Source: Haladaptatus sp. QDMS2
GTDB taxonomy: Archaea > Halobacteriota > Halobacteria > Halobacteriales > Halococcaceae
Reading direction: 5' to 3'
Assembly (NCBI RefSeq): GCF_029338295.1
Contig: NZ_CP119791.1
Location: 2,294,001 to 2,358,000, forward strand
DNA length: 64,000 bases
The notes under the pieces were generated by a model that was given only the letters and a program-made list of their open reading frames with translations, was not told where the DNA came from and made no database searches. Both the position numbers and the translations under genes were made by a program. Positions 1-64,000 of this stretch are shown here, piece by piece (positions within the stretch are counted from its first letter, which is position 1; each line of letters begins with the position of its first letter).

Positions 1-816
1 GCCGCCACGGAGGTCGTCCGCCGGGTCGGCTTCCTGCTCGGCCCGCTGTTCGCGACGGCCATCTTCGCGCTCACCGCCGGGTTCCTCGACGGCTTTCAGT
101 TCGTGCTTGTCGTCGCGATTGGCTTCGCCGTGGTCGCGACGGTCGCCCAGCGCCTCCTCTACGACCCGATCGGCGACACGCTTGGGAAAGCGTGGGCCGG
201 ACTCGCGTCGGTGCGCGAGGACCTCGCCGCGCTCCCCCGGCCGCTGCGCCCGTTGCTCGTCGCGGACACTCTCGTCCGGTTCGCCAACGGGATGGTGTAC
301 GTCTTCTTCGTCCTCGTCGTGGTCGACCGCTTACAGGTGAGCGCGACCCTGCCAGTCGTTGGCCTCCTGCGCCCGGAGGCGTATTTCGGGGTGTTGCTCG
401 CCGTGGAGATGGTGGTCGCGTTGCTTGTCATGCTCCCGAGCGCGTGGGTGGCCGACAACTGGGGGCTCAAACCCGTCGTTGCCGCCGGGTTTTCGGTGTA
501 CGCGCTCACCCCCATTCTCCTCATATCCGCACCACCGGAGGCACTCGTGGTCGCGCTCGTCTTCGCGTTCTCGGGCCTGCGCTTTGCGGGCCTTCCCGCA
601 CACAAGGCGCTCATCGTCGGCCCCGCAGAGAAAGGGGCTGGCGGGCGAGTCACGGGAGCGTACTACCTGCTCAGGAACGCACTCACTGTGCCGGGGGCGG
701 CCGTGGGCGGCTTTCTCTACGCCCAATCACCGACGATCGCGTTCACCGTGGCTACCGTCGTTGGCCTCGTCGGGACGCTCGTGTTCGTGGTGTTCGGGGT
801 CGAGCCGACAACATAA
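1..816 (+). CDS. MFS transporter, C-terminal part (5' end outside window)
   Basis: The open frame enters from the left edge and ends at a TAA, giving 271 visible residues. The protein is strongly hydrophobic, with about seven membrane segments, and charged loops typical of the major facilitator superfamily. A central cytoplasmic stretch after about residue 60 (basic and acidic, RxxLxxLPRPLRPLL-like) fits the loop between the two six-helix bundles, so roughly half of a 12-TM carrier is visible. The substrate cannot be told. A peroxiredoxin gene follows on the same strand after 31 nt. An internal GTG at 103 is not a believable start because the reading frame and hydrophobic pattern continue upstream. 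Confidence 0.8.
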   Translation, partial: AATEVVRRVGFLLGPLFATAIFALTAGFLDGFQFVLVVAIGFAVVATVAQRLLYDPIGDTLGKAWAGLASVREDLAALPRPLRPLLVADTLVRFANGMVYVFFVLVVVDRLQVSATLPVVGLLRPEAYFGVLLAVEMVVALLVMLPSAWVADNWGLKPVVAAGFSVYALTPILLISAPPEALVVALVFAFSGLRFAGLPAHKALIVGPAEKGAGGRVTGAYYLLRNALTVPGAAVGGFLYAQSPTIAFTVATVVGLVGTLVFVVFGVEPTT

Positions 817-847
817 CGGGTTTCGTCGTGGGGTCCCAAGCAAGGGT

Positions 848-1303
848 ATGCTCGAAGTCGGAGACGAGGCTCCCTCGTTCACACTCACGAATCAGGACGG
901 CGAGGACGTTTCACTCGCGGACTACGCTGGCAGACACGTCGTCGTTTACTTCTACCCGCGGGCCGACACGCCCGGCTGTACCACCGAAGCCTGCGAGTTT
1001 CGCGACCTCTGGAAGCAGTACGAAGCGCGCGACATCGCGGTGCTCGCCATCAGTGACGACCCTGTTGGCGACCTACAGGACTTCGCTGAAAAGTACGACC
1101 TGCCCATCGAACTTCTGAGCGACGAGTCGGGTGCGGTCGCCGCAGCTTACGACTCCTACGGCGAGAAGAACATGTTCGGCAAGACGTTCGACGGCGTGTT
1201 CCGGAACACCTACCTCGTCGGGCCTGACGGCACCGTCGTCGACGTCTACCGGAACGTCACACCGGAGGGCCACGCAGCGACCGTCCTCAAAGCGCTCGAC
1301 TAG
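848..1303 (+). CDS. bcp: Peroxiredoxin, BCP/PrxQ type
   Basis: Thiol peroxidase of 151 residues that reduces hydrogen peroxide and organic hydroperoxides in the cytoplasm. The thioredoxin-fold N-terminus (GDEAPSFTL) is followed by the active-site motif TPGCTTEACEF. Cys44 is the peroxidatic cysteine and Cys49, five residues on, is the resolving cysteine typical of atypical two-Cys PrxQ proteins. The start is the ATG at 848; the longer upstream frame has no such homology. The gene ends in a 3-4 nt tail-to-tail overlap with the regulator on the opposite strand. Family assignment is firm; the electron donor is unknown. Confidence 0.93.
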   Translation: MLEVGDEAPSFTLTNQDGEDVSLADYAGRHVVVYFYPRADTPGCTTEACEFRDLWKQYEARDIAVLAISDDPVGDLQDFAEKYDLPIELLSDESGAVAAAYDSYGEKNMFGKTFDGVFRNTYLVGPDGTVVDVYRNVTPEGHAATVLKALD

Positions 1304-2076
1304 TCGGTCACGCACTCGGCCAATTCACGGTACGATTCGAACTGCGCTCTGCCCCACGCGATGGCGTCTGCGTCGTGGTTAGTGACGAACGCCCGCATGT
1401 TCTGGCGGCTGTCGTAGAGGCTTATTCCCACGAACGGTTCCGGTTCCTCGACCACGATAAGTTCGTACGGGAGCGGTTCCTCGGTCGTGAAAAAGCGGAA
1501 ATTTTCGAGCGCGAACACGTCCTCCATCACGTCCGCGTACTCGGAGACGAGGTAGGTGACGACGGAGGTCGTCGTGAGTAACTCGGCCTCGAGCGACCCC
1601 GAGCGCAACTCGTTTGCGAACAGTTCGACGTACCGAGACCGGGTAATCGGGGAAAACCCCTGGAGGCGCGAGGCCTCTCTGACCGCCTGCTCGAAGGCAT
1701 CGACCGGGCGGTCCGGGTCGTGGGAGACGGCGTGGACCACCTCGCCGCCACAGAACACGTCGGCAGGGAGGTTCGCTTCGCGAGGGAGGTCAGAGAGGGG
1801 CGTTTCGAGTTCACAGAGCGTTTTTAGATTCTCGTAAAACGAGTCGTACAGTTCGACTACGAGTCGCCCAAACGTCGTCAGATGGTACTTGCCACCGTCC
1901 TGTTCGACGAGTCTGAGCGCCTCGAGTTCACGCGTCCCCCGGTAGACGGTCGAGCGTGACGCCCCGAGTGCGTCTACGAGGTCTCGCGTGTCCTGTGGGC
2001 CGTCGAGGAGGCACGTCACGAGTTCGCTCCGTTTCCCGACGACCTCCATCGCCTCACGCGGTGCTGGCGTACCCAT
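1300..2076 (-). CDS. Winged-helix transcriptional regulator with FilR1-like domain
   Basis: A 258-residue DNA-binding regulator. Residues about 12-75 form a winged helix (the segment around DLVDALGASRSTVYRGTREL is the recognition helix region). The rest resembles the FilR1/DUF1724 domain of haloarchaeal and methanogen regulators, including a C-terminal block around YELIVVEEPEPFVGISLYDS. No ligand is known for the haloarchaeal members. It sits convergent with the peroxiredoxin, and just downstream of a small zinc-ribbon gene that shares its strand. The target is unknown; a link to the peroxiredoxin is only positional. Confidence 0.82.
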   Translation of the reverse strand: MGTPAPREAMEVVGKRSELVTCLLDGPQDTRDLVDALGASRSTVYRGTRELEALRLVEQDGGKYHLTTFGRLVVELYDSFYENLKTLCELETPLSDLPREANLPADVFCGGEVVHAVSHDPDRPVDAFEQAVREASRLQGFSPITRSRYVELFANELRSGSLEAELLTTTSVVTYLVSEYADVMEDVFALENFRFFTTEEPLPYELIVVEEPEPFVGISLYDSRQNMRAFVTNHDADAIAWGRAQFESYRELAECVTD

Positions 2077-2127
2077 ACTCTACTCTGTGATGAAGCGTCA
2101 GGTGGATAAGCGTACGGGTGGGTTGGT

Positions 2128-2274
2128 TCACTCGATTTCGAGCCGGGCGATGTCGGCTTCGCCGCAGTACGGACACTCACTGAATGCGGACTCGACGGTC
2201 GTTCCACACTCTCGGCACTCGTAGACGACTGGGTCGTCGTCGACGGCAAATACGGTTTTTACTCTATCTAACAC
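2128..2274 (-). CDS. Small CPxCG-type zinc-ribbon protein (48 aa)
   Basis: A short frame with GTG start and TGA stop encoding VLDRVKTVFAVDD... followed by YECRECG and SECPYCG, two CxxC knuckles 14 residues apart that would bind one zinc ion. A GGGGAG ribosome-binding site lies about 7 nt before the GTG, which favours this start over a GTG 27 nt upstream. Such minimal zinc-ribbon proteins are common and often conserved in haloarchaea, with mostly unknown or regulatory roles. It precedes the FilR1-like regulator on the same strand with a 51-nt gap. Confidence 0.7.
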   Translation of the reverse strand: MLDRVKTVFAVDDDPVVYECRECGTTVESAFSECPYCGEADIARLEIE

Positions 2275-2374
2275 GGATATTCTCCCCTGGCCGTTAGTCA
2301 CGTATTACAACTAATCCACCATAATTATGCAGTCGCTAGTTTTGACAAATCGGGCTGTTGAACAGTCACAACAG

Positions 2375-2788
2375 TTATCTATAATCGACGGACAGCGCGG
2401 TGTCCGGGGACGATGTCGCCCGCGTGTACGTCGGCGGCCCGCTACCCACCACGTCGAAGGCCTCAATGCGGATGACGAGGCGGCCTGCAGGGAGGGTTGC
2501 GCGCAGTAGTGGCCCCGTACTCGTCACGACGACGTAGGGCGGGGCGGCGACCGGTTGTGCCTGCATCGTCTCGCCGCCGGCCTCGACCGCCGTCACGAGC
2601 ATTGCGGGGTAGGTCGAGAGCACGCCCCGGTCCGTGAGGAGGGCGCGAAACGGTTCGACGACGTGCTCGCGGTCGCGTACTGACTCGTCCGGCCACGCCT
2701 CGCTCACGGCGTCTGCACACCGAAGCGTCTCGCGAATCAACTCCCCATACTCGGCTCCGAGCGCGCGCTGAATCCCCGCCGTGTCCAT
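2375..2788 (-). CDS. Conserved haloarchaeal hypothetical protein
   Basis: An approximately 137-residue soluble acidic protein with no family that I recognise. The N-terminal half is helical (GIQRALGAEYGELIRETLR) and the C-terminal half looks beta-rich (PYVVVTSTGPLLRATL, RLVIRIEAFDV). The ATG at 2788 is preferred; a GTG two codons earlier is possible. It overlaps the end of the upstream 110-residue gene, so the two are very likely an operon with coupled translation, and may act together. Confidence 0.6.
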   Translation of the reverse strand: MDTAGIQRALGAEYGELIRETLRCADAVSEAWPDESVRDREHVVEPFRALLTDRGVLSTYPAMLVTAVEAGGETMQAQPVAAPPYVVVTSTGPLLRATLPAGRLVIRIEAFDVVGSGPPTYTRATSSPDTALSVDYR

Positions 2789-2790
2789 CG

Positions 2791-3123
2791 TCACTCCGAG
2801 ATGGTGTTGAGGACGTAGGTGGAGAACCCAACCTCAGTGATGTCCTCCGCGTCCAGGGCTTCGAGCCAGCCCTTTTCCATGTGCCAGGTGCCGCGCAACG
2901 TTCCCTCCGTGTCGGTGACGCGGGCCTCGATTCTGCGTGGGCGGGCTGCCTGTTCGCGGTAAACCGTCACGACCTGTCCGACGCTCTGTTGTGGAACGCC
3001 CGTGCCCGGAGCAACCGTCTCGTATTCGAGTTCGAGCGTCTCCTGGGTTACCGTCGCGTCGGTCACGTAGACGCCGAAGCTCATCAGGTGCATTTCGAGC
3101 GTCTCTTCGAGCGACTCGCTCAT
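2791..3123 (-). CDS. Conserved haloarchaeal hypothetical protein, 110 aa
   Basis: A soluble acidic protein starting MSESLEETLEMHLMSFG. The sequence alternates beta strands (VYVTDATVTQETLELEYE, IEARVTDTEGTLRGTW), suggesting a small beta-barrel or beta-sandwich. No catalytic motif is visible. It is the first gene of a two-gene unit with the following hypothetical gene, whose start overlaps its stop. The next upstream gene on this strand, an Lrp-family regulator, ends 41 nt away and may be co-transcribed. No function is offered. Confidence 0.62.
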   Translation of the reverse strand: MSESLEETLEMHLMSFGVYVTDATVTQETLELEYETVAPGTGVPQQSVGQVVTVYREQAARPRRIEARVTDTEGTLRGTWHMEKGWLEALDAEDITEVGFSTYVLNTISE

Positions 3124-3164
3124 GGCTCACGAGAGGGGCGGCAGGCACATAATGGCCACCATCG

Positions 3165-3650
3165 TCACTCTTCTGCGAGTTCGTCGAGGAGGGTTTCGAG
3201 GCTGTAGCTGTCGAGTGCCCGATTGCTGTCGCGCAGCGTCGAGATGACGAACGTCGAGTTGGTGCGCTCTACCTCCTCCAGCGATTCGAAGTCGGTGATG
3301 AGGCGTTCTACCTTGTCCGCGTCAGAAAGCTGGGCGATGACGATGAAGTCCGTCTCGCCCATCGTGAAGTACGCCTTGGTCACGCCCTCGATGGCGAGCA
3401 GTTTCTCCTCTACGTCCTGGTGGGGGCCGTGGTAGTCGGTGAGCACCTCCACGATGACGGTGACGCCGAGGCCGAGTTCCTCTAAGTCGAGGTCGTAGAG
3501 GTCGTTGGTGATGACGCCTCGCTCTTTGAGTTTGTTCAGTCGGTAGTGAATCGTCGAGACCGGAATCTCCGTCTCCTCGTGGAGTTTCTCTGGACTCCCG
3601 GTTTCCAGGTCCACGATTGCCTTGAGCAGCGTGATGTCGCGCTCGTCCAT
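3165..3650 (-). CDS. Lrp/AsnC-family transcriptional regulator
   Basis: A 161-residue regulator with the standard two-domain plan: an N-terminal winged helix (residues 1-50; recognition segment IPVSTIHYRLNKLKERGVI) and a C-terminal RAM ligand-binding domain (about 65-140). Family members bind amino acids and control transport or metabolism. The ATG at 3650 starts the conserved MDERDITLLKAI; upstream codons in frame add a segment without homology. The gene is divergent from an EamA-family exporter, and a perfect palindrome lies between them next to the exporter TATA box, so control of that exporter is a good hypothesis. Confidence 0.9.
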   Translation of the reverse strand: MDERDITLLKAIVDLETGSPEKLHEETEIPVSTIHYRLNKLKERGVITNDLYDLDLEELGLGVTVIVEVLTDYHGPHQDVEEKLLAIEGVTKAYFTMGETDFIVIAQLSDADKVERLITDFESLEEVERTNSTFVISTLRDSNRALDSYSLETLLDELAEE

Positions 3651-3780
3651 TGGCCCAACCCACGCCACCGAGGCGGTTGAATCTATCCTCTCAGTGACGA
3701 GCCATGCGGACACCCAGCGCTCAATCTATAAGGATTAATTACCCATCAAAATCGAAGTTTGGACCAATTCTCGTATATTT

Positions 3781-3807
3781 CTACAAACTATAATGGATTG
3801 TTTGTAG
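3781..3807. promoter_or_regulatory. Perfect inverted repeat, likely Lrp-family operator
   Basis: CTACAAAC and GTTTGTAG are exact 8-bp inverted repeats separated by 11 nt. The right arm ends five bases before the TTTAAA box of the EamA gene. A 27-bp dyad of this size fits binding of a regulator dimer to one face of the helix. The regulator encoded divergently is the natural candidate. Confidence 0.65.
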
Positions 3808-3810
3808 TAG

Positions 3811-3818
3811 AGTTTAAA
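3811..3818 (+). promoter_or_regulatory. TATA box of the EamA exporter gene
   Basis: The AGTTTAAA box is about 28-33 nt upstream of the ATG at 3845. Transcription would then start within a few bases of that ATG, giving a leaderless or nearly leaderless mRNA, which is usual in haloarchaea and supports the 3845 start over the ATG at 3818. Confidence 0.6.
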
Positions 3819-3844
3819 TGCCTGCGTCTATTTCGACTAGACAC

Positions 3845-4777
3845 ATGAACAAACGGCTCCTCGCTATGTTCGCCCTCCTCGCGACGTTCTGGGGCACCTC
3901 CTTCGTCGCCATCGAGGTGGGCCTGCACGCATTCCCACCACTCCTGTTCGCCGCCCTGCGCTACGACGTCGCCGGGCTGATTATCCTCGGCTACGCGGCC
4001 CTGACCACAGACCGGTGGCTCCCACGCGCGAAAGACGAGTTACTGCTCGTCGCCATCACGGGCGTCACCATCATCGGCGCGTACCACGGCCTGCTCTATC
4101 TCGGCGCACAGCACGTCTCCGGCGCGATCGCCGCCGTCATCATCAGCCTCTCGCCGGTGTTGACCGCCGTCTTCGCGAGCACGTTGCTCCCAGACGAGTC
4201 GCTTCACCCGCTGGGGATTGCCGGCCTGCTGGCCGGTCTCGTCGGCGTGGTCGTCATCGCCAACCCCGACCCATCTAACCTGCTCTCTGCGAGTATGCTC
4301 GGCATCGTCCTCATCTTCCTCGGCGCGGCGAGTTTCGCCCTCGGGTCGGTGCTCACCCGGCCGATTCGCTCTGACCTCCCGCTCCCCACCCTGCAGGGCT
4401 GGGCGATGCTCCTCGGGTCCGGCCTGCTTCACGTCGTCAGCGTCGCTCGCGGTGAGTCGTTCGCCGCTATCGAGTGGACCCTTCCCGCCGTCACGTCGCT
4501 CACGTACCTGACGCTCATCTCGGGAGTCGTCGCGTTCCTGCTCTACTTCGAGTTGCTCGACATCCTCGGCCCAATCGAGATTAACCTCATCGGCTACCTC
4601 GAACCGGTCGTCGCCTCCACGATGAGCTTCCTCCTGCTCGGTCACGTCATCAGCGCACCGACGCTCGCTGGCTTCGTCGCCATCTTCGTCGGATTCGCGC
4701 TCATCAAGTACGAGACCCTGCAGGCGGCGTTCCACAGGGCGTCGGCCAGAGCGCGCCGAACCACCCACCGGTTCTGA
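3845..4777 (+). CDS. EamA/DMT-family transporter (ten-TM exporter)
   Basis: A 310-residue membrane protein with about ten transmembrane helices in two EamA repeats (residues about 5-140 and 150-285). Recognisable blocks include FWGTSFVAIEVGLHAFPPL near the N-terminus and the second repeat around ISGVVAFLLYFELLDIL. DMT-family proteins export amino acids or other metabolites. The ATG at 3845 is chosen from the leaderless promoter just upstream. A divergent Lrp-type regulator suggests that an amino acid or related compound is exported; the real substrate is unknown. Confidence 0.88.
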   Translation: MNKRLLAMFALLATFWGTSFVAIEVGLHAFPPLLFAALRYDVAGLIILGYAALTTDRWLPRAKDELLLVAITGVTIIGAYHGLLYLGAQHVSGAIAAVIISLSPVLTAVFASTLLPDESLHPLGIAGLLAGLVGVVVIANPDPSNLLSASMLGIVLIFLGAASFALGSVLTRPIRSDLPLPTLQGWAMLLGSGLLHVVSVARGESFAAIEWTLPAVTSLTYLTLISGVVAFLLYFELLDILGPIEINLIGYLEPVVASTMSFLLLGHVISAPTLAGFVAIFVGFALIKYETLQAAFHRASARARRTTHRF

Positions 4778-4819
4778 GCGCCATTTCTCTGCGAGAAACG
4801 TTCGAAAAACAGTCGCCCG

Positions 4820-5119
4820 CTACGCTTCTTCTTCGCCGCGCTCCGAGTACGCAGCGTAGCGAAGCAGGTTCAGACTCCACTCCTCTGGCAGGTCGGTGAT
4901 GAGGTCGTTTACGTCCTGAGATTCGTAGTCGTCCGAGAGAATTTCCGCGACGAAATCTGCGGCCTTGCCGTAGGCGACCGACTTGCCGAGTGACTCGCCT
5001 TTCTGCTCTGCGCTCCACTCGTCTTCGTACTCGATTGCTTCGAGTTTGTGGGCTCCAGAGAGGATGCGAAGACGGAGTCGAAGATTTTCCAGTGACTTGC
5101 GGTCGGATGAATCTTGCAT
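4820..5119 (-). CDS. Conserved haloarchaeal hypothetical protein, 99 aa
   Basis: A small charged helical protein starting MQDSSDRKSLENLRLRLRIL and ending with a Glu-rich tail. Predicted helices cover most of its length and no metal or catalytic motif is visible. It stands alone between the EamA gene (convergent, 42 nt) and a DUF6663-like gene upstream on the same strand. I do not recognise a function. Confidence 0.62.
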   Translation of the reverse strand: MQDSSDRKSLENLRLRLRILSGAHKLEAIEYEDEWSAEQKGESLGKSVAYGKAADFVAEILSDDYESQDVNDLITDLPEEWSLNLLRYAAYSERGEEEA

Positions 5120-5161
5120 AGCTATTGGCGTCTCGTATGTGGGCCTGTGGTATAAAATCCG

Positions 5162-5740
5162 CTACCGCCGCGGGCAGTCGTAGGTGTCCCGAACCGTGTC
5201 CGCGAGCATGCCGCCCTTCTCCAGACAGATGTAGACCACGACGAACGGTTCGACCTCCGGATTGAGAACGAACACCTCGTAGGGCGGCGCGACGTGCTCG
5301 CCGACCCGTTCGACGAGCGGTTCGAGAGGGGTGATGCCGTCGCGGAACTCGGAGAACAGGTCGCGTTCACCCGCCTGTTTCGCGAAGGTGTAGACGACGC
5401 CGTTTGGCTCGTTGTCGGTACTATAGGTGACGGTGGAGTTCATCCCCTCACCCATCGACTCACCCTCCTGCCAGGTGTCCTGGGCGGCCTCGAAGATGTT
5501 CGTCGCGCCGTCTACGAACTCGAACAGCGTCTCCGTGCGCACCGAGAGCGTCGTGACCCGCGGCGTGCCCGCTTCCCACTCGACTGTCGCGTCGATGGTG
5601 TAGCCCGGTTCGAGGTCGGCGACCGACTCGCCGACTGCCACGTACGTCGGGTCGTACGATTCGACGTCGAGCAGGAGGAGTTCGTTCTCCTCACGCGTGC
5701 TCTCGAGAACGCGAAACGTCCCGTGGGTCGTCACCTGCAT
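5162..5740 (-). CDS. DUF6663-like haloarchaeal protein
   Basis: A 192-residue soluble protein. The start at 5740 gives MQVTTHGTFRVLEST; the longer frame upstream overlaps the promoter zone of the divergent BtuF-like gene and looks non-coding. The N-terminal part appears to be a small beta-barrel (VGESVADLEPGYTIDATVEW), and the C-terminal part has a conserved YEVFVLNPEVEPFVVVYICL block. From memory it matches the haloarchaeal family called DUF6663; no activity is established. Confidence 0.65.
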   Translation of the reverse strand: MQVTTHGTFRVLESTREENELLLLDVESYDPTYVAVGESVADLEPGYTIDATVEWEAGTPRVTTLSVRTETLFEFVDGATNIFEAAQDTWQEGESMGEGMNSTVTYSTDNEPNGVVYTFAKQAGERDLFSEFRDGITPLEPLVERVGEHVAPPYEVFVLNPEVEPFVVVYICLEKGGMLADTVRDTYDCPRR

Positions 5741-5819
5741 GCCCGGCGGTAGGCCGGGGAGCCTCTTGAACCGCCCGTCTCGGGGATGACTTACAAGCGC
5801 CGACCCCCAACCGACGCCC

Positions 5820-6740
5820 ATGCGCATCGTCTCGCTCCTGCCCGCCGCCACCGAGTTGCTCTACGCCCTCGGCGTCACGCCCGTGGGCGTCAGCCACGAG
5901 TGTGACTACCCGCCCGCCGCCGCCAACCTGCCGTCCGTGGTCGAATCGCGCATCGACGCCTCGGCCACGAGCGCCGAAATCGACGTCCAGGTGCAGGCTG
6001 CGATGGCCGAACACGGCAGCGTCTACGCGCTCGACCGCGAGAAGCTGCGGACGCTCAACCCGGACGTCGTCGTCACGCAGGGCGTCTGTGACGTGTGCGC
6101 GGTCGATTCAGCGCTCGTCGAGACGGCCGTCCGCGATCTCGGCCTGGACGCCGAAGTCGTGACGACGGACGTTCACTCGCTCGCAGACCTGTATCGCGAC
6201 CTGCGGAAGGTGGGCGCGGTGACGGGTCAAGAGGAGGCGGCCGAGGAGGTCGTTTCTACACTGCAAGCGCGGGTCAGCGAGGTCGAATCGCGGGCGAGCG
6301 CAGCCGCTGAATCACCCACAGTCGCCGTCCTCGACTGGCTCGACCCGGTGATGGTCGCCGGTCACTGGATTCCCGAACTCGTGGAATTGGCTGGGGGAAC
6401 CTACCCACTCGCCGACGTGGGCGCGGAGTCCAGACCCCGCGAGTGGGCGACGATTCGGGAGTGCGACCCGGACGTGCTCGTCGCGGCTCCCTGTGGATTC
6501 GAACTGGCCGACGCCAGCGACGACGCCACGCAACTTCGCGAGAACCCGGGGTGGGACGACCTCACCGCGGTCCGGACGAACCGGGCCTACGCGATGGAGG
6601 GTCACCATCTCGTGAACCGCCCCGGCCCGCGACTCGTGGACACGCTCGAACATCTCGCACGACTGATTCATCCCGAGGAGTTCGGCAATCCAGACCCCAC
6701 CGTCGCGGCCACAATCTCCCGAACCATCCCCCCACGATGA
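5820..6740 (+). CDS. BtuF-like cobalamin-binding protein, no signal peptide
   Basis: A 306-residue protein of the periplasmic-binding fold class used for vitamin B12 (BtuF/TroA type). It starts directly with the fold (MRIVSLLPAATELLYALG), so it has no secretion signal and probably stays in the cytoplasm. Conserved cysteine motifs stand out: SHECDYPP near residue 25, QGVCDVCAVD near 90 and APCGF near 225. A paralogue with the same three motifs lies at 11233-12117. Its stop codon overlaps the start of the JAMM gene (ATGA). Role in B12 handling is inferred from family and from CbiA nearby. Confidence 0.82.
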   Translation: MRIVSLLPAATELLYALGVTPVGVSHECDYPPAAANLPSVVESRIDASATSAEIDVQVQAAMAEHGSVYALDREKLRTLNPDVVVTQGVCDVCAVDSALVETAVRDLGLDAEVVTTDVHSLADLYRDLRKVGAVTGQEEAAEEVVSTLQARVSEVESRASAAAESPTVAVLDWLDPVMVAGHWIPELVELAGGTYPLADVGAESRPREWATIRECDPDVLVAAPCGFELADASDDATQLRENPGWDDLTAVRTNRAYAMEGHHLVNRPGPRLVDTLEHLARLIHPEEFGNPDPTVAATISRTIPPR

Positions 6741-7150
6741 TTCGATTCACGCAGGAAGCGTACGACGCACTCGTGGACCACGCGATGGCGGGCGCACCCG
6801 AAGAGATCTGTGGCATCCTCGAAGGCGGGCGCGAAGGAGACACAGCACAGGTGCAGGCCGCCCACCCGGTCGAAAACGTGGCTGAACAGCCACGGACGCG
6901 CTATACCCTCGACCCGGAGGCACAGCTCGACGTGATGGAGGAAATCGAGGAGCGCGGCGCGTCAGTGGTTGGCTTCTATCACTCACATCCCGACGGGCCG
7001 ACGGGGCCGAGCGCCACCGACGAGGCTCAGGCGACGTGGCCTGGCTACTCGTACGTTATCGTCGCACTCGCGGGCCGCCCCTTCGTCGGGTCGTGGAAGT
7101 GGACCGGCGACCGGTTCGAACAGGAAGTCGTCTCAGTCGGCGGTGATTGA
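6737..7150 (+). CDS. JAMM/MPN+ metalloprotease, desampylase-like
   Basis: A 137-residue zinc protease of the JAB1/MPN/MOV34 type. The full JAMM signature is present: Glu23 in EEICGIL, then HSHPDGPTGPSATD giving His82, His84, Ser92 and Asp95. Haloferax HvJAMM1, its close relative, removes ubiquitin-like SAMPs from proteins and trims SAMP precursors. Translation is coupled to the upstream BtuF-like gene by an ATGA overlap. It ends 18 nt inside the tail of ubaA on the other strand, placing the SAMP-removing and SAMP-activating enzymes side by side. Confidence 0.9.
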   Translation: MIRFTQEAYDALVDHAMAGAPEEICGILEGGREGDTAQVQAAHPVENVAEQPRTRYTLDPEAQLDVMEEIEERGASVVGFYHSHPDGPTGPSATDEAQATWPGYSYVIVALAGRPFVGSWKWTGDRFEQEVVSVGGD

Positions 7151-7954
7151 ACAGGTTTCCGCATACTCCACGTCGTGGACGGACTCGATGGCCGGGTCCT
7201 CCCCGCAGACCGGGCACTCGGGATTCTTCTGGATGGTGACCTCCTCGAAGGTCATGTCCATCGCGTCGTAGAACAGCAGGCGACCGGTAAGCGTCTCGCC
7301 TTTGCCCATCAGGTGTTTCACCGTCTCCGTGGCCTGAATGCAGCCAACGGTCCCGGGGAGGACGCCGAGGACACCCGTCGTCGCGCAGTCGGGGACGGTT
7401 CCGGCCGGGGGCGCTTCGGGGAAGACACACCGATAACACGGCGAATCCTCGTCGCCCGAAAAGGTCGTGACCTGCCCCTCGAAGCGGTAAATCGCACCGT
7501 GCGAGAAGGGCGTGCCGGCGAGGGTGCAGGCGTCGTTCACGAGGTAGCGCGTCTGGAAGTTGTCGGAGCCATCGACCACGAAGTCGTAGTCCGCGATGAG
7601 GTCCTCTACGTTGTCGGGGGTGACGCGCAGTTCGTGGGTTTCGACGGTGATGTCGGGATTGAGTCGGGCCACGTACTCCGCGGCGCTCTCGACTTTCGGG
7701 TCGCCGATGTTCGCGTCGGCGTGGATGACCTGGCGCTGGAGGTTGCTCCGTTCGACCACGTCGTCGTCGGCGATGCCGAGGGTGCCCACGCCCGCGGCAG
7801 CGAGATACTGGATAATCGGTGCGCCGAGACCACCGGCACCAACGACGAGAACGCGGGCGTCGAGCAGGCGCTTCTGGCCCTCGGGGCCGACTTCGTCCAT
7901 GATGATGTGCCGGGAGTAGCGGTCGAGTTGTGTCGCGTCGAGGTCCAAGCCCAT
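7133..7954 (-). CDS. ubaA: E1-like SAMP-activating enzyme UbaA (ThiF/MoeB family)
   Basis: A 273-residue adenylyltransferase that activates ubiquitin-like SAMPs for protein conjugation and for sulfur transfer to molybdopterin and tRNA. The ATP-binding loop VVGAGGLGAP (about 37-46), the R-x-N-x-x-R-type region ERSNLQRQVI, zinc ligands CYRC (173/176) and CPVC (247/250), and catalytic Cys190 in TVPDCATTG are all present. The start at 7954 gives MGLDLDATQLDRYSRHI; longer upstream frame is basic non-coding. It is convergent with the JAMM protease gene. Confidence 0.95.
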   Translation of the reverse strand: MGLDLDATQLDRYSRHIIMDEVGPEGQKRLLDARVLVVGAGGLGAPIIQYLAAAGVGTLGIADDDVVERSNLQRQVIHADANIGDPKVESAAEYVARLNPDITVETHELRVTPDNVEDLIADYDFVVDGSDNFQTRYLVNDACTLAGTPFSHGAIYRFEGQVTTFSGDEDSPCYRCVFPEAPPAGTVPDCATTGVLGVLPGTVGCIQATETVKHLMGKGETLTGRLLFYDAMDMTFEEVTIQKNPECPVCGEDPAIESVHDVEYAETCSITAD

Positions 7955-8028
7955 GGCTTCAGATTGGCGGTGGTGGAGGATAAACGCCCGGGTGAGGCTT
8001 ATCACGCCCCCATCCCTACCCCCGAGCA

Positions 8029-8676
8029 ATGGTTCTCGTCCTCGAAAACGAGGTGGACCCGCGCTATCGCTACTTCGGCGAGGCACTCGTTTCGCACCTG
8101 CCCGGCGAGGTGACCGTCTACGACTACCCGGCCCAGGGCGGACGGCCCGCACTCGACGGCGTCGAAGCAGTCGTCATCGGCGGCAGCACCGCCGGCGTGT
8201 ACGAGGCAGACGACCATCCGTGGATGGACGACGAGAAGGCGTTCATCTTGGACTTGGTCGAAGCGCGCGTTCCGACGCTCGGCGTCTGCTTCGGCCACCA
8301 ACTCATCAACGAGGCGCTCGGCGGTCGGGTCGAACACCGCGGGACACACGCGCAACTCGAAACCGTCGACCTCGGAGACGACCCGCTGTTCGAGGGCGTA
8401 AACGACGTGATTCCGGCCGTCCACGGCGACTTCGTCGTCGAGCGCGGCGACGGAATGGAGGTACTCGCCGCCGCCGACTACTACGAGAACTTCGCCACTC
8501 GCCACCGCGAGGCCCCCGTTTGGACGGTACAGTTCCACCCCGAGTTCACTGCGGAACTCTTGAACGCGGTCCGCGAAGACTTTGGCTGGACTGACACCGA
8601 GCGGTCGTTCGACGACGTGACTGCGGTGAAAACGCTCGCCAATTTCGTCTCGTTAGCCGGCGACCGTCAATCCTGA
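8029..8676 (+). CDS. Class I glutamine amidotransferase-like protein
   Basis: A 215-residue GATase1 domain protein. The nucleophile elbow TLGVCFGHQL places Cys87, and the catalytic pair is His170 and Glu172 in VQFHPEF, so the glutaminase triad is complete. The length resembles the glutaminase subunit of GMP synthase or stand-alone GATases that act on glutamyl compounds. No synthetase partner is adjacent, so the acceptor reaction is unknown. It is divergent from ubaA with 74 nt between the starts, and convergent with cbiA. Confidence 0.85.
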   Translation: MVLVLENEVDPRYRYFGEALVSHLPGEVTVYDYPAQGGRPALDGVEAVVIGGSTAGVYEADDHPWMDDEKAFILDLVEARVPTLGVCFGHQLINEALGGRVEHRGTHAQLETVDLGDDPLFEGVNDVIPAVHGDFVVERGDGMEVLAAADYYENFATRHREAPVWTVQFHPEFTAELLNAVREDFGWTDTERSFDDVTAVKTLANFVSLAGDRQS

Positions 8677-8686
8677 CCGACGGAAC

Positions 8687-10000
8687 CTAAAGCTGGTCCA
8701 GAAATCGGTCGAATGCGCCACTTTCCGGGTGGAAGTGAGCGTACGTCCCAAGCGTCTGGTACGCCGTCAACCCCTCGCGTCCGTCGATGCCGGTGCCGCG
8801 TTCGACGTCGAACGCGAACGTAGCGTCCGGGGCGGCCGTCGCAGCGGAGTAGTGAAACTCGTGGCCGCGGAGGCGTTCTCCAGGCATCGCCGTCAATGTC
8901 CGGCCTCGTGCCCGCAGTTCGACGTGGTCGAGTGCTTGGTAGCGCTCGTGCATGGTCACCGCCGCAGGAAGCACACCGGCCATTTCGTGGGTAGTGCCAT
9001 CGGTCGTCGTGAGCGTGTCAGCAAGCACCATGAATCCTCCGCACTCGCCGAAAACCGGAAGGCCGTCTTCGGCCCGGGTCGCGAGCGTCGACAGGGTCTG
9101 GCTTTCGGCGAGGTCAGCGGCGTGCCGCTCTGGATAGCCGCCGGGAATGTAGACGCCGTCACATGGAGGGAGTTCGTCGCCTGCGGTTGGAGAGAACGGG
9201 ACGACTGTCGCTCGTCTGCGGAGACGTTCGAGCGTCGCCGGATAGATGAAGCAAAACGACTGGTCATGTGCGACGGCGACTGTGGGTGCCCGAGGAGTCG
9301 GTTCAGATTCGCGCGATTCCTGGGTCGCACGACAGTCTTCGTACCACGTGGGTTCACGAGCGATTTCGGCGAACCGATGCCCACGAACACCGTCCGCCGC
9401 AGCATCGAGCGCGTCCGTCGAAAGCGGGGCTTCATCGCCAAGATGTAATCCGAGGTGCCGTTCTGGGATGGTGAGGTCGTCGCGCGGAGGGATGTACCCC
9501 AAGAATTCGATATCGGATGGCAGCGCCGCTCGAATCCCATCTACGTGGCGGCCAGGATGGGCCCGCGACGCGATGACGCCGACCACGTCTACTGAGACGT
9601 CAACGTGCCCCGCGAACGATTTGAAGCCGAGCGCCGTGGCCGCGACGCTTTCCATCCCTGCGCTTGCGTCCACGACGAGCACGACTGGCAATTCGAGTTG
9701 CGCAGCGACCTGTGCTGTCGAGGTGTCGCCGTCGTACAACCCCATCATACCCTCGACGACGCAGACATCTCCGGTTCCACGCGCGTAGTTCTGGCGCATG
9801 CCCGCCCGCCCCTGTAACCAGGGGTCGAGCGTTCGCGAGGGAGCGCCGAGCGTCGCGTGATGCGAGGGGTCGATGAAATCTGGCCCCGCCTTCGCCGGTT
9901 GCACGGAATATCCTGCGTGCGTCAGCGCCCGACACACGGCCATGGTGGCGACGGTCTTACCAACGCCCGACGACGTTCCCCCGAGGACGACCCCTCGCAT
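8687..10000 (-). CDS. cbiA: Cobyrinic acid a,c-diamide synthase CbiA
   Basis: A 437-residue ATP-dependent amidotransferase of cobalamin biosynthesis that amidates the a and c carboxylates of cobyrinate with glutamine. The N-terminal BioD-like domain begins with P-loop GGTSSGVGKT (7-16) and has VVEGMMGLYDG; the C-terminal GATase domain has the nucleophile in FGECGGF and a late HFHPES-like histidine. It is divergent from the PGF-anchored BtuF gene, with a palindromic AT-rich promoter between them. Confidence 0.95.
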   Translation of the reverse strand: MRGVVLGGTSSGVGKTVATMAVCRALTHAGYSVQPAKAGPDFIDPSHHATLGAPSRTLDPWLQGRAGMRQNYARGTGDVCVVEGMMGLYDGDTSTAQVAAQLELPVVLVVDASAGMESVAATALGFKSFAGHVDVSVDVVGVIASRAHPGRHVDGIRAALPSDIEFLGYIPPRDDLTIPERHLGLHLGDEAPLSTDALDAAADGVRGHRFAEIAREPTWYEDCRATQESRESEPTPRAPTVAVAHDQSFCFIYPATLERLRRRATVVPFSPTAGDELPPCDGVYIPGGYPERHAADLAESQTLSTLATRAEDGLPVFGECGGFMVLADTLTTTDGTTHEMAGVLPAAVTMHERYQALDHVELRARGRTLTAMPGERLRGHEFHYSAATAAPDATFAFDVERGTGIDGREGLTAYQTLGTYAHFHPESGAFDRFLDQL

Positions 10001-10073
10001 CAGTACCTCACTCCCGTCGCTTTCGGCTGCGACTTCCGTCGTGAATCGACACAGCAGTAGCTCATCGTAGACA

Positions 10074-10102
10074 AATTTAATTTCATTAGATAAAATTTTA
10101 TT
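10074..10102. promoter_or_regulatory. AT-rich bidirectional promoter with ATAAAATTTTAT palindrome
   Basis: The only AT-rich island between cbiA and btuF. ATAAAATTTTAT (10090-10101) is a perfect 12-bp palindrome and its right half lies about 25-28 nt before the btuF ATG at 10124, as expected for a leaderless promoter. AAATTTAATTT just left of it could serve cbiA on the other strand. Joint control of B12 uptake and synthesis is inferred. Confidence 0.5.
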
Positions 10103-10123
10103 GTGTTACGGGCATCGCCGTAT

Positions 10124-11236
10124 ATGATGAACGGGCAAACACACGCACCAATTGTCATCGCGCTTCTCGTGGCTGTGACGCTGCTCCCCGTCGGGGCAGT
10201 CGGACACGCGACGGGGTCGAACGCGATTTCGGCCGAAGAATGTAGCTTTCCGGTGACGCTCACCGACGCGACTGGAACCGAGGTGAGGTTGACCGAGGAA
10301 CCCACTCGAGTGGTCACACTCAGTCCGAGCGCGGCCCAGACGATGTGGGAAATCGGCGAGCGCGAGAAGGTCGTCGGCCTCACAAAGTACGCATCGAATT
10401 TGGAAGGAGCCGAGACGCGGACGAACGTTTCGAGCGGCGAGCGAATCGTCAATATCGAGCTGGTAGTCGGACTCGAACCCGACCTCGTCCTCGCCCCGAA
10501 CGCCACCTCGAAGGACACGATTCGCGCCTTGAGAGCCGCAAATGTGACGGTCTATCACATCCACCGAGCAGAGACCATCGAAGACATCGAAGAGAAAGTG
10601 ACGACAGTTGGTCGTCTCGTCGGCTCCTGTGATGGCGCTGGGAACACGGTCGCTTCGATGCGACAGAACCTCTCGGTCGTCGATACCGCAGTCGAAGGTG
10701 AGGACCGTCCGACGGTCCTCTACAGCTTTTATGGGTATACCGCAGGTAGCGACACGTTCATCGACACCATCATCGAACGCGCAGGCGGACGTAACGTCGC
10801 CGCCGAAGCCGGAATCGAAGGCTATCAGGCGGTGAACCCAGAGTTCATCGTTGGCGCGAACCCGGACTGGATCATCCGAAATACGGACACGCCAGCCGTC
10901 CCAAAAACCGACGCCTACAACGAAACGACCGCCGTTAAATCCGGGAACGTCGTCGTGATTCAACTGGAGTATTTGAACCGACCCGCTCCGCGAACCGTCC
11001 GCGCGGTGTCGAAACTCGCGGCGACGCTCCACCCGGAGGCGTACGCCGCAACTAGCGCCAACGCGAGCACTGAGTCAACTGCAACCGCGACCACAACCCG
11101 AACGACGGCGACCAACTCGACTACCGTAGCCGAGTCAACGACCCAGACCACCGGCCCGGGCTTCAGTCTCCTCGTCACCTTCGCCGCGTTCTGCGTGCTT
11201 TCGGCTGTCGCATTGTTCGGGCGGAGTGAAAGATGA
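10124..11236 (+). CDS. btuF: BtuF-family B12 substrate-binding protein with PGF-CTERM anchor
   Basis: A 370-residue secreted binding protein. An N-terminal signal (IALLVAVTLLPVGAVG) is followed by the BtuF/FecB fold (RVVTLSPSAAQTMWEIG; DLVLAPNATS). A Thr/Ser/Asn-rich linker then leads to TTGPGF plus a hydrophobic helix and GRSER tail: a PGF-CTERM signal processed by archaeosortase A and lipid-anchored. Its membrane partners BtuC and BtuD are not in the window. The stop overlaps the next gene (ATGA). Start chosen at the ATGATG after the leaderless promoter. Confidence 0.88.
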   Translation: MMNGQTHAPIVIALLVAVTLLPVGAVGHATGSNAISAEECSFPVTLTDATGTEVRLTEEPTRVVTLSPSAAQTMWEIGEREKVVGLTKYASNLEGAETRTNVSSGERIVNIELVVGLEPDLVLAPNATSKDTIRALRAANVTVYHIHRAETIEDIEEKVTTVGRLVGSCDGAGNTVASMRQNLSVVDTAVEGEDRPTVLYSFYGYTAGSDTFIDTIIERAGGRNVAAEAGIEGYQAVNPEFIVGANPDWIIRNTDTPAVPKTDAYNETTAVKSGNVVVIQLEYLNRPAPRTVRAVSKLAATLHPEAYAATSANASTESTATATTTRTTATNSTTVAESTTQTTGPGFSLLVTFAAFCVLSAVALFGRSER

Positions 11237-12117
11237 CCGACGCGCTCTTTCCGGACAATCCGACCCCGACCCCGCGAGTCGTTTCGACCTCCCCATCGGG
11301 AACGGAGATCTGTTACGCCCTTGGAATCGAACCTGTCGCCGTCTCTCACGCCTGTGATTTCCCCCCGGCAGTGGAGTCTCGACCGGTCATCGACCGCTCA
11401 CGAGTTTCCGGCGAAACGAGCGCGGCCCGCCACACGTCCGTGACCAAATCACGACGCGAGGGAGGCGTGTACGAACTCGATACGAGTCTGCTCGAATCCT
11501 GTCGGCCAGACCTCATCCTTAGCCAGTCTGTCTGTGGCGTGTGTGCGGTCGACGAAGCGTTCGTTCGCGACACGCTCGGCGAGACATCGAGCGAGGTACT
11601 CGGCCTTAACGCACGCACATTGGACGACGTGTTCGAGTGCGTGATGCAGGTTGGCGAGGCGACGGGACGGAACAAGAGAGCGAAGGCGGTCGTCGACCAC
11701 TGCCGTCAACGACTCGCAGAGATTGCGAATCCAGTACCCGAGAGCCGGCCACGCGCCGCGGTCATCGAATGGATGGACCCGCTCCACGTCAGCGCGAATT
11801 GGGTGCCGGATATCGTCGCGGCTGCTGGCGGTGCGTACGGTCTCGCAGAGTCCGGTGAGCGGAGCGTATCCCTCGACTGGAGCCGCCTCCGCGAGTACGA
11901 CCCAGCGGTACTCATCGTCTCACCCTGTGGCATGGACCCGGACGAGACGCGGGCGCACCTCTCCGAATTGACGACCCGTTCCGGGTGGGATGAGTTCACT
12001 GCCGTCCGGACAGACCGCGTCCACGTGCTTGACGGAACCATACTCAATCGCTGGACACCGCGACTCGTCGAACTCGCAGAGACGGTTTCGAATCTGCTTC
12101 ACCCGACGCCGTCGTAA
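11233..12117 (+). CDS. Second BtuF-like cobalamin-binding protein, cytoplasmic form
   Basis: A 294-residue paralogue of the protein at 5820-6740. It lacks a signal peptide and begins close to the fold (RVVSTSPSGTEICYALGI). It keeps the same cysteine motifs: SHACDFPP, QSVCGVCAVD and SPCGM. Translation is coupled to the exported BtuF by an ATGA overlap, which ties it to B12 uptake. It could hold or hand over B12 or a corrinoid precursor inside the cell; that is inference. Confidence 0.8.
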   Translation: MTDALFPDNPTPTPRVVSTSPSGTEICYALGIEPVAVSHACDFPPAVESRPVIDRSRVSGETSAARHTSVTKSRREGGVYELDTSLLESCRPDLILSQSVCGVCAVDEAFVRDTLGETSSEVLGLNARTLDDVFECVMQVGEATGRNKRAKAVVDHCRQRLAEIANPVPESRPRAAVIEWMDPLHVSANWVPDIVAAAGGAYGLAESGERSVSLDWSRLREYDPAVLIVSPCGMDPDETRAHLSELTTRSGWDEFTAVRTDRVHVLDGTILNRWTPRLVELAETVSNLLHPTPS

Positions 12118-12172
12118 ATTCGGGCCAGGCGTCCGACTCCCTCCCGGAAAATTCGCGTGATTGTCTCTGTGG

Positions 12173-12649
12173 CTATACACGCACCCACTCTTGCAGCGTG
12201 AATCGGTCGTACTCGGTCTCGGATTCGAGTTCCCAGTCGGCCTCGTCCCACTCCGGGTAGTAGGCGTCGCCCTCGTACTCGCCGGGAACGCGGCTGAGAA
12301 CCATTCGGTCGAGGTGCGGCTGGAACAGTTCGTAGATTTTCCCGCCGCCGATGACGTACACCGTGTCGTCGCCGAGCGATTCTGCGATGTCGAGCGCCTC
12401 CTCCAGGTCGGCGGCGTGGTGGGCAGTTTCAGGTTCGAACGCCGTCTCGCTCCGACTGAGGACGATTTGTGCGGTACCGGGCAAGTCATCGAGCATCGAC
12501 TCGAACGTCTTTCGTCCGAGGATGATGGGATGGTCCGCGATGCGGGCGCGATACTGTCTTTTGTCCTCGGGAATGCTCTCCCACGGAATTTCCCCGTCCT
12601 TCCCGATGACGAGGTTATCTGAGATGGCGGCGACCGAAACGAGTTCCAT
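12173..12649 (-). CDS. folA: Dihydrofolate reductase
   Basis: A 158-residue NADPH-dependent enzyme that makes tetrahydrofolate. Typical blocks are [19 protein letters not shown], the substrate site region around [25 protein letters not shown], and [11 protein letters not shown] with the cofactor-binding glycines. The start at 12649 begins the conserved strand; the longer upstream frame is not supported. No thyA lies next to it, unlike the pairing seen in some haloarchaea. Confidence 0.94.
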
Positions 12650-12793
12650 ACGTAATCTGCGACAGCGCGGGAAAAAAGCGTATTCACCGGGAAGGTGAGA
12701 CGCCACGATTTAGATTCCGAAATTCAGCCCCGACGGACCGTAACATTCTGAGCCACAACTGGGGAAAGGGAAGCCGTCGTATCTAGACACGCT

Positions 12794-13150
12794 ATGTCAC
12801 TGGCAGACACCGTCTCCGAAATCAGTCACCTGAGCGACGAGCAGCAAGAATGCATCGAGAACTGCACCCGCGCTGCGGAGGTGTGCGAGTGGTGTGCCGA
12901 CGCCTGCGCCGACGAGGACGGCATGGGCGAGTGCATCCGTCTCTGCCGTGACGTTGCGGATATTGCCTCGCTCCACGCCCGATTCATGGCACGCGATTCG
13001 GACTACAGCAACGACCTCGCGAGCATCTGCGCCGACCTCTGTGAAGCCTGCGCCGAAGAGTGCGCACAGCACGACCACGACCACTGCCAGCTGTGTGCCG
13101 AAGTGCTGCCCGAATGTGCCGAGACGTGTCGGCAGATGGCGTCGGCGTAG
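12794..13150 (+). CDS. Cys-rich four-helix-bundle copper-storage-like protein
   Basis: A 118-residue protein with 15 cysteines, most in CxxxC steps along predicted helices (ECIENC, EVCEWCADAC, SICADLCEACAEEC, HCQLCAEVLPEC), plus a HDHDH patch. This matches the DUF326/Csp family, in which a bundle lined with cysteines stores many Cu(I) ions. There is no signal peptide, so it would act in the cytoplasm like bacterial Csp3. A T7 tract follows the stop. Confidence 0.85.
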   Translation: MSLADTVSEISHLSDEQQECIENCTRAAEVCEWCADACADEDGMGECIRLCRDVADIASLHARFMARDSDYSNDLASICADLCEACAEECAQHDHDHCQLCAEVLPECAETCRQMASA

Positions 13151-13171
13151 AGGACGCACTCGTTTTTTTGA

Positions 13172-13179
13172 GAATCGCT
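13172..13179 (+). terminator. Oligo-T terminator of the copper-protein gene
   Basis: A run of seven T follows the stop codon at 13150 by about 22 nt, the typical archaeal termination signal for the plus strand. Confidence 0.5.
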
Positions 13180-13328
13180 CTGTGCCTCCCCAAAGGAACC
13201 TACGAGATTCGTGAGAAGTGCCTCTTCGAGACCGAATCGCGCACGATGATACTGGGACTGGACCTTATGGTCGATGCTGAAAAGCAAATTGCTGTGGAAG
13301 CGACAGAGTCCGTGATTGAAGGTGTATG

Positions 13329-13397
13329 ATGGGCCCTGCAGGATTTGAACCAGAGCAAGACTCACTGCGTTCGTCTTGCAGGCTTCAATCCTGCAGT
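13329..13397 (-). repeat. tRNA 3' echo A2, long hairpin
   Basis: Bases 13329-13352 copy the T-arm, acceptor 3' strand and trailer base of the tRNA at 13544-13618. They sit in a hairpin: CTGCAGGAT (13336-13344) pairs with ATCCTGCAG (13388-13396), and the inner stem GCAAGAC (13355-13361) pairs with GTCTTGC (13373-13379). Confidence 0.75.
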
Positions 13398-13439
13398 CCG
13401 TCAGCGATTTGCTCCTCACCTTCGTTCGTCGCAAAATTG

Positions 13440-13500
13440 ATGGGCCCTGCAGGATTTGAACCTCAGTCGCTCGCTGCGCTCGCTCCTTGCTTCAAATCCT
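13440..13500 (-). repeat. tRNA 3' echo A1, hairpin
   Basis: Bases 13440-13462 repeat the 3' end of the tRNA at 13544-13618 exactly. AGGATTTGAA (13451-13460) pairs with TTCAAATCCT (13491-13500) across a 30-nt loop rich in CGCTCG. Confidence 0.78.
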
Positions 13501-13543
13501 TCGTGCTTAATACTCGGCCTTCACTGTCGTTCAGGCACTCGAA

Positions 13544-13618
13544 TGGGCCCTGCAGGATTTGAACCAGCGCTCACCCGGTTATGAGCCGGGCGCTTTAACC
13601 AGACTAAGCTAAGGGCCC
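13544..13618 (-). tRNA. tRNA with CAU anticodon (Ile2 or Met)
   Basis: A complete 75-nt cloverleaf: acceptor GGGCCCT/AGGGCCC with discriminator A, D-arm TTAGTCTGGTTAAA, anticodon stem CCGGC/ACCGG-type around loop CTCATAA, and T-loop GGTTCAAATCC. CAU is read by Met-tRNAs and by Ile2-tRNA with modified C34. The lack of an intron and the GGGCCC acceptor point to Ile2 rather than the intron-bearing elongator Met-tRNA of some haloarchaea, but I cannot settle it. The T-stem has one U-U mismatch. A TATA-like TAAATACG lies about 25-35 nt upstream. Confidence 0.88.
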
Positions 13619-13715
13619 TCTGTTGGCTCCTTTTCTCGTCTTCGTATTTAGCCTATCGCTTGCCGAATCCCCGCCACCGATATGGTTGATACAATCCGGC
13701 CCCTCTTACCCCACC

Positions 13716-14135
13716 ATGGAACGAGGGGACTTCGTCACCGGCATCGACCACGAACTGGCAGAGAGTATCGTAAGTGCAGCCCGAACCAGTCTCGGTGACA
13801 CGCTGCGAAGCGTGGTGTACTTCACGCCCTCACAGTTCGACGTGCTGTACAGCCGCACCGACCTCTACGAGTCGGGCGCAGAGGTGCGCGACGCCAAGTC
13901 GCGACTCGTCGATTTGGAGATGATGGGATTCGCTGAAGCGCCACTCAGAACCGTTCTCACAGAAACGAGTGCCCCGTCGAGCATCGGCCCCTACGAATTC
14001 ACCGTCCGATTCCACGAAGAGGGGTTCGTCGTCCGCGTCGTCCGCGGCAACCACGGCGTACTCCTGACGACGGATGCCATGGACGTGAACGCCTTCGAAG
14101 AGACGGTCGATGCGTTCAATCGACTCCTTGAATAA
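13716..14135 (+). CDS. Conserved haloarchaeal protein (DUF7522-like)
   Basis: A 139-residue soluble protein starting MERGDFVTGIDHELAESIV. A helical N-terminus is followed by LRSVVYFTPSQFDVLYSR and a C-terminal alpha/beta part (YEFTVRFHEEGFVVRVVRGN). The pattern recalls a haloarchaeal family recorded, as far as I remember, as DUF7522, perhaps related to roadblock-like folds. No active site is visible. It lies between two tRNA loci and was probably not part of their history, since its codon use looks normal. Confidence 0.65.
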   Translation: MERGDFVTGIDHELAESIVSAARTSLGDTLRSVVYFTPSQFDVLYSRTDLYESGAEVRDAKSRLVDLEMMGFAEAPLRTVLTETSAPSSIGPYEFTVRFHEEGFVVRVVRGNHGVLLTTDAMDVNAFEETVDAFNRLLE

Positions 14136-14170
14136 CGGTACTTTCAGCTACCGGCACTGATTCGCGTCGT

Positions 14171-14232
14171 TCGGAGACGAGACTCCTCGTGAGGGGTGAT
14201 GATTGGAAGAAGCGCCGTCGCCAGGGCTCGAA
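14171..14232 (-). repeat. tRNA-Asn 3' echo B2, part of a perfect 62-bp direct repeat
   Basis: This block is identical to 14449-14510, which covers the T-arm, acceptor end, trailer and a CCTCGTGAGG element of the tRNA-Asn gene. The T-arm copy pairs with an inverted arm (GGCTCGAAT 14225-14233 with ATTCGAGCC 14260-14268). Confidence 0.85.
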
Positions 14233-14330
14233 TCCACTCGCTCACTGCGTTCGCTCGTTATTCGAGCCTGTCGAGTTTCGCTGATACCACTCTCAGAATG
14301 TGTTTGGAGCAGGAGCTCCTCACGGGTTGA

Positions 14331-14416
14331 GAGTGGAAGAAGCGCCGTCGCCAGGGCTCGAACTCAGTCGCACGAACTCTCCCTCCGGTCGAGCTGCGTG
14401 CTCCTTGCTCGACCCC
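14331..14416 (-). repeat. tRNA-Asn 3' echo B1
   Basis: Bases 14334-14362 copy the tRNA-Asn 3' end and trailer (GAAGAAGCGCCGTCGCCAGG on the plus strand). The trailer is more diverged than in B2. A weaker inverted arm TCGACCCC (14409-14416) can pair with GGG-TCGA. Confidence 0.72.
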
Positions 14417-14490
14417 TTTGTTGCGCGACGAACAATCATCGAAGTCACTCGGAGACGAGACTCCTCGTGAGGGGTGATGATTGGAAGAAG

Positions 14491-14563
14491 CGCCGTCGCC
14501 AGGGCTCGAACCTGGGACCACCTCGTTAACAGCGAGGTGCTCTACCATCTGAGCTACGACGGC
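14491..14563 (-). tRNA. tRNA-Asn (GTT)
   Basis: A 73-nt cloverleaf with acceptor GCCGTCG/CGACGGC, D-arm TAGCTCAGATGGTAGAGC, anticodon loop CTGTTAA (anticodon GTT), variable loop and T-arm CCAGGTTCGAGCCCTGG, discriminator G. No intron. CCA is not encoded; the CCA-adding enzyme gene starts 100 nt away on the other strand. Confidence 0.96.
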
Positions 14564-14662
14564 CCATTACTGCACTTTCTGGTAGAGGGAGTTGCATGAT
14601 ATGACTTTCGTTTTTTCCCTCGCATCGACACGCTTTCACTACCGCGCGGGCAAGCAGTTTCA

Positions 14663-16024
14663 ATGACTGAGCGAGACGAGTACGAGCGGGTCTTCGAGAG
14701 CGTCCGGGCGTGGGTCGAGCCCGGCGCTGACGAGCAAGCCCGACTCACCGAGGCGGCAGCGGCGCTCCTCGAGCGCACCGAAGAGGCCATCGCCGACCTC
14801 GGCGTCGAGGCCGACACCATCCTCGTCGGGAGCACCGCCCGCGGGACGTGGATCAGCGGGGACCGCGACATCGACGTGTTCGTGCGGTTTCCAGAATCAC
14901 TTGCGCGCGAGGAACTCGAACGGTTTGGCCTGCAAATTGGCGCTACCGTCCTCCCCGACGGGCAAAAAGAGTACGCAGAACATCCCTACACCAAAGGCGA
15001 CTACGACGGCTTCAGCGTGGACCTCGTGCCCTGCTATGCCGTGCCAACGGCCGCCGATATCAAGTCCGCAGTAGACCGGACGCCGTTTCACACCGAGTAT
15101 CTAGACGACCACCTCACCGACGACCTCGCCGGAGAAGTGCGTCTGGCGAAACAGTTCCTGAAGGGAATCGGGAGCTACGGGTCAGACCTCCGGACGGAGG
15201 GATTTTCCGGCTATCTCACCGAACTCCTGATTCTCGAGTACGGGAGCCTTCTCGCGTTTCTCGAAGCCGCGGCCGATTGGAAGCCGCCAGTAAAGTTCGA
15301 CTCGGAGAATCACGGCCAGCGCAGTTTCACCGACCCACTCGTCGTCATCGACCCGACCGACCCACGTCGGAACGTCGCCGCGGCCGTCTCGCCCGCGAAC
15401 GTCGCTCGATTGCAACACTACGCCCGGGCGTTCCTCGCCGCGCCGAGTGAAACCATGTTCATCCCCGCCACTCCGGACCCCCTCAACACAGACCAGGTCC
15501 GGACGGCAATCGACCGCCGGGGAACGATTCCCGTCGCGGTCCGTTTCGAGACGCCGGACATCGTCGAGGACCAACTCTACCCGCAGTTGCGCAAGTCCAT
15601 CGAAGGCATGGCGAGCGAACTCGACCGTCGGGGCTTCGACGTGCTCCGAACGGCCACGTTTGCGGCGGAGACGGCGGTGCTGTTCGCCGAGCTCGAAGTG
15701 GCGAGTCGTCCAGCAATAGAGCGCCACGAGGGACCGCCGGTCCACGTCCGCAAGCACGCGACGGGCTTCTACGAGAAATACGCGGACGACCCTGACGCCT
15801 TCGGGCCGTTCATCGACGGTGACCGCTACGTCGTCGAACGCGACCGTGAATTCACGACGGCGCGGGCGTTCCTCGAAAGCGAGGCGCTCTTCGACGTGGC
15901 GCTCGGGGCGACGATTCAACGGCAGTTACAGAAGGAGTACGAGGTGCTGGCTGGGTCCGACGTCGCCGACCTCGCAGGTGAGTTCGGAGCGCAACTGGCG
16001 CATTACTTCTCGCCGAAGCCGTGA
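14663..16024 (+). CDS. cca: CCA tRNA nucleotidyltransferase, archaeal class I
   Basis: A 453-residue enzyme that adds or repairs the 3' CCA of tRNA using CTP and ATP. The nucleotidyltransferase head has GSTARGTW (from about 56) and the metal-binding aspartates in DRDIDVF (Asp69, Asp71), with a third acidic residue in FSVDLVPCY. The remaining central and tail domains bind the tRNA acceptor. The length is normal for archaea. The gene overlaps the HDAC gene tail-to-tail by 22 nt. Confidence 0.96.
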   Translation: MTERDEYERVFESVRAWVEPGADEQARLTEAAAALLERTEEAIADLGVEADTILVGSTARGTWISGDRDIDVFVRFPESLAREELERFGLQIGATVLPDGQKEYAEHPYTKGDYDGFSVDLVPCYAVPTAADIKSAVDRTPFHTEYLDDHLTDDLAGEVRLAKQFLKGIGSYGSDLRTEGFSGYLTELLILEYGSLLAFLEAAADWKPPVKFDSENHGQRSFTDPLVVIDPTDPRRNVAAAVSPANVARLQHYARAFLAAPSETMFIPATPDPLNTDQVRTAIDRRGTIPVAVRFETPDIVEDQLYPQLRKSIEGMASELDRRGFDVLRTATFAAETAVLFAELEVASRPAIERHEGPPVHVRKHATGFYEKYADDPDAFGPFIDGDRYVVERDREFTTARAFLESEALFDVALGATIQRQLQKEYEVLAGSDVADLAGEFGAQLAHYFSPKP

Positions 16025-17016
16025 ACCTTCGCGGCCCGGTCGATGATTATTTGGGCGCGTTCTGAGGCGTCGCCCTCAGGTTGGACCGGTTCGCGCCCGT
16101 CGAACACCTCGTGGACCATCGTGATGCTCTCTGCGAGCGTATCGAGTCCGTACCCGCCCTCGAGAACGAACCCGAGCGCGGCGTCGAGGTCTGCCGCGAG
16201 CGACCGCACGCGGTCGGTGAGCACGCCGTAGCCCTCCGTCGAGACGCGCATTCGCGAGATGGGGTCGTGTTCGTGGGCGTCGAACCCGGCGCTCACGAGG
16301 AGCAGGTCCGGTTCGAACGCTTCCAGTGCGGGGACGAGCAGTTGGTCGAACGCGTCTGCGTACTCCGCGTCGCCGCTACCCGAGGGGAGCGGGGCGTTGA
16401 GCGTCGTTCCCTCACCTGCCCCCTCGCCGACTTCTTCTGCCTCGCCGGTCCCGGGGTAGAGGCCCGCCTCGTGGAACGAGGAGTAGTGGACGTCGCCACG
16501 CTCGTAGAAGATGTCTTGCGTGCCGTTACCGTGGTGGACGTCCCAGTCGAAGATTGCGACCCGACTCGCGTCGCCGCTGTCGAGGGCGGTCTGGGCTGCG
16601 ACGGCAGCGTTGTTCACGAAACAAAAGCCCATCGCGTTGTCGTAGACCGCGTGATGACCCGGCGGCCGGCCGATAGAAAACGGCGTGTCGCGGCCTGTTT
16701 CGCCGTCGAGGGCGGCCGTCGCGGCCCACTCCGCGAGGCCGGCACTCTGCAGGGCGGCGTCCCACGTCGCTTCTACGGCGATGGTGTCGGGGTCCCACTC
16801 ACCGCCGCCATCGGCACAGAATTGCTTGACGCGGTCTACGTACTCGTCTTCGTGGACGGCGCGGACGGCGGCCTCCGTCGCGGGGGCTGCCTCCACGTAG
16901 TCGACGCCGTGTTGCTTCGTGAGTCCGCGACGAATCGCGCGGAGACGGTCTGGACTCTCAGGATGGCGAACCCCCGTGTCGTGGTCCAGACAGACCTCGC
17001 TGTAGCCAAATCTCAT
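16003..17016 (-). CDS. hdaI: Histone deacetylase-family amidohydrolase
   Basis: A 337-residue zinc deacetylase of the class II/acetoin-utilisation type. Characteristic blocks: RPPGHHAVYDNAMGFCFVNN with the His-His pair, FDWDVHHGNGTQDIF with zinc ligands, and LVSAGFDAHEHDP. In Haloferax the homologue HdaI is reported essential. Here it directly follows a histone gene: the histone stop and the deacetylase ATG overlap as ATGA, which implies coupled translation. This favours a chromatin role, though haloarchaeal substrates are not proven. Confidence 0.92.
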   Translation of the reverse strand: MRFGYSEVCLDHDTGVRHPESPDRLRAIRRGLTKQHGVDYVEAAPATEAAVRAVHEDEYVDRVKQFCADGGGEWDPDTIAVEATWDAALQSAGLAEWAATAALDGETGRDTPFSIGRPPGHHAVYDNAMGFCFVNNAAVAAQTALDSGDASRVAIFDWDVHHGNGTQDIFYERGDVHYSSFHEAGLYPGTGEAEEVGEGAGEGTTLNAPLPSGSGDAEYADAFDQLLVPALEAFEPDLLLVSAGFDAHEHDPISRMRVSTEGYGVLTDRVRSLAADLDAALGFVLEGGYGLDTLAESITMVHEVFDGREPVQPEGDASERAQIIIDRAAKVHGFGEK

Positions 17017-17444
17017 TCAAAGAGTTCGAAGTACGTCTGAATGTCTTCTGCCTTGATGGTGCGGCGGTCTGCGTGCCTGGCGAGAATCGCCGCGGCCATT
17101 GAGATGTTTTCAGCGTAGTCTTCGAGGATGTCCGCGAGGGCGATTCGCGCGTCCATCGCCACGCGATATCGGTCGTCAATGCGTAGGCGGGCGATGCGGT
17201 CGACAGGCGCGATGGGCAGCGTCAGCGAATCCTTGTCGACGAGTTGTTCGACCCCGAAGTCCTGTGCCATCAGCGTCTTGCGACCGTCCGCAGTCGCGTG
17301 CTCTGCGGCGTCGATAGCCAGCGTCGCGCCGTGCCCCTGAATCCGGCGTGCGAGCTCTTCTGCAGCATCAGCACTCACGCGGAGGGACCCGGCATTGCGC
17401 CGAATGATGGTGTCTACCGGGGCGAACGGTAGCTCTACACTCAT
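17013..17444 (-). CDS. hstA: Archaeal histone doublet
   Basis: A 143-residue fusion of two histone folds (about 1-68 and 76-143), as found in haloarchaea, that can form an intramolecular pseudo-dimer and bind or wrap DNA. Each half starts with a LPxAPVDxIxR motif (LPFAPVDTIIR, LPIAPVDRIAR) and carries the central long helix. It is acidic, as for halophiles. The start at 17444 gives MSVELPFAPVD. It lies between rpa (66 nt upstream) and the deacetylase (overlapping downstream), forming a three-gene DNA-binding unit. Confidence 0.95.
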   Translation of the reverse strand: MSVELPFAPVDTIIRRNAGSLRVSADAAEELARRIQGHGATLAIDAAEHATADGRKTLMAQDFGVEQLVDKDSLTLPIAPVDRIARLRIDDRYRVAMDARIALADILEDYAENISMAAAILARHADRRTIKAEDIQTYFELFE

Positions 17445-17510
17445 ACCACAGAAGGGGTCCGATTGCCCCATAAGAGTTTCCGTCGGACTCGCTAGCCGTC
17501 GCTGCGCCGC

Positions 17511-18914
17511 TTAGAAGATATCGGTCGCGTCGAGTCGTCCGTCGCGGAGCGTCCCTCGGACCGTAATCTCCTGGCCGAGCTGCACCGTCTGGGAGGTTTC
17601 GACGCTCATCGTCTCTTTCCCGTCGTCGAGAACGACCGGATTGCCAGCCTGCACGACCGTTCCGGTGAATTCGACAGTCTCACCGTCCGCGCTGGCTTCA
17701 GCATCGCCGTCGTCACCCGTCTCGGGTTTCGGCTTGTTCCCCTCGGCAAACGCAGAGAGTCCCGTGTCGCTTGGGCTGTCCTGTGTGGCCGACTCTACCT
17801 CGCGGTCGGTGTCCTGAGTCACCGTGATTGTCGTCCGCCAGCCCGCGGAGGCTTCCATGTCCTCCTGCCAGCCGTCTTTGATTTCGACATCTGCGAGGTG
17901 GACCTCGTCACCTGGCGCGATTTCGTAGTCAGCTTTCTCGCCCCAGAGCGCGACGCGGATGTCACCCGTCGAGTCCTGCACGCGGATGTTTCTGACCTGT
18001 CCCTCCGACCCGTCGTCGCGGTCGAAGGTTCGCTTTGGGTCCGCAGAGCGGACGACGCCGCCGATGTCGGCGTTCATGCCGATTTCGAGGTCGGCGATTG
18101 GCGTCGATTCGGGGACGTATTCTACGTCCTCGTCTATCTCCTCTATCTTGCCGCGGTTGCCGACGTGCAGTTCTAAGTTGCCGTCGCGCTCGCGGACGTA
18201 GCCGTCTACGACTTCGACGGACGTGCCTGTGGTGAGTTCCTCGGCACGGTTCGCCTGCTCGTCCCACATCGTGACGCGGATGCGTCCCGTCGGGTCGCCG
18301 AGCGTGATGTTCGCGACGCGACCCTCGGAGCCGTCGTCCCGCGAGAAGGTGCGAACCGTCCCGGTGTCGAGCACCTTCCCCTGGAGATTGACGTCCGAGA
18401 GGCCGAGTGAAAGTTTCTCGATGGTGTGGGTGTCGAGCACCTCGACGTCGATTTCGACGTCCTCGTCGGGTTCGGCCTGGTCGACGCTCACTTCGACGCC
18501 GTTATACCCCTCTTTCGGGCGACCCTTGATGCGGAGGACCGTGCCGACGTCGAGTTGGCCGTCGGCCACGGCTTGAGCCTGCTCGTCCCAGAAGGTGATG
18601 CGAATCGTTCCGGTTTCGTCCGCAACTTCGACGTTGATGACGCGGCCGTCCTCGTCCTCGCCGTCGCGCTCGAAGGTGCGCAGGTCGCCGACCTTCACCA
18701 CTTTCGCGATGAACTTGACCTCCTCTTGACCGGGTTTGATGTCCACGATGCCGGAAACCTCGCCGTCTTTGAGTTCGTGCGCGATGAGCATGGCCGCCGT
18801 TTCCTCGTCGGCGAGGCCCCCCATCTGCTCGACTTTCGCGGCGACGGCCTCGCGGAATTCCTCCTCCGAGACGTCAGCGTCAAGGTCCGCATAGATGTCC
18901 TCGATATCGCCCAT
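17511..18914 (-). CDS. rpa2: Replication protein A, multi-OB single-stranded DNA-binding protein
   Basis: A 467-residue ssDNA-binding protein for replication and repair. At least three OB folds recur at about 70-145, 170-245 and 280-355, each with the repeated wording RTFERDGE/RTFSRDDGSEGRV...ITLGDxTGxIRVTMWDEQA. A fourth, shorter OB-like module lies at the C-terminus (VEFTGTVVQAGNPVV) after an acidic linker. The start at 18914 (MGDIEDIYADLDADV) follows the family. It resembles the single-chain haloarchaeal RPA encoded beside histone in Haloferax; a zinc finger is not seen. Confidence 0.92.
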   Translation of the reverse strand: MGDIEDIYADLDADVSEEEFREAVAAKVEQMGGLADEETAAMLIAHELKDGEVSGIVDIKPGQEEVKFIAKVVKVGDLRTFERDGEDEDGRVINVEVADETGTIRITFWDEQAQAVADGQLDVGTVLRIKGRPKEGYNGVEVSVDQAEPDEDVEIDVEVLDTHTIEKLSLGLSDVNLQGKVLDTGTVRTFSRDDGSEGRVANITLGDPTGRIRVTMWDEQANRAEELTTGTSVEVVDGYVRERDGNLELHVGNRGKIEEIDEDVEYVPESTPIADLEIGMNADIGGVVRSADPKRTFDRDDGSEGQVRNIRVQDSTGDIRVALWGEKADYEIAPGDEVHLADVEIKDGWQEDMEASAGWRTTITVTQDTDREVESATQDSPSDTGLSAFAEGNKPKPETGDDGDAEASADGETVEFTGTVVQAGNPVVLDDGKETMSVETSQTVQLGQEITVRGTLRDGRLDATDIF

Positions 18915-19047
18915 AATCGTACGATTCACCAAGTTATGGCCGCGCTTAAGCGTTGTCGTTGGTCGAATAGACGGCTCTCGTCGGTCGGTTTTTTCAGGCC
19001 GAATCTAGCGTGCATGACGAGGGATTGTCCCGCCATCCGACTTGAAT

Positions 19048-19539
19048 CTACGCCGACTGTGATTTCTTGGTGACTTCCGTCTTCTCGCCGCCGACGGTGT
19101 GGTTCACGACGACCGTCTCGGGGAGGCCGTTTTCGAATCCGACCGACGCCTCGTACTCGATCTCCTGAATACACTGCGCGCACATCGCGTCCTCGTCTGG
19201 CTGTTTCGTGACGACGTGGACCGTGAGCGTGTCAGACTCCTCGTCGTACTCGGCCGATTCGAGTTTTCCGGTGTGACAAGCGTTTGGCCCCCAGATGACC
19301 CCGCTGACCTGCACCTGCGACTGGTCGGGCTGGAACGAGACGCTCGCTTCGCTGACTTCGTTCCCACAGCCCGCACTGACCACCGAGAGCGATTTGTTCG
19401 TCACCTTTGGCTTCGGCTCTGGCGTCGCGGTCGTGGTCGTGTTGCCACCCGAACCGTTTCCATTTCCGGAGCTGACACAGCCTGCTCCAGCCGTCGCGGC
19501 GACACCCGCCGCGGACACGATGAATGTTCGTCGATTCAT
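19048..19539 (-). CDS. Tat-type lipoprotein, unknown function
   Basis: A 163-residue exported protein. The start MNRRTFIVSAAG has a twin-arginine motif, and lipobox AGAGC ends at Cys21, so it is probably exported folded and lipid-modified. A short Gly/Asn/Thr linker precedes a beta-rich domain with VSAGCGNE and, later, CAQC, cysteines that could form disulfides or bind metal outside the cell. No family recognised. It stands alone upstream of the tRNA-Arg locus. Confidence 0.75.
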   Translation of the reverse strand: MNRRTFIVSAAGVAATAGAGCVSSGNGNGSGGNTTTTATPEPKPKVTNKSLSVVSAGCGNEVSEASVSFQPDQSQVQVSGVIWGPNACHTGKLESAEYDEESDTLTVHVVTKQPDEDAMCAQCIQEIEYEASVGFENGLPETVVVNHTVGGEKTEVTKKSQSA

Positions 19540-19705
19540 ACCAGTACCGTCGCCGGGTGTAATAAAGGACGTTGGGTAGATTCAAAGAGCCATTTCACAT
19601 ATCGAAACCCGGTGCGAGCGAGTGAGTGACACCCGCAAAATCGACGGACGAAGCGAGGGCGAGAATCGTAACCCCTTTAACCGCGCCGGAGGTACGTGTA
19701 GATGA

Positions 19706-19778
19706 GTCCTGATAGGGTAGTGGACTATCCTCCTGGCTTGCGGAGCCAGGGACCGGAGTTCAAATCTCCGTCAGGACG
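19706..19778 (+). tRNA. tRNA-Arg (GCG)
   Basis: A 73-nt cloverleaf: acceptor GTCCTGA/TCAGGAC, discriminator G, D-arm TAGGGTAGTGGACTA, anticodon stem CTGGC/GCCAG with loop TTGCGGA (anticodon GCG), and T-arm CGGAGTTCAAATCTCCG. No intron. A TATA-like CCTTTAACC lies at about 19674-19682. Confidence 0.96.
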
Positions 19779-19833
19779 TTTCATTTCATTCAACGACCTG
19801 ACTTGCTCCACGCTCGCGTTCGCTCGCGTGGAA

Positions 19834-19965
19834 CTCCGTGAGAACTGCGTTCTCACGTGCCTCACACTCGTTTCACTCGTGTGAGACTCCGTCAGGACGC
19901 TCATTTCATTCGCGCCCTGACTTACTCCACGCTCGCGTCCGCTCGCGTGGAACTCCGCCAGGACA
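19834..19965 (+). repeat. tRNA-Arg 3' echoes (three copies)
   Basis: Copies of the tRNA-Arg acceptor end CTCCGTCAGGACG occur at 19887-19899 (exact), 19953-19965 (two changes) and 19834-19845 (degenerate). The segments between them are also repeated: CATTTCATTC, the (C)CCTGACTT word and the hairpin CCACGCTCGCG...CGCGTGGAACTCCG appear twice. Confidence 0.78.
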
Positions 19966-19991
19966 CTTCTACAAAAATTCGAGCGACAGAG

Positions 19992-20360
19992 CTACTCGCC
20001 CGTGTACAGCAGATAGCCGAGGACGACGAGCATGGCGACCTGCACGACCTTATCGAGAACGCCAATCGTAAAGTGTGGCGTGCCAGCGAGAATCCAGAGG
20101 ACGACTTGGCCGGTGACGAAGAGAATCCCGATGGCATAGAGAAGTCGTCTAAAGACGTTGAGCGCCATCGCGACAACCGCGGCGAAGAAGATGACGCCGG
20201 CGAGGAGGAACGGAACCATGCCGTCTAGCGTGTAGAGATAGACGTGAACTGCCCCCGTGATGATGGCGAGCACTGCGAGCAGCCAGTGAACCGACGTGAG
20301 CGATTCCATTCGAAAGCCAAACCCCTCGTCTGCCAGCGTCCGGGATGGTTGGGTTGCCAT
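19992..20360 (-). CDS. Small haloarchaeal membrane protein (DUF7475-like)
   Basis: A 122-residue protein with four predicted membrane helices (LTSVHWLLAVLAIITGAVHV, FLLAGVIFFAAVVAMAL, LLYAIGILFVTGQVVLWIL, VVQVAMLVVLGYLLY). A histidine in helix 1 is a notable polar residue. No enzymatic motif is visible. From memory it resembles a haloarchaeal membrane family named DUF7475. It follows the tRNA-Arg echo region on the opposite strand. Confidence 0.7.
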   Translation of the reverse strand: MATQPSRTLADEGFGFRMESLTSVHWLLAVLAIITGAVHVYLYTLDGMVPFLLAGVIFFAAVVAMALNVFRRLLYAIGILFVTGQVVLWILAGTPHFTIGVLDKVVQVAMLVVLGYLLYTGE

Positions 20361-20596
20361 GGTGCGACCCTAGGACATCTCCCGCACGTGACATAGGTAT
20401 AGTATCGTTAATCGAAGAATATCATTCGTTTGCGAGTACTGTCGAGAATTGCTGCCCGTCGGACGGTTTTGGGAGATTACTGGACATTCATAACATTTTA
20501 ACACGTGCTTAGTCGCAGAAACTGACTGTCCGTCCGGTGGCCAAACAACTATATGTGAAGGAAGTCCGTACTCCCCCTCAGAGGGGACAGGGGACA

Positions 20597-21079
20597 ATGA
20601 GCCACCAAGCAGAGACTCGACTCGAACTGTACGTCCGCTCGCTCGCACCTGGAGTCGCGCGCGAGCAGCAAGACCGCATCATCGACCAACTGGACTCGCT
20701 CAAGGACGCAGACGCCATCGCAGACTACGACATCGAAGTCTGGGGCAGAGAGGTGTGCACGACGGCAGCCACCGCGCGCACCGAAGCCGGCAAGCGCGTC
20801 CTCGACAAAATTTCCGAGTTCGAACGGTGGGCCGACCGAAACGGCCGGTCGCTCTCTTCGGTGTTCGAGGTCCACGAAGTCGATTCGAGCATTACCGACG
20901 AACAATACGAGAGCATCGTCCTCCCGCTGATGGTGCTCGCAGAGTACCACGACGACGAACTCGTCGGCGTCGCGCCGTGCGCCTACGAAGGTGCACCCGT
21001 CACCATCGACGAGTGCCTCGCCACGCTGGACGAGCAGACCGACCGGCCGCTACTCGCTGCCGGACAGGCGAGCCAGTAA
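20597..21079 (+). CDS. Conserved haloarchaeal HTH-like protein, 160 aa
   Basis: A soluble protein whose first part (MSHQAETRLELYVRSLAPGV, then QDRIIDQLDSLKDAD, then VWGREV) is widely shared by haloarchaeal proteins often labelled HTH domain-containing. The C-terminal part is helical and ends with a flexible tail. A TATA-like ACTATATG about 45-50 nt before the start and a GAGGGG block suggest a short leader with a ribosome site. It may be a regulator, but no target is known. Confidence 0.68.
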   Translation: MSHQAETRLELYVRSLAPGVAREQQDRIIDQLDSLKDADAIADYDIEVWGREVCTTAATARTEAGKRVLDKISEFERWADRNGRSLSSVFEVHEVDSSITDEQYESIVLPLMVLAEYHDDELVGVAPCAYEGAPVTIDECLATLDEQTDRPLLAAGQASQ

Positions 21080-21114
21080 CCACACCTTTTCACCTTCGCT
21101 CTCGAGATTCGCGT

Positions 21115-21732
21115 ATGGACGACCACCTCCAGGCAGGCATCGCCATCTACAACGCGGGCGAGTTCCACGCCGCCCACGACGCCTGGGAGGACGTGTGGTT
21201 GGACCTCGACGCAGGTAGCGACGACGAGCGCCTGCTCCACGGCCTCATCCAGTTCACCGCCGCGGTTCACCACGCGACGCGCCAGAACTGGGAGGGCGTG
21301 GCCGGACTCGTCGAGAGCGCGGGCGAGTATCTCGCCGAACTTCCCGCCGACTACCGAGGCGTGAACGTCGGGCCGGTCTGCGACTACCTCACGACGCTCG
21401 CCCGCGACCCGACCGCCATCGACCTCGATGCGCCGCTCGCGCTAACCTACGAAGGACGCGAACTCCACGTACACCACCTCGACTTTCCGGCGGCCGCGAT
21501 TGCGGCGCTGGTGCTTGCCGAAGAACACGATTACGACGAGGCGGTCGTCGCGCAGGCAGTCGCCTACGCGCGAGACGATTTAGCAGCGAACAATCAGACA
21601 AGTCAGTTTATCACGTTCGTGATGGACTTTGCGTCCGACCCTGCCCACCGCGCCATTGTCTTCCAGCGACTTTCTCAGCACGTAGAACGCCGGAAGTCGA
21701 AAGAACGAGACGTAGAGGGATTGTTCGATTGA
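21115..21732 (+). CDS. DUF309 family protein
   Basis: A 205-residue helical protein with the DUF309 signature EFHAAHDAWEDVW followed by LLHGLIQFTAAVHHATRQNW. The conserved His, Asp, Glu and Trp residues resemble a metal or ligand pocket, but no reaction is established. The length is longer than the minimal domain because of an additional C-terminal helical section. It lies 35 nt after the HTH-like gene on the same strand, so co-transcription is likely, and meets azf tail-to-tail with one base between. Confidence 0.85.
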   Translation: MDDHLQAGIAIYNAGEFHAAHDAWEDVWLDLDAGSDDERLLHGLIQFTAAVHHATRQNWEGVAGLVESAGEYLAELPADYRGVNVGPVCDYLTTLARDPTAIDLDAPLALTYEGRELHVHHLDFPAAAIAALVLAEEHDYDEAVVAQAVAYARDDLAANNQTSQFITFVMDFASDPAHRAIVFQRLSQHVERRKSKERDVEGLFD

Positions 21733-21733
21733 G

Positions 21734-22480
21734 CTATTCGTCGAAGTGTGCGGAATTGTCCCGTGGCTCGTAGCCGAGGACCTCCTTCGCCCGGTCGATG
21801 GAGTAGTACTTGCGGTCGTTGTCCGAGATGCCGTAGACGATTTCGTAGTCGTAGTCGGCCTGGATACACCGGTCGAACAGGTGCGCACAGTCGCGATAGG
21901 AGAGCCACATGGCCTGCCCGCGCTCGTAGTCGATTGGCGGGTGGTCCTTCGTGAGGTTGCCAATTCGTACGCAGACCACGCTCAGGTCGTGGTGGTCGTG
22001 GTAGTACCGGCCGAGAATCTCGCCGGAGGCTTTGCTCACGCCGTAGAGGTTACTCGGTCGGGGAAGTTCGGTGCCGTCTAAGCGAAACTCGTCGTGCGTG
22101 CGGTAGATGTCCGGTTTTCGCTCCTCGGTCTCGAACGCGCCCACCGCGTGATTCGAGGAGGCGAAGGCGAACTTCTCTACGCCCGCGTCGACCGCTGCTT
22201 CGAGGATGTTCTGTGTGCCGTCGATGTTGTTCCGTAAGACGCTATCCCAGGGGGCCTCGGGACGGGGGTCACCCGCGAGGTGGATGATTGCAGAGACGCC
22301 CTCGACCGCTTCTCGGATGGCCTCCTCATCCGTGATGTCGGCGACGACGTACTCGTGGTCGACCTCGCCAGTGGGGGGTTCGCGGTCGAGGAGTCGCCAC
22401 TCGTACTTGTCGGCAATGTCGCCCAGGATGGCCGTGCCGACGCGGCCCGCAGCGCCCGTGAGTAAGACCGGGTCGTCCAT
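21734..22480 (-). CDS. azf: NAD-dependent sugar dehydrogenase/epimerase (SDR), Azf-like
   Basis: A 248-residue extended short-chain dehydrogenase. The Rossmann loop TGAAGRVG opens the protein, VADITD and LAGDPRPEAPW follow, and the catalytic YGVSK motif is near residue 145. It matches the haloarchaeal Azf type, an NAD-dependent glucose-6-phosphate dehydrogenase of the oxidative pentose phosphate route, and in Haloferax that gene lies in the same neighbourhood as rpa/histone. A uronate dehydrogenase or related sugar substrate cannot be excluded from sequence alone. Confidence 0.82.
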   Translation of the reverse strand: MDDPVLLTGAAGRVGTAILGDIADKYEWRLLDREPPTGEVDHEYVVADITDEEAIREAVEGVSAIIHLAGDPRPEAPWDSVLRNNIDGTQNILEAAVDAGVEKFAFASSNHAVGAFETEERKPDIYRTHDEFRLDGTELPRPSNLYGVSKASGEILGRYYHDHHDLSVVCVRIGNLTKDHPPIDYERGQAMWLSYRDCAHLFDRCIQADYDYEIVYGISDNDRKYYSIDRAKEVLGYEPRDNSAHFDE

Positions 22481-22541
22481 TCAGATGGTTCTCGGAGCGG
22501 GGACAGTAAGTAACGTGCGATTCAGAAAAGTCGTCTGTAGA

Positions 22542-23150
22542 TTAGGCGAGCCGCGCGAACGCCAGCGTGCCAGAGATGTTCTCGATGTAGATGTTCACCA
22601 CGTCACCCTCGCGTGCGCCGGGCACGAAGATGGTGTACTTGCCTTTCTCGGCGACGCCGTCGCCCTTGCGACCGGTGTCGGTAATCTTGACCTCGTAGGT
22701 CTTGCCCTCTTCGAGGACGGCACGGTTCTGGGTCGCGGAGGTTTTGCTGCGCTTTGCGACGGGGCGGAAGGCACCACAGGCCTCACAGCGGAGCATCTGC
22801 GTGCGCCCTTCCATCGTCAGGCGGGTGTCGGGAAGGCCACACTCAGAGCAGATGACGAACTCTTCCATGTAGCTCTCGATGGCCGCCTCGAAGTCGGAAG
22901 GCGAGAACGACCCGTTGTAGCGCGCCCAATTCTCCTCTATCTGACCGTTCGTCCCGAATTCGCGCTGGATTGCGCTGTGGAGATGTTCCGGTTTGCGCGA
23001 GAGGGCGTCCGCGATGGCGTTCAGGTTCGTCAGGCGAGTGAACGCCCCGTCCTTTTGCACCTCCGCGTCTGGGACGCGAAGTCGGTCTTCGCTGCCCCGG
23101 AAGTCGGGCACAGACTCCATGGCTCTGTTGAGGCTGGCTTCGTAGTCCAT
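22542..23150 (-). CDS. Translation initiation factor aIF2-beta fused to TRAM domain
   Basis: A 202-residue protein. Residues about 1-135 are the aIF2/eIF5-type domain with the zinc site CSEC (101/104) and CEAC (122/125), which helps deliver initiator tRNA to the ribosome. Residues about 147-202 form a TRAM RNA-binding barrel (EEGKTYEVKITDTGRKGDGV). Canonical aIF2-beta is nearer 140 residues, so this is the longer haloarchaeal form. It is the only core translation gene in this part and has no partner subunit nearby. Confidence 0.93.
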   Translation of the reverse strand: MDYEASLNRAMESVPDFRGSEDRLRVPDAEVQKDGAFTRLTNLNAIADALSRKPEHLHSAIQREFGTNGQIEENWARYNGSFSPSDFEAAIESYMEEFVICSECGLPDTRLTMEGRTQMLRCEACGAFRPVAKRSKTSATQNRAVLEEGKTYEVKITDTGRKGDGVAEKGKYTIFVPGAREGDVVNIYIENISGTLAFARLA

Positions 23151-23246
23151 ACTCGAACGAGGTGGCCGGGGCCTAAAGGAGTTGCGTGATTAGCTATCGC
23201 GTGGGGTCACAGAAGACGTATTGGCCCGGAAGGCGGAGAAAGCGCC

Positions 23247-23582
23247 ATGGAACCGACCGACGCAGAGACCGCCTGTTTCGAGGCGGGCATCAAGTTCGGC
23301 ACGCTGTATCACCAGTTCGCGGGGACGCCCGTCAGCCCCGAGAGTGCTGACTCGCTCGCCCGTGCTATGGAGGAAGCGATTTTGAACCAACCCCACTGTG
23401 AGGCAGTCTCGGTGGAGATTCGCAAAGACGACCTCGCAGCGGCCATCGACCACGGCTACACCGAGCTTACGGGCAAGTTCATGGACGTCGAGATGCGTAT
23501 CGAGTACGAAGGTGTCACCGTGCACACGCGCATGGCGATGGAAGGCGGCTACCCGATGATGCGCGTCGTGGACGTGGCCTGA
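23247..23582 (+). CDS. mptD: Archaeal dihydroneopterin aldolase-type protein (MptD)
   Basis: A 111-residue small enzyme matching the archaeal MptD family, which cleaves 7,8-dihydroneopterin to 6-hydroxymethyl-dihydropterin in folate or tetrahydromethanopterin synthesis. Recognisable parts: CFEAGIKFGTLYHQFAGTP near the N-terminus and YTELTGKFMDVEMRIEY later. Haloarchaea use folate, so the product would enter folate synthesis, in line with the DHFR gene 10 kb away. No other pterin gene is adjacent. Confidence 0.85.
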   Translation: MEPTDAETACFEAGIKFGTLYHQFAGTPVSPESADSLARAMEEAILNQPHCEAVSVEIRKDDLAAAIDHGYTELTGKFMDVEMRIEYEGVTVHTRMAMEGGYPMMRVVDVA

Positions 23583-23629
23583 AAAACCCCCTGACAGCAC
23601 GCGATTTTCACTTTCAGTTTCGGGCAATG

Positions 23630-23638
23630 GTTTAAAAG
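23630..23638 (+). promoter_or_regulatory. TATA box of the coiled-coil protein gene
   Basis: GTTTAAAAG about 23-31 nt before the ATG at 23661 would place transcription start at or next to the start codon, a leaderless arrangement. Confidence 0.5.
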
Positions 23639-23660
23639 GGATGCCAACGAATACCAGGCC

Positions 23661-24110
23661 ATGAGTCAAGCGACGCTCAACGACGACGAACTCTTCGGCG
23701 AAGCCGCAAGCGAAATGCGTGCCGACGTGGAGTCGCACCTCCAGCAAGCATACGAGTCGCTCCCAGCTGCGGACGACGTGTGGGACGTGGAAGCCGAGAA
23801 CACCCTCGGCGTCCTCAACTCCCTTCGCTCGGCCCTCAATACGGGCGACGCAGAAGAGCACCTGCGCAACGCCAAAAAATGGTACACGATGGGCGTGCGG
23901 GCTGACGCCTTCGAGGACGCAGACGACTTAGAACAACAAATCGAGGACCTCACCGAACTCATCGAGGAGATCGAGGAGGCCCACGAGAAGGTCGGCGGCC
24001 TCACCTCGACGATTCCGAAACTCCGCAAATCGCTCGAAGCTATGGGCGAAGAAGCGGAGGATGCGGACGAAGAAGACGAGGAAGAAGAGGAAGAGGACGA
24101 AGAAGAGTAG
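23661..24110 (+). CDS. Coiled-coil haloarchaeal protein (DUF5790-like)
   Basis: A 149-residue acidic protein. Residues about 85-120 form a coiled coil (LEQQIEDLTELIEEIEEAHE), and the end is an almost pure Asp/Glu tail. The N-terminal half is helical with DDVWDVEAENTLGVLNSLRS. It fits, from memory, the haloarchaeal family DUF5790. Its partner and role are unknown; the strong promoter suggests steady expression. Confidence 0.72.
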   Translation: MSQATLNDDELFGEAASEMRADVESHLQQAYESLPAADDVWDVEAENTLGVLNSLRSALNTGDAEEHLRNAKKWYTMGVRADAFEDADDLEQQIEDLTELIEEIEEAHEKVGGLTSTIPKLRKSLEAMGEEAEDADEEDEEEEEEDEEE

Positions 24111-24321
24111 GGACCACTCCGAGCGTCGCCGTGACGTTCTGCAATTCGCGCATTGAATTTTCGGAGAGCGACAGCTTTTTACACAGAAGTGGTTACAAAC
24201 CTTGCTCGCTCCCTTTTCCGCGGACAGGTACCAGAATGCAGACGAAGGCTGAAACTACCACTTGAGATTCCAGTTTCGAATCAGGCGAAAGAATCCTCTT
24301 GGCTGTGCGCGAACTGATGGT

Positions 24322-24798
24322 ATGATAACGTATTCGACGGAGATACACCCGCCGACAGACGCCCTCGAACTCACCGTCGAAGCCTCAAGTGCCCCCACAG
24401 CAACGAGTCCACCGCTCGTCACGGTCTGTTTGACATACGTCGGAGATACCCCTACGACGTTATACTATGGGTACATTGCCCCGTTCAATCGCTTTTCCGC
24501 GTGGAACGACGACGAGACAAAACGAGTGATGATCTTCCCACCTCGGTTAAACGAGCAACAGCATGTGATTCCGGACCAGCCAGTCGGGAAGAGCTGGCCG
24601 ATGGGTCTGTCAGCGCTGCAACTCGAGAGTGGGCGACTATGGAAAGTCACGGCAGGGGACCGGCTCTGTGAGGAGTACGCCGTTCTCACGTTTGCTCCCT
24701 CTCTGGCTGGCTATCCGAAGGGAACCTACACGGCTCGTGACCGAGTGAAATTTGATGATAATGAGTTCGAAGTGCGACTCAGAATCGAGTGTACGTAA
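24322..24798 (+). CDS. Hypothetical beta-rich protein with atypical composition
   Basis: A 158-residue protein starting MITYSTEIHPPTDALELTVE. It looks like an Ig-like beta sandwich: alternating strands (LVTVCLTYVGDTPTTLYYGY) and a closing strand DNEFEVRLRIEC. It recalls BsuPI-like or similar extracellular beta domains but has no signal peptide. Codon use is more AT-rich and less acidic than its neighbours, hinting at recent acquisition. No operon partner. Confidence 0.6.
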   Translation: MITYSTEIHPPTDALELTVEASSAPTATSPPLVTVCLTYVGDTPTTLYYGYIAPFNRFSAWNDDETKRVMIFPPRLNEQQHVIPDQPVGKSWPMGLSALQLESGRLWKVTAGDRLCEEYAVLTFAPSLAGYPKGTYTARDRVKFDDNEFEVRLRIECT

Positions 24799-24818
24799 GC
24801 AGGAGCGTGGGCAACGGA

Positions 24819-25544
24819 TTACTTGTGGACGGGCCGCGACACATCTCGCTCTCTGACTGCTTCTAACAACGTTGCAAGCGCCGTCCCCGCATCGTCGAGC
24901 AATGCTTCGCCGCGCTCTGCGTCGCCTGCGCCCGGGTCGCCAACCACACCATTTTCCGTAAATTCCGCCGAATCCACCGCGAGGTTCACGCGACTCGCCC
25001 AGTCGCCCCAGCGTTCAGCCGCCCCTTTGCGGGCTTCCTCGATGCGGTCTTCGTGGACGAGGTCGGGGTTCGTGTGTCGGAGCAGTGCGGTCTCGAGGGG
25101 CCCGCCGTGGCCCATTTCCTTGCGCCCGGTAAACCAGGTGAAGGGGACGGCAAAGGCGTCGTCGTGGCGGGTGATGGTTTGGCAGACTTCGGCGAGTGCG
25201 TTGATGTTGCCGCCGTGGCCGTTGACGACGACGACGCGGTCCCAACCGTGGTACGCGAGGCTCTGGATTGTTTCGCGCACGTAGCGCCGGAAGGTGTCCT
25301 CTGAGACCCAGAGCGTGCCGGTGAAGTGGCGATGTTCTTCTGCGATACCGACGGGAATTGTGGGGGCAACGACGAGATCGCCATCGTAGGCCTCGTGCCC
25401 GGCGGTGGCGACGGCCTCTGCAGTGAGAATGTCCGTGCCGAGTGGGGCGTGTGGCCCGTGCTGTTCGGTGCTGCCGACGGGGAGGAGTGCGAGATTCGTG
25501 TCGGCGGAATCGGCGTCCGTCCACGTCTCTTCGGCGAGGTACAT
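24819..25544 (-). CDS. Creatininase-family amidohydrolase, ArfB candidate
   Basis: A 241-residue metal-dependent amidohydrolase. Signature metal-ligand blocks are LLPVGSTEQHGPHAPLGTD (Glu, His, Asp), GIAEEHRHFTGTL, and VVVNGHGGN with the catalytic histidine. In archaea this family includes ArfB, which removes the formyl group from a riboflavin/F420 pathway pyrimidine; haloarchaeal members are often proposed to do this. The start at 25544 (MYLAEETW) follows the family. It precedes the ABC exporter gene only by strand order reading right to left (starts 10 kb of minus-strand genes). Confidence 0.84.
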   Translation of the reverse strand: MYLAEETWTDADSADTNLALLPVGSTEQHGPHAPLGTDILTAEAVATAGHEAYDGDLVVAPTIPVGIAEEHRHFTGTLWVSEDTFRRYVRETIQSLAYHGWDRVVVVNGHGGNINALAEVCQTITRHDDAFAVPFTWFTGRKEMGHGGPLETALLRHTNPDLVHEDRIEEARKGAAERWGDWASRVNLAVDSAEFTENGVVGDPGAGDAERGEALLDDAGTALATLLEAVRERDVSRPVHK

Positions 25545-25577
25545 GGACGACTCATGTGCCTGGCGCACCTTAATGGG

Positions 25578-27494
25578 TCAGTCCACGGACTCGGTGCGGG
25601 CCTGCCTGCGGGCGGCGCGTTCGACGAACTCCTCGGGTAGGGAGTCGATTTCGCCCGCTTGCACCCCCCAGAGGTGGGCGTAGAGACCGTCCGCCGCGAG
25701 CAGGTCGTCGTGGGTGCCGCGTTCGACGATTTTCCCGTCCTCCAAGACGACGATTTTGTCCGCGTCCTTGATTGTCGAGAGGCGGTGGGCGATGGCGAAC
25801 GTCGTCCGGTCTGCGGTGAGTTTGTCGAGACTTCGCTGGATGAGCATCTCCGTCTCGGTGTCCACGTCGCTCGTCGCCTCGTCTAAGATGAGGATGTCCG
25901 GGTCGCGGAGGATGGCTCGGGCGATGGCGATGCGCTGGCGCTGTCCGCCCGAGAGTTTCACGCCGCGCTCGCCGACCATCGTGTCGTAGCCGTCGGTGAG
26001 GTTCTCGATGAAGTCGTGGGCTTCCGCGGCTTTCGCCGCCTCCACCACGTCCTCCTCGCTCGCGTCGAACGTGCCATAGGCGATGTTCTCCAGAACCGTC
26101 CCGTAGAACAGGAAGGTGTCTTGACTGACGTAGCCAATGGATTTACGGAGGCTGGAGAGGGTCACGTCACGGACGTCGGTGTCGTCTACTTTGACCGCTC
26201 CCTCGTCTACGTCGTACATCCGGAGCAGGAGTTTGAGGAAGGTCGATTTCCCTGCGCCCGTCGGGCCGACGAGCGCGAGCGTCTCGCCGCCCTCGACGAC
26301 GACGGAGACGTCTTCGAGGATGGTGTCCCCGTCGTCGTAGCCGAAGGTGACGTGGTCGTACTCGACGCTCCCGTCTTCAACGTTGAGGTCGATTGCGTCG
26401 GGCGACTCCTCGATACGAGCGGGTTCGTCCATCAGGCCGAAGATGCGGGCGCTGGAGGCACGGGCCCGCTGGTACATGTTGATAATTTGTCCAAACTGCG
26501 CCATCGGCCAGATGAACCGCTGGGTGTAGAGGATGAACGCGACGAACTGGCCTGTGGTGAGCGTCCCCGAGAGTGGGCCGGGCGGTCCCGAGAGGACCCA
26601 GACGCCGCCGACGGTGAACGTGATGACGAAGCCAATTCCGGCGAGGACGCGCAGTGCTGGGAAGAACTTGATGCGCGTCGTAATGGCGTCCCAGTTGGCC
26701 TCGAAGTAGTTCATCGACACGTCGTCGACGCGGTCTGATTCGTACGTCTCGGTGTTGCTCGCCTTGATGACCTGGATGCCGCCGAGGTTGTTTTCGAGTC
26801 GGGAGTTAACCTTGCCGACCGAGGAGCGAACGTCCGCGTACTTCGGCTGGATGATGCTGACGAACTTGTAAGTGAAAAACGCGATTGCGGGCACCGGGAC
26901 GAGTGCGATTGCGGCGAGTTGCCAGTTCATCGAAAACAGGATGACGGCGATGCCGACAACCATGACCGAGAGGCGGAACGCGGAGTTCATCCCGTCGTTC
27001 AGAAACCGCTCTAACCGGTTTACGTCGTTCGAAAGGATGGACATCATCTCGCCGGTTTGCTTGTCGGCGAAGAAGTCCATGTTCAGCCGCTGCATCTTGT
27101 CGTAGGTGTCGGTGCGGATGGCGTGCTGGATGTTCTGTGCGAAGTCGTTCCAGCCCCAGTTTCGAATCCAGTGGAAGGCCGCGCCGCCGAAGAAGGCGAA
27201 GCCGATGATACCGGCAGAGAGCCAGAGTTGCGCTGGGCGGTCGGCCGGGAGCCAGGCGTCTGGGACGAGCCAGAGGCTGAACGCCGCTTCCTGGAGGAAG
27301 ATAGCGTCGATGGCGACGGCGAGGATGAGTGGGGGCAAGAGGTCGAGGACACGGGCGACGACGCTTCCGAAGAGACCGACGACGAACGAGAACTTGTTTG
27401 CTGCGCCGTAGTGGGTGAACAGGCGTAACATCGGGTTCTCGGCGCGTTCGCGTTGGGCTTCGAATGGGTCGTCCTCGTCTGCGTGGACGTCCAT
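25578..27494 (-). CDS. ABC exporter, fused permease and ATPase
   Basis: A 638-residue half-transporter. An N-terminal six-helix domain (about 35-330) is followed by a nucleotide-binding domain with Walker A GPTGAGKST, the signature LSGGQRQRIAIARA, and Walker B ILILDEATSDVD. This is the MsbA/multidrug-like layout; it would act as a homodimer. Substrate unknown. It ends 33 nt before the creatininase start, so the two are probably co-transcribed. Confidence 0.93.
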   Translation of the reverse strand: MDVHADEDDPFEAQRERAENPMLRLFTHYGAANKFSFVVGLFGSVVARVLDLLPPLILAVAIDAIFLQEAAFSLWLVPDAWLPADRPAQLWLSAGIIGFAFFGGAAFHWIRNWGWNDFAQNIQHAIRTDTYDKMQRLNMDFFADKQTGEMMSILSNDVNRLERFLNDGMNSAFRLSVMVVGIAVILFSMNWQLAAIALVPVPAIAFFTYKFVSIIQPKYADVRSSVGKVNSRLENNLGGIQVIKASNTETYESDRVDDVSMNYFEANWDAITTRIKFFPALRVLAGIGFVITFTVGGVWVLSGPPGPLSGTLTTGQFVAFILYTQRFIWPMAQFGQIINMYQRARASSARIFGLMDEPARIEESPDAIDLNVEDGSVEYDHVTFGYDDGDTILEDVSVVVEGGETLALVGPTGAGKSTFLKLLLRMYDVDEGAVKVDDTDVRDVTLSSLRKSIGYVSQDTFLFYGTVLENIAYGTFDASEEDVVEAAKAAEAHDFIENLTDGYDTMVGERGVKLSGGQRQRIAIARAILRDPDILILDEATSDVDTETEMLIQRSLDKLTADRTTFAIAHRLSTIKDADKIVVLEDGKIVERGTHDDLLAADGLYAHLWGVQAGEIDSLPEEFVERAARRQARTESVD

Positions 27495-27545
27495 TGCCCT
27501 GAGTCACGGGAGGGAGACTGAAAAGGATGTTCCCAAATTGACTGA

Positions 27546-28055
27546 TTAGTCGCCGATGGAGACGGTGTCACCCACCGAAACGTTGTTCCTCGTCGTCCAG
27601 CCCTCATTCACTTCGAGGACGTACTGGCCGGTCCCTGTGTACCGCGTAAGGTCGTTGTTGCTGGTTCCGGGTTCGACGGGAGCGTGGTAGATTTCGGTGA
27701 TTTTGCCGTCTGCCCCGATGAAGATGATGTCGAGCGGGAAGTCCATGTCTCGCATGACGTAGGTGTGTTCACCCTCCTCCTCGTAGGTGAATATCATCCC
27801 CTCGTCTTCGTCGAGCGACGTGGTGTTCGAGAGCCCGGTGTAGCGTTTGTCCTGCGTGTCGGCGACGCGAGCCTGCACGACGCCGAGCTGCTCGCCGTTC
27901 TCGTCGGAGACGGTGACCTCAGTCCAGTTGTACTCGCCATCTGCGGGCGGAGCAGGCGGGCCGACGAGCCCGAAGTTGAACGCGAGAAGGGCGGCAATCC
28001 CGACGATGAGAAATGGGATGGGGCCTTTGAGGAGGGTTCGCAGCGAGGGGGCCAT
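27546..28055 (-). CDS. DUF192 family membrane-anchored protein
   Basis: A 169-residue protein with one N-terminal membrane helix (about 13-32, FLIVGIAALLAFNFGLV) and an extracytoplasmic DUF192 domain. Conserved blocks are VQARVADTQDKRYTGLSNT, DEGMIFTYEEEGEHTYVMRD, MDFPLDIIFIGADGKI and a C-terminal YVLEVNEGW. The family has an unusual beta fold and no established activity. It lies 51 nt upstream of the ABC exporter on the same strand, so co-transcription is possible. Confidence 0.85.
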   Translation of the reverse strand: MAPSLRTLLKGPIPFLIVGIAALLAFNFGLVGPPAPPADGEYNWTEVTVSDENGEQLGVVQARVADTQDKRYTGLSNTTSLDEDEGMIFTYEEEGEHTYVMRDMDFPLDIIFIGADGKITEIYHAPVEPGTSNNDLTRYTGTGQYVLEVNEGWTTRNNVSVGDTVSIGD

Positions 28056-28139
28056 GACTGAAAGAAGGAATGGGACCCCGGTAAGGGTTCCGGACGAGAA
28101 AGTAACTGTTATTCTTGGGCAGTGATTTGGTTGGGGTGC

Positions 28140-28213
28140 GGGCTCGTGGTCTAGTTGGTTATGACGTGGCCTTTACAAGGCCGAGGTCGGTGGTTCGAAT
28201 CCGCCCGAGCCCA
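28140..28213 (+). tRNA. tRNA-Val (TAC)
   Basis: A 74-nt cloverleaf: acceptor GGGCTCG/CGAGCCC with discriminator A, D-arm TGGTCTAGTTGGTTATGAC, anticodon loop TTTACAA (anticodon TAC) on a GGCC/GGCC stem, and T-arm GGTGGTTCGAATCCGCC. No intron. Confidence 0.95.
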
Positions 28214-28274
28214 TTTCTGACGACACAACACGACGAGCGAAGCGAGGAGTCTGTGTCGTCTGAATGGGTTATAA

Positions 28275-28354
28275 GGATTCGAATGAGGAGCGGTAGCGAC
28301 CGGGGTTCGAATCCGCCCGAGTGAAGCCCCCGGGTCCGAAGCCGTCCGGGTGAA
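28275..28354 (+). repeat. tRNA-Val 3' echoes D1 and D2
   Basis: D1 (28304-28321) is an exact 18-nt copy of the tRNA-Val T-arm and acceptor start, GGTTCGAATCCGCCCGAG. Its TTCGAATCC pairs with GGATTCGAA at 28275-28283 across a 22-nt loop. D2 (28333-28354) is a second copy matching the extended D1 sequence at 18 of 22 positions. Confidence 0.8.
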
Positions 28355-28375
28355 CTTTCGAGAGACGGCGCCATT

Positions 28376-28719
28376 TTATTGAATTTTTATTATGTGTTGT
28401 TTTCCTGATAGTCAGGGTAAAAGATTATATTGTCAGAGGCCTAATGAGAAAGTGGCCTAACTGGAGGGCCCCCAAAATCCAGTGTGAGTCGTGCTACTTA
28501 CGGACGATTCACTTCCCCCAGGACTGCTGGCACTCCCCCACTTGTGCCGGCAGTCCCCCATCTGTTCCAAGAACTCGAATCCGAACCGGGAGTTGAGTTG
28601 TGTTTCTGTCGTTACAAATCCCCTGCTGGCAAGACCATTTCAGTGAGTTTTCGTTGTTTCATCCGCTTAGCGCGTTCATAATAAACACCCTCAGGCGCTG
28701 AAACAAAGAGTACACCTCC
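28376..28719. other. AT-rich gene-free stretch with one hairpin
   Basis: No convincing gene. The first 70 bases are AT-rich. CTGCTGGCAC (28528-28537) and GTGCCGGCAG (28548-28557) form a near-perfect hairpin. A 51-codon frame at about 28443-28597 has a few cysteines (CESC, DCWHSPTCAG) but poor codon use. The right end (AATAAACACC near 28680) is probably the promoter of the beta-helix gene. Confidence 0.45.
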
Positions 28720-30075
28720 ATGTCAACACAGACTGCGGTTTTTGGAACCCTCCTTGTCCTCCTCTCTACCACTGCGGGCGGGACCGTCGTAGGGGGCGCA
28801 CAGAGTGACGTTGTCGAACTGAATTCCTGTCAGGTCATCTCCGAGTCTGGAACCTATCATCTCACGCAGAACATCTCGAACGAAGGCCGAGACGCCTGTC
28901 TTCGCATCACCGCGAGCGACGTGACGGTAGACGGAAACGGGTTCACCATCGACGGCCCGGCACAGGGACCGGCGATTCTCGTCACTGGTACCGAGACGCT
29001 CTCTGACGTGTCGCTCTCCAATCTCGCCGTCCAGCGCCGAAGCGGTGGCGTCCAGTTGAAGGGCGTTTCCGGTGGAACCGTCGAGAATCTCGACCTTCGA
29101 GACGGTGACGTGTCGGGCGCACTTCTGCTCGAGAACTCGACTGACATCACGGTCGCGGACACCGACATCTCACGGAGTCTCTACGGAATCGTCCTGCGCA
29201 ACGCGGACGGGAACACCCTCGTCGGCAACGACTTCGGTACGAGTTACACCGCCCAGGAGACGCTCATCATCGACGATTCCTCCCGGAACGTCGTGCAGAA
29301 CAACCGTTTCGTCGAGGGGACGGTCGACATCCGACCCGACGCCCCGGACAACACGTTCGTCGGCAACGAATTCATGACGACCGACGAGACGTACGAGAGT
29401 ACGGCGTTGCTCGTCCGCAGCAGCGACAACGTCATCCGAGACAACACGCTCAAAAACGTCCAGACGGGCATCGCCGTCTCCGGTGAGAACAACCTCGTCC
29501 ACGGCAATCACGTCATCGGAGCCACCGACTTCGCAATCGACGTGAACGCCGGTGGCCAGCGAATCGAGAACAACACGCTCGTCGGCAACGGCGAGGGCAT
29601 CCAGATGGCCGGCGGTGGCATCCAGCTCGAAACCGGCGACCACATCGTGGTGGGTAACAAGCTCGCAGACAACGTCCACGGCATACAACTGCGGACGGTC
29701 ACTGGCGGCGTCACCATCGAACGCAACCGCATCGCGGGGAACAACATTGGCATCGAAATACACAACACGGCACTCTGTGGCGCAGGTGGCGAGGGTGCAG
29801 AACTCGTCTCCGTCCACCAGAACGACATCGTCGAAAACCACGCCTTCGGCATCGCGAACCACGATGACGACTTCGTCGATGCGATGGGGAACTACTGGGG
29901 TGCTTCTGACGGCGCATCGTCACCCGAAGACGCCTCGGATACGCTCACGGACCCCGTGTCCGAGGAAAAAGCAGACGGCTACGGTGACGCCGTGACGGGA
30001 CGAACCGCCTCCAACACGTCGAGCGTCCACTTCGACGGCTGGCTGGAAAGTCCCGTCTTCAACGCGACAGCGTGA
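28720..30075 (+). CDS. Secreted right-handed beta-helix (NosD-like) protein
   Basis: A 451-residue exported protein with a signal-like N-terminus (FGTLLVLLSTTAGGTVVGG) and then many parallel beta-helix coils. Repeated units such as NVVQNNRFVEGT, NTFVGNEF, NVIRDNTLKNV and NLVHGNHVIG are typical of NosD/PbH1 repeats. The family includes carbohydrate-binding and copper-site-assembly proteins, but no nitrous oxide reductase gene is present here. Near the C-terminus, GNYWGASDG is a typical closing motif. There is no membrane anchor, so it is released or held by other cell surface parts. Confidence 0.85.
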   Translation: MSTQTAVFGTLLVLLSTTAGGTVVGGAQSDVVELNSCQVISESGTYHLTQNISNEGRDACLRITASDVTVDGNGFTIDGPAQGPAILVTGTETLSDVSLSNLAVQRRSGGVQLKGVSGGTVENLDLRDGDVSGALLLENSTDITVADTDISRSLYGIVLRNADGNTLVGNDFGTSYTAQETLIIDDSSRNVVQNNRFVEGTVDIRPDAPDNTFVGNEFMTTDETYESTALLVRSSDNVIRDNTLKNVQTGIAVSGENNLVHGNHVIGATDFAIDVNAGGQRIENNTLVGNGEGIQMAGGGIQLETGDHIVVGNKLADNVHGIQLRTVTGGVTIERNRIAGNNIGIEIHNTALCGAGGEGAELVSVHQNDIVENHAFGIANHDDDFVDAMGNYWGASDGASSPEDASDTLTDPVSEEKADGYGDAVTGRTASNTSSVHFDGWLESPVFNATA

Positions 30076-30159
30076 GTGGCTCGATCGTCCCTCGAACCGC
30101 ACGGTGAAGCGGTCGGCTCTGCCGGAAGCGATATGTGTCACCACACCCCATTATCCGTG

Positions 30160-30273
30160 ATGGCAAAATCCTGTCCCGAGTGCAAGGGCTACGTCAAATC
30201 GGCCGGTGGGACTGACTACGAGTGCGTAGACTGCGGAACGCTGTTCGACGTGGCGGACCTGTTTCTCCCCTGA
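30160..30273 (+). CDS. Small zinc-ribbon protein, 37 aa
   Basis: A very short protein, MAKSCPECKGYVKSAGGTDY then ECVDCGTLFDVADLFLP, with two CxxC knuckles that would bind zinc. The ATG at 30160 is chosen because the conserved part begins there. It is followed by a T6 tract at 30298-30303. Such minimal zinc proteins are frequent in haloarchaea and mostly uncharacterised. Confidence 0.72.
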   Translation: MAKSCPECKGYVKSAGGTDYECVDCGTLFDVADLFLP

Positions 30274-30297
30274 ATCTGCCGCCGCCTTTCGAAATCC

Positions 30298-30303
30298 TTT
30301 TTT
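30298..30303 (+). terminator. Oligo-T terminator after the zinc-ribbon gene
   Basis: TTTTTT about 25 nt after the stop at 30273, upstream of tRNA-Phe. Confidence 0.45.
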
Positions 30304-30343
30304 GTGCAGTCACCCTCCGTTCGATTGCACACCAGCGCGGTGC

Positions 30344-30417
30344 GCCGCCTTAGCTCAGCCTGGGAGAGCACTCGACTGAAGATCGGGCTGTCCCCGGTTC
30401 AAATCCGGGAGGCGGCA
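30344..30417 (+). tRNA. tRNA-Phe (GAA)
   Basis: A 74-nt cloverleaf: acceptor GCCGCCT/AGGCGGC with discriminator A, D-arm TAGCTCAGCCTGGGAGAGCA, anticodon loop CTGAAGA (anticodon GAA) on stem CTCGA/TCGGG, and T-arm CCCGGTTCAAATCCGGG. No intron. Confidence 0.96.
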
Positions 30418-30478
30418 TTTTCCAACTCTCGAACGCACGAGCGAAGCGAGCGCGTCGAGAGGTGTAACATCAATCCGA

Positions 30479-30652
30479 CCGGATTTGAATCAGGGAGCGA
30501 CAGCGACCGTTGTTCACAATCCGGGAGGCGGCATGTCCCTGCGAACAACGTGAGCAGTGAAATTGTTCACGAGCGATTTGAACCCGACGAGTCGCAACCG
30601 TGAACGAAGCGAGCGGTCCGTCTCGACTCGGTTCACAATCCGGGAGACGACA
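30479..30652 (+). repeat. tRNA-Phe 3' echoes E1 and E2
   Basis: E1 (30512-30533) contains a 16-nt exact copy of the tRNA-Phe end, AATCCGGGAGGCGGCA, preceded by GTTCAC in place of GTTCA. An inverted arm CCGGATTTGAA lies at 30479-30489. E2 (30630-30652) repeats the block with changes (AATCCGGGAGACGACA) and has its own inverted arm (GATTTGAACC near 30574-30583). Both echoes share the extra C in TTCACAATCC, so one likely derives from the other. Confidence 0.8.
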
Positions 30653-30778
30653 ACCTGTGAAAACCGAAAGCGACTGTGAGTGAATCACAACCCAAAACCG
30701 GCAAATTTGCGGGAAGGCGGCCACCGTTTCCGGTTCTAATCACCCCATAATAACCATCCCCGAGTACTGAGGGCGCGT

Positions 30779-31480
30779 ATGAAACGCCCCCTACTTTCGA
30801 TTTTCGTCGTCGGGCTCGTCCTCCTTGCCGGATGTACCGGCCTCGGCGGCCAAGGAGACCAGTCGACGACCGACGCGACGACCGAAGCGACAGAAGCGAC
30901 CACGACAGCCGCGCAGACGACCACGGCGAACGCCACCACGGCAGCCCAGACCACGACCCAACAGACGACGGAAGCGACGACGCAGGAACCGACGGAAACG
31001 TCGGCACCGCGTGAGGCGTGGACGCGCCCGCAGCCGCCGAACACGCCGCTGCAGAACAACATGGGCGAGGAGAACGGGTCGCGTATCTTCTCTGTCGAGG
31101 TAGTTGACGGGAACGGCTCGAGTTCCGAAGGCTACTCCTCGGTCGAGTTAGAAGTCACCGCGAACACGAGCATGCAGCGCGTGGACCCGGCCGAACACGG
31201 CACCGTGGACGGCGAACCGTACTTTCTCGTGTACGTGAACGGGTATCTCGAGAAGGACGGCGACCACACCCGGGCGAAGGGTACGCTCGTCGACCGACAG
31301 AACGTGACGTTCAAAGAGCGCGGCACGTACTCGCTATCGATTCCGGCGGAAGCCTTCGAGGAGAGCAACGCTGAGGAAGGCGAGGTCGAAATCATGGTCC
31401 TCCTGCTCGATGCGGATAAGACGTGGGACGACATCTACGGCGCGAAGAACGTCACCGTGAACTACAAACCCAAAGAATAA
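30779..31480 (+). CDS. Lipoprotein with Thr-rich linker, unknown function
   Basis: A 233-residue exported protein. The N-terminus MKRPLLSIFVVGLVLLAGCT is a lipoprotein signal with lipobox LAGC. It is followed by a 60-residue Thr/Ala/Glu linker, likely O-glycosylated, and a folded beta-rich domain (FSVEVVDGNGSSSEGYSSVE, YLVYVNGYLEKDGDHTRA). This recalls haloarchaeal Ig-like lipoproteins of unknown role. A T7 tract follows the stop. Confidence 0.78.
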   Translation: MKRPLLSIFVVGLVLLAGCTGLGGQGDQSTTDATTEATEATTTAAQTTTANATTAAQTTTQQTTEATTQEPTETSAPREAWTRPQPPNTPLQNNMGEENGSRIFSVEVVDGNGSSSEGYSSVELEVTANTSMQRVDPAEHGTVDGEPYFLVYVNGYLEKDGDHTRAKGTLVDRQNVTFKERGTYSLSIPAEAFEESNAEEGEVEIMVLLLDADKTWDDIYGAKNVTVNYKPKE

Positions 31481-31516
31481 CGCGAGTCGCGGCTGCAGGC
31501 AGCCGTTTCGCCCTGC

Positions 31517-31523
31517 TTTTTTT
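31517..31523 (+). terminator. Oligo-T terminator after the lipoprotein gene
   Basis: TTTTTTT about 40 nt after the stop at 31480. Confidence 0.45.
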
Positions 31524-31550
31524 ACCGTTGTAGAACGCCGAGTGACGAGA

Positions 31551-31988
31551 TTATGTTGCCTTCGCCGCCTGCTCTGCACGGGATTTGAGCGCGCGGTTCA
31601 TCGCCTCGTAGTCGCGTGCTGGGTCGTCGGTCAGCGCGGATGAGGCGAGGAGTCCGCGCACCGATTCACGGTTGTGAAGGCGCGTACGACTGCCGTCGAG
31701 TGGTTCGAGTTCGTACACGTGTCGTCCCTCGAAAATTCGTGTGTGGAGGAGGGTGCCGACCCAGGCGAGTCGACGCTCGGGTTCCAACTCGCTAATCGTC
31801 ACCGTCATGTCGCGGTCTTTGACCCCCTTTCGGCGGATGCGGATGTCAAGGGACGAACCGACCCGAAGGTCACCACGTGCACGCACGATGTGGGGGTTCC
31901 ACTCGGGATACGACGAGAGGTCGGTGAGGAGGTTCCACACCACGCTCGGCGGCGCGTCGATGTCCACGAACGTCTCTATCGATTGCAT
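31551..31988 (-). CDS. SRPBCC (START-like) ligand-binding protein
   Basis: A 145-residue polyketide cyclase/SRPBCC-type domain. The start at 31988 gives MQSIETFVDIDAPPSVVWNL followed by LLTDLSSYPEWNPHIVRARG, the hallmark beginning of this fold. The family binds hydrophobic ligands in a deep pocket and usually has no strict active site. There is no operon partner, so the ligand is unknown. Confidence 0.86.
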   Translation of the reverse strand: MQSIETFVDIDAPPSVVWNLLTDLSSYPEWNPHIVRARGDLRVGSSLDIRIRRKGVKDRDMTVTISELEPERRLAWVGTLLHTRIFEGRHVYELEPLDGSRTRLHNRESVRGLLASSALTDDPARDYEAMNRALKSRAEQAAKAT

Positions 31989-32071
31989 ACGTGAAAGAGG
32001 GCCGCTGAGAGGATGACCGTTTCCGGCCATGGTGCTTACAATCACGGCAATCCTCACCGACACCTAGCGTC

Positions 32072-32410
32072 ATGACGGCGTTCGACTACCACGAACCCTC
32101 GTATTCGGGGACGACGACCGACGATTGGGACGCGCCTCAGAAGAACGATTTCAATACCGATGACCTCGGTGAAATCGCAGACCACTTCGCCCTCTCGGCG
32201 ACTGGCTTCCCGCCCGAGAACTTCACGGACCTGAAGCTCCCGGTCGTAGACCCGGACGGGAAGCTGAACGAAAACGCCTTGCAGACGGCACATGGCGGCG
32301 CACACAGCGTCGAAGCCATCGACGGCCTTACCGACGACGCTGTAGAGTCGGTGAAAGACTTGCTCGAAGACTTGGCACAGGAGGCGTTCGACGAGGACAT
32401 CAGCGAGTAG
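32072..32410 (+). CDS. Conserved haloarchaeal protein, weak similarity to phage structural proteins
   Basis: A 112-residue acidic protein. Residues about 48-85 (NFTDLKLPVVDPDGKLNENA then LQTAHGGAHSVEAI) resemble a motif found in proheads or capsid-associated phage proteins of the form KLPhaDPDGKLN. No other virus gene is nearby, so it may be a domesticated or coincidental match. The C-terminus is an acidic helix. It lies just before a 41-residue membrane protein on the same strand. Confidence 0.55.
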   Translation: MTAFDYHEPSYSGTTTDDWDAPQKNDFNTDDLGEIADHFALSATGFPPENFTDLKLPVVDPDGKLNENALQTAHGGAHSVEAIDGLTDDAVESVKDLLEDLAQEAFDEDISE

Positions 32411-32460
32411 GGAGAAAGGCGGCCACAAGTCGTAACCGTGGCAGTCGACAACGGCCAGTC

Positions 32461-32586
32461 ATGCGCACTTCGACCATCATCCTGGCGTTCGGTGCAGGCC
32501 TGTTCGTACTGCCAATTCCCGGCACGTTCATCGGCGGAGCGCTCGTGCTCCTCGTCGGGGCGATCGTCCGGTGGCTGGGGAACTGA
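32461..32586 (+). CDS. Small hydrophobic membrane protein, 41 aa
   Basis: Encodes MRTSTIILAFGAGLFVLPIP followed by GTFIGGALVLLVGAIVRWLGN, two short membrane helices joined by a PIPGTF turn. It is 50 nt downstream of the 112-residue gene on the same strand, so possibly co-transcribed. Small two-helix proteins like this are conserved among haloarchaea with no assigned role. Confidence 0.62.
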   Translation: MRTSTIILAFGAGLFVLPIPGTFIGGALVLLVGAIVRWLGN

Positions 32587-32619
32587 GGCGCACTGCTTTT
32601 CGGCCGTCCTCGCCCGTGC

Positions 32620-33615
32620 TTAGCTATCGGTTCGCTCCTCTGGTGGGATGAACGGACCGACAGATACGGTTCGGTGGGCAATCGTCGCGGCTCTAAGCGT
32701 GTAGGCAATAAAGAGCGCCAGCGGAACGAAGATGAGCGCGAGACCCACGCTCACGAGCATGGGGAGCAGCGAAGGAGCGACCATGACGCCACTCGACGTG
32801 TAGACGAGCGCGAGCAGGACCGTGACCACGAGCGCGAGGAAACCAGAGCTGGCGATGAAGCGAGAGAGTTGGGCGAAATCTTGCTGCAGTGAGAGGGTTT
32901 TGAAGAACTGGCGGGTCACCGCAATCGCCTCGAGAAGGCGGTCGATTGCGTCGAGTTGCTCGGTTGCCTCTGTCGGGAGGTCCGCGGTGTAGGTATTCTG
33001 CATGTATTCAGTCGCACGCAGGTTGCGTGCGTACTCGGTTCCCATGATGACCGAGAGAACGTCGACGATCGCCTCTTCGCTCTCGATTGCGTCGTCGATA
33101 TTGGCCCCGTACTCGGCGACGTCGGCGGCGTACGACGAGAGCGTCGCGTGGGATTCAGCCGTGGACGTGAGGTTCTCGTCGAGTGTGTTCGCTCTGGCTT
33201 CGAGCGTCCGGGCGATGAGCGAGAGAAAATCAGCCGGGTCGTTCGGCGTCGTGGCTTCCCCAGCGAGGGTTCGAACTTCCTCGCGCAAGGTCCGCGAACC
33301 GTCGAGTTTGTCGCGCAGTTCGTTCGGCGACCCGAACACGCGCGAGAGAATGAGCTGGTTGATAGAGAGCGCGACGGTAATCAGCGTCAGCACGCCCGAC
33401 GCGAGGCCACTCGTGAAGAGTGACGAGGCGACGCTGCTCGGGCCGACAGCCAGCACGCCGACAGCGACGAGCGAGAAGAACGTGAGAAAGACGACGAGTG
33501 TGAAGATGCCTGCAACCACGAGCCGGTTGCCGCCGAGCAGAAACCAATTTACCAGGCGCTCGAGTGGACCTGCTGTCTGCTGGACAGACGAGACAGTCTC
33601 CGGTGGCTCACCCAT
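32620..33615 (-). CDS. Haloarchaeal membrane protein with central helical domain
   Basis: An approximately 331-residue protein with two membrane helices near the N-terminus (GIFTLVVFLTFFSLVAVGVL and the LITVALSINQLIL segment), a long soluble helical domain (LREEVRTLAGEATTPNDPAD and following, about 120-240), and two C-terminal helices (LALVVTVLLALVYTSS, LPMLVSVGLALIFVPLALFI). The membrane-helix-membrane layout resembles signalling or membrane-organising proteins, but I see no known motif. The ATG at 33615 or the GTG just upstream could start it. Confidence 0.7.
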   Translation of the reverse strand: MGEPPETVSSVQQTAGPLERLVNWFLLGGNRLVVAGIFTLVVFLTFFSLVAVGVLAVGPSSVASSLFTSGLASGVLTLITVALSINQLILSRVFGSPNELRDKLDGSRTLREEVRTLAGEATTPNDPADFLSLIARTLEARANTLDENLTSTAESHATLSSYAADVAEYGANIDDAIESEEAIVDVLSVIMGTEYARNLRATEYMQNTYTADLPTEATEQLDAIDRLLEAIAVTRQFFKTLSLQQDFAQLSRFIASSGFLALVVTVLLALVYTSSGVMVAPSLLPMLVSVGLALIFVPLALFIAYTLRAATIAHRTVSVGPFIPPEERTDS

Positions 33616-33810
33616 CGTCCCCACGCCCCCAGAACAGGACAGCGATGAAGAACGAATTCACAGGTTAGAGGGTGTTTTCAGGCCGTTTTCGACGTTCGCT
33701 ACAAAATAACTCATTGGTGAATCAAAGGCTCACAGTCCCTTAAATCGGCTGGCCGCAAATGCAACGCATCTGTCGTGGAAGAAGTTGTGAATACCAACGG
33801 AGTGGTGCGG

Positions 33811-33885
33811 TTAATCCCGGAAACGATAGGTGATTGCGTAGAAAATCACGGAAATACAAGTCATAAGTAGCAGAAGGTCACCCAT
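33811..33885 (-). CDS. Putative 24-aa membrane micropeptide
   Basis: MGDLLLLMTCISVIFYAITYRFRD is one membrane helix with a charged end, similar in size and shape to KdpF-like or other single-helix small subunits. A TATA-like element shared with the cold-shock promoter lies about 40 nt upstream on its strand. It is a short open frame and could be chance. Confidence 0.3.
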   Translation of the reverse strand: MGDLLLLMTCISVIFYAITYRFRD

Positions 33886-33921
33886 AACCGGACGATTGAC
33901 CAACTGACATTTGGATTTTGA

Positions 33922-33929
33922 GAATAAAT
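33922..33929 (+). promoter_or_regulatory. TATA box of the cold-shock gene pair
   Basis: GAATAAAT about 45 nt before the first cold-shock ATG places the transcription start near 33950 with a short leader. The same AT-rich spot could act leftward for the micropeptide. Confidence 0.45.
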
Positions 33930-33970
33930 ACACAAGCCTTAACACCGGCTGGGACATTCGTCCATTCGTA

Positions 33971-34165
33971 ATGGCGAAAGGTACGGTTGATTTCTTCAAC
34001 GACACCGGCGGTTACGGATTCATCAAGACGGACGACGCAGACGACGACGTGTTCTTCCACATGGAAGACATCGGCGGCCCTGACTTAGAAGAAGGTCAGG
34101 AAGTCGAGTTCGATATCGAGCAGGCCGACAAAGGCCCACGCGCGAAAAACCTGGAGCGCCTGTAA
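33971..34165 (+). CDS. cspA1: Cold-shock domain protein, copy 1
   Basis: A 64-residue single-stranded nucleic-acid-binding protein with both RNA-binding motifs: GGYGFIK (RNP1) and DVFFHM (RNP2). It would melt RNA structure or protect RNA. It is followed two bases later by a nearly identical second copy, so both are likely read from one mRNA. Acidic like most halophilic proteins. Confidence 0.93.
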   Translation: MAKGTVDFFNDTGGYGFIKTDDADDDVFFHMEDIGGPDLEEGQEVEFDIEQADKGPRAKNLERL

Positions 34166-34167
34166 TC

Positions 34168-34362
34168 ATGGCGAAAGGGAAAGTCGACTTCTTCAACGAC
34201 ACTGGTGGCTACGGTTTCATCAAGACTGAAGACTCGGACGACGACGTGTTCTTCCACATGGAAGACGTCGGCGGCCCTGACCTCGAGGAGGGGCAGGAAG
34301 TCGAGTTCGACATCGAACAGGCCGACAAAGGCCCCCGCGCGAAGAACGTCACCCGTCTGTAA
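34168..34362 (+). CDS. cspA2: Cold-shock domain protein, copy 2
   Basis: A 64-residue tandem copy of the preceding gene, with the same RNP1 and RNP2 motifs. Only a few residues differ (for example FIKTEDSDDD instead of FIKTDDADDD, and ending NVTRL instead of NLERL), so the duplication is recent or kept similar by gene conversion. The ATG follows the first stop after two bases, and no separate promoter is visible. Confidence 0.92.
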   Translation: MAKGKVDFFNDTGGYGFIKTEDSDDDVFFHMEDVGGPDLEEGQEVEFDIEQADKGPRAKNVTRL

Positions 34363-34484
34363 ACCGGGTTCTACGTTTTACGCGAATTCAACATTCTCAG
34401 CGTATTTTACGGTCGTGAGCGACGCATCGGGCCGCATCCGACCGCCACACAAACGTTTTTCCGCAGTACGGACGAGGGTGAACC

Positions 34485-34892
34485 ATGGCATCAAGTGTCG
34501 AAGAATTCCTGGAGATTAGTCAACTCAAACACGAATACTGCTATCGAATCGACGACGGCGACTACGACGAGTGGGTGTCGCTGTTCACCGAGGACGGAAC
34601 GTTCGGACGGGCCGGGCAGGACCCCGCCGAGGGGGCCGAGGGCCTCCAGTATTTCGCGACCGAGATTTTCGACAATATGTACCAACAGACCGCACACCTG
34701 CTCTCGAACCCGGTCATCGACGTGGACGGGGACGAAGCGACCGGGCAGTGGTACCTGCTGCTCCAGTTCACTGACGACGAGGGGGAACAGCAGTGGATGC
34801 AAGGGCGCTACGAGGATGAATTCGAGCGCGTAGACGGGGAGTGGAAACTCTCGTCGGTGACGGTGGTCCCGCAGGCGAGCGGGTCGCTCTGA
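34485..34892 (+). CDS. NTF2/SnoaL-like protein
   Basis: A 135-residue cone-shaped SnoaL fold protein (LKHEYCYRIDDGDYDEWVSL, FTEDGTFGRAG, then QQTAHLLSNPVIDVDGDEAT). Family members are small ligand-binding or enzyme domains; the active site is usually a pocket His/Asp. A GAGGGTG ribosome site stands 5 nt before the ATG. It lies 122 nt after the cold-shock pair. Ligand unknown. Confidence 0.8.
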   Translation: MASSVEEFLEISQLKHEYCYRIDDGDYDEWVSLFTEDGTFGRAGQDPAEGAEGLQYFATEIFDNMYQQTAHLLSNPVIDVDGDEATGQWYLLLQFTDDEGEQQWMQGRYEDEFERVDGEWKLSSVTVVPQASGSL

Positions 34893-34913
34893 GCGACAAA
34901 TCCTCCCGGCGGT

Positions 34914-35345
34914 TCAGTCGTCGTCCCGCATCCGAACCGTGAGACACGGGGCCGGCGAGCTCCGGACGACCTTTTCTGCGACGCTGCCGAGCAGGTAACG
35001 TCCGAGACCCGTACGACCGTGGGTCCCCATCACGACGAGGTCGATGTCGTTGTCCTCGACGTAGCGCAGGATCTCGCGATGTGGCGACCCCGTCTCGATG
35101 GTCGTCTCGACGACGACGCCTTCTTCGACCGCCTGGGCTTCGATGTCTGCGACCGCGCGTTCGCCGTGTGCCTGAAGCGAGTCGATGATGAGCGCCACGT
35201 CCACCTCGGGGGCGAACGCAGCCGTGTCCACCACGTAGAGGACGTGGAGTGTCGCGTCGTAGGTTTCGGCGATGTCGAGTGCTTGCTCGACTGCCTTTTC
35301 GGTCCCCTCACTGCCGTCGGTCGGTATCAAAATGTTATGGTACAT
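34914..35345 (-). CDS. Universal stress protein (UspA family)
   Basis: A 143-residue Usp domain. The ATP-binding motif of the type G-x2-G-x9-G-S is present in GTHGRTGLGRYLLGSVAEKV, and the start MYHNILIPTDGSEGTEKAVE is typical. It responds to stress or starvation in other organisms. It sits among other stress genes (cold-shock pair, Hsp20). Confidence 0.93.
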   Translation of the reverse strand: MYHNILIPTDGSEGTEKAVEQALDIAETYDATLHVLYVVDTAAFAPEVDVALIIDSLQAHGERAVADIEAQAVEEGVVVETTIETGSPHREILRYVEDNDIDLVVMGTHGRTGLGRYLLGSVAEKVVRSSPAPCLTVRMRDDD

Positions 35346-35481
35346 ACAGAAACTATGACGTTCGCTGTCTTAGCGATAGTGCTTGCCCGCCTGCCACAGC
35401 ACACTTACGTCAAGTGAATGTATCTCTGTCCTGCTGTTTTCACCTTGCTATCACGGGTGACGCTACGTTTAATATCTCATA

Positions 35482-35490
35482 CGACTTATA
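35482..35490 (+). promoter_or_regulatory. TATA box of the Hsp20 gene
   Basis: GACTTATAA centred about 24 nt before the ATG at 35510, consistent with a leaderless transcript. Confidence 0.55.
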
Positions 35491-35509
35491 AGGGTGTCGG
35501 TAACCTACC

Positions 35510-35935
35510 ATGCGATTCAACGACCGATTCGACGAGATGGACCGCCTGATGGAACAGATGCGCGAACGCATGATGCGCTCGCCGTTCTGGGGCATGGAGG
35601 GCGGCGACTTCGCCGCCAACTTCCGCAACATGGGTGGCAACCTGACCCTAGAGACCGACGAGGAGGGCTACGTCGTCCTCGGCGACATGCCCGGCTTCGA
35701 GAAGGAAGAAATCGACATCCGCTTCGACAAGGGTGTGCTCACCGTCACAGGCACCCACGAGGTAGAGAGCGAGTACGCCTCACAGCGCCGCCAGGTCCAC
35801 GAGCAGCTGACGATTCCCGGTGAGATTCGGGAAGCCGACATCACCGCCTCGTACCGCAACGGCGTCCTCGAAATCCACCTCCCAACCGTGGAGGACATGG
35901 ACGACGACAGCCACCGCATCGAGATTAGCGACTAA
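35510..35935 (+). CDS. Small heat-shock protein Hsp20, copy 1
   Basis: A 141-residue holdase chaperone. The alpha-crystallin domain spans about 40-130, with EGYVVLGDMPGFEKEEIDIR, the VLTVTGTHE strand, ASYRNGVLEIHLPTVE at the end, and a Met/Arg-rich N-terminal arm that would drive oligomerisation. Another, different Hsp20 gene lies at 38865-39248. Confidence 0.94.
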   Translation: MRFNDRFDEMDRLMEQMRERMMRSPFWGMEGGDFAANFRNMGGNLTLETDEEGYVVLGDMPGFEKEEIDIRFDKGVLTVTGTHEVESEYASQRRQVHEQLTIPGEIREADITASYRNGVLEIHLPTVEDMDDDSHRIEISD

Positions 35936-36001
35936 GTCGCTCGCTCAGTTCGACGCTCCGTTTTTCAGAAAATAATGTTGTGCCGAAACGCGTGTGGGAC
36001 G

Positions 36002-36196
36002 TTACGCGTCCGATTCTTCCGGTTCTAGTTCAGAAATCGTGATTTCTTCGAGATTTATCTCCTCTACGTTGTCTTCAAAATCCTCGAGTTGTTGGTCTTC
36101 ACCGACCGTTGCCAGTTCCCGTTCGGCCTCGACCGCGAGCAGTTGTTTCTCCTTCTGGAGGCCCTTCTTCTCTCGGCCACGCTTTGCATCTGGCAT
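36002..36196 (-). CDS. Small charged haloarchaeal protein, 64 aa
   Basis: MPDAKRGREKKGLQKEKQLL has a basic start and the rest is strongly acidic (ATVGEDQQLEDFEDNVEEIN). The switch from Lys/Arg-rich to Glu/Asp-rich is unusual but seen in several conserved haloarchaeal small proteins. The ATG at 36196 is chosen; the longer frame upstream overlaps the next gene and is not believable. No function known. Confidence 0.65.
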   Translation of the reverse strand: MPDAKRGREKKGLQKEKQLLAVEAERELATVGEDQQLEDFEDNVEEINLEEITISELEPEESDA

Positions 36197-36294
36197 AGAC
36201 GAATGTGGTACGCTACCAAGGTACTTGAAGCTGCCTCGGCTGGCAAACGAAGCGAAAAGCTGTCCGGAAACCTGAACGACGCGGTCAGATTGGA

Positions 36295-37284
36295 TTACTG
36301 GACGAGCGCTTCCGGAGGCCGGCCCGCGAGACGGTCGCGATCGTGTGGCTCTTCGAAGTCGAGGACTGGTCCCTTCGGGATGATACCCTTCGGATTGAGG
36401 CTCTCGTGGGTGGTGAAGTAGTGTTCCTTGATGTGTGCGAAGTCGACCGTCTCCGCGACGCCGGGCGTCTGGTAGAGGTCTTTCAGGTAGTTCCAGAGGT
36501 TCGGGTAGTCGGCGATGCGGCGGAGATTGCACCGGAAGTGATTCACGTACACCGGGTCGAAGCGCACGAGCGTCGTAAACATACAGATGTCCGCCTCGGT
36601 GAGGCGGTCGCCGGCGAGGTAGCGCTGGTCTTCGAGCACGTCTTCCCAGTAGTCGAGATTATCGAACAGTTCGGTGACGGCATTCTCGTAGGCGTCCTGT
36701 GAATCGGCGAAGCCGGCGCGGTAGACGCCGTTGTTGATTGGCTCGTAGATGGCGTCGATAATGTCGTCTATCTCCTCGCGGTAGCCCTCCGGGTACAGCG
36801 TCACCTCGGTGTTGCCGAAGTCCGCGAAGGCCGTGTCGAGCATCCGAAGGATTTCCTCGGATTCGTTGTTGACGATGGTTCCCGTTTCCTTATCCCAGAG
36901 GACGGGAACGGTGACGCGCCCAGTGACGTTCGGGTCGGCTTCGAGGTAGGTCTCGCGCAGATAGTCGAAGTCGTTGATGGAGTCCGCCGTACAGCCCGCC
37001 TTCTCGGGCGTGAACTGCCAGCCACCCTCGTCGCGGTAGGGGTCGACGACGTCCATCGAGATGACGTCCTCGAGCCCGCGAAGGCTTCTGATGAGCGCGG
37101 TGCGGTGGGCCCACGGACACGCCCACGAGATGTAGAGGTGGTAGCGCCCTGCCTCCGCCGGATACTCGGCCTCCGGGTCGTCCTCGATCCAATCGCGAAA
37201 CATCGTGGACTGGCGCTCGAATTCGCCGTCCAAATTCGTGGACTCGTAGTGGTGACCCCACTCGCCATTTTTGAACATCTTCAT
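36295..37284 (-). CDS. Glutathionyl-hydroquinone reductase-type (xi-class GST) protein
   Basis: A 329-residue protein of the ECM4/xi-class GST family that reduces quinone-thiol adducts. The active-site motif ACPWAHRT, a thioredoxin-fold domain, and a C-terminal helical domain with LAGDRLTEADICMFTTLVRF are present. Haloarchaea use gamma-glutamylcysteine rather than glutathione, so the thiol partner is likely different. Two starts are possible (37284 or 37278). Confidence 0.88.
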   Translation of the reverse strand: MKMFKNGEWGHHYESTNLDGEFERQSTMFRDWIEDDPEAEYPAEAGRYHLYISWACPWAHRTALIRSLRGLEDVISMDVVDPYRDEGGWQFTPEKAGCTADSINDFDYLRETYLEADPNVTGRVTVPVLWDKETGTIVNNESEEILRMLDTAFADFGNTEVTLYPEGYREEIDDIIDAIYEPINNGVYRAGFADSQDAYENAVTELFDNLDYWEDVLEDQRYLAGDRLTEADICMFTTLVRFDPVYVNHFRCNLRRIADYPNLWNYLKDLYQTPGVAETVDFAHIKEHYFTTHESLNPKGIIPKGPVLDFEEPHDRDRLAGRPPEALVQ

Positions 37285-37427
37285 GGCTGATTCATAGGAA
37301 GAGACGGCAATAACGGCTCGCAATCGTGTGACCGATTCGCACGAAATCGGGCGCGAGAGAGACCCAAACGGTGCCGTCGGTTCGAAGGGTTTATTGACGC
37401 GGTAGGCGTCAGCCTCCAGTAGTAACC

Positions 37428-37958
37428 ATGGCCGACAAACCTGCCTCGATGTACCGGGACATCGACAAGCCGTCGTACACCCGACGAGAGTACATCACCG
37501 GAATCCCCGGTTCCAAAGTCGCACAGTACAAAATGGGTGCCGTGGACGCAGACCCCGACGACTACCCTGTCCAAATCTCCCTCGTTCTCGAGGAAGCCTG
37601 CCAGATTCGTCACGGGTCGCTCGAAGCAGCACGCCTGAGCGCGAACCGCGCGCTCATCAAGCAGCTCGGTGAGGGCAACTACAAGATGATTCTCCGCAAG
37701 TTCCCCCACCAGGTCCTCCGTGAGAACAAACAGGCAACCGGCGCGGGTGCAGACCGTGTTTCTGACGGGATGCGCCTCGCCTTCGGGAAGCCAGTCGGCA
37801 CCGCCGCACGCATCCAGAAGGGCGAGCGCCTGTTCACCGCGTGGTGTGACGTGAAGGACGCCCCCGTCGTCAAGGACGCCTTCCGTCGTGCCTACAACAA
37901 GGTCACGCCGCCGTGTCGCATCGTCGTCGAACGCGGCGAAGAACTGCTCGTCGCGTAA
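37428..37958 (+). CDS. rpl10e: Ribosomal protein L10e (uL16)
   Basis: A 176-residue large-subunit protein with the family pattern [19 protein letters not shown], a conserved [19 protein letters not shown] block and [20 protein letters not shown]. The length is normal. It stands 45 nt before the RimK-like gene. The AT-rich TTTATTGACG upstream (37391) could be its promoter. Confidence 0.97.
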
Positions 37959-38003
37959 GTCGGCCACGGACCCTTTTTATCGCTGCCCACGCTCAGTCAG
38001 CGT

Positions 38004-38858
38004 ATGCTGCGTCTCGCGGTTGCGACGGACAAGGAAACGTACCAACGTATCCAGTCGCCACTCGAAGCCCGAGGAATCGTCGCAGAACACGTCAGAACGT
38101 CAGAGCGAACGCTCTCGCTCACCGAACCCTGGGACGGGTTCGATGTCGGCTTCGTCTACCCCTCACGCATCATGGAAGGCGGCGTCGCAGACGCGCTCCT
38201 CGATGTTCCGTGGGTCAACGACCGCGAGGCGATTCTCACCTCTCGAAACAAAGCGGGCGTCATCGCCACACTCGCCCGCGAGGGGATTCCCGTCCCCGAG
38301 ACGACGCTCGTGTCGAATCCCACCGAACGGGCCGACCTCGAAGCCGTGTTCGCGGACTTCGAGACGCCCGTCGTCGTCAAACCCAACTCCACGACTCGCG
38401 GAACTGGGGTCGTAAAGGTCCACGACGCAGACTCCTTTCTCGGCGTCACCGACTACCTCACGCTCGTCCACGACTACATGGCGACCGGCGACAAATCGTT
38501 TCTCGTCCAGGAGTTCGTTCCCAACGCACGGGACTACCGCGTGATGGTCCTCGACGGGGAATACGTCGGCGCGGTCGAACGTCGCCTGCCCGAAAATAGC
38601 GACCACTGGAAACACAACGTCCACCGAGGAGCCACAGCCACCGGTGTGGACCTTTCTGAAGACCTCAAAACACTCGCCGAGCAGACCGCAGAAATCCTCG
38701 ACATCCCGTTGCTCGGCGTCGATATCCTCGCCACCGACGAGCGAGCGGTGGTGAACGAGACGAACGCGCGACCGACCATCGACGACTCGGCGAAGTACGA
38801 AGACGGGTTCTACGACCGACTCGCTGGAGTCATCAGAGAGACGGCGAAATACGAGTGA
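38004..38858 (+). CDS. RimK-like ATP-grasp ligase
   Basis: A 284-residue ATP-grasp enzyme. Conserved elements: SRNKAGVIATLAREGIPVPE, VVVKPNSTTRGTGVVKVHD, VQEFVPNARDYRVMVLDGEY, and the metal-binding VVNETNARPTIDD with Glu and Asn ligands. Family members ligate amino acids (glutamate or aspartate) to proteins or cofactors, such as F420, tetrahydromethanopterin or ribosomal S6. The substrate is not decided by sequence. It follows rpl10e closely, which favours a link to ribosomes, but this is weak. Confidence 0.85.
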   Translation: MLRLAVATDKETYQRIQSPLEARGIVAEHVRTSERTLSLTEPWDGFDVGFVYPSRIMEGGVADALLDVPWVNDREAILTSRNKAGVIATLAREGIPVPETTLVSNPTERADLEAVFADFETPVVVKPNSTTRGTGVVKVHDADSFLGVTDYLTLVHDYMATGDKSFLVQEFVPNARDYRVMVLDGEYVGAVERRLPENSDHWKHNVHRGATATGVDLSEDLKTLAEQTAEILDIPLLGVDILATDERAVVNETNARPTIDDSAKYEDGFYDRLAGVIRETAKYE

Positions 38859-38864
38859 GAACGC

Positions 38865-39248
38865 TCAGTTAACGCTGATATCGGCGGAATCCTCGGCACG
38901 TTCGAGGGTCACTTCGAGGACGCCGTTGTTGTAGGTGGCTTTCGCCGAGTGTTCGTCGACGCGAACAGGGAGCGTGACGTGTTCGTCGTAGTTTCGCGTG
39001 TCGCTCTCTGCGGTGATGGTGAGCGTCTTTCCATCGCACTTCAGGTCGATTTGGTTCTTGTCGATGCCCGGTAGGTCCGCGATGACGCGAACGACGTCCG
39101 TCTCCTCGTAGACGACGACGTGCGGGCTTTCGCTCCCGTCTGCCCGGTCTACGTTGACGTCCACGTTGCCGCCGATGACGTCGTTCATCATCCGCTCGAT
39201 TTCCCGGAACAGGTCGTCGAACGGGTCGCGGTCATCTCGTCGTTTCAT
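38865..39248 (-). CDS. Small heat-shock protein Hsp20, copy 2
   Basis: A 127-residue holdase with an alpha-crystallin core (VVVYEETDVVRVIADLPGI, ITAESDTRNYDEHVTLPVRV, NGVLEVTLER). The N-terminal arm MKRRDDRDPFDDLFREIERM is charged. It is clearly different from the Hsp20 at 35510, so the two are not a recent duplication. It meets the RimK-like gene tail-to-tail with six bases between. Confidence 0.94.
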   Translation of the reverse strand: MKRRDDRDPFDDLFREIERMMNDVIGGNVDVNVDRADGSESPHVVVYEETDVVRVIADLPGIDKNQIDLKCDGKTLTITAESDTRNYDEHVTLPVRVDEHSAKATYNNGVLEVTLERAEDSADISVN

Positions 39249-39290
39249 TGGTATGCTGTAGGGTGGTTGAAGCCAAAAGACTTGGGACGG

Positions 39291-40304
39291 TTAGATGCCC
39301 ATGCCCATCGCCTCGTTGGTCTTTTCGACGCTCTCTTTGGCGTCTGCGGTACCGAGGACGGCGCGGATGGCGTCTACGTTCTCAGGAACCACGTCTGACT
39401 CCTGGTGGATGGCCTGGAACAGATAGAGGTCGTTTCCTTCCATGCTGATGGACTCGCCCCAGATACAGTTCTCCCAGAGGTCGCCGCGCGGGCGGTCAAT
39501 GTCGTGGGCGAGTTCCTTCAGCTTGCCCGCCCCGTCGATGTTCATGTGCTCGGGGATGACGAACGTGCGCGACTCGTTTTCGAGGAGTTCACGAACCTCC
39601 GCTGGGTCCGGCGTCGATTCGAGTTCGACGTTCACGCTGTGGGTGTGCATGAGCGTCGCTGGAACCTTCATGCCGAGGGTGTCGATTTTCAGGTCCGGGA
39701 AGATGGTCTTCACGTCGGGACCGTGGTGGGAGGGCAGCGAGATTGGGTTCGGGAGGATGTCGTTGATGGGACCCCGAGACGTCTGACCGGGGTCGCCACC
39801 GCGGCGGACGAGCGTGACGCGCATCTTCTCGATGCCGTACTCCTCTTCGAGGGGCGCAGCGAGTCGTGAGAGGCCGGTCGTGTTACAGGAAACGACGCGG
39901 ACGTGGTCTGCGCCCTCCGCCTGCGCGAAGTTGCCGCGGGCGTTGAAGCTTACGTCGACGAGGTCCGCGTCCTCGCCACCCTGGTAGAGCGCGGGCGTCT
40001 CGTACTGCTCGTAGAGTTCCTTGTTCTGCGCGCCGATGCCGGACGGGGTGGCGTCGACGATGATGTCGGCTTCCTCGATGAGTTCCTCGACCATGCCGTC
40101 GATTTCGATACCCGAATCCGCGAACAGTGAGGCGCGGTCTTCGATGGCGGCGTAGAGCGGGTAGCCCTTCTTCACCGCCGTCTCCGCCTCGAAGTTCGGG
40201 CGCGTCTTCGCGACGCCGATGACTTCCATGTCATCCTGTGCGCGAACGGCGTCCGCGACGCGCTTACCAATTGTGCCGTAGCCGTTAATCCCGACTTTTA
40301 TCAT
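39291..40304 (-). CDS. gapB: Type II (archaeal) glyceraldehyde-3-phosphate dehydrogenase
   Basis: A 337-residue NAD(P)-dependent enzyme acting in sugar metabolism, interconverting glyceraldehyde-3-phosphate and 1,3-bisphosphoglycerate. The cofactor-binding start is [20 protein letters not shown] and the catalytic cysteine is Cys140 in [12 protein letters not shown]. In Haloferax the archaeal-type enzyme (GapII) mainly works in gluconeogenesis. The start at 40304 follows the family. Confidence 0.96.
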
Positions 40305-40419
40305 ATGTGGCGGTGGTTTTGCTGTCCGCATAATCGTTTCGGGCAATCGTGTATGTCGTCAGCGTGGCACAACGTCTCGGATGGGAACGTTGAATGGCAC
40401 CCGTCACTAGGCAGTTATC

Positions 40420-41394
40420 ATGTCAGAACAGGCCACCGACGCCGCCCTCGCCGCCGCGGCCGAGACCGCCATCAACCAGTGTCTCGACCTCCAGTCCGAC
40501 GAGTCCTGCCTCATCGTGACCGACGACAAACGCGTGCGAATCGGCGAAGCACTCTACGAGGCCGCCCGAAACGTGACAGCAGACGCATCAATCATGCGCT
40601 ACCCGCCGCTCAGCCAGCACGGCGAAGAACCCGCCGCGCCCGTCGCGGCCGCCCTGCGCGAAGCAGACGTGTTCCTCGCGCCGACGACCAAGAGTCTGAG
40701 CCACACCCGCGCCCGCAGCGAGGCGAACGAGGCGGGCGCGCGCGGCGCGACGCTGCCGGGAATCACCGAAGCAGTGTTCACGACCGGTCTCGACGCCGAC
40801 TACGAGAACATCAAGGAGACGTCCTACGATACGATAGCGAAGGTCGAGAACGCAACGACCGTTCGCGTCACCTCCCCACAGGGCACCGACATCACCTTCA
40901 AGTTCGGCGACCGCAAATGGCTCGCGGACACCGGCATCGTCCACAAACCCGGCCACTTCTCGAACCTGCCCGCAGGCGAGGTGTTCATCAGTCCGGTCAC
41001 TGCGAACGGGACGTTCGTCGTCGACGGCACGATGATGCCCTACGGCCTGCTCGACGAGGGACAGGAGCTCTCATTTACGGTCGAAGACGGCTACGTCACC
41101 GAGGTCAGCGACGACGACATCCGCGGGCAAATCGAAACCGCCGCAAAAGAGGTCGGGAAGGACGCCTACAACCTCGCCGAACTCGGCATCGGGACGAACG
41201 TCGCCGTCGACGAACTCGTCGGCTCCGTCCTCTTAGACGAGAAGGCGGCGGGCACGGTCCACATCGCCATCGGTGACGACGCGGGCATCGGCGGCGACGT
41301 GTCCGCGCCGCTCCACCTCGACGGCATCCTCCGCGAACCGACCGTGTACGCAGACGGCGTAGAAATCGAACTGCCACAGCCACGCCGGGACTGA
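40420..41394 (+). CDS. M29-type aminopeptidase-like protein
   Basis: A 324-residue protein resembling thermophilic aminopeptidases of family M29, which use a divalent metal. Typical patterns: DESCLIVTDDKRVRIGEALY, PTTKSLSHTRARSEANEAGA, KWLADTGIVHKPGHFSNLPA then GEVFISPVTANGTF, and the C-terminal GTVHIAIGDDAGIGGDV. The gene is divergent from GAPDH. Several archaeal homologues are called leucyl aminopeptidase, but the activity has not been shown. Confidence 0.85.
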   Translation: MSEQATDAALAAAAETAINQCLDLQSDESCLIVTDDKRVRIGEALYEAARNVTADASIMRYPPLSQHGEEPAAPVAAALREADVFLAPTTKSLSHTRARSEANEAGARGATLPGITEAVFTTGLDADYENIKETSYDTIAKVENATTVRVTSPQGTDITFKFGDRKWLADTGIVHKPGHFSNLPAGEVFISPVTANGTFVVDGTMMPYGLLDEGQELSFTVEDGYVTEVSDDDIRGQIETAAKEVGKDAYNLAELGIGTNVAVDELVGSVLLDEKAAGTVHIAIGDDAGIGGDVSAPLHLDGILREPTVYADGVEIELPQPRRD

Positions 41395-41446
41395 CGCCTC
41401 TCGCGAACCGCCACGCACTTTTAGGCTGGGACGGCTAGATTCGACC

Positions 41447-42100
41447 ATGAGTACACAATCAGACCGCGTTGCCGTGGTCTGCCCCTCGTGTTCGCCCACA
41501 CTCGAAACCGTCCACGAGGTGCTGAAGCCCGGAAACGGCCAGATCACCGTCCGTTGTACGGACTGCGGTCACGTCCACAAGACGACCGTCGAGAGCGAAT
41601 CGACCGTTGAGAAGATGGTCGTCATCTCTCAGGACGGCGAGTCCGTGAAAGCCACTGTGAGCGCCCCGCCAAAGGAGACGAGCGCCGTCGGCGAGGAGTT
41701 CATCGTAGACACCGAGGAGGCCATCCTCACCGTCCGCATCACGAGCATCGAAACGACCGACGGCAACCGCGTCGAGGAAGCGACAATCGAGGACATCAAG
41801 ACGTTCTGGACGCGCGCCGTGGACAACATCAGCGTCAATGTCACCATGCACCCGAAAGACGGGCGACGTGACGAGACCAAGAGCCTGAAGATTCAGGTGC
41901 CCGGCGACTACGACTTCACCGTCGGCCGCACCGAGGAACTGGACGGCGAGGAGTTCACTGTCGAAGGCATCATCCTCCGCGACGACGCCGAGGGCTACGA
42001 CCGCGAGCAGTTCGACTTCGGCGGCGACTCGGCGAAGGCAAAGGACATCAAGCGACTCTACGTCCGCGACGAGAGTTCGACCGCCTGGTCGGCCTGGTAA
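41447..42100 (+). CDS. HVO_0476-family zinc finger protein
   Basis: A 217-residue protein with an N-terminal zinc knuckle pair (VVCPSCSP, VRCTDCGH) followed by a basic-acidic beta domain. Family HVO_0476 is named after the Haloferax gene in this neighbourhood. The later part (AVGEEFIVDTEEAILTVRI, then ETTDGNRVEEATIEDIKTFW) looks like two OB or SH3-like barrels. It may bind nucleic acid; function unknown. It follows the aminopeptidase gene after 52 nt. Confidence 0.82.
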   Translation: MSTQSDRVAVVCPSCSPTLETVHEVLKPGNGQITVRCTDCGHVHKTTVESESTVEKMVVISQDGESVKATVSAPPKETSAVGEEFIVDTEEAILTVRITSIETTDGNRVEEATIEDIKTFWTRAVDNISVNVTMHPKDGRRDETKSLKIQVPGDYDFTVGRTEELDGEEFTVEGIILRDDAEGYDREQFDFGGDSAKAKDIKRLYVRDESSTAWSAW

Positions 42101-42136
42101 CGAAAAAGAAAAACGCCGAATCCGCAATCGCCGCGC

Positions 42137-44400
<2,264 letters not shown>

Positions 44401-44526
44401 CATTCAATTCAGTCGTATGCGAACTTAGGGTGACAGGCGAAAAAAGGTAGCGGAGACGGCAGGGAGTGGACGGCGTTCGTTTTTACGTCTCCCGTCCGTT
44501 TCTCCGCCCATGACGGAGGCACGCTA

Positions 44527-45465
44527 ATGCCAACTCGAGACACCGACCACCGCGAGGAGTTCCGCGAACTGCTCGTCCTCTGGGCGGCGCGTCGCGCCGG
44601 AATCCTCGACGCAGTGATGACCAGGGCGGGGACGCCCGCGGCGGTGGCCCGCGAAGCCGACGTGACCGAACGAGCGGCGCGAATCACCATCGAGGCGCTC
44701 TGTGAGCGAGGCTTTCTCAAACAGGTCGGCGAGGAGTACGAACCGACGAATCGGGCGCTCGGCTTCTTCGCAAAAACCGACCTCAAATCCGTCGGGCGAC
44801 TCTCGCACGAACTCGACGCGTTAGACCGCTGGGTCGCCCTCCCGGAGGCGATGCAGTCTGGACTGCCGACGCCCGAACCGCCGGAGTGGACGGTGAACAG
44901 GCTCGGTGCGCACGCGGCGATGGACGACGCGACGGTTCGCGCCGTCGTGACCGCGGCCGTCCACTACCACGACGGCGGCCTCCGAGTGCTCGACGTCGGC
45001 GGCGGCCCGGGCACCTACGCGCTCGAATTCGCGGCGCGTGGCTCCGACGTGACGCTGCTCGACGCACCCGACGTGGTCGAACGCGACCGCAAACAACTCC
45101 GCCACGAGGACATCGAGCTGCTCGCCGGCGACTACATCGATTCGATTCCCGGTGAATACGACCTGGTTTTCGCCGGTGGCGTGGCTCACTGGCACGGGCC
45201 AGCCGACGTCGCCGCGCTCGTCGAGAACGCCGCGGGCGCGCTCGCACCGGGTGGGTCGCTCGTGATGAGTGAGTCCGTACGCGGACGCGCCGCAAACGCC
45301 GCGCTCGTGGGTGCGCACATGTTCGCCCAGAGTGAGCGCGGAGACACGCACACCGAAGCGCAGTTTCGCGAGTGGTTGTCGGCAGCTAGTTTGAAGCGGA
45401 TTCGCGTCGAATCCATCCCCGGTACGGACCTGCAAGTGGTCTGTGGCAGGCGCGCCATTGATTAG
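44527..45465 (+). CDS. SAM-dependent methyltransferase with winged-helix N-terminus
   Basis: A 312-residue enzyme built like O-methyltransferases: a winged-helix-like dimerisation domain (about 1-100, with TPAAVAREADVTERAARITI) and a Rossmann SAM domain, motif LRVLDVGGGPGTYALEFA at about 155. The conserved VFAGGVAHWHGPADVAALV and a late catalytic region suggest small-molecule methylation. The substrate is unknown. It is followed 21 nt later by another methyltransferase. Confidence 0.85.
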   Translation: MPTRDTDHREEFRELLVLWAARRAGILDAVMTRAGTPAAVAREADVTERAARITIEALCERGFLKQVGEEYEPTNRALGFFAKTDLKSVGRLSHELDALDRWVALPEAMQSGLPTPEPPEWTVNRLGAHAAMDDATVRAVVTAAVHYHDGGLRVLDVGGGPGTYALEFAARGSDVTLLDAPDVVERDRKQLRHEDIELLAGDYIDSIPGEYDLVFAGGVAHWHGPADVAALVENAAGALAPGGSLVMSESVRGRAANAALVGAHMFAQSERGDTHTEAQFREWLSAASLKRIRVESIPGTDLQVVCGRRAID

Positions 45466-45486
45466 TTTCCGGTCACTCTCTCGGGT

Positions 45487-46227
45487 ATGGATCTCGCGGT
45501 GCTCCGCGACGACATGGTCGCGAGCCTGGAACACGAGAGTAAACGCTGTGTGACGAGCGACGCGGTCAGCATCGCGATGCGCACCGTCCCCCGCCACTGC
45601 TTCGTCGACGACGCTCGTGGAGCCTACACGGACCAGGCGTTCGACCACCGTGGAACGACGATTCTCGCTCCGAGCACCGCGGGTCGCCTCCTCGAAGCGC
45701 TCTGTCTCGAACCCGACGAGTCGGTTCTCATCGTTGGCGCTGGCGTTGGCTACACCGCCGCCGTCGTGGCCGAAATCGTCGGCGCAGCCAACGTCCAGGC
45801 CGTCGACATCTCGCGTCAGCTCGTCTACGACGCCCGTCAGTGCCTCGCCGATGCCGGATACGAAAGCGTCTACGTAGACCAGGGTGACGGGGCGTTCGGC
45901 TTGCCGGCATACGCGCCGTACGACAAGATTCTCGTGGAGGCCGCATCCGTTCGACCGCCTGCCGCGCTCCTTGACCAACTCGCGCCGGGTGGCCGGTTGG
46001 TGATGCCACTCGGCGCGGGCGAGCAGACGCTCGTCGCCATCGAGGGCGGCGACGTGGTCGAGCACTGCGGAACGGTCATCTTCCGGCCACTACTCGTAGA
46101 CGGCGAGCAAGCGGGGACGGTCGAACGCAACCGCACTGCCCGCGAGGACTACGAACACGCCGTTCGCGACGCGGAGTCGCGCCACGGCTGGGAACAGGAG
46201 TGGATCGACTGGGACCACCGCCTCTAG
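45487..46227 (+). CDS. Protein-L-isoaspartate O-methyltransferase-like protein
   Basis: A 246-residue protein of the PCMT family, which repairs isoaspartyl damage. The SAM motif VLIVGAGVGYTAAVVAEIVG and the motif LAPGGRLVMPLG are visible, and PRHCFVDDARGAYTDQAF is a typical N-terminal block. In the standard active site a Ser-hydroxyl-containing motif follows GTTI; here TTILAPSTAGRLLEAL matches the position. Function as repair enzyme is likely but some homologues have diverged. Confidence 0.85.
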   Translation: MDLAVLRDDMVASLEHESKRCVTSDAVSIAMRTVPRHCFVDDARGAYTDQAFDHRGTTILAPSTAGRLLEALCLEPDESVLIVGAGVGYTAAVVAEIVGAANVQAVDISRQLVYDARQCLADAGYESVYVDQGDGAFGLPAYAPYDKILVEAASVRPPAALLDQLAPGGRLVMPLGAGEQTLVAIEGGDVVEHCGTVIFRPLLVDGEQAGTVERNRTAREDYEHAVRDAESRHGWEQEWIDWDHRL

Positions 46228-46673
46228 TCGCGCACCACCAGCAATTCCGTATTTTCGCGTCGGTCGACGAACGAACTACCAGCCGGTGGCTTCACCGATA
46301 GTTCGAGCGTGCCCATGTCGCGGTTGGGAGCGAGACTCGGAGAGAGTGAGGCTGTCGCCTCACCATCGCCGTTCGTCCGCGCTGTGTGAATGCGTTCGAG
46401 GTCTGCGGTGCCGCCACGAACGACGACGGTCGCGTTGGAGACCGAATTTCCGTCGGCGTCGACAACTTCGAGTGTCACGTCCTCAGAGCCGGGATTGATG
46501 ACCGCTGGTTGAGGGCGAACGTCGAGTTCCGAAACCGCGAGCCCCTGCACGCCAGAGAGCATGTTCATCATCACGCTGAGACTCGCCACGCCCACCACGA
46601 GCGCGATGACGAGTCGAATCGGTAGGCTTTCGATTGCACGGTCGTCAGCGAGCAGCCTGCTGAATGCGGACAT
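46224..46673 (-). CDS. Membrane-anchored Ig-like protein, haloarchaeal family
   Basis: A 149-residue protein with one N-terminal membrane helix (IESLPIRLVIALVVGVASLS) preceded by the RAIESLPIRL pattern that recurs in haloarchaeal envelope proteins, followed by an Ig-like beta domain (DGNSVSNATVVVRGGTAD, then a DNG-like EATASLSPSL). It is divergent from the HerA-like ATPase, with 76 bp between them. Possibly one partner of that ATPase at the membrane. Unknown function; I recall the label DUF7382 for similar proteins. Confidence 0.65.
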   Translation of the reverse strand: MSAFSRLLADDRAIESLPIRLVIALVVGVASLSVMMNMLSGVQGLAVSELDVRPQPAVINPGSEDVTLEVVDADGNSVSNATVVVRGGTADLERIHTARTNGDGEATASLSPSLAPNRDMGTLELSVKPPAGSSFVDRRENTELLVVRD

Positions 46674-46749
46674 ACCCCGGGCTGGTCCCGCGTTCTGATA
46701 TAAAGTCTCGGACGAGGGTTCAAGTGCGATACCGAGACGAGAGGGAGCC

Positions 46750-47784
46750 ATGGACGTGCTCGGACGGCGGGATTCGCAGGGGCCAGTTGCGAGTGTGGGC
46801 CACTTCAGAGCACGCGACGGAAGTCGCGGCGGCGAGGTAGGACTCGACCTGAACCGCCCGCACGCGGCGCTCGTCGTGGGCAAGCGCGGGTCGGGGAAGT
46901 CCTGCACTCTCGGCGTGCTGGCCGAAGAGGTGGCACAGGCCTCGGGTATCGCGCCGGTCATCCTCGACCCGATGGGCGCGTTCTCCGGATTGGCCGAGGC
47001 TGCCGGTGAGTTCGCGGCGACGGTCGAACGGTCACCGACGATTGCACCGGAGACGCTCTCACCGCGTGCCTGGTGTGGGCTGTTCGACCTGGACCCGGCC
47101 GACGCAGTGGGGAGTCTCGTCTGGCGTGCGGCGAGAGCGAAGCCGACGCTCGACGCGATGGAGGAATTCGTGGAGACAGCAGAAGCAGGTCGGGCGACGC
47201 GCCGTGCCGCCCTCAATCACCTCGCACTCGCACGCGAGTGGGGCTGCTTCGGACCCGATGGCCTGTCGGTTGGCGCACTCTGTACAAGTGCCCTGACAGT
47301 CCTCGACTGCGCTGGCTTACCTGCCGCTCCGATGAACGCCATCGGCCGAGCAGTCGCGGACGCGCTCTATCAAGCGCGAATGCGTGGCGAAATCGACTGG
47401 TTCCCGTGGTTGCTCGTCGACGAGGCGCACGTCTTCTTCGACGGTTTAGCCGCGCCGGCGCTCCGGACGTTGCTCACCCGCGGTCGCCAACCCGGTGTCA
47501 GCCTCGTCGCCGCGACCCAGCGTCCCGGCGCGTTGCCGCCAGTGGCCCACTCGCATGCGGACCTGCTGGTCGTCCATCGAGTGACGAACGAAGCAGACCG
47601 GCGGCCGCGAGCGCCCGCCCGTCCGACGTATCTGGACGGCTCGTTCGCAGGTCGGATGCCGACGGAGCCGGGCGAGGCGCTCATCGTGGATGACGTTACC
47701 GAACGGATGCACGCGGTAAAAATCCGACCCTGGGAGACCGCCCACGGCGGAGATACCCCTTTCGTGTCTTCGCTCACCGAGTGA
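46750..47784 (+). CDS. HerA-like AAA ATPase (DUF87 type)
   Basis: A 344-residue ATPase. Walker A GKRGSGKSCTLG is near residue 45 and Walker B WLLVDEAHVFFDG near 225; the arginine-rich GRQPGVSLVAATQRPGALP block follows. It is shorter than canonical HerA (about 500 residues) and has no NurA nuclease partner next to it. HerA-like pumps move DNA or other polymers. It is divergent from the membrane-anchored Ig-like gene. Confidence 0.85.
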   Translation: MDVLGRRDSQGPVASVGHFRARDGSRGGEVGLDLNRPHAALVVGKRGSGKSCTLGVLAEEVAQASGIAPVILDPMGAFSGLAEAAGEFAATVERSPTIAPETLSPRAWCGLFDLDPADAVGSLVWRAARAKPTLDAMEEFVETAEAGRATRRAALNHLALAREWGCFGPDGLSVGALCTSALTVLDCAGLPAAPMNAIGRAVADALYQARMRGEIDWFPWLLVDEAHVFFDGLAAPALRTLLTRGRQPGVSLVAATQRPGALPPVAHSHADLLVVHRVTNEADRRPRAPARPTYLDGSFAGRMPTEPGEALIVDDVTERMHAVKIRPWETAHGGDTPFVSSLTE

Positions 47785-47793
47785 AAGAGAGAT

Positions 47794-47827
47794 GGCCAGC
47801 CTCCACCGGGCAAGTTAGAGGCTGGTC
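47794..47827 (+). terminator. Strong hairpin after the HerA-like gene
   Basis: GGCCAGCCTC (47794-47803) pairs with GAGGCTGGTC (47818-47827), ten pairs with one G-T, over a 14-nt loop that contains CCGGGCAAG. It may end the ATPase mRNA or be part of an RNA. The loop word recurs about 50 nt later. Confidence 0.5.
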
Positions 47828-48303
47828 GAAAGTTGTCAGAGGCACGTATCGAGTCCGGGCAAGGCTCGACCGCACCAAATTAGAATAGAGACCGCAGGGG
47901 CATATCCCCTTGGCATGAATATCCAAGTTGTTAACGTCCCGGTGGAAATTTAGTGGCGATTTTCTTACAGGACCGGATGCCAGCATAATACTGCGCGACT
48001 CTCTGACGAATCCTCTAAGAGCCTTGGCTCGCGAAAACACCCGAAATACGGTCATTCGTGTCGTGAAAGGTGGTCGGTGGGAATCCGCCGAAAAACGTGT
48101 CAGACCAGCGAGTGAACTTACAACCAATTGTTGCCGATTCCACAAGCGTGGGAACCGCTCTGCATCGACGAGGGACCAGTCAGAGGAGGTTGATTTTGTG
48201 TGAAGACGAATCTGTTCGGTCGTTTTCGGGGTGCGAGGTATAGATCGCTCTTGCTCTGAGGACGGTAGGAAACGGAAAAGTACCCGAGCCTCACTGTGCT
48301 GGG
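47828..48303. other. Gene-free stretch with several hairpins
   Basis: No credible coding gene in about 475 bases. Small hairpins occur: CGAGTCCGGGCAAGGCTCG near 47849-47868, which shares the loop word CCGGGCAAG with the preceding terminator, and AGGGG-CATAT-CCCCT near 47895-47909. The composition is less GC-rich than coding DNA. It may contain an untranslated RNA or be the remains of an element next to the tRNA-Asp locus. Confidence 0.4.
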
Positions 48304-48311
48304 AGCACGGC

Positions 48312-48357
48312 GGATTTGAACACCAGTCGCAGGCAAGCTGCTCCTTTGTTCAAATCC
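48312..48357 (-). repeat. tRNA-Asp 3' echo F
   Basis: GGATTTGAAC (48312-48321) pairs perfectly with GTTCAAATCC (48348-48357) over a 26-nt loop. It copies the T-loop region of tRNA-Asp (GGTTCAAATCC) with a following GCCG, and lies on the 3' side of the gene at 48435-48507. Confidence 0.75.
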
Positions 48358-48434
48358 CTCTGTGGGTGTTACACCAGAATCAGTCGTGCTCGGCGACGAG
48401 ACGCCTCGCTGGACAAATTGGTTCTGTAGAAAAC

Positions 48435-48507
48435 GCCCGAGCCGGGATTTGAACCCGGGTCACGACCGTGACAGGGTCGTATGATAGGCCACTACACCAC
48501 CCGGGCG
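48435..48507 (-). tRNA. tRNA-Asp (GTC), copy 1
   Basis: A 73-nt cloverleaf: acceptor GCCCGGG/CTCGGGC, discriminator G, D-arm TGGTGTAGTGGCCTATCA, anticodon stem CGACC/GGTCG-type with loop CTGTCAC (anticodon GTC), and T-arm CCGGGTTCAAATCCCGG. Copy 2 at 48765 differs by a few bases in the anticodon stem. A TATA-like CCTTAAGG lies about 33-40 nt upstream of the 5' end on the minus strand. Confidence 0.96.
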
Positions 48508-48640
48508 GGTGACGCAACTAACCGTTGCGGGGTGTCGGCCTTAAGGCTTACTAGGTGAGTACGAGGGTGGGAAAACCGCCCTCGTTCGTCAGCTGAGGTC
48601 CGTAGAAGTCGTTCAAGTTTCGCAGAAGCGAGGGCACCGT

Positions 48641-48688
48641 GGATTTGAACGACTCTCGCTCACGGTGTTCGCTCGAACGTTCAAATCC
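48641..48688 (-). repeat. tRNA-Asp 3' echo G
   Basis: GGATTTGAACG (48641-48651) pairs perfectly with CGTTCAAATCC (48678-48688), 11 pairs over a 26-nt loop. It lies on the 3' side of tRNA-Asp copy 2. The loop length equals that of echo F. Confidence 0.78.
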
Positions 48689-48764
48689 CTCTATAGTTGC
48701 GTTACAACTCACACGATTCCGAGCACACGCTACGCGGTGCTCGTCAGTTAGTTCGTTGAAAAAG

Positions 48765-48837
48765 CGCCCGAGCCGGGATTTGAACCCGGGTCACAACCGT
48801 GACAGGGTTGTATGATAGGCCACTACACCACCCGGGC
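48765..48837 (-). tRNA. tRNA-Asp (GTC), copy 2
   Basis: The second tRNA-Asp gene, same anticodon and acceptor, with one base-pair change in the anticodon stem (ACAACC-type against ACGACC-type). The flanks are related to those of copy 1: the CGGGTGACGCAACT immediately upstream and the palindromic box GTCTTAAGAC (48869-48878) correspond to positions at copy 1. So about 330 bp, covering promoter, gene and echo, has been duplicated. Confidence 0.96.
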
Positions 48838-48973
48838 GGGTGACGCAACTATTCGTAACGGAGTGTTGGTCTTAAGACTTACTAAATCGATGGACGACGG
48901 CGGGTGGTACCGTGTGCCCCGACCGGTTCGCGGGCGTGCCACGCGTGCGCGCTCGGAGACGAGGTTAACAACC

Positions 48974-48980
48974 CTTAAAT
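48974..48980 (+). promoter_or_regulatory. TATA box of the RNA polymerase operon
   Basis: CTTAAAT about 70 nt before the rpoH start would give a leader of about 45 nt. It fits the usual start of this operon in haloarchaea. Confidence 0.5.
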
Positions 48981-49046
48981 GGACCGCGCCTGTACTGGCC
49001 TGTAGTATCTCGTGAGAGCCGCTTCTCCCACTGGCCAGAGGCAAAC

Positions 49047-49274
49047 ATGGTAGACGTAAGCCAACACAAACTTGTCCCAGAACACCTCGTGCTCGACGAC
49101 GAGACGGTCGAGGAGGTTCTGGAAGAATACAACATCAATCGTACCGACCTTCCAAAAATCAAACGCACCGACCCCGCACTCCCGGACGAGGCGGAAGTGG
49201 GTGACGTCATCAAAATCGTGCGAAACTCCCGAACAACCGAGACGGCGGTCGTATACCGCCTCGTGGTGGAATAA
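49047..49274 (+). CDS. rpoH: RNA polymerase subunit H (Rpb5 C-terminal homologue)
   Basis: A 75-residue subunit equal to the C-terminal domain of eukaryotic Rpb5. It starts [20 protein letters not shown] and ends with a typical [20 protein letters not shown]. It is the first gene of the polymerase operon, and its TAA overlaps the rpoB'' start by one base. Confidence 0.97.
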
Positions 49275-50833
49275 TGAATACGGACGATAGACGCGCAATC
49301 TCCAGACAGTACTTTTCGAGGGAACGACTCGCAGAACACCACTTCCGTTCGTTTAACGCGTTCTTGGAACGCGGCATGCAGGAGGTCGTCGAGGAAAAGG
49401 CGACCATCGAGACGGACATCGGCGACAAAGAGGGCGAAGAACCGGTGTACGTCGAACTCGGCAACGTCCGCGTTGTCACCCCGCGTGTACGCGAAGCAGA
49501 CGGTAGTGAAGAGCTCCTGTACCCACAGGAAGCTCGCCTGCGCAACATCACCTACGCCGCTCCGGTGTTCATGGAGATGTCCATCATCAAGGGCGGCGAG
49601 GAAGAAGAAGAACGAGTCGTCGACCAGGCCGAGACGAAGGTCGGGCGCATGCCCATCATGGTCGGCTCGTCGAAGTGTAACCTGAACGGGTTCAACCACG
49701 ACGAACTCGTCGAAATCGGTGAGGACCCGGCCGACCCCGGCGGCTACTTCATCGTCAACGGTTCAGAGCGCGTCCTCATGACGAGCGAGGACCTCGCGCC
49801 GAACAAGATTCTCGCCGAGTACGACACGAAGTACGGCGACGAAATCCAGGTGGCGAAAACGTTCAGCCAGCGCCGCGGCTACCGTGCGCTCGTGCTGTGT
49901 GAGCGAAATCGTGAGGGACTGCTCGAAGTCTCGTTCCCGTCCGTTTCCGGCAGCGTGAGTTTCGTCACGCTCGTCCGCGCGCTCGGACTGGAATCAGACG
50001 AGGAGATCGTCCACCGCGTCTCCGAGGACCCGGAAGTCGTGAAGTTCATGCTCGAGAACTTAGAGGCCGCAGAGGTCCAGACCACCGAGGAAGCCATCGA
50101 GCACCTCGGCAAGCGGGTCGCGAGCGGCCAGGGCAAGAACTACCAGTTGAAGCGGGCCAACTACGTCATCGACCGCTACCTCCTCCCCCACCTCCACGAG
50201 GACGGCGTCGACGAGGAAGAGGTCCGCATCAACAAGGCGTACTACCTCTGTCGGATGGCCGAGGCGTGTTTCGAACTCGCACTGCACCGCCGCGACTCCG
50301 ACGACAAGGACCACTACGCCAACAAGCGCCTCAAGGTCAGCGGCGACCTGATGAAGGACCTGTTCCGGACGGCGCTCAACAAGCTCGCACGCGACGTGAA
50401 GTACCAGCTCGAACGTGCGAACATGCGTAACCGCAAACTCTCCGTGAACACCGTGGTTCGCTCTGACGTGCTCACCGAGCGCTTAGAACACCCAATCGCG
50501 ACGGGCAACTGGGTCGGTGGCCGCTCGGGCGTCTCACAGCTCGTCGACCGCACGGACTACATGGGTGTGCTCTCTCACCTGCGCCGACTGCGCTCGCCAC
50601 TTTCGCGCAGTCAGCCGCACTTCGAAGCCCGCGACCTGCACGCGACCCAGTGGGGTCGCATCTGTCCTTCGGAGACTCCTGAGGGGCCAAACTGTGGGCT
50701 CGTGAAGAACTTCGCGCAGGCGATGGAGCTATCGCAGAACATCCAGGACGAACAGGAACTCAAACGCGAACTGGCGTCGATGGGAGTCGAGGGCATCCCG
50801 GGTCTCGAAGGCGTCGAACCAATGGCGGACTAA
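49274..50833 (+). CDS. rpoB2: RNA polymerase subunit B'' (N-terminal half of beta)
   Basis: A 519-residue subunit carrying the protrusion, lobe and beginning of fork loop. Typical blocks are [33 protein letters not shown], and near the end [20 protein letters not shown]. Haloarchaeal rpoB is split in two genes at this point. Continues at 50835 after one base. Confidence 0.98.
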
Positions 50834-50834
50834 C

Positions 50835-52661
50835 ATGAGCCAGGGAAGAGAAGCAAAAGTCTACGTAAACGGGAGTCTGGTCGGCACACACCCAGACCCG
50901 GCACAGCTTGCAAATCAGGTCCGAGAGGCCCGCCGACGCGGCGACGTGAGCGAGATGGTGAACGTCTCGGTCAAAGAGCGCACACGTGAGGTCATCATCA
51001 ACGCGGACGCGGGACGTGCCCGCCGTCCGCTCCTCATCGTCGAGAACGGCGAACTGCTCGTCTCCGAGGAGGAAGTCGAGAAGGTCTCCGCGGGCGAACT
51101 CGAGTTCGACGACCTCGTCGACCGCGGCTACGTCGAGTACATCGACGCAGAGGAAGAAGAGGACATCTACGTCGCCGTCGAACCCGACGAGATTACAGAA
51201 GACCACACGCACTTGGAAATCGACCCGCAGCTCATCTTCGGTATCGGTGCGGGCATGATTCCGTACCCGGAACACAACGCCTCGCCGCGTATCACGATGG
51301 GGTCGGGGATGGTCAAACAGTCGCTGGGAATGCCAGCGGCGAACTACCGCATCCGCCCCGACACGCGCCAGCACCTCCTGCACTACCCACAGCTCTCGAT
51401 GGTCAAAACGCAGACCACCGAACAGATTGGGTTCGACGACCGACCGGCGGCACAGAACTTCGTCGTCGCGGTCATGAGCTACGAGGGGTTCAACATCGAG
51501 GACGCGCTCGTCATGAACAAGAACTCCGTCGAGCGCGCGCTCGGTCGCTCGCACTTCTTCCGCACCTACGAGGGCGAAGAACGTCGCTACCCAGGTGGAC
51601 AGGAAGACCGCTTCGAGATTCCGGACGACGAAGTGCGCGGCGCTCGCGGTGAAGAGGCCTACACGCACCTAGACGAAGACGGCCTCGTCAACCCCGAAAC
51701 CGTCGTATCCGAAAACGACGTGCTCCTCGGCAAGACGAGTCCGCCACGCTTCCTCGAAGAACCGGACGACATGGGCGGCCTCTCGCCGCAGAAGCGCCGC
51801 GAGACGTCCGTCACCATGCGCTCCGGTGAGAACGGTGTCGTCGACACCGTCACCCTGATGGAGGGTGAAGACGGCTCGAAGCTCTCGAAGGTGAAAGTCC
51901 GCGACGAGCGGATTCCGGAACTCGGCGACAAGTTCGCGTCCCGTCACGGACAGAAGGGTGTCGTCGGCCACATGGCACCGCAGGAAGACATGCCGTTCAC
52001 GGCCGAGGGCGTCGTGCCCGACCTCGTCCTGAACCCGCACGCCCTGCCGTCGCGGATGACGGTCGGTCACGTTCTCGAAATGCTCGGCGGCAAGGTCGGT
52101 TCCTTAGAGGGCCGCCGCGTCGACGGGACGGCCTTCACGGGCGAGAACGAGGAGAAGATTCGCCAGGCACTGCTCGACCAGGGGTACAACTCTGCGGGCA
52201 AAGAGGTCATGTACTCTGGCGTGTCCGGGGAGAAAATCGACGCCGAGATTTTCGTCGGCGTGATTTTCTACCAGAAACTCTACCACATGGTTTCGAACAA
52301 GATTCACGCGCGCTCTCGCGGGCCGGTGCAGGTGCTCACGCGCCAGCCGACCGAAGGGCGTGCGCGTGAAGGTGGGCTTCGTGTCGGGGAGATGGAGCGC
52401 GACGTGCTCATCGGGCACGGCGCGGCCATGGCGCTCAAAGAGCGCCTCCTCGACGAGTCCGACCGGGAGTTCATCTACGTCTGTGGACACTGTGGCATGA
52501 GCGCGGTCGAGAACGTAGACCAGCACCGCGTCTACTGTCCGAACTGTGGCGAGGAGACGGACATCCACCGTATCGAGATGAGCTACGCGTTCAAGCTCCT
52601 GCTTGACGAGATGAAGGCGCTCGGCATCGCACCACGCCTCGAACTGGAGGACGCAGTATGA
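50835..52661 (+). CDS. rpoB1: RNA polymerase subunit B' (C-terminal half of beta)
   Basis: A 608-residue subunit with the catalytic-site residues of the beta half: [20 protein letters not shown] near the centre, plus a zinc motif near the end ([25 protein letters not shown]). Reading begins at ATG two bases after the rpoB'' stop. Its stop overlaps the start of rpoA' by four bases. Confidence 0.98.
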
Positions 52662-55594
52662 GTTCCAATAGCACACCCAAAGAGATTGGCTCCATCAGCT
52701 TCGGGCTGATGAGTCCCGAGGAGTACCGTGAGATGAGCGCGACCAAAATCATCACCGCAGACACCTACGACGACGACGGGTTCCCCATCGACATGGGCCT
52801 CATGGACCCGCGTCTCGGAGTCATCGACCCCGGCCTGCAGTGTAAGACCTGCGGGAAGCACTCCGGGTCGTGTAACGGCCACTTCGGCCACATCGAACTC
52901 GCCGCGCCCGTCATCCACGTCGGCTTTACGAAGCTCATCCGGCGGCTCCTTCGTGGCACCTGTCGCAACTGCTCGCGGCTCTGCCTCACCGAGGAAGAGC
53001 GCGACGAGTTCCGCGACCAGCAGACGGTCGCTCGCGAACTCGGCAACGACCTGAACGACGTCACGAAGGCCGCCATCCGACAGGCCCGCAAGGCGGACAC
53101 CTGTCCGTTCTGTGGCGAGACGCAGTACGACATCCAGCACGAGAAGCCGACCACGTACTACGAGGTCCAGGACGTGCTGGCGTCCGACTACGCAGAGCAA
53201 ATCGCCGCGGCGATGCAGCCAAACGAGGAAGAAGACTGGGCTGGCCTCTCGCCACAGGAACTCGCAGACAAGACGGAAATCGACCTCCAGCGTATCAACG
53301 AAATCCTCTCCGGAGAGTTCCGTCCGGTCGAGATGGACCGTCGCGCCCTCGAAAAGGCGCTCAAAATCGACCTGACGGTCGAAGACATGAACAAGCTGAT
53401 GCCCTCGGACATTCGCGACTGGTTCGAGGACATCCCGGACGAGGACCTGGAAGTGCTCGGCATCGACTCCGAGCGCTCGCGCCCCGAGTGGATGATTCTC
53501 ACCGTGCTGCCGGTTCCGCCGGTCACCGCACGCCCATCCATCACCCTTGACAACGGCCAGCGCAGTGAGGACGACCTCACGCACAAACTCGTGGACATCA
53601 TCCGCATCAACCAGCGGTTCATGGAGAACCGCGAGGCGGGTGCCCCACAGCTGATTATCGAGGACCTTTGGGAACTGCTCCAGTACCACGTCACGACGTT
53701 CATGGACAACGAGATTTCGGGGACGCCGCCGGCCCGCCACCGTTCGGGTCGCCCGCTCAAGACGCTCAGTCAGCGTCTTAAAGGCAAGGAAGGGCGCTTC
53801 CGTGGTTCGCTGTCCGGGAAGCGTGTCAACTTCTCTGCGCGGACGGTCATCAGCCCGGACCCGACGCTCTCGCTCAACGAGGTCGGGGTCCCTGACCGCG
53901 TCGCAAAGGAGATGACACAGACGATGAACGTCACCGAGCGCACCTTAGAGGAGGCCCGGACCTACGTTCGAAACGGCCCGGACGGCCACCCCGGTGCGAA
54001 CTACGTGCGCCGCCCGGACGGCCGCCGCCTGAAGGTCACGCACAAGAACTGTGAGGAACTCGCAGAGAAGGTGGAGATTGGCTGGGAGGTCAACCGCCAC
54101 CTCATCGACGGCGACATCGTCATCTTCAACCGCCAGCCGTCGCTGCACCGGATGTCCATCATGGCCCACGAAGTGGTCGTGATGCCGTACAAGACGTTCC
54201 GCCTGAACACGGTTGTCTGTCCGCCGTACAACGCCGACTTCGACGGCGACGAGATGAACATGCACGCGCTGCAAAACGAGGAGGCGCGTGCCGAAGCGCG
54301 CGTCCTCATGCGTGTCCAGGAGCAAATTCTCTCGCCACGCTTCGGTGAGAACATCATCGGCGCGATTCAGGACCACATCAGTGGGACGTACCTGCTCACC
54401 CACGAGAACCCACAGTTCAACGAGACGCAGGCACTCGACCTGCTGCGCGCGACGCGCGTAGACGAACTCCCAGAACCGGACGGCAAGGACGAAGATGGGA
54501 TGGCTTACTGGACGGGCCGCACCATCTTCTCCGAACTGCTGCCGGGCGACCTGAGCCTCGAGTTCACGTCCTCGGCGGGCGACACCGTCATCATCGAGAA
54601 CGGCCAGTTGCTCGAAGGCACCATCGACGAGGACGCGGTCGGCGCGTTCGGTGGAAAGGTCGTAGACACCATCATGAAGCTGTACGGCGCGACCCGCGCT
54701 CGCATCTTCATCAACGAGATTTCCTCGCTCGCGATGCGTGCCATCATGCACTTCGGGTTCTCGCTCGGTATCGACGACGAGTCCATCGAGTCCGAGGCCG
54801 AAGAGCAAATCGACGAGGCAATCGACAACGCCTACGAGCGCGTCCAGGAACTCATCGAGACCTACGAGAACGGCGACCTGGAGTCCCTGCCGGGACGCAC
54901 CGTCGACGAGACTCTCGAGATGAAAATCATGCAGACGCTCGGGAAGGCCCGCGACTCTGCTGGTGACATCGCAGAGGAGCACTTCGCCGACGACAACCCG
55001 GCGGTCATCATGGCCGAATCCGGGGCGCGTGGCTCGCTGCTCAACCTGACGCAGATGGCCGCGTGTGTCGGCCAGCAGGCAGTGCGCGGCGAGCGCATCA
55101 ACCGTGGCTACGAGGACCGCACCCTGAGTCACTACCAGAAGGACGACCTTTCGGCGGACGCCCACGGCTTCGTCGAGAGTTCCTACCGGAAAGGACTCTC
55201 CCCGCGTGAGTTCTTCTTCCACGCGATGGGTGGCCGCGAGGGGCTCGTGGACACGGCAGTCCGCACCTCCAAGTCCGGCTACCTCCAGCGTCGGCTCATC
55301 AACGCCCTCTCCGAGCTCGAAACGCAGTACGACGGCACTGTACGCGACACGAGCGACACCATCGTTCAGTTCGAATTCGGTGAGGACGGTACGAGTCCGG
55401 TGAAAGTCTCCTCGTTCCAGGACCACGACATCGACGTCAATCAGATCGCAGACCGCGTGCTGAACGCGGAGTTCGAGTCCGAACGACGGAAAGAAGAGTA
55501 CCTCGGCCTCAAACGGCCGCCAACGAACCTCTCGGAGTACGCTGACGTGCGTGAAAGCGAGTACGCCGCGGAGGGGGTCGAATCCGATGACTGA
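52658..55594 (+). CDS. rpoA1: RNA polymerase subunit A' (N-terminal part of beta')
   Basis: A 978-residue subunit. It has a zinc site near the N-terminus ([20 protein letters not shown]), a second site CRNCSRLCL, and the catalytic aspartates in [13 protein letters not shown]. The long C-terminal half holds the bridge helix ([20 protein letters not shown]). It ends overlapping rpoA'' by eight bases. Confidence 0.98.
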
Positions 55595-56777
55595 ACAAGA
55601 ATACGACGTACCCGAGGCAATCGCAGAACAGGTCGAAGCGACCGAGCTTCCGCGACGCCTCAAGACGAAACTCTACCAGACGTTAGAAGAGCGAAACGTC
55701 ACCGACGAGCAGGCAGAAGAAATCGTCATGGCGGTCGAGAACCGCTATCTCGAGACCCGCGTCGACCCACTCGACCCCGTTGGCACCGTGAGTGCCCAGT
55801 CGATTGGTGAGCCGGGGACGCAGATGACGATGAACACGTTCCACTACGCGGGTGTGGCAGAAATCGACGTCACGCAGGGGCTTCCACGACTCATCGAGCT
55901 GGTGGACGCCCGCAAGACGCCGGACACCCCGATGATGACCATCTATCTGGAAGACGAGTACGCCACGGACAAGGAACTCGCCCACGAGGTCGTCTGGAAC
56001 GTCGAATCGACGCGCATCCTCGCGCTCGGTGACATCAGCACGAACGTCGCCGACATGCTCGTCCAGGTGAACCTGAACCAGGAGACGCTGGACGAACGTG
56101 GCCTGACTGCAGAAGACATCGCGGGCACCATCGAGGACAAACTCGGCGTGAAGACGGTCCAGAACGGCACGTCCATCGAGTTCGGGCCGGAGAAGCCGAG
56201 CTACCGCGACCTGCTCCAGCTCGTCGAGGAACTGCGCGAAATCGTGTTCAAGGGCATCGAAGACGTTCGTCGCGTCGTCATCCGCAAGGAGAACTTAGAA
56301 GACGAAGACCAGTACGTCCTCTACACCGAAGGGTCTGCCTTCGGCGAGGTCCTCACCATCGAAGGTGTGGACGCCTCGCGGACGACGTGTAACAACATCC
56401 ACGAGATTCACCACACCCTCGGCATCGAGGCCGCCCGCGAGGCCATCATCGAGGAGACGATGAACACCCTCGAAGAGCAGGGGCTTGGCGACGTGAACAT
56501 CCGTCACATGATGCTCGTGGCGGACATCATGACCAACCGCGGCGAAATCGAGTCCATCGGTCGCCACGGTATCTCCGGCAGCAAGGAGTCCGTGCTCGCC
56601 CGTGCGGCATTCGAGGTCACGGTCAACCACCTGCTCGACGCTGCCATCCACGGCGAAGTCGACGACTTAGACGGCGTCACGGAGAACGTCATCGTCGGGA
56701 AGCCAATCCGCCTTGGCACCGGTGACGTCGACCTCAAGATGGGGTCGATAAACCGGAGCGCGGAGCAGGCAGACTGA
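55587..56777 (+). CDS. rpoA2: RNA polymerase subunit A'' (C-terminal part of beta')
   Basis: A 396-residue subunit continuing beta'. Blocks include [20 protein letters not shown] with the trigger loop, followed by [20 protein letters not shown] and then [11 protein letters not shown]. The start at 55587 lies eight bases before the rpoA' stop; the longer frame starting earlier is an artefact. Its stop TGA overlaps the NusA start. Confidence 0.98.
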
Positions 56778-57202
56778 TGAAAGTCACCCTCTCTGACACC
56801 GCTCGCCAGTTCATCGCCCTCTTCGAGGACGTGACGGGGGCGACCGCTCGCGACTGCGTGGTCGACGAGGAGAACGACCGTGTCATCATCCTCGTCGGCG
56901 CGGGCGAGATGGGCCGGGCCATCGGACCCGGCGGCAAGCACGTCAGAGAGGTCGAAGCCAAACTCGGCCGCGACATCGAACTCGTCGAAAATGCGGATAC
57001 GCCAGAGGCGTTCGTCGCGAACGCACTCGCGCCGGCAGCGGTCTATCACGTCACCATCAGCCACAACAACGACACCGTGGCCTACGTCGAGGTCGACCAG
57101 GACGACGCCGGCGTGGCGATTGGGAGAGAGGGACGCAACATCGCGGCGGCGCGGGTGTTAGCGAAGCGCCACCACGACATCGACGACATTCAGTTAACCT
57201 GA
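56777..57202 (+). CDS. nusA: NusA-like KH-domain transcription factor
   Basis: A 141-residue protein with two KH-type RNA-binding domains (GAGEMGRAIGPGGKHVREVE and VAIGREGRNIAAARVLAKRH, both with the GxxG loop). Archaeal NusA lacks the N-terminal polymerase-binding domain of bacterial NusA. Coupled to rpoA'' by start/stop overlap. Confidence 0.93.
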   Translation: MKVTLSDTARQFIALFEDVTGATARDCVVDEENDRVIILVGAGEMGRAIGPGGKHVREVEAKLGRDIELVENADTPEAFVANALAPAAVYHVTISHNNDTVAYVEVDQDDAGVAIGREGRNIAAARVLAKRHHDIDDIQLT

Positions 57203-57269
57203 CTCGCACGCGCGAGACAGGACACTTGCGGCGCTCAATTTTCGCGGTGAGAACGAAGAGAAGTGGAGT

Positions 57270-57527
57270 TTACCGGTTGAGTGCCTGGCGAGCGAGCGAG
57301 AGGCCGCCGATAATGACGATGGACGCGGCGAGCAGGAACGCGAGGCTCCACGACATGCCGACGACGATACCGGTAAAGGAGTTGGGTGCGCCGAAGGTAT
57401 CGACGACGAGCCCGAAGACGAATAGGCCGAGGACGATGGCGATGAGTTTCAGCAGGAAGGCATACCGGAACAGTTTCTCTAAGAAACTCACGTCTGAGGA
57501 GGGACTCGTACCCGTTGGCGTTGACAT
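57270..57527 (-). CDS. Small membrane protein inserted in the polymerase-ribosomal block
   Basis: An 85-residue protein with two or three membrane helices (FLLKLIAIVLGLFVFGLVVD, SWSLAFLLAASIVIIGGLSL). It is encoded against the direction of the surrounding nusA and rps12 genes, and so likely splits what is otherwise a continuous operon. The start at 57527 gives MSTPTGTSP. A promoter would lie in the AT-rich AATAATCTTTTTCTC on its upstream side. No family recognised. Confidence 0.68.
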   Translation of the reverse strand: MSTPTGTSPSSDVSFLEKLFRYAFLLKLIAIVLGLFVFGLVVDTFGAPNSFTGIVVGMSWSLAFLLAASIVIIGGLSLARQALNR

Positions 57528-57727
57528 AGGCAAATGTAGACGCGAAAACCGTAATAATCTTTTTCTCTTGATGACGGTGCACACGGTGCGTTGGGACGGA
57601 CGGAGCCTGACGCGCCGTGCGTGCTCGCCCGGAGCGTGATACCACGCGTCACGTTTCGTCGTCGTGGCCCCGTCTACGGGTGCGAAAAGGGAGGCTTAAG
57701 TAGCTCCGTCAGGTACGAAAGCGTACT

Positions 57728-58156
57728 ATGGCGAACGGCAAGTACGCCGCGCGGAAGCTCAAAAAGGACCGTCAGTCACACCGATGGTCCGACTCTGAGT
57801 ACGCGCGACGCGCCCGGGGGCTCGGCGTCAAGTCTGACCCTCTCGAGGGCGCACCGCAGGCCCGAGGTATCGTCCTGGAGAAAGTGGGCATCGAGGCAAA
57901 ACAGCCCAACTCTGCAATCCGAAAATGTGTCCGTGTTCAACTCATCAAGAACGGGAAGCAAGTCACCGCCTTCTGTCCTGGTGACGGCGCAATCTCGTTC
58001 ATCGACGAACACGACGAAGTCACCATCGCTGGCATCGGCGGCGCGAAGGGTCGCGCAATGGGTGACCTTTCGGGTGTCAACTACAAGGTCGAGAAGGTCA
58101 ATGGCGTGTCCATGATCGAGCTCGTCCGTGGCAACAAGGAGAAGCCGGTTCGATGA
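57728..58156 (+). CDS. rps12: Ribosomal protein S12
   Basis: A 142-residue small-subunit protein, start [20 protein letters not shown], with the conserved decoding loop [20 protein letters not shown]. The length is normal for archaea. Its stop overlaps the start of rps7. Confidence 0.98.
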
Positions 58157-58767
58157 GCGAAGAGGAAGCACCAGAGCCAGAGCAGCCAGCGGGCAGCGAC
58201 GAGCAAGAGACCGCTGCTGAGCTGTTTGGCAAGTGGGACGTCTCGGAAATCGAATACACGGACCCAAGCACCAAACGCTACATCACCGTGACGCCCATCG
58301 CCCACACGATGGGTCGCCACGCAAACAAGCAGTTCCAGAAGAGCGAAATCAGCATCGTCGAGCGCCTCATCAACCGTCTGATGCAGACCGATGAGAACAC
58401 GGGCAAAAAGCAGCAGGCGAGTTCCATCGTCGCAGACGCGTTCGACATCATCGCAGAGCGCACCGACGAGAACCCGGTCCAGATTCTCGTCCGCGCCGTC
58501 GAGAACTCCGCGCCCCGTGAAGAGACCGTCCGTCTCAAGTACGGTGGCATCTCGGTCCCACAGGCCGTCGACGTCGCACCACAGCGTCGCGTCGACCAGG
58601 CGCTCAAGTTCATCGCACAGGGCGCATACAGCGGCTCGTTCAAGAAGCCGACCAGTGCCGCAGAGGCACTCGCGTCCCAGCTGCTTGGTGCCGCAGACTA
58701 CGACGTCCAGACGTACGCTATCGGGCAGAAAGAAGAGAAAGAGCGCGTCGCCGCCGCCGCTCGGTAA
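58153..58767 (+). CDS. rps7: Ribosomal protein S7
   Basis: A 204-residue small-subunit assembly protein with the block [20 protein letters not shown] and [19 protein letters not shown], and a long acidic N-terminal extension of about 35 residues as usual in halophiles. In many haloarchaea fusA (EF-2) follows; here about 5 kb of other genes intervenes. Confidence 0.98.
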
Positions 58768-58851
58768 CCGTTCCCTTCTCTCCGTTTTCACCGACCGCCG
58801 AGCGACAGCCTCGTCCCCGGTATAAACACCCGTTTGTTCCCGCCAGCAGGC

Positions 58852-58857
58852 TTTTTT
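58852..58857 (+). terminator. Oligo-T tract after rps7
   Basis: TTTTTT directly before the next ATG, about 85 nt after the rps7 stop. It may end the rps7 message. Confidence 0.4.
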
Positions 58858-59358
58858 ATGTTTGCAGAAATCGGTAGAAGAATGGCGGAGACTGACACAC
58901 TCGTCCCACACGACCCCGTTGACGTTCCGGAGGTAGACTATTCGACGAAGGTGCTCGCTGGCGCTGCGACGGTTGGCATTCTGGTGAACCTGAACGCGCT
59001 CATCATCCCAATTCTGGGAATAATTGGCGGTGGCGTGCTCGCTGGGTTTATCGCGGCGTACGCGGCAGGCGGCACCTATCGCGGCGTCGCCCACGGCCTC
59101 ATCGCGGGGGCACTGACGGGGTTCGCGGGCGGCCTCGTGGTTGTCCTGACCGGGAGCCTCATCGGATTGTACAGCGAACCACCGTCCTTGCTGTTGAACT
59201 TCGTCGGACCGGTGAGCCCGTGGTACGACCACATGGGCGGCGCGGGGAACCTCCTTATCGTGACGACAATTACGATACTCATCACGGTCGATGCCCTCCT
59301 TGGAAGCCTGTTCGGCAGCGGGGCACGTCGGGCGGTCGACCAGGTTATCGACCGCTGA
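58858..59358 (+). CDS. DUF5518 family membrane protein
   Basis: A 166-residue protein with about four membrane helices (LAGAATVGILVNLNALIIPI, IIGGGVLAGFIAAYAAGGTY, GLIAGALTGFAGGLVVVLTG, LLIVTTITILITVDALLGSL). The Gly-rich first helix pair is typical of the haloarchaeal DUF5518 family. Start at 58858 or at the MAETDT Met 24 bases later. Function unknown. A TATA-like TATAAAC lies at about 58821. Confidence 0.78.
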   Translation: MFAEIGRRMAETDTLVPHDPVDVPEVDYSTKVLAGAATVGILVNLNALIIPILGIIGGGVLAGFIAAYAAGGTYRGVAHGLIAGALTGFAGGLVVVLTGSLIGLYSEPPSLLLNFVGPVSPWYDHMGGAGNLLIVTTITILITVDALLGSLFGSGARRAVDQVIDR

Positions 59359-59364
59359 GAACGA

Positions 59365-59892
59365 TTACTTTTCGCGGACCAGTCCGTAGACGAGACCCAT
59401 CATCCCGCCGTAGGTCGCCCAGCTAAACAGGGCAATTGGGTCCACGAGGGGAGTCGCGGTGGGGTAACCGAGGATGGCGAGCCACCCGGGGACGAAGAGA
59501 CTCCAGAACATGAGACCGACGACGATGCCGTATCCCTGTCCGAGTGCGAACAGCGTCACGCCCAGTGCGGAGCGACTGAGCAGGGGGACGAGGAGCTTCT
59601 GGAGGACGGTGCTCTGACTGGAGAGCATGATGACCTTGTTGACGAACGCGTTCACCGACCCGGAGACGAAGGCAACGAACGGAATCCCGAGGAGGATGCC
59701 GTAGCCGAACAGCGCGAGCCAGCCGCCGTTGAGCGAGGCCATGCCCACGGTGGCGCCGATCTCGCGGATGGCGTCGGGGTTCCAGAGCTGGAGAATCAAC
59801 CCGCCCTGAAACGCCCCGAACAGCCCACCCGCGACGATGGCCTCGAACTGCTCGCCAGTGATTGCGACCGAAGACCGGAGGTTCTCGTACAT
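59365..59892 (-). CDS. Haloarchaeal multi-pass membrane protein
   Basis: A 175-residue protein with four membrane segments (FEAIVAGGLFGAFQGGLILQ, GGWLALFGYGILLGIPFVAF, LGVTLFALGQGYGIVVGLMF, LFSWATYGGMMGLVYGLV). It resembles the histidine-kinase-associated or YeeE-like small membrane families only weakly. It is convergent with the DUF5518 gene, separated by six bases. Confidence 0.65.
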   Translation of the reverse strand: MYENLRSSVAITGEQFEAIVAGGLFGAFQGGLILQLWNPDAIREIGATVGMASLNGGWLALFGYGILLGIPFVAFVSGSVNAFVNKVIMLSSQSTVLQKLLVPLLSRSALGVTLFALGQGYGIVVGLMFWSLFVPGWLAILGYPTATPLVDPIALFSWATYGGMMGLVYGLVREK

Positions 59893-60295
59893 GGCCTCTC
59901 GTTCGATATATCGGTGGAAAAGTCTCGTGCAGTGTGCAGCCGGGTGTTTAAATATGCCCCGGTCACAGAGTGCGAGCAGGCCGAATTGACATGCGTAATA
60001 CCATTTAATTCATTAGAATGAAACCAGGTAAGTTACTAATTCAAACCTGTTGTCATAAAGGACCGTGCTAACCCGGGGAAACTATCAGGTGGAAAACTGG
60101 CTTTCTGCAAGGTACGTGACGGCAGGTCACGGTGTGGGCGACCGAGCTGCCACGGGCTGTGCGGGCCGTTCCCGATTATCCAGCGACGATCGATGGAAGT
60201 CGGGATGGTCCACAGGCCCGTGTGTTGTGATGTCACCCCAACGTTGCCCTGCAGCGTGAGGACACACCCATCCCGTCGTCATCCTCGTGATACCC
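59893..60295 (+). promoter_or_regulatory. Long upstream region of the DUF6230 gene
   Basis: About 400 bases without a gene. An AT-rich section at about 59990-60058 (ACCATTTAATTCATTAGAAT and TAAGTTACTAATTCAAACC) holds probable promoter elements. The remaining 235 bases to the ATG are GC-rich and would be a long leader if transcription starts there. No riboswitch pattern recognised. Confidence 0.4.
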
Positions 60296-60949
60296 ATGTA
60301 CAGAAAAGCACTTCTGGCAAAAGGAATGAGCGCATCGTTCGGAACCCTCCTGCTCGTGGGAGCCCTCGTCATGGCGACGGGTACGGCTTACGCAGCACCC
60401 CTCGCAGGCATCGGCGGCTTTACGATTCAGGCAGAGGAGATTCGAGCTGACTCGGCCGTCATCTACCCTGGCGCTGACGACACCAGCGAACAGGGAGCCT
60501 ACCCGATGGCCGTCGTCGAGCAGAAAGGCGTGGAAATTGAAGGACTGAAACTCATCAAAGAACTCGAAGTCGACTCGCTTCCCGGACTCAGCGGGAACGC
60601 GCGTATCGTGATGACGTCGAGTGAGACAGTCGAAGCCGACCAGCAACTCATCAAGGTGAGTAACATCCAGGCCGAGCAGGCGACGTTCAACCAACAGCTC
60701 ATCGACGAGCACCACTCGGATGACCCGACCCGTAAGTTCGACATCAAGTCCGGGTCGGCAACCGACGACATCGAAGGTCGGACCGTCTCCATCAACAACG
60801 ACGGCCCAGCACAGGTGCTGAAGAATGCGAGAATCAACACCCACTACCTCGCGACCAACACCATTAGCCTGCCCGGACTGGAACTCGACGTTCAGTACGA
60901 CGCAGACGGTGACGGCGAGTACAACGAAAACAGCGGCGACGGCGAATAA
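60296..60949 (+). CDS. DUF6230-type secreted protein
   Basis: A 217-residue exported protein. A signal-like helix (ASFGTLLLVGALVMATGTAY) precedes a beta-rich domain (GIGGFTIQAEEIRADSAVIY, GVEIEGLKLIKELEVDSLPG, ATFNQQLIDEHHSDDPT). The pattern fits DUF6230, known to me from actinobacteria where it stands next to DUF6114. Start at ATG 60296; a GTG nine bases earlier is possible. Followed after five bases by the DUF6114 gene. Confidence 0.75.
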   Translation: MYRKALLAKGMSASFGTLLLVGALVMATGTAYAAPLAGIGGFTIQAEEIRADSAVIYPGADDTSEQGAYPMAVVEQKGVEIEGLKLIKELEVDSLPGLSGNARIVMTSSETVEADQQLIKVSNIQAEQATFNQQLIDEHHSDDPTRKFDIKSGSATDDIEGRTVSINNDGPAQVLKNARINTHYLATNTISLPGLELDVQYDADGDGEYNENSGDGE

Positions 60950-60954
60950 GACCC

Positions 60955-61392
60955 ATGACGTCTGAGCAGACCGATACCACAATGATTCCCGGACTGGCCC
61001 CCCTCAGACAGCGACACGACCGCTTTACAAACTGGCGCAGCGAGCGACCGTTTGCCGGTGGTGTGCTGTTGATTCTCGCGAGCGCCATCATCGGGTACGT
61101 CCCGCTGCAGTTCGCGGGTGAACTCATCTTCATCGGCGGCACGTTCACCATCATCGGGCTAGTGTTCGCGACGTTCGTGTTCCTGTCCGGAGTGGGCGCA
61201 CTCTCCATGCCGGAGCACTCGACCATCTTCGGCGTGGCGGGTGTGGCACTCTCGATTCTCTCCCTGATGGGCGCCCTCGGCGGCCTGTTCATCGGGATGC
61301 TCATCGGCATCGTCGGTGGGAATCTGTGTGTCGCGTGGGACAAAGGCCGCAGAGCCGAGGCTGAGGCATCATCAGATGAACAAACTGCGTAG
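60955..61392 (+). CDS. DUF6114-type membrane protein
   Basis: A 145-residue protein with four membrane helices (AGGVLLILASAIIGYVPLQF, FIGGTFTIIGLVFATFVFLS, STIFGVAGVALSILSLMGAL, FIGMLIGIVGGNLCVAW). It begins with a charged stretch containing WRSERPFAGGVLLI, typical of DUF6114. It has an overlap of 17 bases with the following repeat gene. The membrane partner of the exported DUF6230 protein is the obvious guess. Confidence 0.75.
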   Translation: MTSEQTDTTMIPGLAPLRQRHDRFTNWRSERPFAGGVLLILASAIIGYVPLQFAGELIFIGGTFTIIGLVFATFVFLSGVGALSMPEHSTIFGVAGVALSILSLMGALGGLFIGMLIGIVGGNLCVAWDKGRRAEAEASSDEQTA

Positions 61393-62857
61393 CGTACTCG
61401 CAGTCGTCGCGGCGACGACGCTGCTCGTGAGTGGTGGCGTCGGCTTTCTCGCGACGGACGTTGCGACGGCGGCCCCGGACAACGTCGACGACCGCGAGTC
61501 GTTCACCGTGAGCACGGGTCAAATCGACTTAGACGAGAGTGGCGGCCTCATTTGTGCGGAAAAGCAGGCCCCCGACGTGAACAAGGTCACCGTCACGCAG
61601 GCGACGATGAAGGACGTGACCATCTACCTGAACGGCGGAGAGATTCAACAGCGCATCGAGATGGACGAGAGCAGAGTGAACCAGTCGCTGGTCATGTACA
61701 CCAACGGCGAGAACGCGCAGGTGAACCTGCTCGCCACGCTCAACGCGTGTATTCCACTCGACCAGAACTCAGAAACCGTGGTCGAAGCGTACTTCCTGAC
61801 CGCAGAGTCCCTCGATTCTGACGGGATGGAACTCATCGCCGGCCCGGATGCCGCGAGCGACGCGCCCGAACCGGGTGGTCTCTCACTCCCACCTGGCCTC
61901 ACGAACAACTCGACGAACTCGAGTTCGGACCCGGTTCCCGACCTCGACAACTCGACCGACGACGTGACCGACACGGTCAACAACACTTCCGACACGATAA
62001 ACGAGACCATCGACGACCCCGCTGACACTGTCGACGACACGACCGACGTGGTGAACAACACGACGGATGTGGTGGACGACACCACTGACGACGTGACCGA
62101 CGTGGTGAACAACACGACGGACGACGTCTCAGACACCATCGAGAACCCGACTGAGACGATAGAAAACGGCGTGGACAACACCACCGACACGGTGAACGAC
62201 ACCGTGGACGACCCGGACGGGACGGTCGATGACACGGTCGACAACACCACGGACACGGTGGACGATACGACGGATACGGTGAACGACACGACGGATGGTG
62301 CGACTGACACCGTAGACGACACGACAGACGCGGTGAATGAAACCACGAACGACACGACGGACACCGTGGACGAGACGGTGGATGACACGACGGACGCGGT
62401 GGACGACACGACCGGTGGAGCGACCAACGATACCACCGACGCCGTAGACGACACCGTGGACGAGACGACTGATGGGGTTGACGACACTGCTGGGACCGTT
62501 GACGACACCGTAAACGACACGACGGACACCGTAGACGACACGACCGATACCGTCGAGAACACGACCGACGGGACGACCGACACGGTCGACGATACCGTGG
62601 ACGACACCACGGACACGCTGAGCGGGACGACGGAGACCGCGTCGCCGACGGAGACGACAGATTCGGGCGGAGAGACGACAGAGACCCAGGGCGACAGCAC
62701 AGACACCGTGGACGAGACGACTGACGGGGTGACGGATACGGTAGACGACACCACCGATGGACTCGTCACCACGACGGAGAACACGACCGAGAGCGACGAC
62801 TCGGACGACGGACTGCTGTTGACACTCGGCCAGCAGTCAGACGGGTTGCTCTCGTAG
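61376..62857 (+). CDS. Secreted repeat protein with (TVDDTTD)n tract
   Basis: A 493-residue exported protein. A signal segment (VLAVVAATTLLVSGGVGFLA) leads to an N-terminal domain (about 36-160) with Cys60 and Cys125 that could form a disulfide. A Pro/Gly/Asn/Ser linker is followed by about 220 residues of degenerate 7-11 residue repeats with consensus DTVDDTTD (190-411) and a shorter block near 440-465. The repeats contain many N-glycosylation sequons (NNT, NDT, ENT). The tail ends LLLTLGQQSDGLLS. It looks like a long acidic stalk on the cell surface. Confidence 0.78.
   Translation: MNKLRSVLAVVAATTLLVSGGVGFLATDVATAAPDNVDDRESFTVSTGQIDLDESGGLICAEKQAPDVNKVTVTQATMKDVTIYLNGGEIQQRIEMDESRVNQSLVMYTNGENAQVNLLATLNACIPLDQNSETVVEAYFLTAESLDSDGMELIAGPDAASDAPEPGGLSLPPGLTNNSTNSSSDPVPDLDNSTDDVTDTVNNTSDTINETIDDPADTVDDTTDVVNNTTDVVDDTTDDVTDVVNNTTDDVSDTIENPTETIENGVDNTTDTVNDTVDDPDGTVDDTVDNTTDTVDDTTDTVNDTTDGATDTVDDTTDAVNETTNDTTDTVDETVDDTTDAVDDTTGGATNDTTDAVDDTVDETTDGVDDTAGTVDDTVNDTTDTVDDTTDTVENTTDGTTDTVDDTVDDTTDTLSGTTETASPTETTDSGGETTETQGDSTDTVDETTDGVTDTVDDTTDGLVTTTENTTESDDSDDGLLLTLGQQSDGLLS
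61943..62785 (+). repeat. Degenerate minisatellite inside the repeat gene
   Basis: DNA tandem units based on GACACSGTSGACGACACSACS, with AAC substituted for GAC in places, coding for Asp/Thr/Val/Asn. Unit lengths vary between 18 and 33 nt, so it has grown by slippage or unequal exchange. Confidence 0.75.
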
Positions 62858-62871
62858 AGTAATCGGGCGGT

Positions 62872-63633
62872 TCAGTCCGCGGCGGCGTCCGCGTGGCCGC
62901 CCGTGTGCATCGCATATTTTCGCGTGATATCGACGAGCGACTTCCGGTAGGCGCTGCTGTCCGGGTCGCGCGCGAGCGTGCGGAACGTTCGTTTGAAGGA
63001 TTCGACGTCCACGTTCGGCGCGTCAGCAGCAGCGACCCCCGCGAGTTCGTACAGCCGGTGACCCGGACCGATGAGGTCGTGGCGTTCTGCGAGGCCGAGC
63101 GCGAAGGCCGCGTTCACGGCCGTGATGTCCGGGTCGGATGCACGCGTGTGGCGGACTGCCCCCGGCATGTCGATGGGACGGTCTGCAACGGCGGTCGCAA
63201 GCCCGGCTTCGAGGAAGGCGAGCAGTTTCGTCGCCGGGGCGATATCGAGGGTGATATCGTCGGCGTAGATGTCCTTCATGTGATTGGCAATCTGGTAGCA
63301 GTGGGTGAGCTTTCGCTGCTCGACCTGCCGCCCGGTGAACGCGAGAATCAGCGCCTCTGCAGTCGATTGAAGGTGCGAGGGATGGCCCTGTTCGTACCGG
63401 TACATGTGGGCGTACTCGTGTAAGACGAGTTCCCGGCCCATCGCGCTCGACGCCGCCTGCCTGGAGATGTTGAGCAGGTGGTGTTCTGCGTAGTGGGCCG
63501 TCCACGTGCGTTCGTCGGGGTCGTCACGGACCGCGACGAGGACTGGCCAGTCGAGGTCGTATTCGGTCTCAAAGAGGTACTGCGCCCCGAGAAACGGGTC
63601 CTGAGGCACGCCTACGGGCACACGGACATCCAT
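62872..63633 (-). CDS. DUF5781-type putative metalloprotease
   Basis: A 253-residue protein with an HExxH motif, LVLHEYAHMYRYEQGH (His72, Glu73, His76), the pattern of zinc metallopeptidases. The rest is helical with ITAVNAAFALGLAERHDLIG. The family is haloarchaeal and, from memory, named DUF5781. Start at 63633 (MDVRVPVGVPQDPF). Substrate not known. It is convergent with the repeat protein. Confidence 0.75.
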   Translation of the reverse strand: MDVRVPVGVPQDPFLGAQYLFETEYDLDWPVLVAVRDDPDERTWTAHYAEHHLLNISRQAASSAMGRELVLHEYAHMYRYEQGHPSHLQSTAEALILAFTGRQVEQRKLTHCYQIANHMKDIYADDITLDIAPATKLLAFLEAGLATAVADRPIDMPGAVRHTRASDPDITAVNAAFALGLAERHDLIGPGHRLYELAGVAAADAPNVDVESFKRTFRTLARDPDSSAYRKSLVDITRKYAMHTGGHADAAAD

Positions 63634-63897
63634 GTGTATACCTACCAAACGACACGGCCGGACAAGACTCTTGTGGGGAATGTTGACATACCGAGCGAAA
63701 TCGAGCGGTTCACGCGGGTTTCACGCGGTTTGGCGCTCGTTTCGGGTGTTCGCCGGTCGAAGGGGCGAGTCGAGCCGTTCGAGTCGTAAACGAGCGATTG
63801 GAGCCTCGTAGTGCCGATTTTCTGGAGAGTTGATGTGTCAACGCTGGCTCGCACGAAACACTATCCTTTTGAACCTCCTGCCGGAAGGTTAGCCCAT
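63634..63897 (+). promoter_or_regulatory. Upstream region of fusA
   Basis: 264 bases without a gene. CTATCCTTTTGAACC at about 63861-63875 may hold the fusA TATA-like box, about 30 nt before the ATG. No other element recognised. Confidence 0.35.
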
Positions 63898-64000
63898 ATG
63901 GGCCGACGAAAGAAGATTGTCCAGGAATGTGAACGCCTGATGGACAAGCCGGAGCACATCCGGAACATGGCCATCGCGGCGCACATCGACCACGGCAAAA
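63898..64000 (+). CDS. fusA: Elongation factor EF-2, N-terminal start only
   Basis: The frame [20 protein letters not shown] followed by [14 protein letters not shown] is the start of archaeal EF-2. AHIDHGK is the beginning of the GTP-binding P-loop. The rest lies beyond the window end. In relatives this gene follows rps7 directly. Confidence 0.95.

Follow-up and report, generated by a model that had tools for sequence, protein, structure and literature searches.

The window analyzed here is the whole 64,000-nucleotide stretch of the Haladaptatus sp. QDMS2 genome (3.88 Mb; NZ_CP119791.1, positions 2,294,001 to 2,358,000). It contains a tRNA-Asn gene (GTT) on the minus strand, whose downstream flank is occupied by repeated copies of the last third of the gene. 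On one side lies a gene encoding the CCA-adding enzyme (tRNA nucleotidyltransferase; 14663-16024, plus strand), and the other neighboring gene encodes a DUF7522 protein. In the following, we call T-half the 3′ half of a tRNA, from the T-loop to the acceptor end. The features of the locus are as follows:

14490-14563 (minus): tRNA-Asn (GTT), the anchor of the array, intronless here and introned in the two congeners
14449-14510 (minus): proximal copy of the 62-bp perfect repeat (T-half A plus the start of trailer X)
14491-14510 (minus): T-half A, the 3′ half of the functional tRNA-Asn (TTCGAGCCC...GGCG)
14433-14483 (minus): trailer hairpin X (CAATCATC...GATGATTG), whose proximal part belongs to the 62-bp perfect repeat
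14363-14416 (minus): second hairpin of unit 1 (GGGGTCGAGCAAGGAGCACG...CGTGCGACTGAG), directly before T-half B
14343-14362 (minus): T-half B, an exact 20-nt copy of the tRNA-Asn 3′ half
14288-14335 (minus): trailer hairpin Y (CACTCTCA...TGAGAGTG), shared with the tRNA-Asn trailer of both congeners, so probably the older trailer
14225-14268 (minus): second hairpin of unit 2, i.e., inverted T-arm GGCTCGAA, GAGCGAAC GCA GTGAGCGAG, T-arm TTCGAGCC, shared with one congener (G002)
14213-14232 (minus): T-half C, an exact 20-nt copy of the tRNA-Asn 3′ half
14171-14232 (minus): distal copy of the 62-bp perfect repeat (T-half C plus a truncated trailer X)

The earlier note had described a perfect 62-bp repeat at this place, and this observation is confirmed. 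Indeed, 14171-14232 equals 14449-14510 at every base, the exact match ends at those coordinates on both sides, and the start-to-start distance is 278 bp. An exact repeat of this length cannot be chance. The third, diverged copy that had been noticed between the two lies at 14296-14362 and is 66% identical over 67 nt, but its last 20 nt (14343-14362) are identical to those of the other two. The CCTCGTGAGG dyad is found at 14185-14194 and 14463-14472. On the contrary, the "terminator-like" label finds no support, since a scan using the bacterial-type definition (a GC hairpin followed by a T run) found no terminator-like site in 14100-14700. The copies are separated by 130 and 148 bp with no gene-sized content, and no integrase lies beside the array. 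Only the 3′ strand of the tRNA is copied and no tRNA match was found at the copies, so that these are not tRNA-like elements with both strands of the acceptor and T-arm (i.e., substrates of tRNase Z).

A hairpin family anchored on tRNA genes

This architecture is not a local feature. The stretches of the genome that were read are those around tRNAs and model matches. In the downstream flanks of the 43 ARAGORN-called tRNA genes first examined in this genome, many tRNAs show the same order: the tRNA 3′ end is followed by a short T-rich stretch, a trailer hairpin, then GGATTTGAA nnAGGGAGC (variable palindrome) GCGACCGnGG TTCAAATCC and the acceptor sequence again. TTCAAATCC is the tRNA's own T-arm and GGATTTGAA its inverted copy. 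In the window, tRNA-Met, tRNA-Val, tRNA-Phe, and both tRNA-Asp genes have it, and the flank of tRNA-Arg holds an acceptor-end copy between hairpins:

13544-13618 (minus): tRNA-Met (CAT), anchor of a second array
13451-13500 (minus): canonical second hairpin of the tRNA-Met array, AGGATTTGAAGCAAGGAGC GAGCGCAGCGA GCGACTGAGGTTCAAATCCT
13330-13460 (minus): two further exact 20-nt copies of the tRNA-Met 3′ half (13441-13460 and 13330-13349), with the second unit's hairpin at 13336-13396
28219-28314 (plus): array of tRNA-Val (28140-28213), with the trailer hairpin at 28219-28260 and the second hairpin with T-arm copy at 28275-28314
30426-30643 (plus): array of tRNA-Phe (30344-30417), with the trailer hairpin at 30426-30461, the second hairpin at 30479-30524, and the second unit hairpin at 30574-30643
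48312-48360 (minus): second hairpin of tRNA-Asp (48433-48507)
48641-48691 (minus): second hairpin of tRNA-Asp (48764-48837)
19779-19960 (plus): flank of tRNA-Arg (19706-19778), with an acceptor-end copy at 19887-19899 between hairpins of the opposite mismatch polarity (TC/TC)

We then compared this genome with two congeners, G001 and G002. Within 600 nt downstream, 18 of 44 tRNAs here, 11 of 42 in G001, and 19 of 40 in G002 have at least one copy of their own 21-nt T-half (5 or fewer mismatches), while the antisense control gives 2, 1, and 4. The copies are locus-specific: the 14-nt stem and acceptor part of a tRNA's own 3′ half recurs with 2 or fewer mismatches in 53 of 126 downstream flanks, against 0.1% for the halves of other tRNAs in the same flanks.

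A simple pattern for the second hairpin has 12 matches in this genome, beside tRNA genes on the tRNA strand, and none for the reversed control. It occurs in 145 of 292 genomes and 53 of 77 genera of the class. A scan of named public genomes gave 120 loci with 130 matches, of which 116 lie under 400 nt downstream of a tRNA on the same strand, over 27 anticodon types; three are chance hits in bacteria, and most of the rest sit at contig ends or beside degenerate or unrecognized tRNA tails. A covariance model built from 32 sequences finds 69 distinct matches in the three congeneric genomes. Sixty lie within 1 kb downstream of a tRNA on its strand, three more belong to introned tRNA-Pro/Met genes, and five are copies 3.9 to 21.5 kb downstream of tRNA-Lys or tRNA-His, or the identical second copy of the His one near the contig end. 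Concerning this last copy, the two ends of the main contig (23800-25200 and 2945100-2946600) share an identical stretch, which is either an untrimmed terminal redundancy of about 31 kb or a true duplication, and which holds the displaced tRNA-His array. In the phylum, 50 of 53 haloarchaea have matches at E up to 0.01, against 1 of 242 other genomes, which is no more than chance would give. A larger second class of the second hairpin (GACGAGTCGCAG...CGACCGTCTCGGCGTAG) recurs at tRNA-Lys, -Tyr, -Ala, -Phe, and others, and is not captured by this model. A hairpin type with the opposite polarity (TTCGC-palindrome-GCTCAC, i.e., GA/GA on the antisense strand), often with GATGCGGC...GCCGCATC, is moreover inserted inside T-half copies in flanks of tRNA-Lys, -Ala, -Gly, and -Asp and at 19779-19960 of the window, as if nested.

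The second hairpin has 22 pairs, 9 of which show changes on both sides, and 92.8% of cells are paired, against 86.7% in column shuffles and 29-43% when partners are slid. As the alignment is made of pattern hits, the invariant columns say nothing for or against pairing; the informative ones are the variable outer columns (4-7 with 52-55), because they follow the T-stem of each host tRNA. Two tandem G.A mismatches (GGGAGC / GCGACC) and one bulged G are constant, and the terminal part is variable. The sense strand folds better than the antisense in 105 of 107 loci, partly because the core motif is fixed, while this is the case for the trailer hairpin in 68 of 107. In 233 tRNA flanks, 340 hairpins were found on the sense strand: 221 have triloops, 64 are C(GNA)G, and 171 have tandem G.A, but only 3 are GNRA and 1 is TTCG. 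The antisense strand has 31 with tandem G.A. Non-tRNA parts of the window have 85-87 hairpins per strand, with 27-30 triloops, 0-1 C(GNA)G, and 1-2 tandem G.A. In the window, all eight occurrences of GAGC/GAAC-GN(N)A-GCGA/GTGA are downstream of tRNA genes on their strand. A generic scan of the window for hairpins with 2x2 mismatches gave only sparse hits. GNA and GNNA loops on G-C stems are exceptionally stable DNA mini-hairpins (PMC4686876). This favors single-stranded DNA over RNA as the working form, but only indirectly, and tandem G.A pairs are also stable in RNA. A kink-turn was considered and dropped, because the tandem G.A pairs lack the adjacent 3-nt bulge.

Unit turnover and the neighborhood of integrases

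At tRNA-Asn, this genome has two extra T-half copies, G002 has one, and G001 none. The trailer next to the gene in both congeners corresponds to hairpin Y, the inner one here. In both of them the gene also has an intron of about 38 nt after the anticodon, which is absent here, an apparent intron loss at the same gene that gained array units. At tRNA-Leu(CAA), this genome and G002 have a unit that G001 lacks, cut exactly at the T-half. tRNA-Gln(CTG), -Phe, -Ser(CGA), and -Gln(TTG) also differ in presence between congeners. Perfect tandem copies, with periods of 99-124 bp, occur in several genomes, e.g., four copies with a 111-bp period after tRNA-Lys in another haloarchaeal genome (G040) and two identical units after tRNA-Leu in Halorientalis regularis. 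So units are gained and lost on a within-genus time scale, and the perfect repeat is one recent case. Copies far from the gene decay, as expected if only the first T-half is needed. The earlier note had read the identity of the copies as a recent event or gene conversion and the process as probably still active, and this interpretation is only partly supported. Recent copying is supported, and identical copy number and sequence in distant species, which the note had named as the refuting result, is not what we found. That the process is still active remains an inference, made without strain-level data, and the conservation of the architecture across the class had not been foreseen.

Integrative elements are found at the same junction. 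In G002, the tRNA-Lys array lies 3.7 kb from the gene, behind an insertion whose far end carries a tyrosine recombinase gene (positions 14241-15299 of the stretch read there, L295; 352 aa; Phage_int_SAM_1 and Phage_integrase) 42 nt from the T-half copy. The present genome has a related integrase (42% identity, with a Pfam assignment) beside a tRNA-Arg(CCG) T-half copy about 9 kb downstream of that gene. At tRNA-His, the array lies 21.4 kb downstream, displaced by an insertion. Relatives of the integrase occur in 268 of 292 haloarchaeal genomes; G001, however, has 18 model matches but no close relative of this integrase. Among the eight integrase-linked att sites with a T-loop core, three carry GAGC-GNA-GCGA within 30 nt upstream of the core, a motif that occurs only 17 times in 241 kb of those loci on both strands, while a general hairpin score beside the same eight sites is only moderately above background (3 of 8 at 7 bp or more) and separates only weakly. 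An apparent hairpin match at the end of the tRNA-His element (GGGAGCGGTAGCGA) lies in what reads by eye like an AbrB-type coding sequence and was not counted. Other integrases of the family use an acceptor-end core without this hairpin, and many sit next to a bare acceptor-end copy of tRNA-Arg (CCTGCAGCGCCCA), suggesting a subgroup specialized on the 3′ end of that tRNA. The left ends of the two integrated elements examined lack the typical trailer hairpin, so a unit is not simply "both ends of an element". No array unit was found in viral contigs, three scans of which gave only unrelated chance matches.

Interpretation and comparison with known systems

The repeat is part of a tRNA-anchored tandem array of cargo-free units, each made of a 3′ tRNA half, a trailer hairpin, an inverted T-arm, and a GGGAGC...GCGACC hairpin, followed by the next 3′ tRNA half. 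Our analysis establishes that each array copies its own tRNA, that canonical units begin at the T-loop, that the hairpins are strand-specific, that unit number and content change between congeners, and that integrative elements with tyrosine integrases insert at the same T-half and push the arrays kilobases away. What we infer from this, and hold only tentatively although we prefer it to the alternatives, is that the T-half plus the adjacent hairpin is an attachment-site-like module for T-loop-targeting haloarchaeal tyrosine recombinases, read at least partly as a folded single DNA strand; the enzyme, any strand-specific cleavage or strand exchange by it, and any function belong to this inference. 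Against it speak the lack of an integrase beside the tRNA-Asn array and of a close relative of this integrase in G001, the lack of array units in the viral contigs scanned, the left ends of the two integrated elements examined, the only moderately raised general hairpin score at the att sites, the integrases that use an acceptor-end core without this hairpin, and the stability of tandem G.A pairs in RNA. In this view, arrays would arise when such sites stack up by repeated insertion with loss of the interior, or by direct site-by-site exchange, and would then grow, shrink, and homogenize by recombination between T-half copies. Only the 5′-most T-half would have to stay functional, so that displaced copies would decay. 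The 62-bp perfect repeat would be the trace of the latest such event at tRNA-Asn, i.e., a 278-bp period holding units X and Y, followed by a truncated X.

Recombination and replication slippage alone could also be at work, though we consider this doubtful. An old hairpin-bearing tRNA trailer would be duplicated by slippage, template switching at palindromes, and gene conversion, without any site-specific recombinase, and quasi-palindrome correction would explain why the inverted T-arm matches each host tRNA. Indeed, trailers X and Y at tRNA-Asn and at tRNA-Leu(CAA) look like diverged paralogues, perfect tandem copies are found in several genomes, and the inverted arms track the T-stem of the host tRNA. 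However, this does not explain why the same CAGGGAGC...GCGACC core sits at 27 tRNA types in more than 50 genera, nor why canonical copies start exactly at the T-loop. A functional RNA element of the tRNA transcript (3′-end processing, termination, or quality control), duplicated under selection, appears unlikely. The sense-strand bias, the class-wide conservation, the covariation, and the better sense-strand folding speak for it. On the other hand, the loops are DNA-type triloops, presence varies between congeners at the same tRNA and several tRNAs have no unit, displaced T-half copies decay without compensation, there is no terminator-like site at tRNA-Asn, and no Rfam family other than tRNA matches in the window. 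Finally, a MITE- or REP-like hairpin mobilized by an HUH (Y1) transposase targeting tRNA T-loops, suggested by the short palindromes with conserved feet, the strand specificity, and the large numbers per genome, is very unlikely, as G001 and a further genome (G041) have 7 and 6 pattern matches but no Y1 transposase gene, the terminal inverted arms are copied from each host tRNA rather than fixed, and matches away from tRNA loci are essentially absent.

A bolder possibility, which we regard as unlikely, is that haloarchaea carry a class-wide, tRNA-anchored recombination system that works like a gene-less integron. Folded single-stranded hairpin sites, each joined to a copy of the host tRNA's 3′ half, would be inserted at and excised from the T-loop of many different tRNA genes by resident or visiting tyrosine recombinases, giving tandem arrays that may record or buffer integrations at tRNA genes. 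In any case, one odd repeat becomes a family present in almost every haloarchaeal genome examined here, and it links three topics usually treated apart, i.e., tRNA genes as integration sites, tandem repeat turnover, and single-stranded DNA hairpins as recombination substrates. Whether archaeal tyrosine recombinases can use folded single strands, and why haloarchaeal tRNA 3′ flanks evolve so fast, thereby become directly testable. Annotators should also be aware that 3′ tRNA fragments in these genomes are often array units and not remnants of large islands.

Partial tRNA copies at integration sites are well known (PMC8371274, PMC9897764, PMC3119063), whereas cargo-free tandem units with this hairpin, at dozens of tRNA types across a whole class, were not found in the literature searched, which was limited to open-access papers. 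With the partial tRNA duplications left by integrative elements, i.e., the att sites of archaeal tyrosine recombinases (PMC8371274, PMC9897764), the arrays share the downstream copy of the tRNA 3′ part, the intact gene restored at the 5′ copy, the T-arm boundary, and tyrosine integrases of a kind nearly universal in the class. They differ by the absence of cargo or integrase between copies, by units of about 100-150 bp, by tandem repetition, by the conserved hairpin and inverted T-arm, and by the many tRNA genes affected per genome. In Haloquadratum walsbyi, repeat-mediated deletions and partial tRNA copies (PMC3119063) likewise involve direct repeats from haloarchaeal tRNA 3′ ends and strain-level change, but these are two prophage-related cases with kilobases between copies, and we found no tandem hairpin arrays described there. 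REP/BIME palindromic repeats with RAYT transposases are also short intergenic palindromes, multicopy and strand-asymmetric, but the present units are restricted to tRNA 3′ flanks, their arms covary with the host tRNA, and their presence does not follow Y1 transposase. Integron attC sites (PMC2727003) are likewise imperfect palindromes with inner and outer paired boxes, a bulged base that gives strand asymmetry, a variable terminal structure of 3 to 30 or more nt, and tandem copies, and the modeled structure of the second hairpin, with its invariant bulged G, 22 pairs, and variable tip, fits this description. This is a likeness in design only: the box sequences differ, the units are tied to tRNA genes, no gene lies between the T-half copies in the loci read, and no integron integrase, attI, or cassette gene was seen.
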